NCBI GenBank assembly: GCA_021805985.1
Contig: JAJZDN010000004.1
Coordinates: 1 to 64,000 of the forward strand
From: Planctomycetota bacterium
GTDB taxonomy: Bacteria; Planctomycetota; Phycisphaerae; WQYP01
Direction: 5' to 3'
Length of the DNA stretch: 64,000 nucleotides
Program-made: the position numbers and the translations under genes
Notes under the pieces: model-generated
Database searches by the model: none
The model's input: the letters and a program-made list of their open reading frames with translations, nothing else
Told to the model about the DNA's origin: nothing
In this document: positions 1 to 64,000 of the stretch, in pieces
How positions within the stretch are numbered: the first letter of the stretch is position 1
Layout: each line of letters opens with the position of its first letter

Positions 1-663
1 GTTATCCCGGCCGTTAACCGGGCCATGGCTCCCGTGACCCACAGGCTGGCCGCCGATGCACTGGTTCCGCCATTTTTTTCACACCCGCACGGCGATAAAC
101 AATTCAAGCCCGGGTTCATGAATGGTTTTGATAACATTGGGGCCGGGGCTGGGCGAAAAATTATTCCCGCTCGCGGTCTGGTGGTGTTGCATCAGGGAGG
201 CAAAAGCAATCCTGTGGTGTATGCCATGTCCACTTTTTATATGGCAGGTGTGCTGGCACTGATCATGCTTGTTACGTGGCTCCTGGTGCGATTGGGGACA
301 CGCAAGCGGGCCGTTACGATTTCAGAGCCATGGGCCGGCGGACTGCGGCACCTGGCTCCGGAGATGACATACAGTGCCACCGGATTTTCCAATCCGGTGC
401 GTGTGATCTTCCGGTCGATTTTCGGGCCGGCGGTCCGCGAGGATTCCAACACAGCCGTCGCCGGGCATTTCCGGACCGCTATTACCAGACAGCGCGATGA
501 TGGATACATTGTAGATCGGCTGTTTCTCCGGCCGTTAACAGGCGCTGTGAGTTATGCCGCCAAACTCCTGGCGCGGATTCATAAGCCCGCCGTGGTCAAT
601 GCGTACGCCGCGTGGGTATTTCTGATATTACTGCTTATTCTGGTTATGAATCGGTTGCTCTGA
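1..663 (+). CDS. HyfB/NuoL-type proton-conducting membrane subunit, 3' part only
   Basis: The frame is open from base 1, so the gene starts outside the window and only its last ~220 codons are seen. A hydrophobic helix lies at about bases 225-295. It is followed by a soluble stretch containing PWAGGLRH and YSATGFSNP, a pattern typical of the C-terminal part of hydrogenase-4 subunit B and related NuoL/MrpA-type ion-translocating subunits. A second helix ends the protein at 590-660. Family knowledge: such subunits move protons or sodium in membrane-bound hydrogenase or Complex I-like assemblies. The partner subunits would lie upstream, so which complex this serves cannot be told. The family call is fairly safe; the exact subunit name is not. 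Confidence 0.7.
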   Translation, partial: VIPAVNRAMAPVTHRLAADALVPPFFSHPHGDKQFKPGFMNGFDNIGAGAGRKIIPARGLVVLHQGGKSNPVVYAMSTFYMAGVLALIMLVTWLLVRLGTRKRAVTISEPWAGGLRHLAPEMTYSATGFSNPVRVIFRSIFGPAVREDSNTAVAGHFRTAITRQRDDGYIVDRLFLRPLTGAVSYAAKLLARIHKPAVVNAYAAWVFLILLLILVMNRLL

Positions 664-707
664 TGGTATGAGAATTTACCTGCGGAGCATAATGAAACGG
701 AGGTGCC

Positions 708-1583
708 ATGAACAAACTCGACAACCGATTCGCCACTGCGTTGAAGAACCTATCTGACGCTCCGCCGCCCTTGGCGGAAGCGATCCGACAGTTCAATGAA
801 ATCTCCGAAACCCCTGATGTGCTGATTTTCAGCCCGGCTTTTACCACGATGGATATTTGCCGCCCGGCGTCGCTTCTGGCATTGACACGCACGCATTGGG
901 CGATTGCAACACAATCGGCCCTGTCCGGTCGCCACAGTGCAGTGGCAGAGGCTGCGGCCGCTTTCGGAAGTGATTATGGCCACACGCTGGCTGTGGAGTT
1001 AAGTATCCTGCTGCTTGACGGTCGTTTAGCGCTACATGGGGCGGGTATTGGACCTGGAGAGCATATTATTTATTTCAACACGGTGATGGAAAAAATATAC
1101 AGAGACGCGGCTTTTTTTTCGCTAAACCAGATCGCATCAGAATCCATCAATGATCGCAGAGTTACTGCTGCGGTCGCACAGGCTATCAGCGGATCGGAAC
1201 TGTCCATGAAATTCAAAAGCGCTCTGGAGCGATTTACCCCGCCCGGGGAAAAGGTGATTTCTTATGTCGCATGGCCTGTGGTATTTGGCGGATTTCATCG
1301 GCAGTTTGCTCCCGCGGCGATGCTGGTGCGGACTTCCCGTTTCCTGATTCTGATTTCAGATGATCCGCCGACTGGCGGACTATTCCACAACCCGCAACAG
1401 AATCTCGGATATGTTGTCACATATATGCCGCTCCAGCACATACGCGGGGTAGCGCTGGGAGGGGACAGCAAATTGACCACCCTGGAAATAAATCTTGCCG
1501 CGGGCCGAACTAGTGAATCCGTCGCGATTCTTGTGCCAAATGAATCAATGTCCGCAGTGGAGCGGGTTGCTGGCCCAGCCTGA
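708..1583 (+). CDS. Unknown protein with a PH-like C-terminal domain
   Basis: A 291-residue protein starting 45 bases after the membrane subunit, with a clear ribosome site (CGGAGG) 6 bases before ATG. No signal peptide or membrane helix is evident. The last ~100 residues (from LVRTSRFLILISDDP) alternate hydrophobic strands in a way that resembles bacterial pleckstrin-homology-like (YokE/bPH) domains; this is pattern reading, not a profile match. The first ~190 residues, mostly helical in appearance, are not recognised. The spacing would allow co-transcription with the preceding proton-pump subunit, but no function is implied by that alone. Confidence 0.6.
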   Translation: MNKLDNRFATALKNLSDAPPPLAEAIRQFNEISETPDVLIFSPAFTTMDICRPASLLALTRTHWAIATQSALSGRHSAVAEAAAAFGSDYGHTLAVELSILLLDGRLALHGAGIGPGEHIIYFNTVMEKIYRDAAFFSLNQIASESINDRRVTAAVAQAISGSELSMKFKSALERFTPPGEKVISYVAWPVVFGGFHRQFAPAAMLVRTSRFLILISDDPPTGGLFHNPQQNLGYVVTYMPLQHIRGVALGGDSKLTTLEINLAAGRTSESVAILVPNESMSAVERVAGPA

Positions 1584-1856
1584 TATCAGAGAATTGTCGC
1601 CCTTTATTGGGTGGTTAGCGAATCCGGGGCTGCGTTGAATTCGCGTTCCGGCCGCAAGCCCGCAACCTGCTTGCCGATCAGGCCTTTATGAAACCGAATC
1701 GCGTTTGGAATCGCGATGATATTAAACTTCATGGAAGTTCCGCGTAGCGTGCAGCATAATCACTGTGCATGATGTGTTTTGGGATGGTTTTGATATGATT
1801 TATGGTCCGTCCGCGAGGCGTGATATAGGTTTAGCATCCGCGAGTGCGGTAGTTAG

Positions 1857-3458
1857 ATGGAAATATGGTCCGTGAAAAAAATATATCTTGAAACTTTTGG
1901 TTGCCAGATGAACGTGCTGGATAGTGAGCTTGTGGAGGGGCAACTGCGGGCGTTGGGGTATGATTTTGTCACTGATAGCCAACAGGCCGATGTGGTGTTG
2001 TATAACACCTGCTCAGTGCGTGAAAAATCAGAACAGAAAGTACTTTCACGCCTGGGCAGGCTGAAGGTGCGCAAGCAAGGTGAACCGGAACTGGTAATCG
2101 GCGTTATTGGATGTATGGCCGAACGCGACGGCTTAGGCATGTTAAAACGGTTGCCGCAGGTGGATTTGCTGTGCGGTCCCGGTGAACTGGACAAACTTCC
2201 CCGATTGCTGGAAAACGTCCTGGCCACGCACCAGCAACAGGCGGCCTTAGCGGGTGACACTGCCCGGCGGTCCGGAACGCTGGCCTCAGCGGGGGAGGAC
2301 CATCTGGAATTGCTGGACTTGTCGCGCAGTTTTTCACCAGAAAAAAACAAATATCAGGCGTATGTCCGGGTGGTGCGCGGCTGCAATAAGTTTTGTACTT
2401 ATTGTGTGGTGCCGTACACCCGTGGGCCGGAAGTCAGCCGATCACCGCAGGCAATTATTGATGAGGCCCGTCGGTTGGTGGATGCTGGGGCGCGGGAAAT
2501 TACTTTGCTGGGCCAAACCGTCAATCATTATGTGTATGAGGATTCCGCTGTTTCCGGTCCATCCGGCCCCCTGCCACGGCGCACCACTTTTGCACAATTG
2601 CTCCAGCAGATGCATGACCAGTTACCGGATCTGCCGCGCCTGCGCTTTATCACTAGTTTCCCGGCAGATTTCGGAGATGATATTCTGCAAACCATGGCTC
2701 ATTGTCCAAGAATATGTCGATATTTACATATCCCGGCACAAAGCGGCTCCAACCGGATACTGAAATTGATGAATCGCGGCTATAGCGTGGAAAGCTATTT
2801 GGAATTGCTGGATCGGGCCAGAAGTTATATGCCAGGAATTGCCATCGTGGGTGATTTTATCGTGGGTTTTCCTACGGAGACCGATGCGGATTATCAGGCC
2901 ACGCGGGAATTGGCGGCCCGGGCGAGATATAAAAATGCGTACATTTTCAAGTATTCGCCCCGGCCAGGCACTGTGGCTATCCGGCGGCATGAAGATGATG
3001 TCCCCGAGGCGGTGAAGCGGTCCCGCCATCAGGATCTGCTCAACTTTCAAAACGATATTTGCGAACAATTAAATCGCGAACTTATCAATTCTACTGCAGA
3101 GGTATTATGCGAAGGCCCCAGCGGCTGGGAGCAACCGGCCGAATCGGTCATCGCGGGTGCTCTAAAGGGCGTTCCCGAGGCGAAAGCCCAGGGCCCGCGC
3201 ATTGAGCTTGGTGTACGCTTGGCCGGTGCTATGCGAAACGCCGATCCCCGATTCGAGGATTCAACGTTCAGTGCGGCAGCAGGGGCTATTCAATTAACGG
3301 GCCGTACCACAGCGGACCAGATCGTAGTATTTGACGGCCCGGCGAATCTAGAGGGGAAAATTGTGCCGGTGAAGCTTTGCGTGGTCCATGGATTGACCAT
3401 TTTTGGCAGACACGCAGCCAGGGCAAATGTGCTACCTGAGCCAATTGCCGCCATGTAA
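1857..3458 (+). CDS. miaB: tRNA-2-methylthio-N6-dimethylallyladenosine synthase
   Basis: MiaB adds the 2-methylthio group to i6A37 in tRNAs that read U-starting codons, using two iron-sulfur clusters and SAM. The N-terminal methylthiotransferase domain carries the three expected cysteines (TFGCQMN, YNTCSVRE, GVIGCMAE). The radical-SAM motif CNKFCTYC lies near residue 175, followed by VGFPTETDADY, and a C-terminal TRAM-like RNA-binding region closes the protein. At 533 residues it is longer than the usual ~440-480; the excess sits in the last ~130 residues, around the TRAM domain. The ATG at 1857 lacks a good ribosome site; a GTG at 1872 (VKKIYLETFG) is an alternative start. The sigma factor gene follows after 160 bases. 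Confidence 0.93.
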   Translation: MEIWSVKKIYLETFGCQMNVLDSELVEGQLRALGYDFVTDSQQADVVLYNTCSVREKSEQKVLSRLGRLKVRKQGEPELVIGVIGCMAERDGLGMLKRLPQVDLLCGPGELDKLPRLLENVLATHQQQAALAGDTARRSGTLASAGEDHLELLDLSRSFSPEKNKYQAYVRVVRGCNKFCTYCVVPYTRGPEVSRSPQAIIDEARRLVDAGAREITLLGQTVNHYVYEDSAVSGPSGPLPRRTTFAQLLQQMHDQLPDLPRLRFITSFPADFGDDILQTMAHCPRICRYLHIPAQSGSNRILKLMNRGYSVESYLELLDRARSYMPGIAIVGDFIVGFPTETDADYQATRELAARARYKNAYIFKYSPRPGTVAIRRHEDDVPEAVKRSRHQDLLNFQNDICEQLNRELINSTAEVLCEGPSGWEQPAESVIAGALKGVPEAKAQGPRIELGVRLAGAMRNADPRFEDSTFSAAAGAIQLTGRTTADQIVVFDGPANLEGKIVPVKLCVVHGLTIFGRHAARANVLPEPIAAM

Positions 3459-3620
3459 ATTTATGGGACTGCGTGGGGCAGAAAATTATTTCATTTATCA
3501 CTTGCTAAGTACCGATAGAAGTTTGTACATTATCAGGTGGCTGGTTCTACGTTTTACGCATCTGAACCAGCTCGTTGAGAAAAAACTTGGTCCAGAAGGG
3601 TATTGAAGGGAGAACGTCTC

Positions 3621-4502
3621 ATGGCACATGAACTTGATTTGCAGTGGTACCTTGAAGAGATACGCCGGTTTCCGCTATTAACGCCTGAGCAGGAGCGGGC
3701 ATTAACACGGCAAATCCGCGAACGGGGCGATCCAGCTTCCCGGCAGGAAATGATTCGTTGCAATTTGCGCCTCGTGGTCAGTATCGCCCGGCGGTATGTG
3801 CGCCGGGGCGTGGCGTTAATTGATCTGGTCGCGGAAGGCAATATCGGTTTGGTGCGTGCCGTAGATTTATTTGATCCGGAAAAAGAGGTGCGATTCAGCA
3901 CGTACGCCACATGGTGGGTGCGGCAAGCCATACGCAAAGCATTAATGCTCGATTCCCGGCCCATCCGTCTGCCGGCGTATATGAGCCAGCGCATCGCACG
4001 TTTGCACGGCGAAACCACCAGCAGCCGCGATGGCAACGGCGAAGCTGTATCCGATGTAGAACTCGCCACCCGGATGCATTTAACCGCCTCGATGGTGGCG
4101 GCAGCGCGTAAAGCGTCCTGCACCATGTATGCAGTGGGAGGGACCTCCGACGGCGGTGATGATAATTCCGTCGCGGTGCATGAGTTGCTGGAAGATCTCC
4201 GCACACCGGCTCCGGAAGCAGCGGTAGAGCATGGCGAGTTGGCGCGGGTGATTGAACTTACCTTGACTCATCTGGAACCCCGCGAGGCGTTTATTTTACG
4301 CCTGCGTAACGGCATTGGCGTAAGTGGCACGTTTACACTCGACCAGATCGCCGCACGCCTGGGTGTTACGCGGGAGCGTGTACGGCAGATTGAAATGGCA
4401 GCGCTGAAAAAATTAAGCCATCTGCTGCAAGGCCAGGAGTATCTCCTGGATCACACAGCCAAGCATCTGGGCAAGGGCGTGCGGCAAGTGGCGATGGCAT
4501 AG
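3621..4502 (+). CDS. Sigma-70 family RNA polymerase sigma factor (small, group 2/3 type)
   Basis: A 293-residue primary-like sigma factor without region 1.1. Region 1.2 starts at LQWYLEEIRRFPLLTPEQE, region 2 holds [17 protein letters not shown] and [16 protein letters not shown] (-10 recognition and melting), and region 4 ends in [18 protein letters not shown] (-35 recognition). I chose ATG 3621 because AAGGGAG stands 8-9 bases before it; the longer frame from TTG 3603 would place the ribosome site inside the gene. The housekeeping sigma factor is a separate gene at 55665, so this is an alternative one, perhaps for stress or stationary phase. No anti-sigma gene adjoins it, and the next gene, proS, is convergent. 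Confidence 0.88.
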   Translation: MAHELDLQWYLEEIRRFPLLTPEQERALTRQIRERGDPASRQEMIRCNLRLVVSIARRYVRRGVALIDLVAEGNIGLVRAVDLFDPEKEVRFSTYATWWVRQAIRKALMLDSRPIRLPAYMSQRIARLHGETTSSRDGNGEAVSDVELATRMHLTASMVAAARKASCTMYAVGGTSDGGDDNSVAVHELLEDLRTPAPEAAVEHGELARVIELTLTHLEPREAFILRLRNGIGVSGTFTLDQIAARLGVTRERVRQIEMAALKKLSHLLQGQEYLLDHTAKHLGKGVRQVAMA

Positions 4503-4528
4503 GGGCTGGCCAACGTTCTGCTGCGTGC

Positions 4529-6262
4529 CTACGCCTGAACCAGCTTTACAACGTGTTCGACAATCATGTCGATATTGACCATTTCGGGTTCTTTTTTGCA
4601 TCGCTCTTTGAGTTCCACCTGTCCGGCGGCTAAAGATTTATCCCCTAATACAATCCGCAGTGGAATACCGATCAGATCGGCGTCTTTGAATTTTACGCCG
4701 GGCCGCTGGTCGCGGTCATCCACCAGCACATCAATATGGCGGGCCGAGAATTCTTTATGCAAGCGGTCCGCGACCTCCCGGGCTTGGCCGTCGTATTTGA
4801 TGGGCGTAATAATCACATGGAAGGGTGCGATGGCCATGGGCCAACGGATGCCGTCCGCATCAGAAAGTGTTTCCAATGCGCCAACTAAAATACGCCCCGG
4901 CCCGATGCCATAGCACCCCATGATAATGCTGTGGCTCTGTTGTTTATCATCGCTGTAAACAGCACCCAGAGCGTCGCTGTATTTGGTGCCGAGTTTAAAT
5001 ACGTGCCCCAGTTCAATGCCTTTGCTGAAAATCAAATCGGTGCCGTTGGGGGCTTTATCTTCAGTGGTGACATTGCGGATATCCGCGATAATCGCCTTGG
5101 CCTGCATATCGGCTGACAGATGTTGTTTCCAGTTGAAATTTGTCACATGCCAATGCCATTCGTTGGCACCGGAGGTAGCGTCGGCGATCAGCAGGGCGTC
5201 GGGGTCAATAATCAATTCTGCCTGAATGGTGTTGGCAACATGCGGCCCGACGTAGCCGATGACAAAACCCGCTGCCTTGGCTGCCGCTTCATCGGCGAGT
5301 TCCACGGGGCCGGCGATGCGACGAATTTTGGCTTCATTAATTTCATGGTCACCGCGGACGCACGCGACAATCCATTTTCCAGTCTTGGCGTCGCCCGCGC
5401 GAAACACCAAGGTCTTGATCATTTGTGAGCTTTGGACGTTTAGCATTTTGCAGACCGCATCAATAGCAGCGGCATCGGGCGTGTGGACTTTGTTTAATTT
5501 CGCCTCGGGCGTTTGCGGAGCTGCGGAAAATGCCGGTAAAGGGGTGCTTCGGCCCGCGCGTTCCAGATTGGCCGCCCAGGAATTATCCGCAGCCCGCACA
5601 ACAATATCTTCCCCGGCTTCGCACGGGCAGATAAATTCATGGCTGGCATCGCCGCCAATGGGGCCGCTTTCAGCTTCGACCGGAATGGCGGGAATGCCGC
5701 AGCGCTGGAAAATTTTTACATAAGCATCGTACATATCATGATAAGTGCGATCCAGGCTTTCCAGTGAACTGTGAAAGCTGTAGGCATCTTTCATGAAAAA
5801 TTCCCGCACGCGCAACATACCGTTGCGCGGCCGAGCCTCATCACGGAACTTGGTTTGAATTTGATAAAGCGTGATGGGCAGTTGTTTATGGCTGCTGACA
5901 TAGGCCTTAACAAGTTCGGTAACGCATTCTTCATGCGTGGGGCCTAGAATCATTTCCGTGCCTTTTCGATCTTTGAGCTTAAAAAGCAGTGCACCATAAT
6001 CAAAATAACGGCCGGTCTGTTTCCATAAGTCCGCCGGCAGCAGGGCGGGCATGTGTATTTCCTCGGCATTAATGGCGTTCATTTCCTGGCGGATAATGGC
6101 GTTTATCTTCTGCATGGCCCGCCAGCCCAACGGCAGCCAGTCATACACCCCGGCGCTGATGCGGCGGATTAAGCCCGCGCGTATCATAAGTTTATGCGAG
6201 AGAATATCCGCGTCGGTCGGGGCTTCGCGGCTCGTGGGAATTAAGGTGCGGGACCAATACAT
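4529..6262 (-). CDS. proS: Proline--tRNA ligase, bacterial type with editing domain
   Basis: Class II aminoacyl-tRNA synthetase that charges tRNA-Pro. In order: N-terminal MYWSRTLIPTSREAP, motif 1 region around the IRAGLIRRISAGVYDWLPLG stretch, motif 2 (TKFRDEARPRNGMLRVREF), an inserted YbaK-type editing domain (about residues 220-380, with KTLVF and RGDHEINE), motif 3 (CYGIGPGRILVGALE), and an anticodon-binding domain ending in VVKLVQA. Start chosen at ATG 6262: residues before it do not resemble the family, and GGAG occurs 9-13 bases upstream. That gives 577 residues, normal for this type. A large imperfect hairpin at 6520-6595 lies upstream. Confidence 0.95.
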   Translation of the reverse strand: MYWSRTLIPTSREAPTDADILSHKLMIRAGLIRRISAGVYDWLPLGWRAMQKINAIIRQEMNAINAEEIHMPALLPADLWKQTGRYFDYGALLFKLKDRKGTEMILGPTHEECVTELVKAYVSSHKQLPITLYQIQTKFRDEARPRNGMLRVREFFMKDAYSFHSSLESLDRTYHDMYDAYVKIFQRCGIPAIPVEAESGPIGGDASHEFICPCEAGEDIVVRAADNSWAANLERAGRSTPLPAFSAAPQTPEAKLNKVHTPDAAAIDAVCKMLNVQSSQMIKTLVFRAGDAKTGKWIVACVRGDHEINEAKIRRIAGPVELADEAAAKAAGFVIGYVGPHVANTIQAELIIDPDALLIADATSGANEWHWHVTNFNWKQHLSADMQAKAIIADIRNVTTEDKAPNGTDLIFSKGIELGHVFKLGTKYSDALGAVYSDDKQQSHSIIMGCYGIGPGRILVGALETLSDADGIRWPMAIAPFHVIITPIKYDGQAREVADRLHKEFSARHIDVLVDDRDQRPGVKFKDADLIGIPLRIVLGDKSLAAGQVELKERCKKEPEMVNIDMIVEHVVKLVQA

Positions 6263-6608
6263 CGGGGAGTACTCCAAAAACATCCAAAGAGCCATCAACG
6301 GCAAGCCGCTAAGGCCCGCCGCCGAATATAGCGTCAGCAGTTTGTATAAGCACACCGACTTAATTGCAAGCGGTGCGGCACCGCGTGACGCCGGAAAGCC
6401 TGCGCCCATTTCCGCTCCGCTCCACACCGTAGCCCAGGAATACTTCACCCGGGAGCCTGTCCGGGTAATCGCAGGGATGTGACGGCGTGATTATTGGTCT
6501 CTTGGGGAGCATCGCGTGATAGAGCACCATGGTGATAACCCGGTGGTTGGTCGGCGGCACTGGATCAACCACCGGATTTAACATCCGGTGCTCTACAAGA
6601 AGTGGCAT
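6263..6608 (-). other. Leader/intergenic stretch between GH35 gene and proS
   Basis: About 345 bases without a convincing gene. The part next to proS (6263-6448) is an open extension of the proS frame but does not look like synthetase sequence. The part next to the hydrolase gene holds the long inverted repeat listed at 6520-6595. I looked for a T-box leader, since proS is downstream, and saw no T-box consensus sequence. Confidence 0.5.
6520..6595. repeat. Long inverted repeat (two-step stem, 76 bp)
   Basis: The outer arms TAGAGCACC (6520-6528) and GGTGCTCTA (6587-6595) are perfectly complementary. The inner arms CCGGTGGTTG (6540-6549) and CAACCACCGG (6566-6575) are also perfectly complementary. 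The two 11-base segments between them are unpaired and equal in length, so the whole could fold as one long hairpin with a symmetric internal loop. It is intergenic, downstream of the GH35 gene and upstream of proS on the minus strand. There is no T-run beside it, so a simple terminator is unlikely. Confidence 0.75.
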
Positions 6609-9608
6609 TCATTTTCCGGTTGCACAGGTCAATATCACATCGCGCCGTGCGGCAGCATTTTCCAGTACCAGTTTCACGTGCAGCGGCGATCGGCCGGATT
6701 CGTCAAAGACTTTCAGTATATTGGTTCCTGGCTTCAAGTAGCAGGAAGGCATATATAACCCTAGGGTCATCACCGGATCGGGGTACCGGCCCAGGTTATG
6801 GCCGTTGAGCCACATATAACCGCCACCGCAATAACCCCAAGCCGCCCGCAGCACAGGATGTTCGCCATGACTGTAATGAGGTAGTGTGAACGTGCTGCGG
6901 TAGTAGCAGGGGGCATCAGGAGCATGGGTAAAGGCCTGCCAGTGGGAACCCGTATCCACGCGCCCGCCGTGCATACGCCAAGATGTGATCAACCCCTGAT
7001 CTTTGACGGCTGATTTGTACTGATAGTGTTCAAAGCCCAATGTGGGAAAAGCCTTTAATGGCTTGCCATGCGTGGGAACCAGCACGCTTAAAATGTTGCC
7101 GGATTGGTGATGCCAGAATTGTGCGGCCCGACGGCCGGACCGAGTTTTAGTCCGGATGACGGCGAGGCGCGTAGAATTAAAGACGACTACAGAACCACGG
7201 GGAAGATTTTTCCAGCGCAGCACCAGATGATCGGCGGTAATCTCGGGCAATCCTACACGAAGCCAAATCGCTCCTTGGCCGGAGGGTATTAAGCCCGGCA
7301 CTTTGGGTAACGGCTTGAATTTTGCCATGTTTCCGCGGTCTTCCATGACCTGCATGAGGGCGTTGAGGTGCGGCACGGTAAGGCGGCGGTAAGACCAGCC
7401 GGTAATGCCGCCGAGCTTAATAGGTTCAAATTGTGTCGTAAAGTGCATGAGCCGCACGGGCCCCCAAAGGCCTTTTTGGGCAATGGCGGCAAACGGCCCC
7501 GAATAAGTCCAGTGCTTGCGCCGACCGTCACAGATCGTCAAAATCGCCAGTGTGTTAAGTCCCGCCTTTAATTTAATATTGGCAGTATGGCCGGAAATAT
7601 CCGTTTGCAACTGGCCATTGGCAAATACTTCACCCCAGTCTTTGACGAATTGGATTTTCAGTTCGTAGGCTCCGGCGGTGGGAACGGTAACCTGAGTGCG
7701 GTACCATTCATAAGAACCGGGATAATCATCGGCACCCATGGGCAGAGGATTCGGCACGGCCAGCCATTTCTGGGCGTTAAAGCCGGCGCGGGCGGGCGTA
7801 TCCGCCAATCGCATTTGCCAATGCTCCAAGGCCGGCGCGGTGGGCGGCACTGGCACGCCAGCATTGGGCGGGGCGGTGAAAAGCAGCGGCATATTGGATG
7901 CGGTATATAACTTTGCTGCAGTTATTGACACGTTAAGCGGTTCGGTCGTCTGCAAACGCAGGGAATTGTTTTGACGTGTCAGCGTGCCGGCGTACTGGGG
8001 ACCAAAAATAATTACGCGTTGGCCCGCATTGTGGAGGAACCAGGTGCGCCGGGCCAAATCGCGGCGCACCACAAAAATTCGCAAACTTCGGTGGCGAACC
8101 GTCAAGTTGTAAATTTTAATCCCGTGTGCGGGAATATTGGTACGGAGAGAATATTGATGGGTAAAAACGCCCGCTTCTTTAAATCCCGGAGATCGGGTCG
8201 TCGGACCGGCTGCCTGTTGATTAAAGCGAAGAAGTATCGGTGAATTGGGCGGTCCGTAGGCGACCATACTGGTGACACTACCCTGATGCACAATCCGTAG
8301 AATCCGGGCGCAGCCATGCTGGAGAACAAAGTAGCGGTTTAACGCAAACTTGCTGACCATGGGGAAAAGATGTTGTGGCGGAATGGAAATCAGGCATCCA
8401 CCGGGAGGGGTGCAGGTGACCGTGCGGGGAGAAAGATTTTGAAAAAAATCGATGCGTCCATACGGGCTGACCCGGCAGAAGGTGTGCACGCCCCTGGGAA
8501 GGCCTGGAATATTAATCCCGACATTGATGCTGGTTTCCAGAATTTTCTGAAATGAGCGGGCGAAATCGTTGACGAATTTATAGTGATAATATAAGGCTCT
8601 TAGATCACCGGCTTGCCCGATGGGCGCGGCAAAATCATAGCTGGCTTTGTTAACGTTGTCATAAAAATGCGATGGCGTTGTACCGCCCACAGCCAGATAT
8701 ACATCGTACCCGTTGCCGCCGTAGCCGATAACGTGCCACGGAGCCTGATAGGTCAACACGTGCTGCCCCGGCGCGCGGTGGCGATAGTCGGTGAACCATC
8801 CGGACCACATTTCCGTGGTGAACCAGGGGCTGGTGCGGCCTTGGGATGGCCATGGCCCGACGCCCGCAGGACTGGCACCATGGTGCTGACCGCTGAAAAA
8901 CATGGGCACGGTGATGCCCAGAGAGACGGCTTTGTGATAAAGAAACTGATAATAACGGTTGGGTAAAACAGCACCCCAGCCGGCACTATCTTCATTTTCC
9001 AATTGCACCATAATCACTGGGCCGCCATGCGTGATTTGATTGGAAGCGACGATCGGTAAAAGTTTGTCAAAATACCCGCCTACAGCGTGCAGAAATGGCG
9101 CATCACCCTCCCGGATGTCCAAAGCGGGAATAAATTTCAACCAAATTGGCAAACCACCGCTGTTCCATTCGCCGTTACAGTATGGCCCGACACGCAAAAT
9201 GGCATAAAAGCCCATTTTTTTAACCAGGTTCAGAAACGCCGCCAGATTTCTTCGACCATGAAACTTGAATTGTCCCTTTCGCGGTTCCTGATAGCTCCAA
9301 AATATGTACGTTTGTACACAGTTAAAACCATCCCGTTTCATTTTCATCAGCCGATTTTTCCATAACGCTCTGGGCACACGCTCATAATGCAGCGAACCGG
9401 AAGCTAGAAAAACTCGTTTGCCGTTAATGATAAAGCCCCGGCCGTCAAAGTTGATAAACTTCCCAGCATTGCCCTGCGGCGGGAAAAAAGAAGCACGTGC
9501 ACGGTGGGGCGGCAACACGCTGATGGTCAAAAACAATATGACCAGCGTCAAGTGATAAAAGAGCGGTGTTGTCTTTTTATGCGGTCGATTGATCATTGGT
9601 TGTGTCAT
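6609..9608 (-). CDS. Glycoside hydrolase family 35 beta-galactosidase, exported
   Basis: A 999-residue protein with an N-terminal hydrophobic signal (residues ~15-40). The GH35 catalytic barrel follows: SGSLHYERVPRALWKNRL, VQTYIFWSYQEPRKGQF, then RVGPYCNGEWNSGGLPIWL with the acid/base glutamate region, MVQLENED, and TTEMWSGWFTDY carrying the likely nucleophile. The C-terminal ~500 residues are beta-rich with jelly-roll-like modules (SYEWYRTQVTVP, GYMWLNGHNLGRY) as in plant and bacterial GH35 enzymes. Family knowledge: GH35 enzymes remove terminal beta-galactose from galactans and related glycans. It is the last gene of the minus-strand sugar locus (15742 to 6609) and probably acts in the periplasm. 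Confidence 0.93.
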   Translation of the reverse strand: MTQPMINRPHKKTTPLFYHLTLVILFLTISVLPPHRARASFFPPQGNAGKFINFDGRGFIINGKRVFLASGSLHYERVPRALWKNRLMKMKRDGFNCVQTYIFWSYQEPRKGQFKFHGRRNLAAFLNLVKKMGFYAILRVGPYCNGEWNSGGLPIWLKFIPALDIREGDAPFLHAVGGYFDKLLPIVASNQITHGGPVIMVQLENEDSAGWGAVLPNRYYQFLYHKAVSLGITVPMFFSGQHHGASPAGVGPWPSQGRTSPWFTTEMWSGWFTDYRHRAPGQHVLTYQAPWHVIGYGGNGYDVYLAVGGTTPSHFYDNVNKASYDFAAPIGQAGDLRALYYHYKFVNDFARSFQKILETSINVGINIPGLPRGVHTFCRVSPYGRIDFFQNLSPRTVTCTPPGGCLISIPPQHLFPMVSKFALNRYFVLQHGCARILRIVHQGSVTSMVAYGPPNSPILLRFNQQAAGPTTRSPGFKEAGVFTHQYSLRTNIPAHGIKIYNLTVRHRSLRIFVVRRDLARRTWFLHNAGQRVIIFGPQYAGTLTRQNNSLRLQTTEPLNVSITAAKLYTASNMPLLFTAPPNAGVPVPPTAPALEHWQMRLADTPARAGFNAQKWLAVPNPLPMGADDYPGSYEWYRTQVTVPTAGAYELKIQFVKDWGEVFANGQLQTDISGHTANIKLKAGLNTLAILTICDGRRKHWTYSGPFAAIAQKGLWGPVRLMHFTTQFEPIKLGGITGWSYRRLTVPHLNALMQVMEDRGNMAKFKPLPKVPGLIPSGQGAIWLRVGLPEITADHLVLRWKNLPRGSVVVFNSTRLAVIRTKTRSGRRAAQFWHHQSGNILSVLVPTHGKPLKAFPTLGFEHYQYKSAVKDQGLITSWRMHGGRVDTGSHWQAFTHAPDAPCYYRSTFTLPHYSHGEHPVLRAAWGYCGGGYMWLNGHNLGRYPDPVMTLGLYMPSCYLKPGTNILKVFDESGRSPLHVKLVLENAAARRDVILTCATGK

Positions 9609-9666
9609 GGCGAAATGTAATCCTTGTGCTGAGCATGCGCTTTGTATGGGCGATGCGGTGCAACCG

Positions 9667-12216
9667 TCAGGGCGGCCCCTTTTGGTTTGCTCCTATCGGT
9701 GGTGGCATCGACTGCATGATTCCATCAAATGCTTGCCGATCCACCGGCAGCCAAATGCATAATTTCCATCGCCATCGTGCCAGGAGTGTGGGCGGAAAAT
9801 GGTGAGCCTCGGCGTAGCGGTAGGCCATGATGCGGTCCGGCCATTGCATGGCGATATCTTTTTCGCTGTAAGACTGGCGCTGGTCGAGTAATTGCCAGAG
9901 ATGGTAGGCAGCGCTGGCCCAGACCCCAGCGTCAGGTTTCATGGAAGGAGGCTGGTAATCGCTTAAGGGCAGGCTATCAAGATTGGTGTAACCATTATTA
10001 CCTTTCGGCCCGGCAACCGGATCCAGAAACATTCCTTGAACCGTCATATTAAGGCTGCCATTGCGCGCCAGACGCACCGGATAAACGCCGGGGCCTTTTA
10101 ATAAAAAGGTGGTGTACATGCCGCCCCAAAACTGTTTGATTCGACTTTGCGCCAGAGGCTTGCCCGTTTGCCAGGCAACGGCCGGGGGCACGCCTTGGGG
10201 AAACACCTGGACGGTAAAGTCCCGCACCATATTAAATCCAGTTTCGCAGTCTTTATTATGGAAATAAAAAGACAGGCGGTACAAACCCTTGGGAATAGTC
10301 ACCGCCAGCCACATGTCCGGACCTTGAAAGAATCGGGAATAGTCCTGTCCGTCATCATTCCATTCGCCTTCCACCCGCTGGGCCATATCCGGATCATAAA
10401 GTGTGCGGAGCAATGTGGAATGATCCCACGCAACATAGTAGCGCATATCCCCGGATTGCAGCATGTGTGGCGACGCCTGCTGGTTAATGCGGGCGTCGCC
10501 TAAGCCGCCAAAAAACTGATCTTGGCCGGTTTGAAAGTTCGGGCCGCCGTCACAGAGTTTGGCATAGGCTACACCATAATGCCCCAGCCAGTCGCCTTCC
10601 GTGCGCCAGTCCGAACCAAGACTCGCGGCCGCAACCGCACGGCCTTGGCCGGCTTTTACAAAAGCAATGAGAGTTTTAATCACAGCGGCTGTTGGAGACC
10701 GCGCACCGGCAGGCAACGGAGGTGCGAGTTGTGGCTTTGGAGACGGCTTAATTGCAGCAACTGCCCCGGCGGGCAGGCGCGTTTTAACTGCAAACAATCC
10801 GGATTCATAGCCGCCCACCAGCATTCCGCCACTCGGCAGCGGAGCCATCGAAGCGATAAAATCATGCGCTGTTGAATTGCCGGATGAATTCGCGGCGGGG
10901 AATATCCGACTATTATGCTGATTTAATATCTCAAAGCCGCGGGTGCGATGGCCTATCCAGATGTTTCCATCGGCATCTACGGCCAATGACGTGATGTAAT
11001 CCGTTAACAGTAAATTGTGTTTAATCGACGCAGATGGGGGTTTCCAGTGGGCGGGAACATGCCACAATCCCTGGACCTTGAGGATATAATTCCGTCCACG
11101 AATAAACTGCCAGAGCCGGCCGTTATCATCTCCATAGGCCAATCCGGATTCAGTTCCCGCGTAGACCCGGTAAGTGGGATGGCCATGACGAAAACCGCGC
11201 GGCACCACGACCAGTGCATTGACGCGATCATCCGGCAGCCCGACACCCCACGCCGTCGTTGGCGGCGTAACGGGGCCGGCAATATGCGTCCAGGTTGCGT
11301 AATGATCCTTCGGCGATCCGACCGCCAGGCCGTCGCACTGCATGCCGACAAAAAGTGTGCCATCGGGAGCAAAGGCCACGCAGGAAAGCTCATTGGCCGG
11401 TAAGCCATTAGCCCGGGTGTAGTATTGCCACGTGTTTTTATGAATGTGATAGCGTGCCAGCCCCTTGGTTCCTGCGACCCAGACATCACCATCCAAGGGA
11501 GAAACAGCAATGGCAAATACCCGCTGTTCCAAAGGCCCCGCCCGGCCGGTCGTGGGCGCATCGGTATCAACACCAGCCTGCCGATGCGAACCTGGTTTTC
11601 CCGCATTCACTAGCCCGTAACCCTGACCCGCAATAAGATCATAATCTCGCCATAGTTTCCCGTTGTACACGCACACGCCGTGCCGCAGGCTGCCCGCCCA
11701 AATTCGGCCCATGCCATCACACGCCAGAGCATACACATTATTCGGAGCAAAATTCTTTTTATTAAACTGCCGTCGGCGTTGTCCGCGTGGCTTTGACGGA
11801 TCGTAACATATCACCCCCTGCCCTTCCGTGCCGATCCACCATCGTCCGCGCTGATCTACAGTGAGTGCTGTTATCCAGGAGGAATGGACCTGCAGATGAT
11901 TGATGGCGGAAACCGTCATCGGTGCCTGCACGCCGGGCTGCGGGTGCGGCAGGTTTTGGGGATACGTGATTTGCGGGGGCGTTGAAAGTTCATTTGCCCA
12001 CGGCGCGATTGTGGTAGGGGGCATGGGCGGAGATGTAACCATTGCATTGGCGATCGCGGCGGGAGTGTTTCTTGCTGAAGCGGGAGGCGCATGGGTAACC
12101 GCGTTGGGCAAAACCACTGAATTGCGATCCAATACTGTCAGTAGAATTACAAACAGCACAACACCGAAAAGGGCGGCGGCCATGACCATCAGACCAGTGA
12201 ATAGGGGTTGCCGCAT
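9667..12216 (-). CDS. Membrane-anchored propeller-repeat protein with C-terminal beta-sandwich
   Basis: 849 residues. One N-terminal membrane helix (residues ~7-30) is followed by a low-complexity Pro/Ala linker, then repeated WWIGTEGQGV-, IWAGSLRHGV-, VWVAGTKGLA-, LFVGMQCDGL- and IWIGHRTRGF-type blades, which are two-component-regulator (Reg_prop) propeller repeats. After about residue 560 a different beta-rich region follows (MWLAVTIPKGLYRLSFYFHNK; YPVRLARNGSLNMTVQG), resembling carbohydrate-binding sandwiches. There is no histidine kinase, response regulator or DNA-binding domain, unlike the hybrid sensors in which such propellers usually occur. A strong ribosome site (GGGGAGG) precedes ATG 12216. 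Within the sugar locus it could sense or bind oligosaccharide; that role is inference. Confidence 0.78.
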   Translation of the reverse strand: MRQPLFTGLMVMAAALFGVVLFVILLTVLDRNSVVLPNAVTHAPPASARNTPAAIANAMVTSPPMPPTTIAPWANELSTPPQITYPQNLPHPQPGVQAPMTVSAINHLQVHSSWITALTVDQRGRWWIGTEGQGVICYDPSKPRGQRRRQFNKKNFAPNNVYALACDGMGRIWAGSLRHGVCVYNGKLWRDYDLIAGQGYGLVNAGKPGSHRQAGVDTDAPTTGRAGPLEQRVFAIAVSPLDGDVWVAGTKGLARYHIHKNTWQYYTRANGLPANELSCVAFAPDGTLFVGMQCDGLAVGSPKDHYATWTHIAGPVTPPTTAWGVGLPDDRVNALVVVPRGFRHGHPTYRVYAGTESGLAYGDDNGRLWQFIRGRNYILKVQGLWHVPAHWKPPSASIKHNLLLTDYITSLAVDADGNIWIGHRTRGFEILNQHNSRIFPAANSSGNSTAHDFIASMAPLPSGGMLVGGYESGLFAVKTRLPAGAVAAIKPSPKPQLAPPLPAGARSPTAAVIKTLIAFVKAGQGRAVAAASLGSDWRTEGDWLGHYGVAYAKLCDGGPNFQTGQDQFFGGLGDARINQQASPHMLQSGDMRYYVAWDHSTLLRTLYDPDMAQRVEGEWNDDGQDYSRFFQGPDMWLAVTIPKGLYRLSFYFHNKDCETGFNMVRDFTVQVFPQGVPPAVAWQTGKPLAQSRIKQFWGGMYTTFLLKGPGVYPVRLARNGSLNMTVQGMFLDPVAGPKGNNGYTNLDSLPLSDYQPPSMKPDAGVWASAAYHLWQLLDQRQSYSEKDIAMQWPDRIMAYRYAEAHHFPPTLLARWRWKLCIWLPVDRQAFDGIMQSMPPPIGANQKGPP

Positions 12217-12501
12217 AAAAACCTCCCCGACAAAAAAATAGAACTGGCACCGAGACCATTAAGTGGCGCCGCAGATCACCCCATGATTTGCGTTTGCATT
12301 CCCCGCCATTTTCCGAATGGCACGGCGATTTCGCCAAGCTATTGCAGTTTCCCGATCAAAAGATTGTAGTATGGTCGCGTGTGCCGGTGATAAAGTCAAA
12401 TTGCACGCCGGAACTGCCATCTCTGATACGGCACCGCGTGCGCTGGCTGATACCTTGACGACTACCTGGCGAGGAGCAAGCATTCGAGACACGACGGGGA
12501 T

Positions 12502-12536
12502 CCACAGATTCACACCGATTGACACCGATTAACGGA
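12502..12536. repeat. Short periodic repeat, 10-base period
   Basis: The units CACAGATT, CACACCGATT, GACACCGATT and the tail AACGGA follow each other with a period close to one helical turn. It lies in a gene-poor gap. Such degenerate ACAC-GATT tracts are a familiar but unexplained intergenic element in diverse bacteria (general recollection). Confidence 0.6.
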
Positions 12537-12602
12537 TGATCGACCAGGTCGATTGCGACGGGCGAAGGGGCATCATTTAAATACATGGCATTCCACAGCG
12601 AA

Positions 12603-12622
12603 CCCAATGCTTCCGCGTTGGG
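12603..12622. repeat. Dispersed hairpin repeat, copy 1
   Basis: CCCAATGC TTCC GCGTTGGG: an 8-base stem with a TTCC loop, followed by CTAATGG. The stem has one T-G wobble. It belongs to the same family as the copies at 21924-21943, 22122-22141, 42106-42125 and 42252-42271; against those, the stem bases differ in a way that keeps pairing. Confidence 0.8.
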
Positions 12623-12673
12623 CTAATGGTGTTGTCGCACAACAAATTCATGACGATGGGGGCTGGATTCCGT

Positions 12674-12714
12674 TAAAAAATGTGAAATTTAAAATTTGAA
12701 ATCTCAAATTTCAC
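12674..12714 (-). terminator. Rho-independent terminator after the isomerase gene
   Basis: Read on the minus strand, GTGAAATTT (12714-12706) pairs perfectly with AAATTTCAC (12690-12682), followed by ATTTTTTAA. The stem is AT-rich but the six-T run is well placed, 5 bases after the isomerase stop codon. Confidence 0.7.
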
Positions 12715-12718
12715 GCGG

Positions 12719-14185
12719 TCAGCAGATGCGAACCGTGGGGATGCCCAGCAGCTTGCCGAGTTTATTGATTTGTTCAGCGATATGGCCGGTTCCCACCGCG
12801 CAATGGTGTGCTGGGCCTTGGGCGTTCCAGGTTTCTACAAACGCGCGGGCACCCATTGGGAAGCGATAGCGGCTGTTGGTATTGCCGATCTCCAGAATCG
12901 GCCCGGGCACCGATTCGCCTTGAGCCGTCAGAAATTTGAGTTTTCCATCGCCCGTTTCAACAACGGAAAGCAGCGTAACCGGCCCATGTTTGACGGACAT
13001 CTCCACCGACAGTCCTTTGCCTACTTTGCCATGATATACCTGCAAGGGCCGGACTCGGGTTTTGCCCTGCGCCATGGCGACGTGAGCCGGACCGTCATGG
13101 CCCATCAGGATGACGTCATCCTTAAAATCCATGGCGTAATATTCGGTAAATGAGCCGCCCGCTGCGAAGGCGTCCATTATTTTCATAGCCTGGGCATTTT
13201 TTATTTCCATTTCACCGGCTACGGGAATACCGCGTGCGGTTAAAAGGGACGTGCCGAGAATAATGGAACTCATGGTATCTTCATTAGCCGGGTTGCCGGA
13301 ACCCATGTAGTAATAAGCCAGGGATCCAAGCTGATGTTTTTCCACCAGTTGATCTAATGCCACACTTGTGCGAGCGGCGCGATCAAGTTCCTGCGGCGGG
13401 CAGTCGTTGCGTATGTCAAAAACCTCATGAAAATATGCGATGCGGCGGGCAATTTCTTCCGGAGATGCCTTCATCCGCAAAGCCGCAAGTTCGTCCACTT
13501 CCAGTATTTCGATATGGCCGCCGAACGTTGCGCACTGGCGGGTTAAATCCGTATAGATGTCCAACATGCCGCCGTAATAATGCCCCATGACACCCAGGCG
13601 GTTATGTTCCATGACGTGTGACACGCGGGCTGCGGAGAGCCACTGGTCCACCTGTTGCCAGACTTCCGGGTCCTCTTCCAGCACGCCGGTAATTTGATAA
13701 AATGGGATGCCGCAGCGATTAAATACATTGGCGATTTCCGGCACGGGGCACGCCTGGCACCAGGCCAGCCATTCACCGGTCATGGCTGTGCGGTCGCCCA
13801 GAGCATTGAATTTGGCGTAATCCATGGCTAGGGCCGGGGAGAGATTAAGAATAATCACTGGCACTTTCGCGCGGCGAACCACGGGCAGCACGGTGGAGGA
13901 CAGGGCGTACGTGCTGACAAATAAAAATATTAGATCCACATCCGCGGTGCGGAAATCATGCCCGGCGTTGAGGGCTTTTTCCGGCGTATCAATCAGGCCC
14001 AGATTAACGACGGCTATTCCAGGCCGTTTAATCTGATTCTCCACCACCGCCAGATATCCGTCCAAGCGCTGTTTCAACCCCGGAAACTGTGGCCAATACG
14101 TATCCAGCCCGATGCCAAAAAGCCCGACTTTAACTGTGCGATCCTTAGACGAAGCATGCGACATAACCAATGATGTATCAGGCAT
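12719..14185 (-). CDS. L-arabinose/L-fucose isomerase-family protein
   Basis: 488 residues with the fold-typical series of the AraA/FucI superfamily: an N-terminal GLFGIGLDTYWPQF segment, then LIFLFVSTYALSSTVLPVV and ADVDL-type Rossmann strands. C-terminal metal-site candidates are GNPANEDTMSS, VAGEMEIK, MGHDGPAHV and GPAHHCAVGTGH, which place two glutamates and two histidines as in AraA. Family knowledge: these enzymes interconvert aldoses and ketoses with a divalent metal, but several subfamilies have uncertain substrates. Sitting between a GH39-like hydrolase and GH35, arabinose or a related pentose or deoxysugar is plausible. No kinase or epimerase partner is nearby. The ribosome site is weak. 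A terminator follows the stop codon. Confidence 0.8.
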   Translation of the reverse strand: MPDTSLVMSHASSKDRTVKVGLFGIGLDTYWPQFPGLKQRLDGYLAVVENQIKRPGIAVVNLGLIDTPEKALNAGHDFRTADVDLIFLFVSTYALSSTVLPVVRRAKVPVIILNLSPALAMDYAKFNALGDRTAMTGEWLAWCQACPVPEIANVFNRCGIPFYQITGVLEEDPEVWQQVDQWLSAARVSHVMEHNRLGVMGHYYGGMLDIYTDLTRQCATFGGHIEILEVDELAALRMKASPEEIARRIAYFHEVFDIRNDCPPQELDRAARTSVALDQLVEKHQLGSLAYYYMGSGNPANEDTMSSIILGTSLLTARGIPVAGEMEIKNAQAMKIMDAFAAGGSFTEYYAMDFKDDVILMGHDGPAHVAMAQGKTRVRPLQVYHGKVGKGLSVEMSVKHGPVTLLSVVETGDGKLKFLTAQGESVPGPILEIGNTNSRYRFPMGARAFVETWNAQGPAHHCAVGTGHIAEQINKLGKLLGIPTVRIC

Positions 14186-14221
14186 TTTAATCTCGATTTC
14201 GCGAAATATTATTCCCAGATG

Positions 14222-15742
14222 CTATTTGTGCTTTGCTTCCAATGTTATGACCGCAACGCCCAGGCCGCCCAGTCGCAATTGGTTGTGTTTCAGCGTCCGC
14301 TGCGCGGGGGGCTTCTGGGCGGTGTGCTGATCCACCCATTGCAGCACAGATCCCTTCGCGTGGGGAATGTTTAGCACAATTGTTGAATTGCGTTTGTTAA
14401 TTAACAGAATCTTTCGGATGCCGGCGGGAGTTGTAAATGCTTGCGCAAAGACGCCTGGGGCGTTGGCGGGCGTGGCAATTATTTTATCACCGGGGCCAAA
14501 ATTATTACGCAATAATTGCAGCACCCGAAACCGCGCATTGGGTACGCCTGTCGTCCAATTTACCATCGAGACGCTGGGGAATTGACTGGGATAACCAATG
14601 AGCTGACTTTCTCCGGCAATTTGAATACCCTGGCGCGCCAGATGAGCGAACAGATAGGCATACATGGCTCCGCTTAAGTTCCAGTACATATTAGGTATGG
14701 GCCGCACCAGTTTCGGTGCGGTGTCATATGGCAGAATCGATCCGATTTCATCAATATCGGTTTTAGTTTTCGGTGAAAGCTTCTGGCGAACGGCCTGGAT
14801 CTTTCGCACCGTATTAAGAAATCCTCTAGCCTGGGAGAAGAATATCTTGGGCCATCCGCTGGGCTTACTGGCGGCGGACGGCATGGCGTAAAAATGATAG
14901 GAAATCATATTCAAGGGTGTGCCGGGAGAGTGATTGCGGGGATTAAGAAAATACTTGAACCACGCCAGGTCATTGGTCGGTGCCGCCAGCGCCAAACCTA
15001 CGAATTTGGTTTGTGGCGAAACTTTATGAACGGCAGACGTTATAGCGTCATATAAACGCGTGTATGTTTCAACATTGGTATGGTGCTCGAAATCCACTTC
15101 GTTGAGCACTTCCCACCAGCCAAAGTGGTAATGATAAGGCGATGAATGCCAATGGCCGTATTCATCCCGGAATCCGCCGCGCGTGTACCAACTCACAAGA
15201 CCGGCGTAATACTGGGCGACTTTTTTCACGCTATGCTTGCGCAAGAGCGTGCCCTGTTCGTATCCCCAGAAAACCTGATTGGGATTTTTCGGCCAATTGA
15301 CTGCTTTAGGTGTCTGATACAGCCATTCCGGAATCGTGCTGAAGTTCATAATCACCGGATGCCCGGCGGTGGCACGCATAAAGTCCCGTACCATCGGATC
15401 TATGAGATGGAAATTCCAGAATGTCCGGCCATTGGCGGGGGGCTTGAGTTCCGCCACGGCCAACTGCGGGTAGGGGAGCCACGGTACAAAACGCACAAAA
15501 TTCGCCTTTAACCGATCCAGTGCCTGAAAGGCCCGTCGGCTGATGGGAGATCCGGGCCGGAGCATGGGGTTTACCACCACCTGCAAAGTGGGCGTCGTCG
15601 GGGAGATCCCAATTACCTTAGACCAAGTCACCGATACCGTCGCCCGCTTAGCTGCTGCGCAATGCGCCCCGGCCGGAATTGACAATAAAATCATCGCGGC
15701 CCACACGAGAATACCTCCCCGGTGATATCCAATATGTTGCAT
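14222..15742 (-). CDS. Exported GH39-like glycoside hydrolase
   Basis: 506 residues with a signal peptide (about residues 1-28). The barrel features resemble clan A retaining enzymes: FVRFVPWLPYPQL near the N-terminus, MNFSTIPEWLYQTP, WWEVLNEVDFEHH with the expected Asn-Glu acid/base pair, and TDIDEIGS as a candidate nucleophile region. This order is GH39-like (beta-xylosidase, alpha-iduronidase or arabinofuranosidase-type activities occur there), but the assignment to a numbered family is from pattern only. A ribosome site GAGGAG precedes ATG 15742. It is the first gene of the minus-strand sugar locus and shares its upstream region with the divergent AraC-type regulator. Confidence 0.75.
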   Translation of the reverse strand: MQHIGYHRGGILVWAAMILLSIPAGAHCAAAKRATVSVTWSKVIGISPTTPTLQVVVNPMLRPGSPISRRAFQALDRLKANFVRFVPWLPYPQLAVAELKPPANGRTFWNFHLIDPMVRDFMRATAGHPVIMNFSTIPEWLYQTPKAVNWPKNPNQVFWGYEQGTLLRKHSVKKVAQYYAGLVSWYTRGGFRDEYGHWHSSPYHYHFGWWEVLNEVDFEHHTNVETYTRLYDAITSAVHKVSPQTKFVGLALAAPTNDLAWFKYFLNPRNHSPGTPLNMISYHFYAMPSAASKPSGWPKIFFSQARGFLNTVRKIQAVRQKLSPKTKTDIDEIGSILPYDTAPKLVRPIPNMYWNLSGAMYAYLFAHLARQGIQIAGESQLIGYPSQFPSVSMVNWTTGVPNARFRVLQLLRNNFGPGDKIIATPANAPGVFAQAFTTPAGIRKILLINKRNSTIVLNIPHAKGSVLQWVDQHTAQKPPAQRTLKHNQLRLGGLGVAVITLEAKHK

Positions 15743-15869
15743 AAAAACTCCTCAAGGCCTCTTGCAAAACTTGCACAGGATTGTACGTCTTAATTTCAAA
15801 GCGACGCAAGAGTATTTTCTATCGAATTCGCGACGCCAGAAATGGCGCATAAAATCTTATAAAGTGTAT

Positions 15870-15875
15870 TATAAT
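15870..15875 (+). promoter_or_regulatory. -10 box, AraC-family gene
   Basis: TATAAT ends 8 bases before the ATG at 15884. There is no ribosome site between them and no clear -35, so the transcript may be leaderless. Confidence 0.5.
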
Positions 15876-15883
15876 GTTGAATT

Positions 15884-16825
15884 ATGCCGTCTTGTCAGAG
15901 TAGTAAATATATGAAAAGCGACACATCCTTCGGCTATTTTCCGGTCAACCACACCGCGCTTGCAACGGGATTCTATCTTACTGGTGCAGGCGTTGAACGT
16001 ATCGCGCCGCGCGCAAGTTACCCCTTGCCCGACCATCCGGAAATGTATCAATTCTCTTGGAAAACCGGCCGCGTGCTACCGGAATACCAATTGGTGTTTT
16101 TAAGGGATGGTCAAGGTGAATTTGAGTCGCACGAAACTGGCGTGGTCCATTTGCAGGCGGGTTCGGCCTTAATTATCTTGCCGGATGTATGGCATCGCTA
16201 TCGACCCAAATCGAATACAGGATGGACGGTATATTGGCTGTCGTTTAATGGTCAGGTGCCGCATTTTTGGCAGCAGGCCGGACTGTTGACTTCCGCCTCC
16301 GCCGTTTATCGTCCGACAACCAATCCCTTGTTTGCCGGCCCGCTGGAGCAAATTGTTCAACGCGCCATTAAGTCGCCGCAAGATCCCGGATCGGCTTCGC
16401 TTTCATCGTTGGCGCTGATTGCCGGAATGTTGGCTGCTGCCCCGAAGGGGGGCCGACTAGATGGTTTTAATGACTGGCCTCCGCGCCCAGTAAGATCGGC
16501 TGATCCGGTCTTGCAACGCGCGATGGAAATTATTTGGAATCACAGTCATCGCGACGTTTCGGTAAAAGTAATTGCCCGGCAGCTCGGCGTAAGCACCCGA
16601 ACGCTTGAACGGAATTTTCGCAAAGCCGTCGGAAGCACCGTGCTGGCAGAACTCACAGCCTGCCGCATTGCCCGCGCTCAACTTATGCTCCGCAATACCC
16701 ACCTGCCTATCAAGCGCATTGCTTATGCCGCCGGGTTTTCGTCCCCAACGCATCTGGCAGTCGTGTTTCAGCGCGCGCTTGGGCAAACGCCCGGACAACT
16801 CCGCCGAGGAAAGGCTCCTCCGTGA
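15884..16825 (+). CDS. AraC-family transcription regulator of the sugar locus
   Basis: 313 residues. The N-terminal half is a cupin-like sensing domain (YQLVFLRDGQGEFESHETG, VVHLQAGSALIILPDVWHRYRP). The C-terminal ~100 residues form the double helix-turn-helix: VKVIARQLGVSTRTLERNF and PIKRIAYAAGFSSPTHLAVV, followed by the usual GQTPGQLRRG. The gene is transcribed away from the GH39-like/isomerase genes with 140 bases between the starts, the classic position for a local sugar-responsive activator. The ligand is unknown. A later ATG at 15911 is a possible alternative start; the -10 box position favours the first. Confidence 0.88.
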   Translation: MPSCQSSKYMKSDTSFGYFPVNHTALATGFYLTGAGVERIAPRASYPLPDHPEMYQFSWKTGRVLPEYQLVFLRDGQGEFESHETGVVHLQAGSALIILPDVWHRYRPKSNTGWTVYWLSFNGQVPHFWQQAGLLTSASAVYRPTTNPLFAGPLEQIVQRAIKSPQDPGSASLSSLALIAGMLAAAPKGGRLDGFNDWPPRPVRSADPVLQRAMEIIWNHSHRDVSVKVIARQLGVSTRTLERNFRKAVGSTVLAELTACRIARAQLMLRNTHLPIKRIAYAAGFSSPTHLAVVFQRALGQTPGQLRRGKAPP

Positions 16826-16882
16826 TCCGTAGGCGATATTGATAAGGAATGCCAAAAACAGGCGAAAAATTCCGCGCGCTGG

Positions 16883-16888
16883 TAAAAT
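16883..16888 (+). promoter_or_regulatory. -10 box, acylphosphatase gene
   Basis: TAAAAT lies 7 bases before ATG 16896, where a ribosome site would be expected and none is present. This is a candidate leaderless start. Confidence 0.4.
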
Positions 16889-16895
16889 AAAACCT

Positions 16896-17183
16896 ATGAG
16901 CGTCTCTGCGCACAAAATACGTAAAGTTGCAGTGTTTTCCGGTCGCGTGCAGGGCGTAGGCTTCCGGCAGACAACCGTTGAGCTGGCTGGAGCGTATAAG
17001 ATAAGCGGAACGGTGCGTAATTTGCCCGATGGATCAGTGGAACTGATTCTGGAAGCAGCGCCCGGGCAGATTGAAAAAGTTCTGCACGACATTGAAAAAC
17101 GGTTCGCCGGGTTTATCACGTCGATAACCCTGCAAACGCAGCCGACGCAGGGGTTGCTCCCAGGCGTGCGAATATTATGGTAA
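16896..17183 (+). CDS. acyP: Acylphosphatase
   Basis: 95 residues, the usual size. The catalytic signature SGRVQGVGFRQ carries the substrate-binding arginine, and GTVRNLPDGSVELILE carries the catalytic asparagine. It hydrolyses carboxyl-phosphate bonds in the cytoplasm. I use ATG 16896 (MSVSAHKIRK) rather than the upstream in-frame ATG 16839 because homologous sequence begins there and a -10-like box stands just before it. Confidence 0.93.
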   Translation: MSVSAHKIRKVAVFSGRVQGVGFRQTTVELAGAYKISGTVRNLPDGSVELILEAAPGQIEKVLHDIEKRFAGFITSITLQTQPTQGLLPGVRILW

Positions 17184-17230
17184 TATCCGGGATAATATCC
17201 GGACTTCACTGGCAGATTAAAGAGGATTGT

Positions 17231-18385
17231 GTGACAAAGCTTACCAAAGCATACCTTATCGTAATGGCCATTTTAATTGCGTTGACGGTCGTGGTTGCGG
17301 TCTGGCATTCCCATGAAGTTACTGCGGCTGAAACCGCCGTTAACTACGCAGGTCACGCCGGGAAAGGCAATGGCGGGGTGGCATCCAATTATGCAAATTT
17401 TACCGCTACCACTGCCAATAATCTGCGATTTTTTCTGCTGCTGTGCGGATCCGTTACCGCTGCGGCAGGAATCTGGGGGCTGGTAGAATATATCATTCTT
17501 CCGCTTATGAACCTAAGCCGCATCGGTGCCATTACGCAAGTAACCTATCATGAGGCGCTGTACCAACCCTTCACCTTAATTGTCTTTGCGATGTGTATCG
17601 CGGCCATTGTGATTACCGCCTTTGTGCCGTTTAATACCTTTGGTGAAGACACCAAGATGTACCGCGATGTGGCCATGTCGTTTGTGCTGATGTTTATTTT
17701 AATCATTATGGTATTTGCCACGGCCAAAGTTATTGATGAAGAAATTGAAAACCGCACCATGCTGACCCTGATGAGCAAGCCGGTAGCGCGCTGGCAGGTC
17801 ATTATCGGAAAGTATCTGGGCATTGCCTGTCTGATGTTTGTTACGATGGCTATCTGCACTATCGCGGTGGGGGCCTGTGCGTGGATACGGTATTTTTCGG
17901 ATCAGCGGATTGACTTGTCTGTGGCAACTTACGCCGGTCAGCAAGCTTTGTATTGGGCCAATGATATGGCTATTATCGCGTTAATTCCGGCATTTGTATT
18001 GCAATTTATGGAATTGGCAACGCTGGCCGCGATCAGCACCGCCATCGCTACCCGTTACAGCCTGGCTTTGAACATGACCGTAATTGTCGTTTTGTATATT
18101 GGAGCCAACCTTACCCGGTTTGCACCGCTGCTGCACCTGGGGGAGCCGTGGCAGGCCTTGGTGGACGGCGGCAGCTATTTTCTGCCCTATCTGACGAATT
18201 TTGACATTAATCAGGCCCTGATCTACCGGCCTATTTCCATGCCCGGACATTATCAAGGGCCGGATGCACCGACCATCGGCCAAGTAGTCGGTTATGTCAG
18301 CATGGCCGCAGCATACGGGCTTATGTACATCGGGGCGGCGCTAAGTATTGCGGTAGCACTGTTCCGTAACCGGGAACTCACCTGA
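17231..18385 (+). CDS. ABC-2 type transporter permease, no ATPase partner nearby
   Basis: 384 residues with an N-terminal membrane helix (KAYLIVMAILIALTVVVAV), a periplasmic Gly/Asn-rich segment, then about six further helices. The cytoplasmic motif DEEIENRTMLTLMSKPVARW followed by IIGKYLGIACLMFV is typical of NosY/ABC-2 permeases. GTG 17231 is preferred as start because AAAGAGG precedes it by 5-6 bases; the ATG at 17177 lies inside acyP. Such permeases need an ATP-binding protein, usually adjacent; none is present here on either side, so it either pairs with a distant ATPase or is an orphan. The substrate is unknown. Confidence 0.8.
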   Translation: MTKLTKAYLIVMAILIALTVVVAVWHSHEVTAAETAVNYAGHAGKGNGGVASNYANFTATTANNLRFFLLLCGSVTAAAGIWGLVEYIILPLMNLSRIGAITQVTYHEALYQPFTLIVFAMCIAAIVITAFVPFNTFGEDTKMYRDVAMSFVLMFILIIMVFATAKVIDEEIENRTMLTLMSKPVARWQVIIGKYLGIACLMFVTMAICTIAVGACAWIRYFSDQRIDLSVATYAGQQALYWANDMAIIALIPAFVLQFMELATLAAISTAIATRYSLALNMTVIVVLYIGANLTRFAPLLHLGEPWQALVDGGSYFLPYLTNFDINQALIYRPISMPGHYQGPDAPTIGQVVGYVSMAAAYGLMYIGAALSIAVALFRNRELT

Positions 18386-18531
18386 TGGTGCAGTAGTGCA
18401 AGGTAAACCGGACAGGCGTAAGACCTTAGAAGTGGAGGCCTGATTCATCCCCAGATTCTTATTACAGTGTGGCAATTCAGGCATGTACGGGCGTGGAACC
18501 TGCAAGTTGGATGTTCCGCCCAATAAAGCGG

Positions 18532-19041
18532 TTATCCAAAGGCGATGCTGTGTTCGGTCTTGTTGCGGGTTGAGTCGTTAAATTTGGTCAGGGTAACAGA
18601 ATTTCCCGAGGGGCTGAAAACGACGTTATTCATAAAGGCCCGCATCAGGAGAATACCCCGACCATGCGTGCATTCAATGTGCTGGTCCGCGGTCGGATCG
18701 GGCAGGCTGGCCGGGTTAAATCCCGGGCCTTCATCTTCCACTACCACATCCGCCCGGCGGGGCGTAACACGATATTTAATGCGGACGTGCTTTTCACAAT
18801 CGCCATGGTTGCCGTGCTTCACCGCATTGGCAAAAGCTTCATCGATGGCAAGTTTAAGGGCAAATAGATCGCGGTCCGTAAATGAAAATCGTTGGCACTG
18901 GGATAATATGGTTTCTTCAACTTCTTCCACTCGCTTGGGGTCGCTGGGAATTTCCAGCCGGCACCACAATCCGTGGGTAGCGGAAGATGGTCCAACAGAT
19001 CCACGGGTGGCAGTTGTTTTTTCCAGTCGCATTCGTCTCAT
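18532..19041 (-). CDS. RsbW-like anti-sigma factor / serine kinase (HATPase)
   Basis: 169 residues with a GHKL ATPase fold: N-box DEAFANAVKHGNHGD, G1 box VVEDEGPGFNP and G2 box THGRGILLMRAFMN. The absence of a phospho-acceptor or sensor domain and the small size fit the RsbW/SpoIIAB class, which binds a sigma factor or phosphorylates a STAS antagonist. The STAS gene lies 140 bases upstream on the same strand, supporting a partner-switch pair. The sigma or other target is not encoded beside it. Confidence 0.87.
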   Translation of the reverse strand: MRRMRLEKTTATRGSVGPSSATHGLWCRLEIPSDPKRVEEVEETILSQCQRFSFTDRDLFALKLAIDEAFANAVKHGNHGDCEKHVRIKYRVTPRRADVVVEDEGPGFNPASLPDPTADQHIECTHGRGILLMRAFMNNVVFSPSGNSVTLTKFNDSTRNKTEHSIAFG

Positions 19042-19181
19042 AATGACGCCCGTTCTGAATTATGCTTGCAAGTGTTTACCAATCCATGCGTTTCACGGGC
19101 ATCCATACCCTCTTGCGTGATACACTGAACTAACCTTAGCGCACCGGCTACACACCGGAAAAAGCCTGCCTCAACCCGACG

Positions 19182-19565
19182 TTATGTGACGCTCTGCTTG
19201 CCTTGGGCCTCAAAGCTTTCTTTCGCCTCCTTTATTGTCGGATAAATGCGAAAGAGTTTATTAAGTTTTGTGATAACAAAAACTTCAAATATCTGCGGAT
19301 GAATGTTGCAAAGCCGCAATTGTCCGTCATGATTACGAACTTTGTTGCTCACCGTAATAAGCGTTCCCAAAGCCGCGGATGAAAGATGATCAACTCCGGC
19401 GAATGAAATGATGAGCTTTGGGCGATGCTCATTTTCAACCAATGCCACAAGCTGATCCCCGATTTCGGCAATATTTGCCTCATCGAGTATTTTCCGGTGG
19501 GTAAATTCCACCAGAACGATTTCACCGTCACGGGTGATTTTCAGTCTTGCCGCATCTTGAAGCAT
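19182..19565 (-). CDS. STAS-domain anti-sigma factor antagonist
   Basis: 127 residues. The STAS core includes GEIVLVEFTHRKILDEANI and the phospho-acceptor loop VDHLSSAALGTL, where the serine before AALG is the expected kinase target. I chose ATG 19565 because GGAGG stands 6 bases before it; the longer frame to 19637 is an unused extension. It pairs with the RsbW-like kinase at 18532: unphosphorylated STAS protein would bind the kinase and free its target. Confidence 0.88.
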   Translation of the reverse strand: MLQDAARLKITRDGEIVLVEFTHRKILDEANIAEIGDQLVALVENEHRPKLIISFAGVDHLSSAALGTLITVSNKVRNHDGQLRLCNIHPQIFEVFVITKLNKLFRIYPTIKEAKESFEAQGKQSVT

Positions 19566-19714
19566 GCCTGCCTCCATAACTGCGCGGAAAAGGACCGTTC
19601 CTGCCGGGCAGTTTGCCTCTGTAACATGTTTTATCATACGCGCCCAGGGGGCTGTGTCAATAATTTAATGCGCACTTTGTGGAAGGCCAAACTCGCTGGG
19701 CTACCAATAACGTA

Positions 19715-19720
19715 TATAAT
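19715..19720 (+). promoter_or_regulatory. -10 box, small SHOCT-like gene
   Basis: TATAAT, 25 bases before ATG 19746. No good -35 was found. Confidence 0.4.
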
Positions 19721-19745
19721 AACGTTGCGGCGGTTCAGCCAATGC

Positions 19746-20054
19746 ATGGATGAGGTTGGTGATTTGGCAAATAATGTAATTGGCATTTTCGAGTGGGGGG
19801 CGGCGCTGGTGGTCGCGGTTATCATCGGGTGGATGGTGATCCGGGCTATTCGCAAACGTGTTGCCAACCCACCGGTAGAAATGACTGGTTTTGGCTTCTC
19901 ACTAAAGCAAATTGAAGCAATGTATCAAAGTGGCGAACTGACCGAGGAGGAATATAAGGCCTTGAAGCGGCGCAAGGCCGAGCAGGCCGCACGCGTAGCA
20001 GAAAAATTCCTCGCAGGACCGAATCGCAAAGGCCCCAATTTTCGAAAAAAATAA
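19746..20054 (+). CDS. Small membrane protein with SHOCT-like tail
   Basis: 102 residues: one N-terminal membrane helix (WGAALVVAVIIGWMVIRAI), then a basic linker and a short helical motif GFSLKQIEAMYQSGELTEEEYKALKRR, close to the SHOCT pattern of short oligomerising C-terminal helices. The tail is rich in Lys, Arg and Ala. The start is set at ATG 19746, since the open frame upstream overlaps the STAS gene antisense. A TATAAT at 19715-19720 fits a promoter about 25 bases upstream of the start. Function unknown. Confidence 0.65.
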   Translation: MDEVGDLANNVIGIFEWGAALVVAVIIGWMVIRAIRKRVANPPVEMTGFGFSLKQIEAMYQSGELTEEEYKALKRRKAEQAARVAEKFLAGPNRKGPNFRKK

Positions 20055-20198
20055 GACTCCTCTGTTCCGCCTGCAAATTAGGATTGGCAGCACCGCCCCC
20101 GAATATTTGTATACTGTTGCGCAAGCACCGGCGGGAAAGCTCGTGGCAGCCGGGATAGCTCGCATAATTATTGACAGCGCGTTCGGGGAAGTGCTTTC

Positions 20199-21326
20199 AT
20201 GGCGGATCATCAACTATCCAAAGATAAGCAGCATACGGCGTGGATATCACTGATGGCCAGTCTGTTGATGACGATATTAAAGCTGCTCATGGCGCTATTA
20301 ACGGGCAGTCTGGCTATTCTTTCGGATGCTTTGCACAACGCGGTAGATGTGCTGGCTACCATTATCACACTTATCGCAGTGCATATCAGCGACCGCCCCG
20401 CAGATCAAACGCATAATTATGGTCATGGCAAAGTGGAAAATCTCTCAGCTTTTGCGGAGAGTATTATTTTGGCGTTGACAGCCTTGTGGATTCTGTGGCG
20501 TGCAATTATGGATTTCGGGCATCCGCACACCCTGCCGACCGTTCCCACCGTTGTTGCTATAGGCGTGTTGTGCGTGGCCATCGGGGTAGATATCTGGCGT
20601 ACGCTCCAACTTGTCAGAATTGCCAAAAAGTTTGGTAGCGAAGCACTGCGCGCCAGCAGCGTGCATTTCCGTATGGATCTCATCAGCGCCGCCGTCGTAC
20701 TTATTGCCTTGATGGTGTCTCTGTTAAGCCATGGCCGGCTGGCATGGATGGATAATGTTGGTGCCGTGATCGTAGCGGTTCTGATGATTGGAGCTGCAAT
20801 ACGACTGGCTCTGCATTCGGTGGATGTGCTGGTAGATCGAGCGCCCGAAGGCGTTGATACGCAACTGCAGGAAATTATCCGCCGCGTGCCCGGAGTCATG
20901 GATGTGCCGCGCATTCGCGTGCGGCAGGGCGGCAATCGACGCTTCGTGGATACCACCATCCGCGTGAATCCCGCAGCTACCCTGGAAGAAGGCCATAGAA
21001 TTGCGACTTCAGTGGAACTGGCGGCTTCCAATGAACATCCCAGTATAGATATTACGGTGCATGTAGAACCCGGTGATGCCGAGCAAAACTTGGCGGCCAT
21101 TGTGCGAGGTTTGGCTGAGGCCATGGAATTATCGGTTCATGCGGTACACGCCCATACCATCAATGAACGTGTTTATCTGAGCTTTCACGCGGAATTCGGG
21201 GCAGATATTACCGTAGCTAATGCCCATGGCAAGGTGACCGAACTGGAGAAGCGCATTCGTATGCGTCTGCCCCAGGTTGCGGAAATCGCCAGTCACATTG
21301 AACCCATATCGGCTGGTGCGGAATAA
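20199..21326 (+). CDS. Cation diffusion facilitator (CDF) metal transporter
   Basis: 375 residues with six membrane helices. The metal-site motifs are LSDALHNAVDVLATI in helix 2 and VHFRMDLISAAVVL in helix 5, giving the Asp/His pairs that carry Zn, Fe, Mn or Co out of the cytosol in exchange for protons. The C-terminal cytoplasmic part appears as two consecutive ferredoxin-like repeats (RIRVRQGGNRRFVDTTIRV; ITVHVEPGDAEQN and a further AVHAHTINERVYLSFHAEF segment), somewhat longer than in E. coli FieF. The metal cannot be told from sequence. A TATACT at 20108 could be its promoter. Confidence 0.9.
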   Translation: MADHQLSKDKQHTAWISLMASLLMTILKLLMALLTGSLAILSDALHNAVDVLATIITLIAVHISDRPADQTHNYGHGKVENLSAFAESIILALTALWILWRAIMDFGHPHTLPTVPTVVAIGVLCVAIGVDIWRTLQLVRIAKKFGSEALRASSVHFRMDLISAAVVLIALMVSLLSHGRLAWMDNVGAVIVAVLMIGAAIRLALHSVDVLVDRAPEGVDTQLQEIIRRVPGVMDVPRIRVRQGGNRRFVDTTIRVNPAATLEEGHRIATSVELAASNEHPSIDITVHVEPGDAEQNLAAIVRGLAEAMELSVHAVHAHTINERVYLSFHAEFGADITVANAHGKVTELEKRIRMRLPQVAEIASHIEPISAGAE

Positions 21327-21349
21327 TAAAAAACGAACAGGAATCAGTG

Positions 21350-21922
21350 ATGGAACCATCTTTGAATATGGCGTTGAAGGAATGGTCAATTGTTTGCGAC
21401 GCCGTGCTGGCGGGCCAGCAGGCGATATTGTTGCGCAAGGGAGGGATATATGAAGCGGCCGGGGAATTTGAACTCGAGCATTCCCAATTTATCCTGTTTC
21501 CCACCGTGCTGCATCAGAAGCCGGTAGCGGTAAAAGCGGCTTGGCGAGAGCAGATAAAAACGGTGGATCGCGAACCTGAGGAAATTACCATCCGCGGATG
21601 GGCGGAAGTTTTTTTTATCGCCCGTGTACCGGACCGTGCGGCATTTGATTTGATGGACGATTTGCATTTATGGGATAAACCGCTGATTGATATGCGATTT
21701 AATTATCGTCCGGATTATCCATTGTACATCATTGTCTTGCGGGCCCGGAAACTGCCGCAACCGCTTAAACTGTGGCTGGATCCACAATATGCCGGATGCA
21801 AAAGCTGGGTCCCGTTACGCGAACCCATTGCCGTCCATGGCAGCCAGCCGGTAAAGGCTGATGTTGATCTGATGGAAATAAAGCGGCGCATTGTTACAAC
21901 ATTTCATCGCACGAATACATGA
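21350..21922 (+). CDS. DUF1802 family protein
   Basis: 190 residues. The opening ALKEWSIVCDAVLAGQQAILLRKGGI, then FILFPTVLHQKP and the C-terminal WVPL segment are characteristic of the DUF1802 family, found in cyanobacteria and various other bacteria with no known function. The start is either GTG 21347 or the ATG 21350 directly behind it. It follows the CDF gene by 23 bases and is probably co-transcribed. A hairpin repeat begins right at its stop codon. Confidence 0.8.
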   Translation: MEPSLNMALKEWSIVCDAVLAGQQAILLRKGGIYEAAGEFELEHSQFILFPTVLHQKPVAVKAAWREQIKTVDREPEEITIRGWAEVFFIARVPDRAAFDLMDDLHLWDKPLIDMRFNYRPDYPLYIIVLRARKLPQPLKLWLDPQYAGCKSWVPLREPIAVHGSQPVKADVDLMEIKRRIVTTFHRTNT

Positions 21923-21923
21923 T

Positions 21924-21943
21924 ATGCTTCCGCATTGAGCTAA
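21924..21943. repeat. Dispersed hairpin repeat, partial copy 2
   Basis: ATGCTTCCGCATTGAGCTAA keeps the loop TTCC, the 3' arm and the CTAA tail of the family, but the 5' arm is shortened, leaving a 4-bp stem. It abuts the stop codon of the DUF1802 gene. Confidence 0.65.
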
Positions 21944-21998
21944 TGAGGCATGTCGCGGATAAACGCACAATGCGCCAGAAAAAAAACGTTAGCCTGAC

Positions 21999-22141
21999 GC
22001 GGCAGCGTCATGGTTGGACGCGAAACGCCATTGCCGAAGTTATCTGCATTCCAACGCGGCTCGCCGTGCCACTCGCACCGGGGAAAAAATGGCGTATCAA
22101 CAGATTACGTTTCGATTCCAACTCAACGCTTCCGCATTGAG
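21999..22141. repeat. Dispersed ~145 bp element, copy A
   Basis: Begins GCGGCAGCG, contains GCATTCCAAC at offset 47 and ends with the hairpin CTCAACGC TTCC GCATTGAG (22122-22141). The segment at 41980-42125 has the same three anchors at nearly the same spacing (offset 45; total 146 rather than 143). The left end GCGGCAGCG is nearly complementary to the loop-and-stem part of the right-end hairpin, so the ends could pair. No open frame is conserved between the copies. Confidence 0.75.
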
Positions 22142-22200
22142 CTAAGGGCACACGGCACGATTTAGGATGCCCATCGGTGCCATGGACCAATTGCGGCAGT

Positions 22201-22827
22201 CTACGCCGGTACCATCACTGATCCGGACGGTTGTAGTTTTTCCCGGCTTGTCAGGCACTGCGCGGGCTTCTCCCAGTTCAAATTGTCAATGAGGCACTCT
22301 ATATAATCCGCGCGATGGTGGCCGAAGTCATAAAAATAGGCGTGATCGCATAAATCCAGTGTTAAAATGGGCAGCGCATCCCAGAATGGGAACAGGCCAT
22401 TGTGCTGCCCGGACAAGTTCCAGAGCCGCCCGGTGACGTGATCCATGACGGTCCAAGTCCAGCCGCGGGTTCCCAGCGCGGTGCGGCGGAGATCTTCAAT
22501 ATAATTTTCCATGGAGCCAAAGTTGAGGCTGATGCGCTGTTTTAACAGGGACGGGATGGCGGTTTTATGATCACCCAAAATATCGAAATACATTTCGTGA
22601 TTACGCACCGCCGCCAGGGCAAAGCACAAATCCCCCTTGATATTGACAATATCCACCGCATTGGCCAGATGAGGCGTATTTTGAATGGCGACAAGACGAT
22701 CGGAAAGTGAGTTGGCTTTTTGCACATAACCGCAATAGAGTTGATGATGCTCATCAATGGTGGTGCGACTTAAGCCCGCCACTGAGGCGAGATTGGCAAA
22801 TTGACGCGGTTCCAAAACACTTTCCAT
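22201..22827 (-). CDS. Fe/Mn superoxide dismutase
   Basis: 208 residues. Metal ligands can be placed: His in TTIDEHHQLY, His in VRNHEMYF, and Asp and His in LDLCDHAYFYDF. The family-typical RADYIE follows, and SGQHNGL supplies the Gln near the metal. The usual Trp in the DxWxH signature is Cys here (D-L-C-D-H), an uncommon second-sphere change. ATG 22827 is chosen because GGAGG stands 7 bases before it. It detoxifies superoxide; metal preference cannot be read. There is no signal peptide after this start, so it is probably cytoplasmic. Confidence 0.88.
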   Translation of the reverse strand: MESVLEPRQFANLASVAGLSRTTIDEHHQLYCGYVQKANSLSDRLVAIQNTPHLANAVDIVNIKGDLCFALAAVRNHEMYFDILGDHKTAIPSLLKQRISLNFGSMENYIEDLRRTALGTRGWTWTVMDHVTGRLWNLSGQHNGLFPFWDALPILTLDLCDHAYFYDFGHHRADYIECLIDNLNWEKPAQCLTSREKLQPSGSVMVPA

Positions 22828-23141
22828 GACGTTTCCTCCGATGCAAAATACCGAGCACACCCATCCTTGCACGGCCTAATTTTGTAACCGTTCCATCGGT
22901 TTGCCCAGTTTCCCTACTTTTGGAGTGTAAACCTCTTAGCCATGAGTTACAAGGAGCGATAATATTTTCGATAATATTTTCACGAAAAAGCTGGAATCCA
23001 GAACCTGGAACCTGGAATTTAGCATCTGGTATCGAGCATCTCGCATCTTGCAGAAGCGAAGCGCTTCCAAAGCCTTCTAACTCCTCGTCGAACTCTCCCC
23101 TGTAACCAGTAACCTGTCCCCTGTAACCCGTAACCTACGGC
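22828..23141. other. Low-complexity intergenic stretch upstream of the SOD gene
   Basis: Contains a perfect 12-base direct duplication GATAATATTTTC (22958-22981), runs of near-repeats (CCTGGAACCTGGAA; GCATCT three times; TAACCAGTAACC and TAACCCGTAACC), and one arm of a dispersed inverted pair (23042-23085). No gene is seen. Confidence 0.7.
23042..23085 (-). repeat. ~44 bp inverted dispersed repeat, left copy
   Basis: Its reverse complement (AGGAGTTAGAAGGCTTTGGA and onward through GCGCTTCGCTT) matches 26666-26710 with only a few differences. The two copies point toward each other's strand and bracket dapB, the rRNA methyltransferase and the cysteine desulfurase. Confidence 0.75.
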
Positions 23142-23945
23142 CTAACTCCTCGTCATTCCAGTCACCCCCAGCACATCGCTCATGCTATAGCGGCCCGCTG
23201 GCTTCCCCGCCATATAAGCGGCGGCTCGCAAGGCTCCGCGCGCAAAGGTGTCGCGGGTGCTGGCGGTGTGTTTTACTTCTACGCGTTCACCGGCTGTGGC
23301 AAAATAAACCGTGTGTTCTCCAACAACATCCCCCATGCGCACCGCGTGCATGCCAATATCACCGGCTTTCCGCAATGTATCTCCGCCGTGGCGGCCATGG
23401 ACCAGGGCTTGATCAATATCGCGGCCTGTGGCTTGGCAGATGGCTTGGGCCAGCGAAAGGGCGGTGCCAGAGGGGGAATCTTTTTTCTGGTTGTGATGCG
23501 CTTCGACAATTTCAATGTCATACGCAGCACCAAGCTGCTGTGCGGTTTGTGCAACAATAGCCAGTAACACATTTATTCCCAGGCTGGTGTTGGTAGCCTG
23601 CAAAATGGGAATGGTTTTAGCGGCTTCGTCAATCATGGCGTGGTCAGCGGCGGTCAAGCCGGTGGTACCAATAACCATGGCAGTTTTGTACTTCACACAT
23701 GCTGCGATCATCGCGCGGGTAGCCGCCGGCGCGGAAAAATCAATGAGCACATCCACCCCCGGCGGCAAATCGGCTACCACTCCCGGCGCGTTTCCGGCAG
23801 CTTTTGCAGTAACGCGATCAATATGGGCGACGGCCGTGAAAATCTCCGGCGATTCCAGGGCCAAGGCTGAAATTCGGGTTCCCATGCGGCCGGATGAGCC
23901 ACAAATTGCTATTTTGACAGGTTGCTGGGACATATTGATTTCCAT
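23142..23945 (-). CDS. dapB: 4-hydroxy-tetrahydrodipicolinate reductase
   Basis: 267 residues, the usual size. N-terminal NAD(P)-binding motif AICGSSGRMGTRI, then IGTTGLTAADHAMI, the catalytic HHNQKKDSPSGTAL segment, and HAVRMGDVVGEHTVYFA with GERVEVKHTASTRDTFARGA near the end. It catalyses the second committed step of the diaminopimelate/lysine pathway. ATG 23945 is used; ATG 23933 (MSQQPVKIAI) is equally possible and would start directly at the Rossmann fold. The rRNA methyltransferase gene lies 50 bases before on the same strand. Confidence 0.95.
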   Translation of the reverse strand: MEINMSQQPVKIAICGSSGRMGTRISALALESPEIFTAVAHIDRVTAKAAGNAPGVVADLPPGVDVLIDFSAPAATRAMIAACVKYKTAMVIGTTGLTAADHAMIDEAAKTIPILQATNTSLGINVLLAIVAQTAQQLGAAYDIEIVEAHHNQKKDSPSGTALSLAQAICQATGRDIDQALVHGRHGGDTLRKAGDIGMHAVRMGDVVGEHTVYFATAGERVEVKHTASTRDTFARGALRAAAYMAGKPAGRYSMSDVLGVTGMTRS

Positions 23946-23995
23946 ACTAAAGTCTTACCGTAACATCTTATTTCTTGCCCGAAAGTTTAGCAGGC

Positions 23996-25372
23996 TCACT
24001 GCCGCTTGAAAACTGTGACAAATCCGCCGTCGCATCTTTCTTCCGGGATTCCTGCCGCGGGCAGTTGGAATTCCCGTCGCATATTACGCCATTGTTCGCT
24101 GGACCGGCCACGCAGAAAATCATTAACAGCGAGAGTGTTTTCATCCGGATCAATGCTGCATGTACTGTATACCAAAAGCCCCGCAGGCTTGAGATGTTCT
24201 GCCGCATCGTCCATGAGCCTGGTTTGCAATTCCCGCACGGCGGCCAGATCAAACAACGGCCATCGCCAACGCACTTGCAGCCGCCGGGCGATCACACCGG
24301 TATTCGAGCAGGGGGCATCCACGAGCACGGCATCAAATAAGGGCGGCTTGTGTGTGCGGAACGTCAGCATATCAATCGTGCGGATATTTGTTACGCTGGC
24401 TTCCCTGGCGCGGCGTTCTATGGCGGCCAATTTTTCATCTGCAATATCTGTTGCGATAATCAATGCATGCGGCATCGCCCGCGCCAGTTGGATGGTCTTG
24501 GTTCCCAGTCCCGCGCATAAATCCAAAATCCTCACTGGCTCCGAAGGACTTTTGCTTTCAGTATGCAATAACGCTGCCAAAGCCCTTCCGGCCCGTACTG
24601 CGGTGGGGTCCTGCGGTGAGAGTGTGCCATCAGCAATCAGCGATTCGATGACGGTATTCCATCCGGCGGCGGCTACGAAAAAATCCGGGGCCTTGTGCGG
24701 TGACAGCCCGGCTTCAGGCGGCGGAAGATATCCCTTTTGGTCACACCGCAGCGTTACCGTCGGCGGTATGTTATCTGATATTAAAACATTGCGAATGTGT
24801 TTCTCACCGATCCATTGCACCATCGCTGACACCAGTTCGCGCGGGTGGCTGGTGGTCACCGCCAGATGATCAATAAATTGCCGTTGGGGATCAGGAAAAA
24901 TGGCCCGGTTGAATTTCACCTGCCGCCGGCTATCCAGCGGAAACGCGTGAATATCCGCTACTTGCAGTGGTTCCACCACGCCGCCTAGCCGCTGGATATT
25001 GCGCAATACCGCGTTGACAAACCCGGCCGCTCGCACGGCTCCAAGCTGCCGCACGACCTCCACGCTGGTATCAATGGCTGCATGATCAGCAATGCCCTGC
25101 GCGATCACAAGTTGATAAGCGCCCATTCGCAGAACCGCCAGGACATCAGGCTCAATATTGTCCAGGGGTGTTTTGGAAACAGCGTGAATCATGGCGTCCA
25201 GCGTCAGGCGGCGGCGGATGACGCCGCAGATCAGGTCAAAGGCCAACGCCCGATCCCGCGTCGCCAACGCCTGCCATTCCGGTGAATCCCGTGATTCAAT
25301 CCGCGGAGGATCAGTTATTTGCGTCCAGGTGGAAAGAATTTGTGCGGCCAATAATCTGGGGTCATTGTTCAT
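23996..25372 (-). CDS. rsmB: 16S rRNA cytosine-5 methyltransferase, RsmB type
   Basis: 458 residues. The N-terminal ~140 residues are a NusB-like RNA-binding domain (DRALAFDLICGVIRRRLTLD; NIEPDVLAVLRMGAYQL). A linker follows, then a Rossmann methyltransferase with the SAM motif DLCAGLGTKTIQLA, the catalytic-cysteine motif VDAPCSNTGV and the second cysteine in YSTCSIDPDEN. By family this modifies C967 of 16S rRNA (E. coli numbering). Start chosen at ATG 25372 (MNNDPRLLAAQ), where family similarity begins. Upstream of dapB on the same strand, 50 bases apart. Confidence 0.9.
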   Translation of the reverse strand: MNNDPRLLAAQILSTWTQITDPPRIESRDSPEWQALATRDRALAFDLICGVIRRRLTLDAMIHAVSKTPLDNIEPDVLAVLRMGAYQLVIAQGIADHAAIDTSVEVVRQLGAVRAAGFVNAVLRNIQRLGGVVEPLQVADIHAFPLDSRRQVKFNRAIFPDPQRQFIDHLAVTTSHPRELVSAMVQWIGEKHIRNVLISDNIPPTVTLRCDQKGYLPPPEAGLSPHKAPDFFVAAAGWNTVIESLIADGTLSPQDPTAVRAGRALAALLHTESKSPSEPVRILDLCAGLGTKTIQLARAMPHALIIATDIADEKLAAIERRAREASVTNIRTIDMLTFRTHKPPLFDAVLVDAPCSNTGVIARRLQVRWRWPLFDLAAVRELQTRLMDDAAEHLKPAGLLVYSTCSIDPDENTLAVNDFLRGRSSEQWRNMRREFQLPAAGIPEERCDGGFVTVFKRQ

Positions 25373-25478
25373 GCTTCTGATGATAGCAGAACCGCGGATT
25401 TTGCCGAGTAGGGCCATCGCTAATTTTGTAAATTTTCCGCGGCATGCGTGTTACGGTGAACCGCTGCCATAAGTGTTA

Positions 25479-25484
25479 TATAAT
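25479..25484 (+). promoter_or_regulatory. -10 box, cysteine desulfurase gene
   Basis: TATAAT sits 1 base before ATG 25486 and 7 bases before the next in-frame ATG at 25492. Transcription from it would begin at about the second ATG, giving a leaderless message starting MIYLDNNATT. Confidence 0.45.
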
Positions 25485-25485
25485 A

Positions 25486-26646
25486 ATGCCTATGATTTAT
25501 CTGGATAACAATGCGACGACCCAAATAGCCCCGGAAGTTCTCCGCGCGATGATGCCGTATCTTGAAAAAGCATACGGTAATCCTTCCAGCGTGCATCAAG
25601 CCGGGCAGGAAGCGCGCCATGCGGTTGAAGAAGCCCGTTATCAGGTGGCAGAATTTATTGGATGTCGGCCTGCGGAAATCACATTTACCAGCGGCGGCAC
25701 CGAGTCGGATAATGCCGCAATTATGGGCGTGCTGCCCGGGCGTGCCGGCAAAAAAACAATTATTGCATCCAGCGTGGAACATAGCGCAGTGCGTGAGCCA
25801 TTGTCCTATCTGGCGAAACAAGGCTATCGTATTCTTGAAATCGGCGTGAATACATCAGGCAGATTGGACATGCCCGCATTGAGCGCCGCACTGGCGGACC
25901 CGGACGTGGCGCTTTTAAGCCTGATCTGGGCAAATAACGAAACCGGCGTTATTTTTGATATTGGCACGGTCGCGGCTCTGGCGCGGGAGCATCGCGTGAT
26001 ATTTCACGTCGATGCGGTACAGGCAGCCGGGAAAATTCCTTTGCAATTCTCCAGCCGGGGCATGGATTTGCTTTCAATCAGCGCTCATAAATTCCACGGC
26101 CCCAAGGGAGTGGGGGTTCTAGTGGTGCGGCGGGGCGTGGCATTTTATCCGTTTATTCGCGGCGGCCCGCAGGAACGGGATCGGCGGGGTGGCACGGAAA
26201 ATGTTGCAGGCATTGTTGGCTTGGGTGCCGCGGCGGCAAGGGCCGCAGGCCGCCTGACGGATGCGGAAAATGTTCAACGCATTGCGAGCCTGCGCGATAA
26301 GCTGGAAAAGGGAATTCTCCGAAGCGTACCCGAAAGTTTTGTCAATGGTGATCCGATGAACCGCACGTGCAACACCACCAACATCGGCTTTTCATCCCTA
26401 GAGGCGGAGGCTATTTTGATACTTCTTAACCAGCATGAAATCTGCGCCAGCGCCGGAGCGGCCTGTTCCAGCGGCTCACTGGAACCGTCGCACGTTCTCA
26501 AGGCGATGGGAATCGCGGAAAAAATCGCCCATGGCTCCGTGCGATTTTCGCTCTCGGGATTTACCACGGAAGCGGAAATCGATCAGACCCTGCACGTGAT
26601 CCCGCAAGTGATTGCCCGTCTCCGGCAGGTGCTGCCGGTAGCGTAG
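25486..26646 (+). CDS. Cysteine desulfurase, NifS/IscS family
   Basis: 386 residues. PLP-dependent enzyme that moves sulfur from cysteine to an active-site Cys for Fe-S clusters and tRNA thiolation. Motifs: YLDNNATTQIAPEV, FTSGGTESDNAAI, SVEHSAV, the PLP-lysine SAHKFHGPKGVGVL, RGGTENVAGIVGLG, and the catalytic loop ASAGAACSSGSLEPSHVL. No iscU, iscR or sufE adjoins it. It is transcribed divergently from the rRNA methyltransferase. Starts at 25486 and 25492 are both possible, the latter favoured by the promoter position. Confidence 0.93.
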   Translation: MPMIYLDNNATTQIAPEVLRAMMPYLEKAYGNPSSVHQAGQEARHAVEEARYQVAEFIGCRPAEITFTSGGTESDNAAIMGVLPGRAGKKTIIASSVEHSAVREPLSYLAKQGYRILEIGVNTSGRLDMPALSAALADPDVALLSLIWANNETGVIFDIGTVAALAREHRVIFHVDAVQAAGKIPLQFSSRGMDLLSISAHKFHGPKGVGVLVVRRGVAFYPFIRGGPQERDRRGGTENVAGIVGLGAAAARAAGRLTDAENVQRIASLRDKLEKGILRSVPESFVNGDPMNRTCNTTNIGFSSLEAEAILILLNQHEICASAGAACSSGSLEPSHVLKAMGIAEKIAHGSVRFSLSGFTTEAEIDQTLHVIPQVIARLRQVLPVA

Positions 26647-26665
26647 TGGACAGGAGTTAGGAGTT

Positions 26666-26710
26666 AGGAGTTAGAATGCTTTGGAAGCGCTTCGCTTTCA
26701 CAAAATGCGG
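26666..26710 (+). repeat. ~44 bp inverted dispersed repeat, right copy
   Basis: AGGAGTTAGAATGCTTTGGA and onward through GCGCTTCGCTT to AATGCGG; matches the reverse complement of 23042-23085. It is preceded by a threefold tandem of GGAGTTA (26652-26672). Confidence 0.75.
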
Positions 26711-26768
26711 GAATTCGCGTTAGATTACGCTGTCACAACACGGTGATTATTGGGATGGAACATTTACG

Positions 26769-28010
26769 ATGACTGGGCAATCAGAAAATCAGATGACAGG
26801 CGATGCTGCGGCGATGGCCGCTGCCGAATCTGAGCTGTACGCCGTGCGGATTACCCCGGCGGGGGCGGGGGCCATTGCGGTGATCGCGGTTGTCGGGTTG
26901 GCGGCAAGGTCGTGCGTTATGCAGTTATGCAGGCGCGCGGAAAACCTGCCGGTTAAAGGCATGACCCGGGCCACGCTACGGTTTCAAGGCCGGGAAATTG
27001 ATGATGCTTTAGTGGTCTGCCGTGAGGAATATCACTTTGAAATTCATGCCCATGGTGGCATGGCGGTGGTGGAACAAATTTTGGCCGCCCTGCAAACGGC
27101 GGGGGCAACGGTGCGGGACGGGTTTGAAAACCTGCCGGCCTACCAGGCTTTGCAGAGAGATCAAACGGTATCCCCGGCTCCGGCCATTCTAAATGAAGTG
27201 CTGGCGGTCCTGCCGGGCTTGGATAATTCCTTCGCAGTGCGGCTGCTGGCCAGCCAGCATATACAGGGCTTGGGCGCATGGGCCGTGCAGAGCATCCTAC
27301 AATTCAAGAATTCCTCCCATGCTGAGGCCCTGTGGCGTGTGCAGACGCAGGCCCAGTGGATTTTGGAGAAATCCACTTTTCTTCGACACTTTATAACACC
27401 GCCGCGGATCGCCCTGATCGGCCGCCCCAATGCCGGAAAATCGACTCTGCTGAACACCCTAGCGGGGCGGCCGGCAAGTATCACCAGCGACCTTGCCGGC
27501 ACTACCCGCGATTGGGTGGACGTAATGATTCGTCTGACCGCCGGAGATGTATCGCTCAACGCCATTGTTGTGGACACCGCCGGTATGCGCACCACGGATG
27601 ATCCACTGGAGCGCGAATCCATTTTGCGTTCGCACCAGCAGACGTTACATGCTGATATTACGGTATGGGTCATCGATGGCACACAACGTGAAGAGCCTGT
27701 CCCCACAGGTCTGGATTTAAATGGTCATTCACGTGTGATTTACGCGGTCAACAAAACCGATCTGCCCGTGAATGATAAACGTTTGATCACGCCTGACCGC
27801 GATGCAGTCTGCATCAGCGCCCTAAACGGCAGCGGTGTTGAGGAACTGCATGCGGCAATTCTCAAGGCACTGGGCGTATGGAACTGCCCAATACATTCCC
27901 CGCTAGTTTGGACGCAGCGACAACGCAAACTGCTGGAAATAATCTCCGGCGCTCCAAGTGGCCCATTGGTTCTGACGCGTTTGAGTGAGCTGTGCAGAGA
28001 GTCACAATGA
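26769..28010 (+). CDS. MnmE-related GTPase lacking the C-terminal domain
   Basis: 413 residues. The N-terminal part resembles the folate-binding domain of MnmE (YAVRITPAGAGAIAVIAV), a helical linker follows, and the GTPase core has G1 GRPNAGKSTLLN, G2-like DLAGTTRD, G3 VDTAGMRTTDDPLE, G4 VNKTD and G5 SALNG. Canonical MnmE ends with a helical segment and a C-terminal Cys motif (C-x-G-K) that is needed for the wobble-uridine reaction; here the protein stops right after RQRKLLEIISG...LSELCRESQ, so that part is absent. It is therefore either a divergent paralogue with another role or a decayed copy. No mnmG is nearby. The gene ends 310 bases before the secretion-like locus. Confidence 0.75.
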   Translation: MTGQSENQMTGDAAAMAAAESELYAVRITPAGAGAIAVIAVVGLAARSCVMQLCRRAENLPVKGMTRATLRFQGREIDDALVVCREEYHFEIHAHGGMAVVEQILAALQTAGATVRDGFENLPAYQALQRDQTVSPAPAILNEVLAVLPGLDNSFAVRLLASQHIQGLGAWAVQSILQFKNSSHAEALWRVQTQAQWILEKSTFLRHFITPPRIALIGRPNAGKSTLLNTLAGRPASITSDLAGTTRDWVDVMIRLTAGDVSLNAIVVDTAGMRTTDDPLERESILRSHQQTLHADITVWVIDGTQREEPVPTGLDLNGHSRVIYAVNKTDLPVNDKRLITPDRDAVCISALNGSGVEELHAAILKALGVWNCPIHSPLVWTQRQRKLLEIISGAPSGPLVLTRLSELCRESQ

Positions 28011-28320
28011 TCAAGGACCACTGATTACTGATCAAACATAGATTGTTAGTACTATAACACCAAGATTTTACGGTCGTGACCCCATCCAACCACGCCACTC
28101 CTTTGCCGCACGACCCGACTGCGCACCTTGCTTCCTTACCGTGACCGAGCACCAGGGAACTGTGCAGGGCCACTACAAGCAGGGCCTCGAAGAATGGTCA
28201 TAGCGATGTACATTTTGACCTCAAAAACATGGAGCTTCGGTGTATGATCCTTGGAGTACTTTGTACGCGGTGGTAAGCTATGGTTAAGTTTGATGGGCGG
28301 CATGCACGGAGATGAATCCT
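28011..28320 (+). promoter_or_regulatory. Upstream region of the WXG/FtsK locus
   Basis: No gene seen. A possible promoter has TATGAT at 28243-28248 with TTGACC at 28215-28220, but the 22-base spacing is too long for a standard sigma-70 site. Near 28009-28045 there is a small cluster of TGATCA-type repeats. Confidence 0.35.
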
Positions 28321-28593
28321 ATGGCCAAAGCAAGTGTTGATCCAGCGGAGTTGCGGCGGTTCGCTCAGGGGCTGATGCAGTTTAATAATGATTTGGAGGG
28401 GCTGATGTCGGGATTAAATTCCCGCCTGCGGTCTCTGGAATCAAGCTGGCGCGATCAGGAGCAGCAGAAATTTGCTGAAACCTTTGATCAGGCGGCTCAG
28501 TTTCTGGGGCGATTCATGGAATCCTCCACCGAACACGCCAAGGTACTGATGAAAAAAGCCCAGCATATAGAAAAATATCTTAACGAGCGATAG
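28321..28593 (+). CDS. WXG100-like small protein, first of the pair
   Basis: 90 residues, all helical in appearance, built as two helices around SSWRDQEQQKFAETF. This is the ESAT-6/WXG100 plan (helix, W-x-G turn, helix), except that Asp takes the Gly place (W-R-D). Pattern and length fit the family, and two genes on is an EccC-like FtsK ATPase, the partner that secretes such proteins in type VII systems. ATG 28321 is chosen because GGAG stands 9 bases before it (28308-28311); ATG 28312 overlaps that site. It ends 8 bases before the next gene, so they are one operon. No C-terminal YxxxD/E export motif is obvious; the tail reads HIEKYLNER. Confidence 0.8.
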   Translation: MAKASVDPAELRRFAQGLMQFNNDLEGLMSGLNSRLRSLESSWRDQEQQKFAETFDQAAQFLGRFMESSTEHAKVLMKKAQHIEKYLNER

Positions 28594-28601
28594 GACAGAA
28601 T

Positions 28602-29630
28602 ATGGCCCAGAGCGCTCGCGTTGAATCTGTGGATTTGCTGACCGGCTTCCAGGCGGTGCTGTGGAAGTTTCAGGCGGCCGCCAATGCCGCCATGGAAGAT
28701 GCGGATTCTGAATTGCGTCGCACCATGCTCTGGCTGGAAATTGAACAGGAAAGCTTCTGGAAAGATCAGGCACGCAAACGCCAAACCGCCGTCGAACGGG
28801 CCAAAGAGGCGGTTCGTATGAAGAAGCTTTTTAAGGATCATTCCGGAAAGCCGCTGTCCGCGATTGAGGAACAAAAGGAATTACAACGCGCCATGGCCCG
28901 ATTGACCGAGGCTGAACAGAAATTGGCCAATGTACGGCGTTGGACACGCGCCTTACAAAAAGAAGTGGAACTCTATAAAGGTTCGGTACAGCGCCTGGCG
29001 ACAAGTGTAGAATCTCTGGTGCCGGCGGGCGTGGCGCATCTGGAAAGGCTTGTGGCGGAATTACAGGCTTACGCCGCCATTGCAAGCCCCGGCGGTGTGG
29101 GTTCGGAAAACGCGGCACCGTTTACATCTGCCCCGGCGGCGGATAGCGCGGTCATGTCGCGTGGCGGGCCGGGGCCGGAAGAGCAAATCCCGCACCGCCC
29201 GGAAAGCGAACCCTTACTTCCCAGCCCCGAAGAACGCCGCAACGCGGTGCCGCAAAACCAGTGGCCTTTCGCTGCTCCGACGTTAACCGATTCGCAGCTT
29301 AGCGCCATTGAACTCTTCGGCGGTGATGAGCCAACATTAAGCTCTCAAGCGAAGATAACTTTCGCCGAATCAAGCGATAACCAGCCCTGCCCGTTGACGC
29401 TATTTCGCACAGAGCCGCTGTCGCTGGAAGATACGGGATGGTGCCTTACGCCTTTAAGTAAGCCTCATGGCGCATGGCGGTCGATTACGGTGGCTGATAT
29501 TGCACAAGTAAATCCGGAGTGGCTGAAAATTCTCAAACTATCCGTGGGCTTTTCTGTTATATTGAATCCACAGGGAGTTGCAGAGATCAAAGACCCCCAG
29601 GGGCGGGATGTCGGGGCGCAGCGAAAGTGA
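28602..29630 (+). CDS. Coiled-coil protein of the WXG/FtsK locus, unknown
   Basis: 342 residues. The first ~140 are long charged helices (DADSELRRTMLWLEIEQE; RKRQTAVERAKEAVRMKKLF; ALQKEVELYKGSVQRLATSV), a coiled-coil pattern with several Trp. A Pro/Ala/Glu-rich linker follows (residues ~165-235), and a compact C-terminal part of ~100 residues with FRTEPLSLEDTGWCLTPL. There is no signal peptide or membrane helix. Its place between the two WXG-like genes suggests a structural or chaperone role in the same machine; this is inference from position. The last codons overlap a possible GTG start (29627) of the next gene. Confidence 0.65.
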   Translation: MAQSARVESVDLLTGFQAVLWKFQAAANAAMEDADSELRRTMLWLEIEQESFWKDQARKRQTAVERAKEAVRMKKLFKDHSGKPLSAIEEQKELQRAMARLTEAEQKLANVRRWTRALQKEVELYKGSVQRLATSVESLVPAGVAHLERLVAELQAYAAIASPGGVGSENAAPFTSAPAADSAVMSRGGPGPEEQIPHRPESEPLLPSPEERRNAVPQNQWPFAAPTLTDSQLSAIELFGGDEPTLSSQAKITFAESSDNQPCPLTLFRTEPLSLEDTGWCLTPLSKPHGAWRSITVADIAQVNPEWLKILKLSVGFSVILNPQGVAEIKDPQGRDVGAQRK

Positions 29631-29689
29631 ACGTACCAGCCGGTCGCTGCGAGGTTCAAAAATGGTGCAAGAAAAAGGCGGGCTTGTCT

Positions 29690-29902
29690 ATGGGTGTTTA
29701 TGAAGGTCGCGGGCAACTGGGCAAGGCACTGAATCACCTGCAGCTAAGCTGGGAGGAAGTGAAGTTCGGCTGGAATGATGCGGCCAGCGCCCGCTTTGAG
29801 AAAACATTTCTTGAACCATTGGGGACCGACCTGCACGCGGCCGCCAACGCCATGGAGCATATCGCCATGGTGCTTACCCAGGTGCGGCGCGATTGTCAGT
29901 AA
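29690..29902 (+). CDS. WXG100-like small protein, second of the pair
   Basis: 70 residues of two helices joined at KFGWNDAASARFEKTFLEPL; the W-N-D turn is the counterpart of W-R-D in the first small protein. ATG 29690 has AAGGCGGG about 7 bases upstream. GTG 29627, overlapping the previous stop, would add 21 mostly basic residues with two cysteines and is an alternative. It lies 24 bases before the FtsK gene. WXG100 proteins commonly act as heterodimers, so these two may pair with each other. Confidence 0.65.
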   Translation: MGVYEGRGQLGKALNHLQLSWEEVKFGWNDAASARFEKTFLEPLGTDLHAAANAMEHIAMVLTQVRRDCQ

Positions 29903-29926
29903 ATTATCGGTGAGGCATTCATAACT

Positions 29927-32900
29927 ATGACCCAGTTACACCAACAGACTGATCCACGCGTTTCGCCGTTGACCGAAAAGCATGGTGGCACGTGTCCCCG
30001 GCGTGATGCGCAAAAATCTGTGTTGCGCGACCTGCTAAGTCTGGCCGCACAATGCACAACCGATGAGGCCCAGATTGAGCGGCAATTTCGGGTCGCTAAC
30101 GAACAGGCGAAGAAAGGTCTCGACAACGCGCTGACGCAAATAGAGAGCCGATATTCTCTTGAAGTTGAAAAACTCACGGCACAACGGGAACGCACCGCCG
30201 AAAAAATCGCCGCCGATTATCAGGATCGTCTGACACAGTGTACGGAAGAATATAATCAGGCCCAGGTGGCCATCAAATGGGAAAACGCGGACGCGCAGAA
30301 AAAAGTCCGCAATCAAATAGAAGAAGCCAAATGGCTGGCTGAAGGAGAAGTGGAAACGGCACGCAATCAGATTCGTGCCGAAGATGAAGAACTAAGCAAA
30401 GTGTTCCAGGCGCACGAACAGGCACTGGTAGAAGTGGCGCAGGCCGCAGCGACGTTGATGGGGCGATGTTTTCGTCGGCCGCCAGTGGCAGCGGTAACCC
30501 CAAGCCCTGCCGCGATGGAAGGCCAGGACTTGCGGGCTGCCATGGCCGCCCATTTGGAATCCGCCCAGAAAGATTTGGCCGCCCTTCGGCGATTGTTATT
30601 GCCGCGGCTGGTTTACGGCGTTGCTCCGTGGATATTCCTCGTAGTGCTATGCGGGGCGGCGGGTGGGCTGGCTTACGGCCTGTCCGGGTCTGCCCCGGTG
30701 CAAGTTAATGTCATCGCCATCGCGGTGGGTGCAACGTTTGCTGGTGCTATTATTCTTGGGCTGGTTCTCCGTTCCTGGGCGAAGGCCAGTTTATTGGCAA
30801 TCAATCAACCCCTGAATGTCGCCATTGCGTCAGCGCGGCAAGCGGCAAAGGAACATGGGGAAATAGTGGCCCAGCGGCACGAGGCCCACTTTGCCGATAC
30901 CCGCGCTAAAGCATCGCGGGAATTGCAGGAATTAAAGCAGAAGGCCGCCGCAGCGGCACAGACCATTGAAGCCAAGCGCACCGCACGGCGGCAGGAATCT
31001 CAGCAGCAATATGACACCAGCAAAGCTGAAAGTGACGCCCAACGCGCCGCCGCAGTTCTTGCCGAACAAGAGCAGAGCGAATCTGCGAACCAGGCCATGC
31101 TGAAGCAGCATGATGCCGATATTCTAGCGGCACAACGACAATACGATGAACGTCTGGCGGATAACCGGGGGCCATATGATCAGGCCATGCTGGCGCTGAA
31201 AAACCGGTTGAAAAACGGCTTGACCCATACCCCCGAGCCATCTTCTGGCGAACATACCAATGGGAATATGTCCATAAAAGAAAACGTTGACCGGCACGGC
31301 ACGCCGTCCTGGGAAAACTGGACGCCATCAAATACATTTCCAAAGGTCATCCGCTTCGGCGAGTTTGCAGTAGATCTCAAGCAGGCGGTCGCCGCCGGAG
31401 CAAAAGGTGATGCAGTAAAGTTGGAATTCCCCGCAGTTTTTGCGGTGCCGGCAGCGCTGGAATTTCCCTTTGGTGCCTCGATGCTGGTGCGCTATGATCG
31501 GACCGGGCGGCCGGCGGCCCTGCGGATGCTGCAATCCGTGATGATCAGTATTCTCACGCAATTGCCGCCCGGCCGGGCCAGATTTACCATCATTGATCCC
31601 GTAGGCTTGGGGCAGAATTTTGCGGGGTTCATGCGGCTTGCCGATCATGATGAGGCGCTGGTGGGGGGGCGAATCTGGACGCGGCCGGAACAAATTGAAC
31701 AGCGGCTTTCAGACCTCACGGAACACATGGAAACGGTCATTCAAAAATACCTGCGCAATGAATTTTCCACCATTGATGATTACAACGCTCAGGCCGGCGA
31801 ATTGGCCGAGCCATACCGCTTTGTCGTTATTGCTGATTTTCCCACCGGGTTTGAGCGCGATACTCTGCGGCGGCTGGCCAGTATTGCCGCGACGGGCGCG
31901 CGTTGCGGCGTATATCTGCTGGCAGCGGGTGACATGCAGATGCCTGCCGGCTCGGCAACGCAGTTGGAGGATATAGCCGCGCACTGTGTCAATATTGTGC
32001 AAAAAGAGGAAGCGTTCAGTTGGAAGGATGAGGTGTTCGGCCAATTCCCGCTGGCACTCGATCGGCCGCCCACCGAGGAAGTCTTTACACCGCTTTTGGA
32101 TAAAATCGGTCAGGCCGCCAAAGCTAACCAGAATGTAGAGGTCTCCTTTGATACTATCGCGCCGGGCGATGAAGAATTCTGGTCGCTGGACAGTTCTGAC
32201 TCTCTGGCTGTCCCAATCGGCCGTATGGGTGCCACGCGGCTGCAGATGTTGCACCTTGGCCGGGCGATGGCTCAGCATGCACTGCTGGCTGGAAAAACCG
32301 GTTCCGGTAAATCCACCCTGCTGCATGCGATTGTGACGAATCTGGCGATGTGGTATTCACCGGATCAAATTGAGCTGTATCTGATCGACTTTAAAAAGGG
32401 CGTGGAATTTAAAACCTATGCGACGCATCATCTGCCCCATGCGCGGGCGATCGCGGTAGAAAGTGATCGGGAGTTTGGCTTAAGCGTATTGGAACGTCTG
32501 GATGTAGAATTAGCGCGACGTGGTGAATTATTCCGCAAGGCGGGCGTGCAGGACTTGCCTTCATATCGTCGCAGCGCTGGCGCACAAACCATGCCGCGAA
32601 CACTGCTGGTGATTGACGAATTTCAGGAATTTTTTTCCGAAGATGACAAATTAGCCCAACAAGCCGGATTGTTAATGGATCGTCTGGTGCGCCAAGGCCG
32701 GGCCTTTGGCATTCACCTGCTGCTGGGGTCACAGACTATTGGCGGTACTTCCGGATTGGCCCGCAGTACCATTGGCCAAATGGCGGTGCGCATTGCTTTG
32801 CAGGTCAGTGAGGCGGATTCGCAGATAATCCTTGGAGATAATAACTCGGCGGCACGTTTGCTTTCCCGCCCAGGTGCAGCAATTTACAATGATGCCGGCG

Positions 32901-33883
32901 GTTTGGTAGAGGCGAACAGCCCGTTCCAAGTGGCGTGGCTGCCCGATGAAAAGCGGGAAATTTATCTGGAAAAAATTAGCAGTAGCGATAAGGCCGCATC
33001 ATTCCACCAGGAGCCGCCCGTCATATTTGAGGGCAATGCTCCCGCGGATGCCCAGATGAATAAACAACTGACCGCGCTTCTGGCGGCTGGCCGGCCCACC
33101 ACTATTCCCTCGTCGGCCCATGCCTGGATTGGCGAGCCGGTGGCCATTAAAGAACCTACGGTTCTGACCCTGCGGCGGCAAAGCGGATCCAATGTACTGC
33201 TGGTTGGCCAGCAGGAGGAACAAGCGCTCTCACTGATCGTCTGGTCGTTAATTTCTCTGGCTGCGCAGTATCCTGCCGGTGGGGCAAAATTTTATATCAT
33301 GGACGGATTGGCGGCGGATTCGCGCTTGGCCGGTACATTTGAACGCGTCGCGCCCGCATTAGGCCCGGACGTGCAAATCGTGGAATGGCGTAGCATCGGA
33401 GATACGATTCACGCAGTCAATGAGGAAGTTCACCGTCGGCTGGCCGAAGAGTCGCCCAATGCTCCGGAGATATTTATTTGTATTTACGCTCTGCAACGTT
33501 ACCGCATGTTGCGAAAAAGCGAGGACGACTTTAGTTTTTCGATGTCCTCTGGCGAGGAGGCCAAGGCCCCCAACCCGGGGAAGGAATTCGGCGAGATTCT
33601 GCGTGATGGCCCGGCCGTTGGTATTCACATACTGACATGGGTGGATACGTTGGCGTCGCTGGAACGCACATTTGAACGATCCGCCCAGAGAGAATTTGAC
33701 AATCGGGTGCTCTTTCAGATGAGTGCCGCGGATTCCAGCAGTTTAATTGACTCCCCGGTCGCCAATAATCTTGGCTTCTACCGCGGTCTGTCATGCAGCG
33801 AGGAGCAGGGCGTGATGGAAAAATTCCGCCCCTATGCTCTTCCCGGACCGGCATGGATTCAAAGCCATCAACACGGGCAATAG
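29927..33883 (+). CDS. EccC/EssC-like FtsK-SpoIIIE ATPase with N-terminal coiled coil
   Basis: 1318 residues. Order: charged coiled coil (~30-180), two membrane helices (~228-278: YGVAPWIFLVVLCGAAGGL; NVIAIAVGATFAGAIILGLV), a second coiled coil (~300-430), then three FtsK-like modules. Module 1 (~470-740) has no P-loop. Module 2 has an intact Walker A GKTGSGKST (789-797) and Walker B TLLVIDEFQEF (Asp ~897). Module 3 (~1050-1310) has a degenerate P-loop, GSNVLLVGQQEEQ. Three tandem modules behind two helices is the plan of type VII motor EccC/EssC, but the FHA domains of EssC are absent and coiled coils replace them. Together with the flanking WXG-like genes it points to a secretion motor. An FtsK-type DNA role is less likely since no gamma domain is seen. 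Confidence 0.82.
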   Translation: MTQLHQQTDPRVSPLTEKHGGTCPRRDAQKSVLRDLLSLAAQCTTDEAQIERQFRVANEQAKKGLDNALTQIESRYSLEVEKLTAQRERTAEKIAADYQDRLTQCTEEYNQAQVAIKWENADAQKKVRNQIEEAKWLAEGEVETARNQIRAEDEELSKVFQAHEQALVEVAQAAATLMGRCFRRPPVAAVTPSPAAMEGQDLRAAMAAHLESAQKDLAALRRLLLPRLVYGVAPWIFLVVLCGAAGGLAYGLSGSAPVQVNVIAIAVGATFAGAIILGLVLRSWAKASLLAINQPLNVAIASARQAAKEHGEIVAQRHEAHFADTRAKASRELQELKQKAAAAAQTIEAKRTARRQESQQQYDTSKAESDAQRAAAVLAEQEQSESANQAMLKQHDADILAAQRQYDERLADNRGPYDQAMLALKNRLKNGLTHTPEPSSGEHTNGNMSIKENVDRHGTPSWENWTPSNTFPKVIRFGEFAVDLKQAVAAGAKGDAVKLEFPAVFAVPAALEFPFGASMLVRYDRTGRPAALRMLQSVMISILTQLPPGRARFTIIDPVGLGQNFAGFMRLADHDEALVGGRIWTRPEQIEQRLSDLTEHMETVIQKYLRNEFSTIDDYNAQAGELAEPYRFVVIADFPTGFERDTLRRLASIAATGARCGVYLLAAGDMQMPAGSATQLEDIAAHCVNIVQKEEAFSWKDEVFGQFPLALDRPPTEEVFTPLLDKIGQAAKANQNVEVSFDTIAPGDEEFWSLDSSDSLAVPIGRMGATRLQMLHLGRAMAQHALLAGKTGSGKSTLLHAIVTNLAMWYSPDQIELYLIDFKKGVEFKTYATHHLPHARAIAVESDREFGLSVLERLDVELARRGELFRKAGVQDLPSYRRSAGAQTMPRTLLVIDEFQEFFSEDDKLAQQAGLLMDRLVRQGRAFGIHLLLGSQTIGGTSGLARSTIGQMAVRIALQVSEADSQIILGDNNSAARLLSRPGAAIYNDAGGLVEANSPFQVAWLPDEKREIYLEKISSSDKAASFHQEPPVIFEGNAPADAQMNKQLTALLAAGRPTTIPSSAHAWIGEPVAIKEPTVLTLRRQSGSNVLLVGQQEEQALSLIVWSLISLAAQYPAGGAKFYIMDGLAADSRLAGTFERVAPALGPDVQIVEWRSIGDTIHAVNEEVHRRLAEESPNAPEIFICIYALQRYRMLRKSEDDFSFSMSSGEEAKAPNPGKEFGEILRDGPAVGIHILTWVDTLASLERTFERSAQREFDNRVLFQMSAADSSSLIDSPVANNLGFYRGLSCSEEQGVMEKFRPYALPGPAWIQSHQHGQ

Positions 33884-34143
33884 TTTTTTTGATTAGTCGA
33901 ATGACGTATACTCCTGACTCCATGCTGGTGATCAATGGAAGCTGCAAGAATGATTATCATAATCTGGCAGTGCTGCGTCTGGAATAATTATTGCAAGCCT
34001 GTAAAATGACGAGCGATGGGCGACACGTCCGCAACCGCAGGCGGATTGGTGCGTTCTAACCACTGCGGAACGAGGCTCCCGCTGTCATGGCTATGCAATG
34101 TTTCGGCGCATGCGTCGTTATTCTTCGTCATGTGGTGAATGTT

Positions 34144-34149
34144 TATAAT
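34144..34149 (+). promoter_or_regulatory. -10 box, unknown membrane-anchored protein gene
   Basis: TATAAT 22 bases before GTG 34172. It suggests that the downstream gene has its own promoter, separate from the FtsK operon. Confidence 0.4.
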
Positions 34150-34171
34150 GCTGCATAACAATGGTGGTTTT

Positions 34172-34972
34172 GTGAAACTTATTGACCTGAAGCGACCTGA
34201 CATGATAAAAGCGGCGGTTGCCGTTCTACTGACATTGTTTGCAGGCATCTATCTGGTGGTGCACTTAGGAACGCTTTTTGGTCGGCCAACATCGGATGCC
34301 GTGGCGTTTTATCAGGTATTCAGACCGGCTGGCATCAACCCCTACCGTCCGGTCAGCGCGGCCAATCCGGCCAATCCCTCATCCAAATTTGCCACCGTCA
34401 CGTATAAATTCGCAGACGCACGGGGTGCTGTAGATGTTGTCAGTTATCCCAGCGATTCGACGCGGGCGTTGGCCGTAAAGTTGCAGCGTGCCACGAGGCC
34501 GGGCGTGCCTGCATGGGTCCAACAGGTTAAGTCGATTTCTGACCCGGCGGGGCAGGCGCTAATGTTTGCACAGTTACGCGGCCCGTGGTTGATGCGACGT
34601 TGGCTCATGGACGCGCACCTTAGTAAAGATCAGATGAATGTTGTAACTCTGGATCAACAGGCCTTTCAGACGTCCATGGCGATGCTTAATCAATCGCAGC
34701 AGGAAGGGCTGCTTGACCCAGATCTGCTGAAGCGGATAAAAAATGCACTCCAGGCGTTTTTGAAGAGCAAAGGGCACGTATCCAAAGACGGACCGAGAAA
34801 GGATGCCGCCATAAAGGTCATGACTCTGGCTCGCCGCTACGCTGCTAAGGTTCAGGCTCGGCGGGCTAAGGCGATATCCAAGTATGTTGCCAAGGTCATG
34901 GATCAACTGTCGGACCAGGAAAAATCAGCTCTGGCGTCGCGCATAGCGCCCATTATGCGACGCTTCAATTAG
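34172..34972 (+). CDS. Unknown membrane-anchored protein after the FtsK locus
   Basis: 266 residues. One N-terminal helix (MIKAAVAVLLTLFAGIYLVVHL) acts as signal anchor. A presumably periplasmic part follows, with a middle segment FATVTYKFADARGAVDVVSYPSD of strand-like character and a C-terminal ~130 residues rich in Lys, Arg, Gln and Ala helices. I do not recognise the family. GTG 34172 with GGTGG just upstream and a TATAAT box at 34144 is preferred over ATG 34139 or 34148. It is 290 bases beyond the FtsK gene and may or may not belong to that system. Confidence 0.55.
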   Translation: MKLIDLKRPDMIKAAVAVLLTLFAGIYLVVHLGTLFGRPTSDAVAFYQVFRPAGINPYRPVSAANPANPSSKFATVTYKFADARGAVDVVSYPSDSTRALAVKLQRATRPGVPAWVQQVKSISDPAGQALMFAQLRGPWLMRRWLMDAHLSKDQMNVVTLDQQAFQTSMAMLNQSQQEGLLDPDLLKRIKNALQAFLKSKGHVSKDGPRKDAAIKVMTLARRYAAKVQARRAKAISKYVAKVMDQLSDQEKSALASRIAPIMRRFN

Positions 34973-35241
34973 GACTCGGACAGGCTCCTGGCGTCCGAAA
35001 AAAGCTGGCGGGTGGAAAATACCAAAGGTGGGAACGGTTAAAAAACACAAAAAACTTGCGCGTTTGCGGTTTCATTATCGGAAGCGGAAATTTTATGGAC
35101 GTTCACTCATGTAACATCCCTTCCTGACCGATGATACAAGTGCCTGTTCAATAATGCGTGTTCCCGGAGGGGCCGCATGGACGCTTGAAAATTTTGTTGG
35201 CTTCGGCGTCGGTGTGTGTATTTTGTGTGAGCGGATTGATT

Positions 35242-36219
35242 ATGTCAGTAGATGAATTAATGGAATCGCTGCGAAAAATGGTTGCTCCGCGCCGCACCTC
35301 GGTCGGCACCGGACCTTCCGGCAATGTGGTGGCGTTTGCGAAATCTCCGGCCGCCACCACGGCTCTGCCGGCTTTCGCGACCAGCGCTTCAGGGCCGGTG
35401 CGGGCCATTAAAATGATCGCCTTAGATATGGATGGCACGCTGCTTAGCCCCAAAGAATCGATTACTCCGCGGGTGCATCACGCGATCCATCTCGCCGCCA
35501 AGCGCGGTATTCATGTGGTGCTCGCCACCGCTCGCCCGCCCCGGAGTGTTCGGTTTTATCATAGGGCGTTGAAGTTGCAAACGCCGATCATCAGCCATAA
35601 TGGAGCTTTGATCTGGGATGAAAATCAGAAATGTGTTCTGCGGCATATCAGTTTGCCGCATGCCTTGGTGCGCCGGGTCATTGAATATGCCCGACGGCGC
35701 TGCCCGGAAGTTATTCCCAGCGTGGAAATTATTGACAAACTGTATTCCGACCACTTTGGAATTGTTCCAGCCGATGCAATTCCCACCGGACGCAGTTTCA
35801 ATCCAGATGTCATTGCGGCCATGGAAACATTCCTGCACGTGCCGGTAACGCGCATCATGTTTCATGCCAAAGCCTCCATTATCGAAGAGCTATGTCAGTT
35901 GCTGCCGCAGCGTTTTGAGGATCGTATCGGCCTGTTTCGCAGTGATTCGCGATTGCTGCAGATCGTAGCGCCGGATACTAACAAAGCCTTGGCCCTGGAT
36001 TTTGTCTGCAAGTCCTATGGAATAGCACGGGATAATGTTCTGGCTGTGGGGGATAACGCCAATGACCTGCCTATGCTGCAATGGGCCGGGGTGAGTGCCG
36101 CCATGGCCAATGGCCCGGAGCACATACGCAAAGCAGCGCGGCATGTTGTTCCCTCCAACCGGGAAGATGGAGTAGCTGTGGCCATTGAGCGATTCGCGCT
36201 GGCGTGCAACCCGATGTGA
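35242..36219 (+). CDS. HAD-superfamily phosphatase, Cof type
   Basis: 325 residues. HAD motif I is ALDMDGTLLSPKESI, motif II LATARPP, motif III around TNKALALDFV, and motif IV VGDNANDLPML; the middle region is the large C2 cap of the Cof/YidA group. These enzymes dephosphorylate small sugar- or flavin-type phosphates; the substrate is unknown. An Ala/Thr/Pro-rich extension of ~55 residues precedes motif I, longer than usual. Starts upstream of ATG 35242 (GTG 35158) are less likely. The YdcF-like gene starts 15 bases after its stop. Confidence 0.87.
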   Translation: MSVDELMESLRKMVAPRRTSVGTGPSGNVVAFAKSPAATTALPAFATSASGPVRAIKMIALDMDGTLLSPKESITPRVHHAIHLAAKRGIHVVLATARPPRSVRFYHRALKLQTPIISHNGALIWDENQKCVLRHISLPHALVRRVIEYARRRCPEVIPSVEIIDKLYSDHFGIVPADAIPTGRSFNPDVIAAMETFLHVPVTRIMFHAKASIIEELCQLLPQRFEDRIGLFRSDSRLLQIVAPDTNKALALDFVCKSYGIARDNVLAVGDNANDLPMLQWAGVSAAMANGPEHIRKAARHVVPSNREDGVAVAIERFALACNPM

Positions 36220-36221
36220 TA

Positions 36222-36227
36222 TATACT
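36222..36227 (+). promoter_or_regulatory. -10 box, YdcF/SanA-like gene
   Basis: TATACT ends 6 bases before ATG 36234, with no ribosome site between. Candidate leaderless start. Confidence 0.4.
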
Positions 36228-36233
36228 CATGCC

Positions 36234-37343
36234 ATGGATAGTCCGATACTTGAATCACCGCCCGTCGCCTCGAATACCTTGTGCCGCAAGACCGGTATTT
36301 TTTTTCGTCTGCTGGATTCCGGAATTTTTATTGGTGCTCTGGTCAGTGTCATAACGCTGCAATCATGGCGTTGGCTGGACCTGCGCTTTGACGGGGCATT
36401 TGTCGCATTTATCCTCCCTTGGATCTGGTTGGCCAGTCTGATAATTTTGCAACTACTGCGTTTTCGCCCGCCGCTGGATATGTCGCCCGACAGCACTTGG
36501 CGGCTCAATCGCATGTTGCTTTTGCCCTCGGCGTTGATTGCGGTAGTTTTACTGCTTAACACCGCGACTTTTTATCATTTGAAAATAACCCTGCACGGAC
36601 TTATGCCTTGGTACATGCCCATGTCTTTGCCGGTACTGGCGGCGCTGCTGCTCTGGTTTATCGGGCGGCCGGATTATGCCATTAACGCCCGCGCGGCTGA
36701 GACCGGCGCACGCTCAACACCCTGGCACAGCATCCGGTACCGCAGTTATGATTTTATCGCTATGGCTGTCATGGCGCTGATTTGTTTATGGATATTTCAC
36801 GGCATGTTCCTGGCTAATCCTCCGCCACCGGGCATGGATGCGGATGTGGCCGTGGTGCTTGGTGCTGGTACCGGACCGGGTGATACCTGCGGCTACACGC
36901 TTCGGCAGCGGGTATTGGAGGGTGTTGCGCTTTTCAAAGAGCACCGCGCCAAACGGCTGCTGCTCACCGGGCGCGCACCGCGCGGAAAGACCAATCCATA
37001 TAAAAATGAGCCGTCGGCCATGCTCAAACTGACACTGGCCCAGGGCGTGCCGGGAAAAGCCATCATCGTGGATTATCACGGAAATAACACGCGCTACAGC
37101 GCTTATGATGCTGCGGCACTGGTGAAAGCAGGCCGTTGGCATAACGTGATTGCGGTAAGTTCGGATTATCACCTGCCGCGCACTAGCCTGGCTTTTCGAC
37201 AATTGGGCATACACGTCTGGACGGTCGCGGCACGTCGCGGTATGTGGCAGCAAACCAATCCCTGGGCAATCGTGCGGGAGCTGGTTGGTTATCCTGTTTA
37301 TTGGCTGGATCAGAATTACCACCGTCCGCAGCGTGTGCCATGA
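36234..37343 (+). CDS. YdcF/SanA-type DUF218 membrane protein
   Basis: 369 residues. Four or five N-terminal membrane helices (to about residue 185) are followed by a DUF218 domain: ADVAVVLGAGTGPGDTCGYT, RLLLTGRAPRGKTNPYKNE, and SSDYHLPRTSLAFRQLG, the usual Gly-rich, Thr-Gly and Ser-x-x-His elements. Relatives (SanA, YdcF, ElyC) affect envelope permeability or lipid-carrier metabolism. The next gene, an L,D-transpeptidase, overlaps by 4 bases (ATGA), linking it to cell-wall work. Confidence 0.83.
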   Translation: MDSPILESPPVASNTLCRKTGIFFRLLDSGIFIGALVSVITLQSWRWLDLRFDGAFVAFILPWIWLASLIILQLLRFRPPLDMSPDSTWRLNRMLLLPSALIAVVLLLNTATFYHLKITLHGLMPWYMPMSLPVLAALLLWFIGRPDYAINARAAETGARSTPWHSIRYRSYDFIAMAVMALICLWIFHGMFLANPPPPGMDADVAVVLGAGTGPGDTCGYTLRQRVLEGVALFKEHRAKRLLLTGRAPRGKTNPYKNEPSAMLKLTLAQGVPGKAIIVDYHGNNTRYSAYDAAALVKAGRWHNVIAVSSDYHLPRTSLAFRQLGIHVWTVAARRGMWQQTNPWAIVRELVGYPVYWLDQNYHRPQRVP

Positions 37344-37828
37344 TGCCAAAACAACTGCATATTCGCGTAATCAAATCCCACCAAGAACTTTATGTGCTTG
37401 ATGGCAGCACGCTCATTAAAGGTTATCCCTGTATTACCGGCTCCAATACCGGCGATAAACAAATAGAAGGCGATCGCAAAACACCGGAGGGGTGTTTTCA
37501 AATTGTTTTTAAAAATCCGCATAGCAAATTTTATCTGTCGCTGGGATTGGATTATCCAAACAAAGAAGATGCGGATCGTGGTCTGGAGCAGGGATTGCTG
37601 TCGGCGGATATTTACAACCAACTGATTCATGATCTGCAACACAGTGATATGGCGAATGAAGATGTGCAAAACCGGGTGTGGAAAACCCCCTTGGGTGGCG
37701 AAATATTTATTCACGGCTGCGCCGAAGGCCGAACCGGCACCGCCGGCTGCGTCGCGCTAGCCAATCCGGACATGGCCGAACTCTATGCGTTATGTCCGCT
37801 GGGGACTGCCGTGGAAATTGTGGCGTGA
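37340..37828 (+). CDS. L,D-transpeptidase (YkuD domain)
   Basis: 162 residues. The YkuD fold starts LHIRVIKSHQELYVLDG and reaches the catalytic motif IHGCAEGRTGTAGCVAL, in which the second Cys is the nucleophile. It makes 3-3 peptidoglycan cross-links or attaches proteins to peptidoglycan. No signal peptide is visible in this start, so export is not explained by the sequence; the helices of the upstream, translationally coupled YdcF-like protein do not supply one. Start codons at 37340 and 37343 are both possible. Confidence 0.85.
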   Translation: MMPKQLHIRVIKSHQELYVLDGSTLIKGYPCITGSNTGDKQIEGDRKTPEGCFQIVFKNPHSKFYLSLGLDYPNKEDADRGLEQGLLSADIYNQLIHDLQHSDMANEDVQNRVWKTPLGGEIFIHGCAEGRTGTAGCVALANPDMAELYALCPLGTAVEIVA

Positions 37829-37950
37829 ATGGAGATGCGGCCCGATAGACCACAGCAAGCTAAACAAGGGAGCAGTAGAGCAAATAAGGCTGTGCCAGCT
37901 TATCCCAAAATGCCACATAACCCCGATGTTTGACTTACGGCAGCCAAACG

Positions 37951-37968
37951 TATATGCTTTAACATATA
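37951..37968. promoter_or_regulatory. Palindromic operator of the ars operon
   Basis: TATATG CTTTAA CATATA, a perfect 6-base inverted repeat with a 6-base spacer, whose right arm runs into the ATG of arsR. ArsR repressors bind AT-rich palindromes at such places. A looser copy, TATATC-8-CATATA, stands at 38375-38394 before arsC. Confidence 0.7.
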
Positions 37969-38339
37969 TGGTAAAGGTAAAAAAACAATCGGTTGGCAGC
38001 GGATCAGCGGATCGGATGTTTCGGGCGTTTTCGGATAGTACGCGATTACGCATTCTGCATCTGCTTTTGAATGGCGAACTGTGCGTGTGTGACATCGTCC
38101 GGGTGCTGGAAATGTCGCAGCCCAAAATATCTCGGCACTTGGCCTACCTGCGGAAGTCCGGCTTGGTGCAGGCCCGTAAAGATGGCCTGTGGATGCACTA
38201 TAAATTGGTCCTCGCGGATGATGATTTTCATCAGAGTTTAATGAATTGCCTGCGCCAGTGCTTCAAGGCGGTTCCGGAATTACAGCGCGACCAGAAACGC
38301 CTTGCCAAGGACGCCTGCGGCCCGAAATGTTGTGATTAG
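37968..38339 (+). CDS. arsR: ArsR/SmtB-family arsenic-responsive repressor
   Basis: 123 residues. Winged helix with MFRAFSDSTRLRILHLLLNG, the metal-site ELCVCDIVRVLEMSQPKIS (Cys-x-Cys in the DNA-binding helix region, as in ArsR of the E. coli type), and RKDGLWMHYKL as wing. A C-terminal Cys cluster (CGPKCCD) is an additional possible As(III) site. It derepresses the operon when arsenite binds. The operator overlaps its start codon, implying autoregulation. Followed by arsC, acr3 and arsM. Confidence 0.9.
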   Translation: MVKVKKQSVGSGSADRMFRAFSDSTRLRILHLLLNGELCVCDIVRVLEMSQPKISRHLAYLRKSGLVQARKDGLWMHYKLVLADDDFHQSLMNCLRQCFKAVPELQRDQKRLAKDACGPKCCD

Positions 38340-38374
38340 CGGGTCGGACGGAAAACCGAGTTTTTTTTGGCTGG

Positions 38375-38394
38375 TATATCGGCCTAAGCATATA
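38375..38394. promoter_or_regulatory. Second, imperfect ArsR-like operator before arsC
   Basis: TATATC and CATATA arms separated by 8 bases; similar to the operator at 37951. It could give internal control of arsC-acr3-arsM. Confidence 0.4.
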
Positions 38395-38412
38395 TAAAAG
38401 GTGGATACACAG

Positions 38413-38862
38413 ATGAATCAGAAGTTGAAAATTTTATTTCTCTGTACCGGCAACTCGTGCCGCAGTCAGATGGCCGAGGGGTGGGCGAGGCATTTGAAAA
38501 GTGATGTGATTGACGCCTACTCGGCTGGGATTCAAACTCATGGCTTAAACCCCCATGCGGTGAAAGTAATGGCCGAGGCGGGCGTGGACATCAGCGGGCA
38601 AACATCCAAGAACGTCAATGATCTTGTAGACGTGCCATTTGACGCAGTGGTCACAGTCTGCGGCCACGCTAATGAAACCTGCCCGGCGTGGCTGGGAAAA
38701 AAGACACGCATTGTGCATGTCGGGTTTGATGACCCGCCTAAACTGGCCAAAACGGCGAAGAGTGAGGAAGAAGCGTTGGGCCACTATCGGCGTGTGCGCG
38801 ATGAAATCAGAGCCTTTATTGAAACGCTTCCGCAATCGCTGAATGCGGAGGTCAGGCCATGA
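38413..38862 (+). CDS. arsC: Arsenate reductase, thioredoxin-coupled (LMW-PTP type)
   Basis: 149 residues. The P-loop [16 protein letters not shown] has the nucleophilic Cys, and [14 protein letters not shown] supplies the Cys pair used in the intramolecular disulfide cascade, as in S. aureus ArsC. It reduces As(V) to As(III) for the exporter. ATG 38413 is chosen with AGGTGG about 9 bases upstream; GTG 38401 lies right on that site. The stop overlaps the acr3 start (ATGA). Confidence 0.93.
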
Positions 38863-40022
38863 ACGAGTCATTATCGCGCAAACTTAATTATCTGGATCGA
38901 TATCTTACGCTCTGGATATTTTCCGCTATGGCCATGGGGGTGGCCTTGGGATATTTCGTTCCGGCTAGCTCGAAGTTTATCAACCAGTTCCAGGTTGGCA
39001 CAACCAATATTCCCATTGCCATCGGATTAATTCTCATGATGTATCCGCCGCTGGCGAAGGTACGCTATGAGCGGTTGGGAAAGGTGTTTCGCGATTTCAA
39101 GGTGCTGAGACTTTCTCTGGCATTGAACTGGATCATCGGGCCGGCGCTGATGTTTGTTCTGGCCATTGCATTTTTGCACGGGTATCCGGAACTTATGGCC
39201 GGCCTGATTCTGGTGGGCCTGGCCCGGTGCATCGCCATGGTGATTGTATGGAATGATCTGGCCAAGGGTGATGCGGAATATGCCGCCGGACTTGTCGCAT
39301 TCAACAGCATCTTTCAGATTCTGTTTTACAGTCTCTACGCCTGGGTATTTATCACGGTGCTTCCGCCGATGCTGGGATTTAAGGGTAGCGCGGTGGCGGT
39401 GACGATTATGCAGATTGCCGAAAGTGTTGGAATTTATCTGGGTATTCCGTTTGCGGCAGGATTATTAACCAGAGTAGTATTGTTACGGGTGGCGGGGCGG
39501 CAATGGTATGAGCAGAAATTTATTCCACGCATCAGCCCGATGACCTTGATCGCGTTGCTGTTTACCATTCTGGTCATGTTCAGCCTCAAAGGGCGGCTGA
39601 TTGTCCATATTCCACTGAACGTGGTGCGCGTGGCAATTCCACTGGCCATTTATTTTGTCATCATGTTTCTGGTAAGCTTCTGGATGGGAAAAAAGAGCGG
39701 TGCGGATTATTCCAAAACCACAACCATCGCTTTAACCAGTGCCAGCAATAATTTTGAACTGGCCATTGCCGTGGCGGTGGGGGTATTTGGTATAAACTCC
39801 GGGGCTGCATTCGCTGCGGTTATTGGTCCGCTGGTGGAAGTGCCGGTCATGATTGGCCTGGTGAAGGTGGCCTTATATTTTCAACGCCGATATTTTAAGG
39901 ACGGCGTGTCGGCTGGCTCAGTCATTGACAAAATCGCAGCTTGCCCAGCGGTTATAAGCTCTGCAAATGGTTTCGTGAAAAAATTACAACAGGAGTCACA
40001 ACATGTCACAACCCATTCTTGA
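38859..40022 (+). CDS. acr3: Arsenite efflux transporter, ACR3 family
   Basis: 387 residues with ten predicted membrane helices. Family motifs include [14 protein letters not shown], the conserved cysteine in [19 protein letters not shown], and [24 protein letters not shown]. It extrudes arsenite using the proton gradient. It overlaps arsC by 4 bases at the start and arsM by 20 bases at the end, so the operon is tightly packed. Confidence 0.94.
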
Positions 40023-40923
40023 TGAAGTGCGAACACGCTATGGAGCGGTCGCGGAATCCAGTCTTTCCAGTTCCGATGCCGGGATCAAGGCTGTTGCGGA
40101 AGCTTTCGGCTATTCAGCGGCAGAATTGGCGGCCATACCGGCGGAAGCCAATATGGGGCTTTCCTGTGGCAATCCCACCGCCATGGGGGCTTTATGTCCG
40201 GGTGAAACCGTGGTTGACTTAGGTTGCGGTGGAGGGTTGGATGTATTTTTAGCGGCGGCAAAGGTGGGTCCCACCGGCAAGGCCATCGGTATTGATATGA
40301 CACCCAGCATGATCGAACGCGCCAGGAAAAATGCCGCGCACGGCCCGAATGGCACGCCCTACACCAACGTTGAATTTATCCTTGCCACAATTGATCAGAC
40401 TACACTACCCACGGGAATTGCCGACTGCGTGATTTCCAACTGCGTAATAAACCTGGCACCGGATAAATCCGCCGTCATGCGGGAAATGTTCCGCATTCTC
40501 AAACCCGGGGGCCGCCTGGCGGTCAGTGACATTGCGTTAAAGCAAGTGCTGCCAGCCGAGCTTGCGAATAATGTCGGTGCGTATGTGGGCTGTATCGCCG
40601 GGGCGGTCATGATTGAGGAATATCGCCGCCTGCTGGTGGACGCGGGCTTTTCCAGTGTTGCGGTCATTGACAGTCAAACCGATCTCAACGCCTACGCCCA
40701 AGCCGATGGACAATCCGGTTGTTGCTCTGCCCCTATGAATGCCAGCGAAGGTACGCCGCCCGCGGAAAAAAGCTCCACACGATTAAATGTCGTCTCCGCC
40801 GGCTGTTGTGAACCCACATCGCCCGTCAAAGCTCTGCATACAGACATCGCAGAAGTATTGCGACAATATGATGTTAATAAGTACGCAGCGAGTGTGAAGG
40901 TGTTTGCGATAAAGCCGGGATGA
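40003..40923 (+). CDS. arsM: Arsenite S-adenosylmethionine methyltransferase
   Basis: 306 residues. SAM-binding motif [16 protein letters not shown], then [14 protein letters not shown]; As(III)-binding cysteines are in [21 protein letters not shown] and [10 protein letters not shown]. Near the C-terminus there are two Gly-Cys-Cys motifs (SGCCSAP, AGCCEPT) in an otherwise low-complexity insert, extra candidate arsenic sites. It makes methylated arsenicals. The ribosome site AGGAG lies inside the end of acr3. Confidence 0.93.
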
Positions 40924-41176
40924 TCGGGCGGCGGCGCGATAGAGAGATGAATTTAGAGAGTTGAACAGTAGAGCAAATTCGGATGGCACAAGATTGTGGC
41001 TGTCGCTCGGGCCGCAAACTCCTCCTGCGGGCGCGCGGGTTGGTGCGGGGAATATTTGCGGAGAGGGCGCTCGTCGCCGGGCGACGACGCTAAACGGAGG
41101 GTGGGGCGGTGTGATGTTTAGGGTGATTACGTATGGGGTGTGGTCACGGTGCGGGCCGGCCACCGTGGTGCTGGAA

Positions 41177-41383
41177 TTAGCTGTCATCGCCCTGCGGGGT
41201 GCGTCGGGGGGCTTGTTGGGTTTGTTGCATCCGTACAACCATTTCCTGCGCACTTTCAAGCCAGCGGATTTTCTGTTCCAGTGACAGGGCGGCCAAACGT
41301 TTCATTTGGGCTAGTTCATGGCCTTGCCAGCCGGATTCCCAGTTGGCAAAATTCAAGTTTGCTTTTTCACTGTCCTGGCTCAT
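41177..41383 (-). CDS. Small helical protein paired with a nucleotidyltransferase
   Basis: 68 residues, with WESGWQGHELAQMKRLAALSLEQKIRWLESAQEMV. It begins within the last bases of the nucleotidyltransferase gene (4-base overlap), so the two are translated together. Small proteins with this K-x-x-W-L-E-x-A-type helix are recurrent partners of DUF6036-type nucleotidyltransferases, in the manner of a toxin-antitoxin pair; which of them is the antitoxin is not shown here. Confidence 0.65.
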   Translation of the reverse strand: MSQDSEKANLNFANWESGWQGHELAQMKRLAALSLEQKIRWLESAQEMVVRMQQTQQAPRRTPQGDDS

Positions 41384-41883
41384 GATAACTCCCTATGCAA
41401 TTCCTCTAATTTTTGAATATCCAGCAGATCCTTGGGGCGGCCCGCAATGGTCTTCAGTTTCAGTAAATCAGACAGCGAGCAGATGGGTGCCGATACCCCG
41501 GCCGCAATTTCAACGTACTTGGCACTTTGGAGGGCTTGGCGAACCCCCAGCGGATCTTCGACGAATACATCAATTTCTGTGCCGGGATGGTTGTCACTGA
41601 AGAGCGAAAATACGGTCAGTTCTTTTTCGCGCGCCCAAAGTTCCCGTTTCGCGGAATCTGCTAACTCATCAATTGCCACCGGCGCACGGGGTTTGTAGCC
41701 CATCGCCTTGAGCACGCGGACGGCATTTTTTACATTTGCACTGTCCAGGCCGATTAATAAATCAACATCGGCGGTGAATCTTACATATCCATGCGCCACT
41801 ACCGCTAACCCACCCACGACAAGATATTCTACCGCCGCAGCGTTTAGATTTCTGATAATCGTCGTTACGCTTTCGTAATGCAA
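41380..41883 (-). CDS. Nucleotidyltransferase of DUF6036/AbiEii-like type
   Basis: 167 residues. The fold signature EYLVVGGLAVVAHGYVRFTADVDLLI gives the GG-x(n)-D-x-D active site, with a further Asp in TEIDVFVEDP. C-terminal helices end LKTIAGRPKDLLDIQKLEEL, the typical R-P-K-D-x-x-D-x-x-x-L tail. Such proteins pair with a small helical partner, as here. Relatives include AbiEii/MenT-like toxins that modify tRNA, so a defence or stress function is possible but not shown by sequence. Confidence 0.8.
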   Translation of the reverse strand: MHYESVTTIIRNLNAAAVEYLVVGGLAVVAHGYVRFTADVDLLIGLDSANVKNAVRVLKAMGYKPRAPVAIDELADSAKRELWAREKELTVFSLFSDNHPGTEIDVFVEDPLGVRQALQSAKYVEIAAGVSAPICSLSDLLKLKTIAGRPKDLLDIQKLEELHRELS

Positions 41884-41979
41884 TGTGCGGTACCTTTTGC
41901 TAGTTCACTTCAATCATTCTACCAGTCGCAGTCCGGCGTGGAAATCCTCGTATCGTTCAAGTCCGCATAGCCAGTTGAT

Positions 41980-42125
41980 GCGGCAGCGCGACGGTGGGTG
42001 CGGAACGCGCCAGGGCAGGTATCCGCATTCCAACACGGCGTGGGCTGGGCCGATCGTGCCGAGGGGGGGGAACCATCTCGTGATCAGAGTGCATCTCGAT
42101 TTCAACTCAACGCTGCCGCATTGAG
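41980..42125. repeat. Dispersed ~145 bp element, copy B
   Basis: Collinear with 21999-22141: left GCGGCAGCG (41980-41988), middle GCATTCCAAC (42025-42034), right hairpin CTCAACGC TGCC GCATTGAG (42106-42125). Here the left end is exactly complementary to CGCTGCCGC of the right end, extending to 11 bases. Confidence 0.75.
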
Positions 42126-42335
42126 CTACGGGGCATTCCATGGTTCCGTGCGAAATGGGGTTGTGGGGAATATGCGGTGGCACGACCGACTGGCTGGGCC
42201 GATCGTGCCGGGGGGGAACCATCTTGTGATCAGAGTGCATCTCGATTTCAACTCAACGCTGCCGCATTGAGCTACGGGGCATTCCATGGTTCCGTGCGAG
42301 ATGGGGTTGTGGGGTGCGGGGTGGCGGGGCGGGGC
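42043..42335. repeat. Tandem duplication, two units of about 149 bp
   Basis: Unit 1 starts GGCTGGGCCGATCGTGCC at 42043, unit 2 with the same bases at 42192. Both run through GAACCATC, GTGATCAGAGTGCATCTCGA, the hairpin and GGGGCATTCCATGGTTCCG to GGGGTTGTGGGG with few differences. The duplication starts inside element copy B and carries its right-end hairpin. Confidence 0.9.
42252..42271. repeat. Dispersed hairpin repeat, last copy
   Basis: CTCAACGC TGCC GCATTGAG, identical to the copy at 42106-42125 because of the tandem duplication. Confidence 0.85.
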
Positions 42336-42619
42336 GGGGAGATCTTTGAAACGACTCTGCCAAGCTGGCAGAATATTTTTTTTGACAGGGCCGGTATCGC
42401 GAAATACCTGAATAATCCACGGCTGCCTATACTCGTTATAAATGCCTTAAAATAAATGACTTATGTTTTATTACGTAATTTAATTTGGCTGCGGCATGGC
42501 GATTGCTTCAGGGACTTCCAGCTAGGCTTGCGGTGGCTGTAGGCTGTTGGGGGCACCCCGGTAGGGTGCTAAACGGTTCTTTCATCAGCGCGCAAGCGGT
42601 AAGAAAAAGGATGTGTTCA

Positions 42620-44548
42620 ATGGGTAAAGTCATTGGTATTGACCTTGGAACAACCAATTCAGTGGTTGCGGTCATGGAAGGTAATCAGCCCAAGGTGCTG
42701 GTCAACGCGCAAGGCTCACGCCTCACGCCGTCGGTGGTCGGGTTTACGGACAAAGGGGAGCGGCTTGTCGGTCTGCCGGCCAAGCACCAGCAGGTGACCA
42801 ATCCGCAGAACACCGTTTTCTCAATCAAACGATTCATGGGACGCCGCCATGGCGAAGTATCTTCCGAAGAGAAACTGGTTCCTTATACAGTCATCGGTGG
42901 TCCCGATGAACTGGTAAAAGTTGAAGTGCGGGGCAAGACATACACGCCCCCGGAAATCTCGGCGATGATTCTCCAGGATTTGAAGAAGACCGCGGAAGAT
43001 TATCTCGGCCAACCGGTTACTGATGCCATTATCACGGTACCGGCCTATTTTAATGATTCGCAACGTCTGGCCACAAAAGAGGCTGGCGAAATTGCCGGTC
43101 TGAACGTCAAACGTGTCTTGCCTGAACCCACCGCCGCTGCATTGGCCTATGGTATGGATAAGAAGAAGGGTGGGAAAATATTTGTGTTCGATCTTGGTGG
43201 CGGCACATTTGACGTGTCGGTGCTGGATGTTGGTGATGGCGTATTTGAAGTGCTGTCAATCAACGGTGACACGCATCTGGGCGGTGATGATTACGACCAG
43301 GTGCTGGTGGATCACATCGCGGAAGAATTTCGTAAGCAAAATGGCATTGATCTGCGTAAAGATCCCATGGCGCTTCAACGGCTCAAAGAATCAGCCGAGA
43401 AAGCCAAAATTGAGCTTTCCAGCAATATGGAAACCACCATTAATCTTCCCTTTATCACCGCGGATGCCAGCGGCCCCAAGCATCTGCAGATGGCCATTAA
43501 TCGCAGTAAGTTTGAAGCCATTGTCAGCCACCTCACCGAACGCTGCCGCCAGCCGGTGCTTAAGGCCCTGGACGATGCCAAACTCGCCGCCAAGGATATT
43601 GATGAAGTGCTTCTGGTCGGCGGCTCAACGCGTATGCCGCGCGTGCAGCAGTTGGTCAAGGAAATCTTCGGCAAGGAAGGTAATAAGAGCGTCAACCCTG
43701 ATGAAGCCGTGGCTCTCGGTGCTGCGGTGCAAGGCGGAATCACCACCGGCGAAGTCAAGGATATTCTGGTCCTGGATGTTACGCCGCTGTCCTTGGGTGT
43801 TGAAACCTACGGCGGCGTGATGACCGTGCTGATTCCGCGTAATACCACGATTCCCACCAGCAAAGGTGAAACCTTCAGCACTGCAGCTGACAATCAGACC
43901 AGCGTGGAAATTCACGTCCTGCAAGGTGAACGTGAATTTGCCAAAGACAATCGGACGTTGGGCAAATTTACGCTCGGTGGAATTCCACCGGCCCCGCGCG
44001 GCGTACCGCAAATTGAGGTGGCTTTTGATATTGATGTCAACGGCATTCTCAATGTGAAAGCCAAGGACAAAGCCACCGGCAAGGAAAGCAAGGTGGAAAT
44101 CAAGGGCCACAGCGGTTTGTCCAAGGATGAAATCGAGCGCATGAAGAAAGAAGCTGAGGCCCACTCCGCTGAGGATAAGGCACGTCGCGAACTCGTTGAT
44201 TTAAAGAACCGCGCCGAGGCTGTTACCCTGCAGGTGGAACGCGAATTGCAGGAGCACGGAAATAAGATCACTCCGCAGGAACGCGGCGATCTGGAATCCG
44301 CAGTGAATCAGTTGAAGGAAGTCACGAAGCAGGAAGATAAAGCCGCCATTGAAAAGGCCTTGGAAAACCTGAATCGTGCACGGATGAAACTAGGCGAAGC
44401 GGCCTATAAGGCTGCCTCCGAAGCCGGGGCAGCGGGTGCTGCAGGTGCTGGGGCGGGCGAAGCTGCCACCGGAGCGGCACCCAATGCAGCGGCTGATCAG
44501 GGGAAAAAGCCCGACGATGTCATTGACGCGGAATACGAGGTCAAGTAA
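42620..44548 (+). CDS. dnaK: Chaperone protein DnaK (Hsp70)
   Basis: 642 residues. ATPase domain with [35 protein letters not shown] and [16 protein letters not shown]; substrate domain from [20 protein letters not shown]-terminal lid ending in a Gly/Ala-rich tail and the terminal acidic [11 protein letters not shown]. Start at ATG 42620 ([10 protein letters not shown]); the open frame to 42485 is not family sequence. No grpE or dnaJ is adjacent. A strong terminator follows. The only nearby promoter-like element is TATACT at 42428. Confidence 0.97.
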
Positions 44549-44615
44549 CGCCGGAACATCGTTTGCCATCCCTTCCCAATGGCAGTGGGGCACTATCACC
44601 GCCTGAAAAATTCAA

Positions 44616-44649
44616 GGGGCCGAAGACATGTTCTTCGGCCCCTTTTTTT
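44616..44649 (+). terminator. Rho-independent terminator after dnaK, possibly bidirectional
   Basis: GGGGCCGAAGA (44616-44626), loop CATGT, perfect complement to 44642, then seven T. On the other strand the stem is followed by TTGAATTTTT, so it could also end transcription of the convergent beta-galactosidase gene. Confidence 0.92.
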
Positions 44650-44682
44650 AACGAATTGATTTATTTCCTGTGGTGAAATGCA

Positions 44683-46941
44683 TCAGCGATATGTGGCATG
44701 GTGCACTGTACGCGGGTCATATACCACCATGCACGCATCCTCAACGTGTCCGCCACTGTGATGTCCTATGGCACGGATATGGTTTTGGCCTTCCTTAAGC
44801 TCCGTCTCAGGCCAGACAAATACCCCATTCACGCTTTTCTGTGTGCCCAGGGACCGGCCATTAAGCGACAATTCTACGCTCTGGCAATTCGCGTAGACTT
44901 TCAGGATCGCGTTTTTATCAGGGCGGCAATTAAATCGCCGGTCCGTGATATAAACAAAAGGCTCTTTGGTCCATTGGGCTTTATAAAAATAGTAGGCATC
45001 TTTACGGGTTTTTCGGTCGCGCGTCACCAGACCTTTATCATTTTTTCCGGGATGATCGCCCTCATGCCGAGACGAAGATGCAAAATCGAACATGACCCAT
45101 AGAAACGTGCCCCACAGCCACGGACGATCTTTGATGGCCGCCCAGGCGTGTTCGTGCAGGAGGGCCTGATATTCTTCGGGGTGCCAATACGCACCGGGGT
45201 TAGGCTGGTTCACATGTGATTCATGCTGGAAAATACTGGCGCCGGCTCCATATTCACTCATGCCAATACATCGACCGGGAGCTTTGGCCTCCACCACTTT
45301 GCGAATACTGTCTAAAATTCCGGGAAAGTCCGTCATTTTCCCGCCGTACCAGCCCGGATAGCGGTTGAACGCGATGATATCGGTAATATAGCCAATGTGG
45401 TTGTCCTGAGACTGATCATCCGCTGCGGTGGTGGGGCGCGTGGGGTCGAGTTTTTTTGCCTCGGCGTTAATTTTCTTGACCAGGTCATAGCCAAGATTTC
45501 CCTGCCCGTTATTGCCCAGTTCGTTATACATGCTCCAGAAACAGACGGACGGATGATTAAAATTCTGTTTGATTAGTTCGCGCACCTGCTGGATCTGATT
45601 GTTGTCAAATTCTTCATTATGCGCTACCCCATTGACCAGGCCGTCTTCCGTCCAGACCACAATGCCCAATTTATCCGCGGCATCATACGATGCCTGGGCA
45701 TGCTGATAATGTGCCATGCGCACGCAGGTGGCACCAATTTCATAAATGAGGTCCAAATCCTGGCGATAATCCGCATCGCTTACCGCGCGGCCCTTATTGG
45801 GTCGGTCCTGATGCGTACAGACACCCCGTAATGGATAGGATTTTCCGTTCAGAAAAAAGCCCTTGTCGGGATCAATATGAAAAAAGCGGAGGCCCAGCGG
45901 TTGCGTTACGCAATCGGTGCGTGTGCTCCCGTCAAAAATCTCTACCGCCGCCTGATACAGATACGGGTCTTCCCGGCCATGCCAGAGATGCGGATCCGGC
46001 AGGGTAATATTCTGCACGCATGGTACGGTTTGGCCTGCCGGTACGACATGTGCGGTTGAAGCGGTCAGTACCACCTTTCCGGAATGATCAGTAATACTGT
46101 ATCCCACGCCTGCGGTTTTTTCTTCCGAAGACGCATTGCTTAGCAGCGTGGTAATTTCCAGTTCCGCCTTCTCCGGCGTGATATTCACCTGTTTGATGTA
46201 AACGCCCGGCCCGCCGTCGTCCATCGGACTGATACTTAGGGCGTCCAGCACCAGCAGCCGAACGTGGCGGTATAATCCGCCATCCAGATTAAAATCTCCG
46301 TTCAAGGGGGCAATGTGATTATTGTCGGCGTTATCCACGCGTACTGCGATGAGGTTTTTTCCCGTCCGGTTGATAAACTTGGTTATATCTACACAAAAAC
46401 CGGCGAATAGCCCGATGTGGCTGCCCGCCCGGTGGCCGTTGCAGTAGACCTCTGTGGTGATACCGGCCCCTTCAAAATATAGGAAGATCTGTTTGCCCGG
46501 ACCCTTGGCTGCTTGCGGCAGGGTTAGGTCCTTGCGATACCAGGCCGGTCCCCGGTAATACGGCGCACCGGTCTGTGCATCCAATCCGTTATAGGTATGT
46601 GGCAACTCCACGGTCGTCCAAGAGGCGTCGTTTAGAGCAGGCTCTTGCGCACCTGGGAAGCCTTGCTTAAGGAACTTCCACGTCTGATCAATCCGAATAT
46701 CCGTTCGGGTGGCAGTTGAATCGCCCATGCGGCTGGTCCGGGCAGCAGTCCCCGCGGCAGCCATGCCGTGGGTATTACAACCCGCGAGAGTACTGGTTGC
46801 CACCATGGCCAAGGCACCGAACTTTATGATATCGCGCCGTGAGGGCATAAGCGCATCCTGGGAGGCAGGTTGTTGTGTTGGCTGCCCTGGATGGTTAACG
46901 ATGGCTGGGGTTGCGGGGGTGCTCACTGAATCCTGCGTCAT
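44683..46941 (-). CDS. Glycoside hydrolase family 2 beta-galactosidase, Tat-exported lipoprotein candidate
   Basis: 752 residues. The N-terminal part has a twin-arginine signal (PSRRDIIKFGALAMVATSTLAGC) whose end fits a lipobox cysteine, so the enzyme may be exported folded and lipid-anchored. Next come the GH2 sugar-binding domain (WTTVELPHTYNGLDAQTG; YYRGPAWYRKDL), an Ig-like domain, and the barrel with acid/base FWSMYNELGNNG and nucleophile region IGMSEYGAGA. AGGTGG lies 6-7 bases before ATG 46941. GH2 members cleave beta-galactosides, beta-glucuronides or beta-mannosides; the exact substrate is not shown. It is separate from the sugar locus at 6609-15742. Confidence 0.9.
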   Translation of the reverse strand: MTQDSVSTPATPAIVNHPGQPTQQPASQDALMPSRRDIIKFGALAMVATSTLAGCNTHGMAAAGTAARTSRMGDSTATRTDIRIDQTWKFLKQGFPGAQEPALNDASWTTVELPHTYNGLDAQTGAPYYRGPAWYRKDLTLPQAAKGPGKQIFLYFEGAGITTEVYCNGHRAGSHIGLFAGFCVDITKFINRTGKNLIAVRVDNADNNHIAPLNGDFNLDGGLYRHVRLLVLDALSISPMDDGGPGVYIKQVNITPEKAELEITTLLSNASSEEKTAGVGYSITDHSGKVVLTASTAHVVPAGQTVPCVQNITLPDPHLWHGREDPYLYQAAVEIFDGSTRTDCVTQPLGLRFFHIDPDKGFFLNGKSYPLRGVCTHQDRPNKGRAVSDADYRQDLDLIYEIGATCVRMAHYQHAQASYDAADKLGIVVWTEDGLVNGVAHNEEFDNNQIQQVRELIKQNFNHPSVCFWSMYNELGNNGQGNLGYDLVKKINAEAKKLDPTRPTTAADDQSQDNHIGYITDIIAFNRYPGWYGGKMTDFPGILDSIRKVVEAKAPGRCIGMSEYGAGASIFQHESHVNQPNPGAYWHPEEYQALLHEHAWAAIKDRPWLWGTFLWVMFDFASSSRHEGDHPGKNDKGLVTRDRKTRKDAYYFYKAQWTKEPFVYITDRRFNCRPDKNAILKVYANCQSVELSLNGRSLGTQKSVNGVFVWPETELKEGQNHIRAIGHHSGGHVEDACMVVYDPRTVHHATYR

Positions 46942-47072
46942 GTTTCCACCTTTCAGTTAGGACCGGCTTGGAAAGGCGAATCATAATCGGCGCGACGCAT
47001 TTGTTCAAAACGGAGGCAATATTTTTGCGGCGTATGGGACAACATAATTTGACATCTAAACCTGTCTAAACC

Positions 47073-47101
47073 TTGAAGTCCGATTTTACGAACCCTATAC
47101 T
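47073..47101 (+). promoter_or_regulatory. Sigma-70 promoter of cydAB with flanking repeated hexamers
   Basis: TTGAAG (47073-47078), 17 bases, TATACT (47096-47101). Upstream is TCTAAACCTGTCTAAACC (47055-47072). Downstream is TTAGACCAAATTAGACCAAT (near 47145-47165), so GTCTAA or its complement TTAGAC occurs on both sides. These may be regulator sites. Confidence 0.6.
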
Positions 47102-47196
47102 ATGGGTCAAGGGCGGCAACAGGATAAAATCGCGCACGGGGCGGTATTAGACCAAATTAGACCAATGTCGCATCCCAGATTGGGGCCGGAGTAATA

Positions 47197-48573
47197 ATGA
47201 TGAATACACTGATGCTGTCACGCATCCAATTTGGTTTAACCATTTCGTTTCATTATTTGTTTCCACCGCTAAGTATTGGTCTGGCGTTGATGATGGTACT
47301 GATGGAGGGGATGTACCTGAAAACCGGCGATAAAAAATGGGAGCAGATGACACGCTTCTGGACGGGCCTGTTTGCCCTGACCTTTGGATTGGGCGTCGCG
47401 ACCGGGATTGTCATGGAGTTTCAATTCGGCACCAACTGGGCCAATTATTCAAGATTTGTGGGGGATGTATTCGGCGCACCCCTGGCGTCTGAGGGGATAT
47501 TCGCGTTTTTCCTTGAATCGGGATTTTTATCAGTCCTGCTTTTTGGTTGGAATCGGGTCGGGCCCAAGACGCACTTTTTAGCGACAGTTATGGTCAGCCT
47601 GGGTTCCATTTTCAGCGCGGTATGGATTCTCATCGCCAATTCGTGGATGCAAACCCCGCGGGGCTTTCATATCGTGCTCCATGATGGGGTGGCACGCGCC
47701 CAGATTGTGAGCTTTGAGCAGGTGGTGTTTAATCCATCCACGCTGGATCGACTGGGCCATGTGCTGTTGGGGGCGTTTCTCTCCGGTGCCTTTCTGGTTT
47801 TAAGTGTGGGGGCATATTATGTGCTGCGTAAGCGGCATGGAGATTTTGGCCAGCGCTGTGTAAAACTTGCCTTGATCATGGCCATGGTTTGCGCTCTGCT
47901 GCAACTGGTATCCGGTGATTTTAATGCCAAAATGATTGGCAAATATCAGCCCGCCAAACTGGCGGCGTTTGAGGGGCATTTTCCGGCACATGCACCGGCG
48001 GGAATGAGTATTTTTGGCTGGGTTAATGCGGCCAAGCAAAAGGTATATGGCCCCAGAATTCCGGGTATGCTTAGCTGGTTGCTTTATTACAATACCAAGG
48101 CGAAAGTGACTGGATTGGACGCCTTTAAGCCAGCGTTGCGCCCTCCCGTAAACCCGGTGTTTCAGTCGTATCATGCGATGGTGGCAATCGGCATGGGGCT
48201 GATTTTTGTCAGTCTGTTGGGGGTATTCTTCTGGTGGCGCGGAACATTATTTCAACAGCGCTGGCTGTTATGGGTATTTGTGTTCTCGGTGCTTGGCCCG
48301 GAAATGGCCAATGAACTGGGGTGGTTTTCCGCGGAGGTCGGCAGGCAACCATGGATTGTTTACAACGTCATGCTGACATCGCAGGGCGTTTCGCCGCATC
48401 TGGCCGCCGGGGATGTGCTAGGGTCCATTATTATGTTTGGTGTCATCTACCTGCTGCTGGGCATGTTGTTCGTATTTTTAATGAATCGAAAAATCCAACA
48501 GGGACCGGCGGAACTTCCGGTTGAACTCTCGCCACCGGAGGTCGCTAAGGCTCATGGGCGGCTGGATGCGTAG
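47197..48573 (+). CDS. cydA: Cytochrome bd ubiquinol oxidase subunit I
   Basis: 458 residues. Heme-ligand regions FGLTISFHYLFPPLSIG and LDRLGHVLLGAFLSGAFL, the family motif NELGWFSAEVGRQPWIVYNV and about nine membrane helices. The Q loop is of the short type (the E. coli protein is ~520 residues). With CydB it reduces oxygen to water at low oxygen tension and passes electrons from quinol. Start ATG 47197 (or 47200) with GGAG 6-9 bases upstream. cydB follows after 63 bases. Confidence 0.95.
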   Translation: MMNTLMLSRIQFGLTISFHYLFPPLSIGLALMMVLMEGMYLKTGDKKWEQMTRFWTGLFALTFGLGVATGIVMEFQFGTNWANYSRFVGDVFGAPLASEGIFAFFLESGFLSVLLFGWNRVGPKTHFLATVMVSLGSIFSAVWILIANSWMQTPRGFHIVLHDGVARAQIVSFEQVVFNPSTLDRLGHVLLGAFLSGAFLVLSVGAYYVLRKRHGDFGQRCVKLALIMAMVCALLQLVSGDFNAKMIGKYQPAKLAAFEGHFPAHAPAGMSIFGWVNAAKQKVYGPRIPGMLSWLLYYNTKAKVTGLDAFKPALRPPVNPVFQSYHAMVAIGMGLIFVSLLGVFFWWRGTLFQQRWLLWVFVFSVLGPEMANELGWFSAEVGRQPWIVYNVMLTSQGVSPHLAAGDVLGSIIMFGVIYLLLGMLFVFLMNRKIQQGPAELPVELSPPEVAKAHGRLDA

Positions 48574-48636
48574 AACTGAACTTCCGCTGGGTCGCGCGAT
48601 GGGCTGCCTTCGTAAATTAAAAAAGGAATCTAAGCA

Positions 48637-49659
48637 ATGTATTCCGAACTTCAAGTCGTGTGGTTTGTTTTGGTAGGGATTTTATTTGGCGGCTATGCGA
48701 TCCTCGACGGCTTTGACTTTGGCGTGGGAATGCTGCTTTTGCTGGCGCGCGATGATGGCGAACGCCGCCTACTGTTGAATTCCATCGGGCCAGTGTGGGA
48801 CGGCAATGAAGTCTGGCTGATTACGGGGGGAGGGGCCTTATTTGCAGCGTTTCCCAATGCGTACGCGACGTTATTTTCCGGCTTTTACCTGATTTTTATG
48901 GCACTGTTAGCGGCCCTGATTTTTCGTGGGGTTTCCATTGAATTTCGGTCCAAGGAGCCGATGGGGTGGTGGCGATCGCTGTGGGATATTAATTTTTTTA
49001 TCGGCAGCGTTCTGATCGCATTTTTGCTGGGGGCGTTTGCGGGCAACCTGGCCTACGGGGTAGCCCTGGACGCACATGGTAACTATATCGGTGGATTCTG
49101 GGCGTTGCTAAACCCCTATGCCTTGTTGGTGGGGCTAACGGCGGTGGCATTGTTTCTCATGCACGGTTCGATATATCTGGTAATGAAGACAGAAGGTGCT
49201 CTGCATGACCGAGTCCGCGGATGGGTAAATAATGCGATTATTTTTTTCATCATGTGCAGCGCAACTACGACCATGGCGACACTCCTTTACGACCGGCATC
49301 TGACTGTTGAAATACGTAAACACCCGATATTTTTTGTGGTGGCCTTGGTCAACATGCTGGCTATAGCAAATATTCCACGGGAGATATTTCACAAACGGGA
49401 TTTTCGGGCGTTTCTTTCAAGCTGTGTATCGATCATCGCATTGTTGTCGTTACTGGCGATCGGGCTGTTTCCAAATATTGTTTATGCGCGAAACAACCCG
49501 GCCAACAGTTTGACGATATCCAATGCCTCTTCGTCGAGTTATACTTTGAAAATCATGCTGATCATCGCATTTATCGGCATGCCCATTGTCATCACCTACA
49601 CGACGTATGTGTACTGGGTGTTCCGCCATAAAACCCACTTGGGCGACCATAGTTATTAA
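48637..49659 (+). CDS. cydB: Cytochrome bd ubiquinol oxidase subunit II
   Basis: 340 residues and about eight membrane helices. Signature GGYAILDGFDFGVGMLLLLARDD near the N-terminus, IGPVWDGNEVWLITGGGALFAAFP, and a C-terminal helix MLIIAFIGMPIVITYTTYVYW. AAGGA precedes the start by ~9 bases. A terminator lies 9 bases after the stop. No cydX or cydDC genes are nearby. Confidence 0.95.
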   Translation: MYSELQVVWFVLVGILFGGYAILDGFDFGVGMLLLLARDDGERRLLLNSIGPVWDGNEVWLITGGGALFAAFPNAYATLFSGFYLIFMALLAALIFRGVSIEFRSKEPMGWWRSLWDINFFIGSVLIAFLLGAFAGNLAYGVALDAHGNYIGGFWALLNPYALLVGLTAVALFLMHGSIYLVMKTEGALHDRVRGWVNNAIIFFIMCSATTTMATLLYDRHLTVEIRKHPIFFVVALVNMLAIANIPREIFHKRDFRAFLSSCVSIIALLSLLAIGLFPNIVYARNNPANSLTISNASSSSYTLKIMLIIAFIGMPIVITYTTYVYWVFRHKTHLGDHSY

Positions 49660-49667
49660 ACCAATGT

Positions 49668-49697
49668 CCTGGAGGTGTAAATCCGGGCATTTTTTTT
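49668..49697 (+). terminator. Terminator after cydB
   Basis: CCTGGA (49668-49673) pairs with TCCGGG (49682-49687) with one G-T pair; loop of 8; then CA and eight T. Confidence 0.65.
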
Positions 49698-49812
49698 CTT
49701 GATTTTCGAATCTGCGCCGCTAATAATCGAACAGGGGCTTGAAATACAATCCCCTGTGACAGTTGTGTGGACTGTCCGCTTATCAGAAACCTCCAAAGAA
49801 AGGAATCCTATC

Positions 49813-50142
49813 ATGCAAGAAACACTTACCACCCCGGAAAACCAAGACGGAGCCGCGGACATGAGCCGTCACAATGAGGAATTGGGCCGCAAGTACTCCA
49901 ACGCCAAAGGTGCCGTGGGCGATCTCGCTGGCGAAGTCGGCAGCACGGTAAAAGATCGGGCCGGCGCCATGCAAACTCAAGCCGCAGAGTGGGCCAAGGA
50001 AAAAGCCAATCGACTCAAGGAACAGGCAGCCGATTCGCAGGCAGCGATCATTAGTACGGTTCGCCGCCATCCGCTGCAGTCGCTGGCAATCGCTGCCGGA
50101 GCTGGATTGCTTCTCGGATTGTTGCTCCATCGGGGCGACTAA
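49813..50142 (+). CDS. YqjD/ElaB-like (DUF883) membrane-anchored protein
   Basis: 109 residues. A long amphipathic helical stretch (LAGEVGSTVKDRAGAMQTQ; AAEWAKEKANRLKEQAADSQ) is followed by the family's C-terminal RRHPLQSLAIAAGAGLLLGLLL helix. Relatives in E. coli are inner-membrane proteins that bind ribosomes in stationary phase. AAAGGAATCC precedes ATG 49813. It heads a set of three small envelope genes. Confidence 0.85.
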   Translation: MQETLTTPENQDGAADMSRHNEELGRKYSNAKGAVGDLAGEVGSTVKDRAGAMQTQAAEWAKEKANRLKEQAADSQAAIISTVRRHPLQSLAIAAGAGLLLGLLLHRGD

Positions 50143-50224
50143 CAAGGCAACAGGCTCCCGAATGTTACGGTATACTGCCATCGGGCACGCGCGTGTGTCA
50201 GATTACCTTTGAGGAGTTTCGCTT

Positions 50225-50641
50225 ATGGTTGCGAAGACCGCGGAAAATCACTCCACCGAGCCGGTGAAACCGCCGAATACGGGTGCCAGCCAAAGTTACG
50301 GTGGGCGAATTGGTCGCGGGTTGCTCGATGTTATCGAACTCGAAGTGCAGATCATTACCCTGCGACTGCTGTTGGCCATGCGCGACGCCATGGTACGGGC
50401 CTGCCTTGCAGCGGCGGCAATTGTCCTGGCGATTGCCGGATTAGTCTTTCTGGAAATTGCAGTCTTCCATGCCTTGGAGCGGCTCATGTCCGTCTCCTGG
50501 GTATTTGTAATTTTTGCTGGGGCTCATTTTCTTCTCGCAGGGGTCGCCGTTTTTCTGGCTTTTCGTCCGATTAAAGCAGGGCGCAGCGGCAAGCCTGTCA
50601 TGGGAAGTTCACCGGCTAAACATGGAGATCAGGGATTATGA
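50225..50641 (+). CDS. YqjE-like small membrane protein (holin X family)
   Basis: 138 residues. Soluble N-terminus, then two membrane helices (AAAAIVLAIAGLVFLEIAV; WVFVIFAGAHFLLAGVAVFLAF), the plan of YqjE/Actinobacterial holin X family proteins. GAGGAG 8 bases upstream of ATG. Its stop overlaps the next start (ATGA). Confidence 0.75.
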   Translation: MVAKTAENHSTEPVKPPNTGASQSYGGRIGRGLLDVIELEVQIITLRLLLAMRDAMVRACLAAAAIVLAIAGLVFLEIAVFHALERLMSVSWVFVIFAGAHFLLAGVAVFLAFRPIKAGRSGKPVMGSSPAKHGDQGL

Positions 50642-51066
50642 ACATTGGAACCAAGCTGGCTGAATTAGAGTACCTCCGAGACGCAGCGCTGCGGGAAATG
50701 GGTGACAACGCCACGCATTTGTCGGAACATCTTAAGACACACTATTCTCCGGCCAACATGTTACGGCGACATCTCCGCCCGGCCCTTGGCCTTGCCGGCA
50801 CTGTCGCTGTCTTGATTGCTCGAGCCAAAACGCCGCAAAGGGGCGGCCTGCACATGATTTGGTCTCAGTTGTTTAACCGTACGATGAAGCGTTCCCAGAA
50901 GAAGCACAATACCGATGCCTCTGCCGCAGACCATCCGCCCTCCGGTGGTAATGGTCAACCTTCCGGGGGAACCCCAGAGCAGAACCATCAGGGAATACGG
51001 AATCTGGTCCAGCCGATTATCAGGAATATTCTTCTGGATGTGGCGCAGGCAATTACATGGAGATAG
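50638..51066 (+). CDS. Small protein of the YqjD/YqjE/YqjK-like cluster
   Basis: 142 residues. The start (AELEYLRDAALREMGDNATH) resembles the short helical beginning of YqjK/DUF3618 proteins. A weakly hydrophobic helix LGLAGTVAVLIARA follows, then a Gly/Ser/Pro/Asn-rich linker and a C-terminal helix. The 4-base overlap with the YqjE-like gene supports an operon. Function unknown. Confidence 0.6.
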   Translation: MNIGTKLAELEYLRDAALREMGDNATHLSEHLKTHYSPANMLRRHLRPALGLAGTVAVLIARAKTPQRGGLHMIWSQLFNRTMKRSQKKHNTDASAADHPPSGGNGQPSGGTPEQNHQGIRNLVQPIIRNILLDVAQAITWR

Positions 51067-51310
51067 CTGCCTTTCATATAGCGGCAAATGAAATGTTTTG
51101 AACTCCCCGGTGGAATGAGCAGCGACTATATTAAACCATAAGAAAAGTGTAAGAAAACAAGGCGGGCAATCTGGCCAGACCTAAGTGCCGTCCAAGGGCC
51201 CCTGCTTGCCATATTCTCAAAAAAAATATAAGGATTCATGCACTAACGAGACAAGGGGGGAATAAACGTATAAAATCCACGTTGTACAGGCGTGACGGAA
51301 AAAATCAGGC

Positions 51311-52363
51311 ATGAATGAGAAATTGCGAAATACAATTGTCGGGCTGACCATTATTGGGGCGCTGGTTCTTATCACATGGGGCGCGTTTTTGCTGGGTCGT
51401 GTGCCGGGTTTTGGTCCTAATACGCCATACGATGTCACACTCCTGACGCCCAACGCGGACGGTCTGACGTATGGTGATCTCGTAACATTCAACGGCGTTA
51501 CAGTGGGAACGGTACAAAGCGTGGCCTTAACGCCGGATATGCAATCAGCGACCATTATTATCGGTATATATCGCACCGTTCATTTGCCGGACAATACTTC
51601 AGCCCAGATCGCTTCGAAAACCATCGGCGCCGCGTATGTCTCACTTTTCATGTCCGGAAAAGCCGATGTGAAAATGCTCCCCCGAGATGGCAGTGCACAA
51701 TTAGAAGCCAGTGTGGCATCTTCCAGCCTGATTCCCAGTTCCGTGGTCACCGATTTTTCTTCATTGAAATCGCAGTTCGGTTTGCTTAGCAGCAAACTGG
51801 ACCGCGTGGCTGACGATCTGCACGCGCTGCTTAAACCAGTGGCGCTAACCAAAGCGCAGGCGGATGGTTCGCAAGCCAATACTTCAGATATGAATAACAT
51901 CAGTGCGCTCATTCAACGATTGAACGTCACGGTTAATTCAATCAATGCCTTGGTCGGCAGCGGGAAGCTCCGCGGCCAGGTGCGGGAAATTCTGGCCAAT
52001 GTAGCAGTCTCTTCCAGTGAGTTGAAGGGCGTACTTAAGCAATTGTCCTCAACGGTAGGCCGCTTTAACGGTGTTATTACCAAGGCCGGCACAACTGCGA
52101 CGGATATTGATCGCGTTGCCAAAACGGCCCAGCAGAAAATTGTTGTGTTAAGTGTTAAACTCACAGACGTGCTGGCAAATGTGAACTCTATCACCGAGTC
52201 CATTGCCCAGGGGCACGGCACAGCGGGACGACTGATGAAAGACCCTCGCTTGTATAATTCGTTGCTGCAACTCACCCGCCGCATTAAGGGCACAGTCGAT
52301 AGTCTCCATGGCTTGGTAAAGCAAATTAAGGCCGAAGGATTTGATATGAAAGTTGGATTCTGA
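51311..52363 (+). CDS. MCE-domain (MlaD-like) lipid-transport protein
   Basis: 350 residues. N-terminal signal anchor (VGLTIIGALVLITWGAFLL), then a single MCE domain (YDVTLLTPNADGLTYGDLVTFNGVTVGTV; PDNTSAQIASKTIGAAYVSLF), then a long helical C-terminal region (RVADDLHALLKPVAL to RRIKGTVDSLHGLVKQIKAEG). MlaD-type proteins bind lipids between inner and outer membranes. No MlaE/MlaF permease-ATPase is adjacent. The ribosome site is weak. Confidence 0.87.
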   Translation: MNEKLRNTIVGLTIIGALVLITWGAFLLGRVPGFGPNTPYDVTLLTPNADGLTYGDLVTFNGVTVGTVQSVALTPDMQSATIIIGIYRTVHLPDNTSAQIASKTIGAAYVSLFMSGKADVKMLPRDGSAQLEASVASSSLIPSSVVTDFSSLKSQFGLLSSKLDRVADDLHALLKPVALTKAQADGSQANTSDMNNISALIQRLNVTVNSINALVGSGKLRGQVREILANVAVSSSELKGVLKQLSSTVGRFNGVITKAGTTATDIDRVAKTAQQKIVVLSVKLTDVLANVNSITESIAQGHGTAGRLMKDPRLYNSLLQLTRRIKGTVDSLHGLVKQIKAEGFDMKVGF

Positions 52364-52456
52364 TTGGCTCGGACTTTATCGCCCAGGGGGTAAACCCTCG
52401 GGCCGGTGGATATTCAGGCATCCTACGGACGCCATGTGAACTCTTAAAGGGCGTGT

Positions 52457-53269
52457 ATGCCACATCAACCATCCGGTAATCCTGCAGCCATGTCCGAAAA
52501 AGAGGTGCTGGATGCGCGGGCCGCGGCATGGCAGAATCGCCCATTGCTGCGGATGGTGTATCACGGCTATTTCCAGTCCATGGCGGAACAGTTTGTACCG
52601 CGATCATCGGACCGCGGAAAGCCCCATGGCGTGGTGGTGGAAATTGGCGGCGGGGCGGGGCACTTCAAGGCGTTCTATCCGGAAATGATCGTCACCGATC
52701 TGGTGCCGACGCGCCATATTGACTTGGCAGCCGATGCATTGCATCTCCCATTTGCGGATGGTAGCGTGGATAATCTGGTCATGCAGGATGTGCTGCACCA
52801 TATCCCTTATCCCCTCTCTTTTTTTTCCGAAGCGCAGCGCATTTTAAGTCCCGGTGGCCGCCTGGTGATGGTTGAACCGTTTATTTCTCCCCTCTCACAT
52901 GTGCTGTATGGGCTTTCGCACCCCGAGCCGGTCAATATGCGGGCAAAGATTTTCCGGGAGCCGGGAGATGCGTCTGGTGCTGATCCGGCGGCATTTTCCG
53001 GTAGCGGCGCTTTCGATGCCAATCAGGCAATTCCGACGCTGCTGTTTTTTCGTTATGCCGACAAATTTAGCCGCCGATTTCCCAATTTGGTCGTCCGTGA
53101 ACGCAATGTTCACAGTATGATTGCCTACCCATTATCTGGCGGCTTTACCAAACCTGTGCTTCTGCCGATGCGGGCGGCAGGAGCTGTGCGGGTATTAGAA
53201 AACATTCTCTCGCCACTGGCACCCTTGCTGGCGTTTCGTATGCTTGTGGCGCTTGAGAAGATTTCCTGA
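52457..53269 (+). CDS. Class I SAM-dependent methyltransferase
   Basis: 270 residues. SAM motif VVVEIGGGAGHFKAFYPE, then DLVPTRHIDLAADALHLPF, DNLVMQDVLHHIPYP and RILSPGGRLVMVEPFISP; the order is that of the Methyltransf_11 group. The C-terminal ~100 residues (FDANQAIPTLLFFRYADKF and VLENILSPLAPLLAFRML) hold hydrophobic helices that might touch the membrane or a lipid-like substrate. Substrate unknown. Confidence 0.82.
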   Translation: MPHQPSGNPAAMSEKEVLDARAAAWQNRPLLRMVYHGYFQSMAEQFVPRSSDRGKPHGVVVEIGGGAGHFKAFYPEMIVTDLVPTRHIDLAADALHLPFADGSVDNLVMQDVLHHIPYPLSFFSEAQRILSPGGRLVMVEPFISPLSHVLYGLSHPEPVNMRAKIFREPGDASGADPAAFSGSGAFDANQAIPTLLFFRYADKFSRRFPNLVVRERNVHSMIAYPLSGGFTKPVLLPMRAAGAVRVLENILSPLAPLLAFRMLVALEKIS

Positions 53270-53312
53270 AAGCCAATTCCGCCCATCACGCGACGCCTCG
53301 ACAGGAAAGCAC

Positions 53313-53318
53313 TATAAT
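53313..53318 (+). promoter_or_regulatory. -10 box, flavin reductase-like gene
   Basis: TATAAT, about 30 bases upstream of the GTG start, leaving room for a normal leader. Confidence 0.45.
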
Positions 53319-53347
53319 CCGGCAGACATGTTAATTCGGAGTTATCT

Positions 53348-53851
53348 GTGATTATTGATAGTACGGTTGAACCGGTTCTTCCGCTTTTGCGGGCTGTAGG
53401 TAAGATCCCCAGTGGATTATTTATTCTTGTCACAGGCGAAGGCCCGCAACTGTCGGCCATGCTGGTGTCCTTTGTCCAGCAGTTGAGTTTCGAGCCGCTG
53501 TGCATCGGCGTGGCGATTCACAAAGACCGGGAAATCGGTACACGTATTGAAAAGTCTGGCTTTTTTACGCTCAATATATGTTCCGCCGGAGATAAGGGAC
53601 TGTTACGCAAATATGCCCGGCAAGCCTTAACCGGTGATGCAGCGTTGGCCGATGTGATGCACCGCAAATTGCCGGACGGCGGAATCGTCCTGCCCGAAGC
53701 TTGCGCGTTTGTGCATTGCCGTTATTGTGCCCGTGTGAATTATCACGCCGATCATGAGTTATTTATTGGCATAGCCCAGGAGGGTGATCTGACCAGTGAT
53801 TCCGCGGCCAAGCCCATGATTCATACGCGGCATGACGGCTCGAAGTATTAG
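53348..53851 (+). CDS. Flavin reductase-like FMN-binding protein
   Basis: 167 residues, the split-barrel fold of flavin reductases: VGKIPSGLFILVTGEG, FVQQLSFEPLCIGVAI, SGFFTLNICSAGDKGLLRKYA and a C-terminal HELFIGIAQEGDL. Such proteins reduce or bind FMN. GTG start with CGGAG 6 bases upstream; TATAAT at 53313-53318 serves as -10 box. Confidence 0.82.
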   Translation: MIIDSTVEPVLPLLRAVGKIPSGLFILVTGEGPQLSAMLVSFVQQLSFEPLCIGVAIHKDREIGTRIEKSGFFTLNICSAGDKGLLRKYARQALTGDAALADVMHRKLPDGGIVLPEACAFVHCRYCARVNYHADHELFIGIAQEGDLTSDSAAKPMIHTRHDGSKY

Positions 53852-53946
53852 TTGGACTACCTTTTATTGAACCGCCTGTTTAACCGCACGAACCGGATGG
53901 CTTGATTGCGGTGCCTTGATTGTGAATTTAAACTAGGATGCCTTTT

Positions 53947-55092
53947 ATGACAACAACACACCTGCAACATGAATCGTATCCACTGGAGCTAGGCGACCCG
54001 GTCAATGCGGCGATACTGTCAGTATCGGAAGATCGCATTCAAGGTTTTCACCGCAATCCACTGGGTGAAATCGCCAAGCTTTCGGGAATTCCTGTTCAAC
54101 AGGTCATTGAACGTATCGCAGCCCTGTTAGGCGCTGGCGTGATTCGCCGGGTGCGCCAGACGTTACTAGCTACTAATTTGGCCTCAGGAGCGTTGGTGGC
54201 ATGGGAAATACCTGCAATTAATTTAAGTTCCGGCTTTGATTATCTCTTTGAAAGAGATCCTTTTTCCGGGCATGTGGTGATTCGTTCGACCGACGGCGAA
54301 ACCCCCGGTTCGAAATATCGTCTGTGGACTACACTTAAAGTGCCACAGGGCTTTTCGCTGGAAAAACATTGCACTTTTCTAATGAAGGCAATTGGCGCTG
54401 GGACGTTCAAGATTATGCCCGCCAAAAGGTTATTTGCACTGGGCGTAGGGCACGTGCGGCGTCGTGGTATGCAGCCGGGCAGTAAATCAGAGGTTCTCGC
54501 TGAAGTGCTGGAAACTAAAACGGTGGAACTTTCTGATCTGCAATGGCAGGTGCTCACGGCCCTAAAACGTGAGTTTTCCCCGGGGGAGTTAGTTGAGAAT
54601 ATCTGGGAACCGCGTGCCGCCCAGGCGGGCGTAAGCTTGGAAGAGTTTTACACTGTTGCAGATCAACTGCATTCTCTAGGCGTGATTGGCCGCTTTTCAA
54701 CCTTTCTCGAACATGTCAAGCCCTTAGCCACCGGAGAAAAAGTCACGCAGTACAACGCGCTATTCCATTGGGCAGTCCCCCACGGCAGGGAAATTGAGGC
54801 CGGTCAGCAGGTGGGGCGGTTTCACATTATGACCCATGCCTACTGGCGCGAAGGCGGGATAGAGTTTGGAAATGTTAATATCATGGGCGTGGCCCACGGC
54901 AAAGATAAAAATCTGCTCTTGGCGCATAAGGCCGCAATCGATGCACACTTAGCTTCGGTTGGAATTCCCGTTTCCTATACGAACGTTTTCTGGGGAGGCC
55001 GAAGCGAAATAAAGCCCAGCGAAATTGTGCCACAGGCGTATCTGGACTGGTGTCTGGAACAGGGCATCGACCCTGATGCAATGCGGATTTGA
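53947..55092 (+). CDS. Fused Lrp/AsnC-like protein, AhbA/AhbB-like (siroheme decarboxylase family)
   Basis: 381 residues made of two similar halves. Half 1: a winged-helix segment (HRNPLGEIAKLSGIPVQQVIERIAAL) with GVIRRVRQTLLATNLASGAL, then an AsnC-type ligand domain to about residue 185. Half 2: winged-helix DLQWQVLTALKREFSPGE, with LGVIGRFSTFLEHV, then TQYNALFHWAVPHGREIEAG and THAYWREGG. R-R followed by a short strand after the winged helix is the pattern of AhbA/AhbB and NirDLGH, which decarboxylate siroheme en route to heme or heme d1. The two are normally separate chains; here they appear joined. The start ATG 53947 has AGGA 8 bases upstream. A Lrp-type regulator remains possible. Confidence 0.6.
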   Translation: MTTTHLQHESYPLELGDPVNAAILSVSEDRIQGFHRNPLGEIAKLSGIPVQQVIERIAALLGAGVIRRVRQTLLATNLASGALVAWEIPAINLSSGFDYLFERDPFSGHVVIRSTDGETPGSKYRLWTTLKVPQGFSLEKHCTFLMKAIGAGTFKIMPAKRLFALGVGHVRRRGMQPGSKSEVLAEVLETKTVELSDLQWQVLTALKREFSPGELVENIWEPRAAQAGVSLEEFYTVADQLHSLGVIGRFSTFLEHVKPLATGEKVTQYNALFHWAVPHGREIEAGQQVGRFHIMTHAYWREGGIEFGNVNIMGVAHGKDKNLLLAHKAAIDAHLASVGIPVSYTNVFWGGRSEIKPSEIVPQAYLDWCLEQGIDPDAMRI

Positions 55093-55664
55093 TAAATAGT
55101 GAATGTTGGACGTTCTTAAAACCCGCTGCCAGCAGCCCTGTGACAGTATCACCTCCTTCCGCGCTGCGGAAAAATAAAGGCGGGAGGTACCCCCTGGCTT
55201 GGCCAACTCATAATTTTCATCGCCGTGTAGATGCGGGAAATTCGGAGCTTATTGCGTAGATATAGGCCCTTTGGCATGGTGTTTGCATTAACTGCCTTTA
55301 GTTGCTTTACCCGAAACTAAATCTGATTATTTGGACAATCCCATTGGCATCCGCCGCCTACCGATGCTAAAATAACTAATTCGGATTTAGCTTCCCTCGA
55401 AGAAGGGAGTCGCCGATTCCGATGAGTTTTAGCCGCAGAAGGTGAAAATTCAGAGAACAGCACCAGATAAGGCACAAGGCTCAATTGCGAGTTTTATTCT
55501 GCCGCATGATGGGCTGTTGGTCCGATGAATGACATGATGCGTATGGAAAGACGCGTCATGGAAATGTTGATAATGTTATTGGCTTCTTGAGTTAATTGTA
55601 ATTCGATGAAGACCTATTGTTTGTGATGCTCCGTCCATCTGTATTGGACGTTCAGGAGAACTTT
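55093..55664. other. Long non-coding stretch upstream of rpoD
   Basis: 570 bases without a convincing gene. It contains ATCACCTCCTT (near 55147-55158), identical to the 3' end pattern of 16S rRNA, a sigma-54-type promoter (55271-55287) and a small hairpin CTTCCC..AAGGGAG around 55390-55410. A long rpoD leader or a separate small RNA is possible. Confidence 0.6.
55271..55287 (+). promoter_or_regulatory. Sigma-54-type promoter
   Basis: TTGGCATGGTGTTTGCA: GG at 55273-55274 and GC at 55285-55286 with exactly ten bases between, and close fit to TGGCAC-N5-TTGC. It lies about 380 bases before the rpoD start and could drive rpoD or an RNA in between. Confidence 0.65.
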
Positions 55665-57500
55665 GTGAGTCACGCCACCCATTCGCAGGTACAACCGCCC
55701 GCCGCGGTCAGCACGGTTCCATTGGCCAACGCCAGTGCTAATATCCAATTGCTTATAGAAAAAGGAAAATCGCAGGGTTATTTAACCTACGAAGAGCTTA
55801 ATGAACTTTTGCCCGATGACGCCATTGCTCCGGATCGTCTTGATGCGCTGATGCAGCGCTTTGATGAAATGGGCGTGGAACTGCTGGATGAAGCGGAGGG
55901 AAATAAACACATTGCCGCCCCGGCCCCGGATGATCCCGACGAATCTCTGATGCGTGAGGCCGAGGAGGAAATCAACTCCATCAAGGATGAAGATGAGGTT
56001 GCGGAAGTGGGGTCCAAACGCATTGACGACCCCGTGCGAATGTATCTGACGCAGATGGGTGAAATTCCGCTGCTGACACGGGATGAGGAAATCCGTCTGG
56101 CCAAGAAAATTGAGTTAACCCGTATGGCGTTTCGCCGTAAGGTGCTCGAGAGCGACTACTGCATTCAAAGTGCAGTGGACATCCTGGCGCAGGTAGAATC
56201 TGGTGAATTACCTTTTGACCGCACCATGCGCATTTCCACCGCCGAAGTTGATGCCAAGGGAACCATCAGCAAACGCATTCCCCAGAATCTGGGCACCATA
56301 CGCAAAATTCTCGTTCAGAATCGTGATGAATGGGATAAAATCCAGGATGCTTCCTCTACGGAAGCTATCAAAGAGGAAATCCGCCGCCGGATGCGTAATC
56401 GGCGCCGCAAGGCTGTTACGCTCCTGGAAGAGCTTTCGCTGCGCACCAGCAAAGTTATTCCCCTGATGAAAAAACTCCAGTCCATCAGCACCAAACTGAC
56501 GGAATTGCACTTGGAACTGCGCAGCAAAACGGCGCGGCTTTCTGAAGATGATCGGCAAGCCATGACCGATGAATACATGGGCCTGATGGATCTGGTGCTC
56601 GAAGACGCTGAGGCTCTGCAGCGGCGCTGTCAGAGCATTCAGTTGGTATTTAATGAATACGAAGACGCCAAACGTAAACTTTCCGGTGGCAACCTGCGGT
56701 TGGTGGTATCCATCGCCAAGAAGTACCGTAACCGGGGCTTGTCCTTTCTGGATATTATTCAGGAAGGTAACACGGGGCTGATGCGGGCCGTTGATAAATA
56801 TGAATATCGACGCGGCTATAAATTCAGCACCTACGCCACGTGGTGGATTCGTCAGGCTATTACCCGTGCTATTGCGGATCACGCCCGCACCATCCGTATT
56901 CCAGTACACATGATTGAAACCATGTCTAAGCTGCGGAATATCAGCAAAAAGCTGCTCCAGGATCTGGGCCGCGAACCAACCATTGAAGAAATTTCCAAGG
57001 AAGCCAAAATGCCGGTAACCGAATGCCGGCGCGTTCTGAAAATAGCCCGGCATCCGATATCCCTGGACCGACCGGTGGGTGAATCCGAGGATTCTTATTT
57101 TGGCGACTTTATTGAAGATGAGGCGGCCGAAAATCCGGTGGAAACCGCCACGCAGGAAATGTTGCGCGAACGTATTGATCAGGTCCTGAAAACCCTGACC
57201 TATCGGGAGCGTGAAATTATTAAACTGCGCTATGGTATTGGCGACGGCTACACCTACACGCTTGAAGAAGTTGGGCGGATATTCAAAGTGACGCGCGAAC
57301 GCGTGCGCCAGGTAGAAGCCAAGGCCCTGCGCAAATTACAACACCCGGTGCGCTCGCGAAAACTTGAAGGTTTTCTGGATGGATCGATCCTGGCCACCCT
57401 GGGTGTCATTCCACCGGGCACGCCCGCAGGATCGGAAGGCACCGAGGAGGATGCGGAGGCTCCCACAGAAAGTGGCGATGCCGATAGTGAAGACAAGTAA
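55665..57500 (+). CDS. rpoD: RNA polymerase primary sigma factor
   Basis: 611 residues. Region 1.1 ([20 protein letters not shown]), acidic linker, region 1.2 ([21 protein letters not shown]), a non-conserved insert, region 2 ([39 protein letters not shown]), region 3 and region 4 ([29 protein letters not shown]). GTG 55665 is chosen because GGAG lies about 7 bases upstream; the longer start at TTG 55617 has none. A C-terminal acidic tail ([20 protein letters not shown]) extends beyond region 4, slightly unusual. Confidence 0.96.
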
Positions 57501-57702
57501 ACCCCGCGCGGCATCGGCCGAGGTGTTGTATTCGGCTGTTAAAAAAGAGCTTTAATTCTGTACGCCCCCGTTATCGGCACTAAAAGTTCTTGCCTGTAGG
57601 CCTTTCAACCGATATAAGCATTGGGCCCGCAGAGCGTGCTTCAAAATGCAGTCATTACCGCTTTTGGAAGCTGACTCTGTTGCTATTTGAACGGAGGCGC
57701 TG

Positions 57703-58563
57703 GTGCTCTACGATCATGAATCCTCATCCCATAATGACTTAACCACGCGGGATATGTGGCGGGTCTTTCGCATCATGGCTGAGTTTGTGGAAGGCTTTGA
57801 TGCTTTGGTCTCTATCGGCCCGGCCGTGACCATTTTCGGATCCGCCCGAACGCCACGCAAAGATCCCTATTATAAAAAAGCTCGACTCCTTGCGGCGATG
57901 TTGGCGCGGAAAAAAATTGCGGTCATTACCGGTGGCGGCCCGGGAATCATGGAGGCCGCTAATTCCGGAGCGCATGACGCGGGTGGCGTTTCCGTGGGGC
58001 TGAACATCAGTTTGCCGCATGAACAGCGTGCCAACCCCTACCAGACGATTGCCTTGAACCACCACTATTTTTTTGTACGCAAGACGATGTTCATCAAATA
58101 TTCCCACGCCGTGGTCTGCTTCCCCGGTGGTTACGGCACCATGGATGAATGTTTTGAAACACTCACGCTGATCCAAACGCTAAAAATTGATCCGCGCCCG
58201 GTTATCCTGATCGGTAGAGACTACTGGCGGGGATTAATTGACTGGTTAAAGAAAACCATGGACAATAAATTTCACACGATCAGCCCCGAAGACCTTAAGC
58301 TTTTTCGCCTGACTGATGATCCGGCCGAAGCTTGCGATATTATTGTCCAAGCTGAAGAGGGCCGGTGCTGGGAGTCCCCAACCCCTGCGTTTTCCGGAGT
58401 GAATCCTGCCCGGCGCATGAGTCCGGAGGGTACACGGATGGGCGTGGCACCGCGCGTCAGTGGCGAAAAAATTGCGCAGCCTCAACTTCCCGTCGAATTA
58501 AATCAGCGCAAGGCAGGGAAGAAAGTGCGGCGTGCTGTAAAGTTGCCGAAGGCGAAAAAATAA
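57703..58563 (+). CDS. LOG-family protein (TIGR00730, putative nucleotide phosphoribohydrolase)
   Basis: 286 residues. The signature motifs are AVITGGGPGIMEAANSGA and FPGGYGTMDECFETLTLIQT, the PGGxGTxxE active-site pattern of LONELY GUY proteins, which release free bases from nucleoside monophosphates. An N-terminal extension of ~45 residues and a basic C-terminal tail (from ~240: SGEKIAQPQLPVELNQRKAG) differ from the short LOG form. GTG start with CGGAGG 6 bases upstream. Confidence 0.87.
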   Translation: MLYDHESSSHNDLTTRDMWRVFRIMAEFVEGFDALVSIGPAVTIFGSARTPRKDPYYKKARLLAAMLARKKIAVITGGGPGIMEAANSGAHDAGGVSVGLNISLPHEQRANPYQTIALNHHYFFVRKTMFIKYSHAVVCFPGGYGTMDECFETLTLIQTLKIDPRPVILIGRDYWRGLIDWLKKTMDNKFHTISPEDLKLFRLTDDPAEACDIIVQAEEGRCWESPTPAFSGVNPARRMSPEGTRMGVAPRVSGEKIAQPQLPVELNQRKAGKKVRRAVKLPKAKK

Positions 58564-58599
58564 GCTGCAATTTGCCGTGAGGCTTCTAAGATTTCTTGG

Positions 58600-58626
58600 A
58601 ATCCACAGAAGCTCCCTGTGGATTTT
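58600..58626 (+). terminator. Terminator-like hairpin after the LOG gene
   Basis: AATCCACAG and CTGTGGATT are perfectly complementary with a 7-base loop, followed by TT only; the short U-run makes it a weaker case. Confidence 0.5.
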
Positions 58627-58840
58627 GCCCATCAGGTGGCCCGATTACTGCCATCCTTTGTCCTAACAAAAGCTATTTAATTCATAATTATGAAAAAACA
58701 GGGAAGAAATCAGATTTAGTTATAAAATCGCTGCGGCTTCGAAGGGATTCCGGATTGCAAATAAAAAATCTCTAAATAGCAATAAAACAATCGTAATTAT
58801 AGAAATAAAATGACATAAATGTGTATTACCATTGCAATGC

Positions 58841-58869
58841 TTGTAAATTTGCGATTTTTTAAGTATATT
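58841..58869 (+). promoter_or_regulatory. Sigma-70 promoter of folC
   Basis: TTGTAA (58841-58846), 17 bases, TATATT (58864-58869). Transcription would start about 58876, next to the ATG at 58878, so the message is likely leaderless. No ribosome site is present. Confidence 0.6.
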
Positions 58870-58877
58870 CAGGCACT

Positions 58878-60413
58878 ATGATTACCGCGAAAAAACGCAA
58901 ATTATCGGTGCCTCCCGCCAAACGCAAACGTGAGAAAGTCTCTCGCGGTAAATTGAAGCGTCATAGTGTCGCTGTGCAAGTCGGAAAAAAGTCATTGCGG
59001 CCCAAAGCTCCGGCGGTTGTTATTAAAGTGGCCCCCGTGTTGCCACCAGAAAATAAAGCTTACGCCAAAGCCATTGATTTTCTCATGAGCCACACCGACT
59101 ATGAACGCATGCGTGTGGTCCGATATAACACCACAACATTTAACCTTGAACGCATGAGGCAGTTTCTCGAGGCACTGGGCAATCCTCATCAAGCGTACAA
59201 AACCGTCCATATTGCCGGAACCAAAGGAAAGGGCAGTACCTGCCATATGGTTGCTGCAATGTTGCGCAATGCCGGGTTTAAAGTTGGTTTATACACCAGC
59301 CCTCACCTGCTGAATTTGCGCGAGCGGATTTGTGTCAATGGGCAGCATATCAGCGAGGACCAATTCGTCGTGCTGATGAAGCGCATCGAACTGGCTGTAA
59401 AAAAGCTCGGATCCAATAAGCCGACATTCTTTGAAATTCTCACGGCTATGGGTTTTGCCCATTTTGCCGATGAGCATGTTGAGATAGCGGTGATTGAAAC
59501 TGGCCTGGGCGGACGTTTGGATTCCACCAATGTGATCACTCCGGAAGTTACAGCAATTACCAATATAAGTTACGATCACATGGCGGTGCTGGGAAATTCC
59601 CTAACCAAAATTGCTGAAGAAAAAGCCGGAATTTTCAAGAAAGATGTGCCCGCGCTTTCCTGCCTTCAGGAACCGGAAGTCGCTGCCACGCTTAGCCGGG
59701 TGGCCCAGCACGTACATGCTCCGTTGGAATTTGTCGGCACGGATATTGAATTCAGCCATCGCTTTGAAGTCACGCGCCCCGTCGGTCCGCACGTCCGCGT
59801 ATCCTTAACCACTGTGCGGTCGCATTTCGAGCATTTGACTGTGCCGTTAATTGGCGAGCATCAGGCGGTCAACTGCGGTTTGGCGCTGGCCATTCTGGAT
59901 AAACTCAAGGCCCGCGGACTGCAGTTCAGCGATTCCAAGGCCGTGGCCGGCCTTCAGGATGTCGATTTGCCCGGCCGCATCGAAACCGTTTGGCATGATC
60001 CGCGCGTGATTATCGACGGTGCACACAATGCGGCGTCGGTAAAAGCCCTGTTCCGTGGCATCAGCCAATATATTCCTTATGACAGCATGGTTGTTATCTT
60101 TGGTTGCAACTGCGATAAGGACATTGACGGCATGTTGGAGCAGGTATCCCTGGGAGCTGATAAAGTCATTTTTACTCGCTCGCACAACAATCCTAAAAGT
60201 GCCAGCCCCAATGATCTTTCCGCACGCTATGTGGATCGCTTTGGAAAAATGGCCCAGGCGACGGAAACCTTCGCAGATGCCATGGATATTGCCGCCCGCG
60301 CCATTTCCCGTGAGGACCTCATCACCGTAACGGGTTCGTTTTATCTCATCGGGGAAGCAAAACGCCTATTCATGGGCCGCACCGCCTCAAACAATCACAG
60401 TGCGTCGTTATAA
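58878..60413 (+). CDS. folC: Folylpolyglutamate / dihydrofolate synthase
   Basis: 511 residues. Mur-ligase type: P-loop HIAGTKGKGSTCHMVAAML, then YTSPHLLNLRERICVNG, the metal and ATP region ETGLGGRLDSTNVI, ITNISYDHMAVLGN, and C-terminal DGAHNAASVKAL. It adds glutamates to folate, or to dihydropteroate. The first ~55 residues are a Lys/Arg-rich basic extension not usual in FolC (family ~430 residues), perhaps for RNA or membrane contact, or a late start; but the promoter position supports this ATG. Confidence 0.92.
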   Translation: MITAKKRKLSVPPAKRKREKVSRGKLKRHSVAVQVGKKSLRPKAPAVVIKVAPVLPPENKAYAKAIDFLMSHTDYERMRVVRYNTTTFNLERMRQFLEALGNPHQAYKTVHIAGTKGKGSTCHMVAAMLRNAGFKVGLYTSPHLLNLRERICVNGQHISEDQFVVLMKRIELAVKKLGSNKPTFFEILTAMGFAHFADEHVEIAVIETGLGGRLDSTNVITPEVTAITNISYDHMAVLGNSLTKIAEEKAGIFKKDVPALSCLQEPEVAATLSRVAQHVHAPLEFVGTDIEFSHRFEVTRPVGPHVRVSLTTVRSHFEHLTVPLIGEHQAVNCGLALAILDKLKARGLQFSDSKAVAGLQDVDLPGRIETVWHDPRVIIDGAHNAASVKALFRGISQYIPYDSMVVIFGCNCDKDIDGMLEQVSLGADKVIFTRSHNNPKSASPNDLSARYVDRFGKMAQATETFADAMDIAARAISREDLITVTGSFYLIGEAKRLFMGRTASNNHSASL

Positions 60414-60491
60414 TATCAGTACTTATTTCCAATAGTGCACCGCCCGGACCCGCACCGCTTGTTCAAAGATGGTTTACCGCATGCGTGTTGC

Positions 60492-60497
60492 TACAAT
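60492..60497 (+). promoter_or_regulatory. -10 box, aldehyde dehydrogenase gene
   Basis: TACAAT ends 6 bases before ATG 60504, with no ribosome site between. Candidate leaderless start. Confidence 0.4.
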
Positions 60498-60503
60498 ACA
60501 GGC

Positions 60504-61931
60504 ATGACAGCGCCCCGAAAACCTTATTACCTCTTTGGAAAGCCTGAATTCCGCGACACTGTGCGCACCGTTAAATCACTGCAGGACGGCAGCATTCTGG
60601 CGGAAGTGACGTATGCGGACGCTCAGGCCGTTCAGCAGGCCCTTGCCGCCATGACCGTTGTCATGCCAAAAATGCGTAAACTTAGCGCCATACAGCGGCG
60701 CAAAAGCTGTGACGTTGTCTATACCGGTTTGCTTAATCGCGCGGAGGAATTTGCCAGGCTCATCGCTCAAGAAGCCGGTAAACCCATTAAAACCGCACGA
60801 GCAGAAGTGGCCCGAGCGTTAACAACCTTCCGCCTGGCCATGGAGGAATCCACGCGGATCGCCGGCGTGCAACTGCCCGTGGATATTGATGAGCGTTCCG
60901 AGGGGTATTATTGCGTGGTGGAACGCGTAGCGGCGGGGCCGGCGGTATTTATTACCCCGTTTAATTTTCCTTTGAATCTGGTGGCCCATAAAGTGGCACC
61001 GGCGCTGGCATGTGGTTGCCCATTTTTATTAAAGCCCTCTGATCGCACACCGCTGACGGCTTTGCTGCTGGGGGAGCTGTTGACGCAGGCGAATTTGCCG
61101 CATGGCTCATGGAGTATTCTGCCGTGCGACGTGCAGCATGTCACGACGATGGTTCAATATCCGGGCGTGCGAATCGTATCATTTACCGGATCAGTCAAAG
61201 TCGGATGGGAATTGCAGACCAAGGCGGTTGGCAAGCACATCCTGCTGGAGCTGGGGTCCAATAGCGCAGTAGTCGTTGAGCCGGATGTGGATATTACCGA
61301 AGCAGTTTCCCGCATTGTGCCGGCGGCATTTGGATATGCGGGGCAAAGCTGCATCAGTGTACAAAGAATATTTCTTCATCACCGCATTGCACCGCAGGCT
61401 ATTAAGCAACTCGTTGAGAAAACCTCAGCCCTGCGTATGGGTGCGCCGTTGGACGAAAGCACAGATGTCTCTTGCATGATAGACCAGGACGCCGCCCAGC
61501 GGGTAGAACAGTGGGTGCATCAGGCGGTGGACGGGGGGGCAAAATTATTGTGCGGTGGTCGTCGCGACGGAGCCTTTTACCTGCCGACACTTTTAACCCA
61601 TGTGCCGCCCAAAGCTCATCTGGCCTGCGAAGAAGCATTCGCCCCCGTGGCGATAATAGAAGAATATGAGGATTTTTCGCAGGTTCTGGCAAAAGTGAAT
61701 CAATCATCACTGGGAATCCATGCGGGAATATTTACCCGGGATCTGTTCAAGGCTCGGCAAGCGTTTGAAACACTGCAAGTTGGGGGCGTGATTATCAATG
61801 ATGCGCCCACGGTACGCATTGATGCCATGCCGTATGGAGGTGTCAAGCAATCCGGATTAGGGCGCGAAGGGGTGCGATTTGCCATTGAAGAGTTCTGCGA
61901 GCTTAAGACCATGTTGGTACGCTACGCATAA
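60504..61931 (+). CDS. NAD(P)-dependent aldehyde dehydrogenase
   Basis: 475 residues. Catalytic Cys in FGYAGQSCISVQRIF, catalytic Glu in LLELGSNSAVVVEPD, cofactor motif FTGSVKVGWELQTKAVG, and ITPFNFPLNLVAHKVAPAL. The family includes succinate-semialdehyde and lactaldehyde dehydrogenases; the substrate cannot be told. Start ATG 60504 (MTAPRKPYYLF) is used. It follows folC by 90 bases. Confidence 0.9.
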   Translation: MTAPRKPYYLFGKPEFRDTVRTVKSLQDGSILAEVTYADAQAVQQALAAMTVVMPKMRKLSAIQRRKSCDVVYTGLLNRAEEFARLIAQEAGKPIKTARAEVARALTTFRLAMEESTRIAGVQLPVDIDERSEGYYCVVERVAAGPAVFITPFNFPLNLVAHKVAPALACGCPFLLKPSDRTPLTALLLGELLTQANLPHGSWSILPCDVQHVTTMVQYPGVRIVSFTGSVKVGWELQTKAVGKHILLELGSNSAVVVEPDVDITEAVSRIVPAAFGYAGQSCISVQRIFLHHRIAPQAIKQLVEKTSALRMGAPLDESTDVSCMIDQDAAQRVEQWVHQAVDGGAKLLCGGRRDGAFYLPTLLTHVPPKAHLACEEAFAPVAIIEEYEDFSQVLAKVNQSSLGIHAGIFTRDLFKARQAFETLQVGGVIINDAPTVRIDAMPYGGVKQSGLGREGVRFAIEEFCELKTMLVRYA

Positions 61932-62068
61932 CCCGCACGGATCATGCGACACGCGGGGATAAACCTGCTATAACTTCCCCACGGGAAAAGCTTGCCGTTG
62001 AAACACGGCGAGAAAAAATGGGCCATGCCGCAATGGCTGTGAGTTGACAGGTTGGTACAGGAAACATC

Positions 62069-63157
62069 ATGGAAGTTGGAATTGTCGGATTGCCAAACGT
62101 CGGAAAATCGACGTTATTTAATGCTTTAACCAATGCCGGCGCTCTGGCCGCCAATTATCCCTTTGCCACCATTGAGCCTAACGTGGGTGTCGTAGCGGTG
62201 CCGGATCGGCGGCTGGAACAAATCCGGCAGCTCATCGAAACCGAGAAAACCGTTCCTGCGCTGCTCAAGGTTGTGGATATTGCGGGTCTGGTGAAGGGTG
62301 CCAGCACCGGGGAAGGATTGGGCAATAAATTTCTTTCGCATATTCGGGAAGTCGATGCCATCCTGCATGTCGTGCGCTGCTTTTCTGATGGGGATGTCAT
62401 GCACGTGGATGGAAAAGTTGATCCACAGCGCGACATTGAAACCGTGGAAACCGAGTTGATGCTGGCCGATTTGGAAAGCCTCGAAAAAACCGTTGATAAA
62501 CTGCGCCGCAACGCCCGCGCCGGTGATAAAGAAGCTGTCGCATCGGTGGACGTTATCGAAAAACTCCTGGAGTCGCTTAAACTCGGTAAGCCGTTAAGAT
62601 CCCTGGCACCATGGAAACCTGACGATTGGAAAATTATCCATAATCTCGGCCCGATCACCGCCAAGCGCGTGTTGTATATTGCCAATGTAGATGAATCGGA
62701 TCCGCATGGTCAGGGGCCGCTGGTGCAGGTGGTACGCCGCCGTGCGGAATCTGAAGGCTCTGTCGTGGTGCCGGTATGTGCCAAGCTGGAAGCCGAACTT
62801 GCCGAACTCACTGCGGAAGATCGCACGGCGATGCTCGCTGATCTGGGCATGACGGAACCCGCTCTGGAGACCGTAGCCCATGAGGCTTACAAACTCCTGG
62901 GCTTGCAAAGCTATTTTACCGCCGGCCCCAAGGAAATCAGAGCTTGGACAATTCCCATTGGAGCCACCGCTCCGCAGGCGGCCGGTGTCATTCACAGCGA
63001 CTTTGAAAAAGGTTTCATCCGCGCGGAAATTTACAACATCACCGACTTGCTGGCCCATAAAAACGAAGCCGCCATTCGCGCCGCCGGCAAGCTTCGGTCA
63101 GAAGGAAAAACCTACATATTTCAGGATGGCGATATCGCCCATTTTCTCTTTAACTGA
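62069..63157 (+). CDS. ychF: Redox-regulated ATPase/GTPase YchF (Obg-like)
   Basis: 362 residues, the normal size. P-loop [15 protein letters not shown], switch region [16 protein letters not shown]3 [12 protein letters not shown]4-like VCAKLEAEL region, and a C-terminal TGS domain with [17 protein letters not shown]. YchF binds ATP preferentially and associates with ribosomes and stress responses. No direct operon partner. Confidence 0.95.
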
Positions 63158-63388
63158 CGGCTGCACGTGAGGTCCCGCGGCCGCCCTGATCAGGTATGGC
63201 AAGGATTATCGGTTGCTGAAAATCCGGGCATTTGGCAATTGAATTATTGCCGGAGCGTTGGCACACTATAGCATTCAGACGGCAATGGATTGTTCTGAAT
63301 TGACGCCACGGATGGACAGCCGGGAGGTTGTGGGCGAAACGCTTTCACCTTTGTAAAGCGTTGAGTCAATCGGAAGGTTGTTGGTTTT

Positions 63389-64000
63389 ATGCGAACGGTG
63401 AGTTTTTTCCGGCGTATGAAACGGCCGATTCCGAAGCTGGACACGCTCTTCTGGGGCTTGCTACTGATTCTGGCGGCTTTTGCTCTGGGAATTTTTGTCG
63501 CTCGTCAGGATGCACGCACATTGGCGGCGCAGCAGCGCGAACGACACGCGGACGCAATTATTGAATCCGCCGATTCAATTCTTATCGGATTGCAGAATAT
63601 TGAAACCGGTCAACGCGGATATTTGATTACCGGAAATTTAAGCTATCTTGAACCGTACCATCGCGGCACGGTCTCTATTGACCAGCGCATCCGGCGGCTC
63701 GGCCGACTTTTGCCAGCGACCAGCGTGAATGCAACCCTGATTGCCACCATGCGAACTTTGGCGGCACAAAAAATTGCGGAAATTGATCAGACCATTCGTG
63801 TGCGCACCAAACATGGATACAACGCCGCCGCCAATATCGTGCGCACCAATGTTGGTAAGCAACTGATGGATATGCTGCGGGCTGAGCTTTCCGGCATCCG
63901 AAACCAATATCATCGCGTGGCGGTCTACGAGCATGTGCTCGTCGAGCGTCGATTACGAATGACGCAAATAGCAGCAACGGAATTCACTGTAGTCTTGCTG
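63389..64000 (+). CDS. CHASE3-domain sensor protein, 5' part only
   Basis: The frame from ATG 63389 is open to the window end (204 codons). N-terminal membrane helix (TLFWGLLLILAAFALGIFVA), then a CHASE3 extracellular domain: SILIGLQNIETGQRGYLITG, YLEPYHRG, then RTLAAQKIAEIDQTIRVR. It ends in the second, still incomplete, helix. CHASE3 usually sits before a histidine kinase or diguanylate cyclase; that part lies outside the window. Confidence 0.8.
   Translation, partial: MRTVSFFRRMKRPIPKLDTLFWGLLLILAAFALGIFVARQDARTLAAQQRERHADAIIESADSILIGLQNIETGQRGYLITGNLSYLEPYHRGTVSIDQRIRRLGRLLPATSVNATLIATMRTLAAQKIAEIDQTIRVRTKHGYNAAANIVRTNVGKQLMDMLRAELSGIRNQYHRVAVYEHVLVERRLRMTQIAATEFTVVLL

What the first reader, a model, noticed from the sequence alone, without database searches (positions are those of the whole stretch)
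28321..33883. Compact WXG100-like / FtsK locus: a candidate minimal type-VII-secretion-like system in a diderm
Four genes in close order encode a WXG-like small protein, a coiled-coil protein, a second WXG-like protein and a 1318-residue EccC/EssC-plan ATPase. Genes are 8-60 bases apart, so they form one operon. Seen: small helical proteins with a central W, an ATPase with two membrane helices and three FtsK-like modules. Known: WXG100 proteins and EccC/EssC motors form type VII systems, best studied in Gram-positive bacteria and mycobacteria. Inferred: the same pairing works here with no EccB/D/E, EsaA/B, EssA/B or mycosin-like gene nearby. The coiled coils, rather than FHA domains, at the motor's N-terminus are a distinguishing feature.
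Basis: partly seen in the sequence, partly recalled or inferred. Interest (0 to 1): 0.82.

Follow-up and report, generated by a model that had tools for sequence, protein, structure and literature searches.

The report
Minimal type-VII-like module in planctomycetes
Four neighbouring genes in a planctomycete (a two-membrane bacterium) encode a stripped-down relative of the type VII protein secretion machine of Gram-positive bacteria; the set is inherited together across the Planctomycetota, Verrucomicrobiota and Lentisphaerota, its closest described cousins are in Helicobacter and in anti-phage islands, and what it moves is not known.

Summary
Genes at 28321-28593, 28602-29630, 29690-29902 and 29927-33883 are real, tightly spaced and under purifying selection. 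Gene 1 is a true WXG100 protein (motif WRD), closest in solved structures to H. pylori HP0062, then to EsxB and EsxA. Gene 3 is a shortened WXG100 relative. Gene 2 is a long helical hairpin. Gene 4 is an EccC/EssC-family motor: coiled coil, two membrane helices, coiled coil, then three ATPase modules of which only the middle one keeps Walker motifs. Gene order is conserved across three PVC phyla. In 394 Planctomycetota genomes motor and gene 1 occur together in 115, singly in 1 and 1, and neither in 277. In 33 of the 115 they are unlinked. No EccB/EccD/EssA/EssB/YukD was found in the genome. The kind is not new: HP0062/HP0066 and the WXG100/FtsK cassettes of TerY-P and CoCoNuT islands are the same type, and the coiled-coil, one-active-module motor was described there. 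New here are the stand-alone, chromosomal, membrane-anchored, apparently toxin-free PVC form and its all-or-none inheritance. Secretion is inferred, not shown.

The parts
28321..28593 (+). gene 1: WXG100 protein, 90 aa, motif W-R-D; HP0062/EsxB type
   Evidence: PF06013 40 bits, above cut-off 27.3; profile best hits HP0062 3fx7 E 1.9e-13, EsxB 6e-9, EsxA 4e-5; 14 invariant columns in 43 relatives; dN/dS 0-0.05
28602..29630 (+). gene 2: helical-hairpin protein, 342 aa
   Evidence: AlphaFold model pLDDT 88; hairpin conserved in nearly all PVC loci with enough upstream DNA; dN/dS 0.16-0.21
28629..29084 (+). gene 2 conserved N-terminal helical hairpin (helices 10-76 and 88-161), in the position of the effector-delivery domain in plasmid relatives
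   Evidence: matches N-terminus of the 314-aa protein of a Rhodococcus plasmid cluster, hhalign E 6e-6
29226..29591 (+). gene 2 C-terminal alpha/beta domain, Imm33-like, present only in a subset of relatives; most have a short disordered tail
   Evidence: PF24719 E 3e-5 in the window (below cut-off), 5.6e-11 in the best relative, 7 of 47 members; tails listed
29690..29902 (+). gene 3: 70-aa W-x-D protein, shortened WXG100 relative
   Evidence: profile to S. aureus EsxA E 0.009; hhalign to the gene 1 family E 1.8e-5; iterated search with gene 3 recovers gene 1; W21, W28 and D30 invariant in 45 relatives
29927..33883 (+). gene 4: EccC/EssC-family membrane-anchored motor, 1318 aa
   Evidence: FtsK_SpoIIIE 110 bits, EccCa model 130 bits though below its cut-off; EccC 4nh0 best by sequence and by fold
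30593..30766 (+). two membrane helices of the motor (residues 223-241 and 262-280) between two coiled-coil stretches
   Evidence: hydropathy scan; both helices found in 42 of 44 PVC motors, one in the other two
31424..32086 (+). motor module A (residues about 500-720): FtsK-like fold without Walker A
   Evidence: alignment and model
32174..32941 (+). motor module B (residues about 750-1005): the only intact ATPase, Walker A GKTGSGKS at 32291-32314, Walker B LLVIDE ending at 32620
   Evidence: invariant residues in 44 relatives, sequences
33164..33856 (+). motor module C (residues about 1080-1310): degenerate, VGQQEEQAL in place of Walker A

Best explanation
A PVC-wide, membrane-anchored, stand-alone version of the HP0062/HP0066-type WXG100-FtsK module, built and probably working like a minimal type VII system. 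The motor sits in the inner membrane by its helix pair and oligomerises through its coiled coils. Genes 1 and 3 are WXG-type helical hairpins that together, or with the long hairpin of gene 2, form the complex the motor recognises, as EsxA/EsxB or Lap/LXG complexes do. ATP hydrolysis in the single active module drives that complex, with gene 2 as the likely cargo or adaptor, across the inner membrane. Shown: homology, anatomy, conserved order, all-or-none co-inheritance, absence of the other known type VII parts tested. Inferred: complex formation, direction, cargo and secretion.
For: WXG100 identity of gene 1 and EccC kinship of the motor by HMM and fold. Conserved trio-plus-motor order in three PVC phyla. 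Co-occurrence 115/1/1/277 of motor and gene 1 in 394 Planctomycetota genomes, 33 of the pairs unlinked. Where the motor has moved away, genes 1-2-3 stay together. Two membrane helices kept in the family. In relatives the gene 2 slot carries a helical N-terminus plus a toxin-type domain: WHH nuclease followed by a SUKH immunity protein on a Helicobacter plasmid. In a gut mobile element a gene 3-like W-x-D domain is fused to an HExxH metallopeptidase-like domain next to a motor of this family. These arrangements are those of exported effectors.
Against: No secretion experiment exists. The PVC gene 2 has no recognisable toxin domain, and genes 1 and 3 are extremely conserved (gene 1 also single-copy), which fits machinery better than effectors. 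No outer-membrane component is known. The gene 3 assignment rests on weak profile scores. In CoCoNuT islands related motors lack membrane helices and sit with nucleases, so the family need not always secrete.
Confidence: 0.62

Rival explanations
1. A phage-defence or DNA-handling module: the motor acts on DNA or a nucleoprotein, as suggested for TerY-P and CoCoNuT islands, with the WXG proteins as adaptors inside the cell.
For: The closest described cassettes lie in such islands (PMC11090510, PMC4978471); on the Caballeronia plasmid the module is embedded between VWA, CARF, PP2C and kinase genes. PADLOC hits to SspH and HerA ATPases.
Against: In the window the neighbours are housekeeping or arsenic genes, with no nuclease, TerY or McrBC among those scanned. 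PVC motors are membrane-anchored. Gene 2 carries no nuclease. The PADLOC hits cover only the common ATPase core. Conservation within the phyla looks mainly vertical.
Confidence: 0.15
2. A non-secretory inner-membrane scaffold or envelope-maintenance machine derived from a secretion ancestor: the WXG proteins regulate the motor but leave the cytoplasm rarely or never.
For: Genes 1 and 3 are nearly invariant and gene 1 is single-copy; two of three ATPase modules are dead; no effector family with the same domain was found in the window's genome.
Against: EssC- and EccC-type motors with WXG partners are secretory wherever tested (general knowledge of the family); cousins with toxin-type cargo.
Confidence: 0.2
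3. An unrelated FtsK-like ATPase next to helical proteins that only look like WXG100 proteins by chance.
For: Helical proteins readily give weak matches; gene 3 alone has no Pfam match.
Against: Gene 1 exceeds the PF06013 cut-off and finds HP0062, EsxB and EsxA; the motor finds EccC; co-inheritance 115/1/1/277.
Confidence: 0.02

Closest known systems
H. pylori HP0062/HP0066 WXG100-FtsK cluster (PMC3397514, PMC4978471)
   Same: Gene 1 is closest to HP0062 among solved structures, with the same WRD motif, next to an FtsK-type ATPase; called a minimal type VII set in the literature.
   Different: The H. pylori genome itself was not available here. A Helicobacter plasmid cousin has an 823-aa motor without the N-terminal membrane pair and a WHH nuclease with a SUKH immunity protein in the gene 2 slot.
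WXG100/EssC-like cassette of type III-A CoCoNuT and TerY-P islands (PMC11090510; Anantharaman 2012, known here only through citations)
   Same: Two WXG-type proteins, one without the motif; a coiled-coil protein; an EssC-like motor with N-terminal coiled coil and only the central ATPase module active. Said to occur stand-alone in other genomes.
   Different: PVC form: two membrane helices in the motor, no nuclease on the coiled-coil protein, no TerY, CARF, kinase or McrBC neighbours, chromosomal and spread over three phyla.
T7SSb (EssC, EsxA, LXG/Lap)
   Same: Membrane-anchored FtsK-family motor with WXG100 partner.
   Different: No FHA domains; no EssA, EssB or YukD in the genome; one active ATPase module.
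T7SSa/ESX (EccC, EsxA/EsxB)
   Same: Central module closest to EccC; two different WXG-type proteins.
   Different: No EccB or EccD found; mycosin and EccE not searched; two of the three modules degenerate.

Membership tests
Type VII secretion systems, broad sense (PMC11217815: EccC/EssC ATPase plus WXG100 protein) | WXG100-family small protein | tested here: met
   PF06013 above cut-off; HP0062, EsxB and EsxA hits
Type VII secretion systems, broad sense (PMC11217815: EccC/EssC ATPase plus WXG100 protein) | membrane-bound EccC/EssC-family ATPase | tested here: met
   EccC best by profile and fold; two membrane helices; but NCBIfam EccCa/EssC models score below their cut-offs
Type VII secretion systems, broad sense (PMC11217815: EccC/EssC ATPase plus WXG100 protein) | secretes the WXG100 protein | not testable with these tools
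   needs cell fractionation
T7SSa/ESX | EccB and EccD | tested here: not met
   No EccB or EccD match in the whole genome, though no control genome exceeded the cut-off for either, so the negatives are weaker
T7SSa/ESX | EccE and mycosin | not tested
   not searched genome-wide
T7SSb | EssA, EssB, YukD/EsaB; FHA domains on EssC | tested here: not met
   Genome-wide negative with the control ringing in B. subtilis; no FHA domain in Pfam
CoCoNuT/TerY-P WXG100-FtsK cassette | two WXG-type proteins, coiled-coil protein, motor with N-terminal coiled coil and only the central module active | tested here: met
CoCoNuT/TerY-P WXG100-FtsK cassette | motor without membrane helices; nuclease on the coiled-coil protein; island genes adjacent | tested here: not met
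FtsK/SpoIIIE DNA translocase | C-terminal gamma (winged helix) domain | tested here: not met
   no gamma-domain match in Pfam at E up to 1; EccC outranks FtsK by fold

The most novel reading that the evidence does not exclude
A distinct diderm lineage of type VII secretion, spread over the PVC phyla, in which inner-membrane export needs only a membrane-anchored motor with one working ATPase and a trio of helical proteins, and which serves a conserved housekeeping role rather than toxin delivery.
Probability: 0.35. Interest if true: 0.78.

Novelty: new variant of a known kind. Interest (0 to 1): 0.62.

Why it matters
The 2024 classification of type VII systems (PMC11217815) covers only Bacillota and Actinomycetota. 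Here is a sharply defined four-part set in diderm bacteria, in about 30% of sampled Planctomycetota genomes, inherited as a unit even when its genes are unlinked. If it secretes, it shows how little a type VII system needs and gives the neglected HP0062/HP0066-type modules a chromosomal, toxin-free member to study. Gene 2 would be the first testable cargo or adaptor.

Tried and rejected
Chance resemblance: rejected. Solo motors without small genes: an early reading of loci such as L080 and L097, dropped because gene 1, and where readable genes 2 and 3, lie elsewhere in the same genomes. Fold search of gene 2 gave only generic coiled coils, none significant. The motor tree with plasmid and EccC outgroups is too saturated to place the deep branches. 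Sequence search of gene 2 against PDB gave nothing meaningful. Viral contigs gave no relative. Promoter scan was no better than shuffles. Anantharaman 2012 is not in the library, so it is cited through other papers. The text of Sutcliffe 2011 was not available; one paper that cites it says WXG100 proteins had been identified in Lentisphaerae and Verrucomicrobiae (PMC6471051).
Full report
Observation. The four ORFs exist where stated. Gene 1 starts at 28321, the position of an invariant Met in 43 relatives; gene 3 is a 70-aa product, a length that relatives keep. Gaps are 8, 59 and 24 bases. All four are under purifying selection against close relatives, gene 1 the strongest (dN/dS 0-0.05) and gene 2 the weakest (0.16-0.21).

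Identity of the parts. Gene 1 exceeds the PF06013 cut-off. Its family profile finds H. pylori HP0062 first (E 1.9e-13), then EsxB and EsxA. HP0062 has the same W-R-D motif and lies in a cluster with an FtsK-domain gene (PMC3397514). Gene 3 reaches S. aureus EsxA only weakly (E 0.009), but its family profile aligns to the gene 1 family (hhalign E 1.8e-5) and iterated searches merge the two; I take it as a shortened WXG100 relative with moderate confidence. Gene 2 is a 67- plus 74-residue helical hairpin. In the window and a subset of relatives an Imm33-like alpha/beta domain follows (7 of 47); most relatives have only a short disordered tail.

The motor. Sequence and fold both point to EccC first (4nh0), and no FtsK gamma domain is found. 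The NCBIfam EccC/EssC models score far below their cut-offs, so it is a distant branch. Two membrane helices are present in 42 of 44 PVC motors and one in the other two. Only the middle ATPase module has Walker A and B; modules A and C are degenerate in all relatives inspected.

Conservation. Order gene 1 - gene 2 - gene 3 - motor recurs in nearly all PVC loci with enough upstream DNA, in Planctomycetota, Verrucomicrobiota and Lentisphaerota; one record is labelled Proteobacteria but sits among the Verrucomicrobiota in the tree. In 394 Planctomycetota genomes the motor is in 116, gene 1 in 116, both in 115. 82 of the 115 pairs are within 6 kb and 33 are not, some of these on single-contig genomes. 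Fisher's p (1e-98) ignores relatedness, but several families within the window's class (f2, f4, f5) contain both full and empty genomes, so repeated joint loss or gain is likely. In nine genomes that had looked like solo motors gene 1 was found elsewhere, and in the five that could be read it lay with genes 2 and 3. Gene 1 gives a single match per genome.

What is missing. The window's genome (95.5% complete) has one PF06013 match and no YukD, EccB, EssB, EccD or EssA. The YukD, EssB and EssA searches had a working positive control in B. subtilis; the EccB and EccD searches did not, so those two negatives are weaker. EccE, EsaA and mycosin were not searched.

Relatives outside PVC. Five plasmids carry motors homologous along much or all of the three-module part. 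Helicobacter: WXG protein, helical-WHH nuclease, SUKH immunity protein, 77-aa protein, 823-aa motor. Caballeronia: WXG100, coiled-coil protein (nuclease-type by analogy with PMC11090510; no Pfam match), two small proteins and motor inside a VWA/CARF/PP2C/kinase island. Rhodococcus AH-ZY2: motor, a 314-aa protein whose N-terminus matches gene 2 (hhalign E 6e-6), a 73-aa protein and a WXG protein. Deinococcus: a gene 3 relative (hhalign E 5e-7), a WXG protein, a coiled-coil protein, and a separate coiled-coil protein with a C-terminal membrane helix directly before a motor that itself lacks one; Rhodococcus R79 has a similar anchor protein directly after its motor. This suggests, as inference from two loci, that the membrane anchor is a separate gene in some lineages and fused to the motor in PVC. 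A gut mobile element (L126) fuses a gene 3-like domain to an HExxH metallopeptidase-like domain beside the motor. These arrangements are the main reason to favour protein export.

Mechanism. Most likely, genes 1 and 3, with or without gene 2, form a helical complex recognised by the anchored motor, whose central module powers transfer across the inner membrane. Homology, anatomy and co-inheritance are shown; complex formation, cargo and direction are inferred. The absence of toxin domains, single copy number of gene 1 and extreme conservation argue that the PVC form is not a toxin launcher.

Comparison and novelty. The kind is known: HP0062/HP0066 (PMC3397514, PMC4978471) and the cassette in type III-A CoCoNuT islands, with the same coiled-coil, one-active-module motor and two WXG-type proteins, reported to exist stand-alone elsewhere (PMC11090510, citing Anantharaman 2012). 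WXG100 proteins in Lentisphaerae and Verrucomicrobiae had been noted (Sutcliffe 2011, via PMC6471051). I found no paper describing the PVC four-gene system in the open library. New are the anchored stand-alone form, its phylum-scale all-or-none inheritance and its lack of toxin cargo. Verdict: a new variant of a known kind.

Noticed in passing
L126:2037-7371 (MT836827.1, human gut, listed as unverified phage): A motor of this family with a duplicated first module sits beside a W-x-D domain fused to an HExxH metallopeptidase-like domain, with an E1-like (ThiF-type) gene upstream and a recombinase downstream: probably a mobile element rather than a phage.
   Followed up: partly
L113:6174-6602 and L114:9496-10107: Small coiled-coil proteins with one C-terminal membrane helix are encoded directly next to motors without a membrane-helix pair (Deinococcus, Rhodococcus R79); perhaps a separate membrane anchor that PVC motors carry fused.
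   Followed up: partly
G177, G292, G394, G410, G264, G418 and L007: Some relatives' motor genes hold one or two in-frame stop codons, three of them in one genus (g24) where gene 1 is unlinked: decay or assembly error.
   Followed up: no
L114:3511-6717: In Rhodococcus R79 an Hsp70, a TPR protein and a GrpE precede the motor; H. pylori also has a DnaK homologue in its WXG100 gene cluster (PMC4978471). A chaperone link may be a recurring feature.
   Followed up: no
window 29226-29591: The C-terminal domain of gene 2 resembles Imm33-like domains, an immunity-type fold attached to what is a toxin slot in cousins.
   Followed up: partly
window 26769-28010: Diverged, low-scoring MnmE-like GTPase (413 aa, far below the NCBIfam cut-off) directly upstream of the operon.
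   Followed up: no
window 37785-40022: Arsenic-type cluster: ArsR regulator, low-molecular-weight phosphatase/ArsC-like protein and an SBF-family (ACR3-like) transporter.
   Followed up: no
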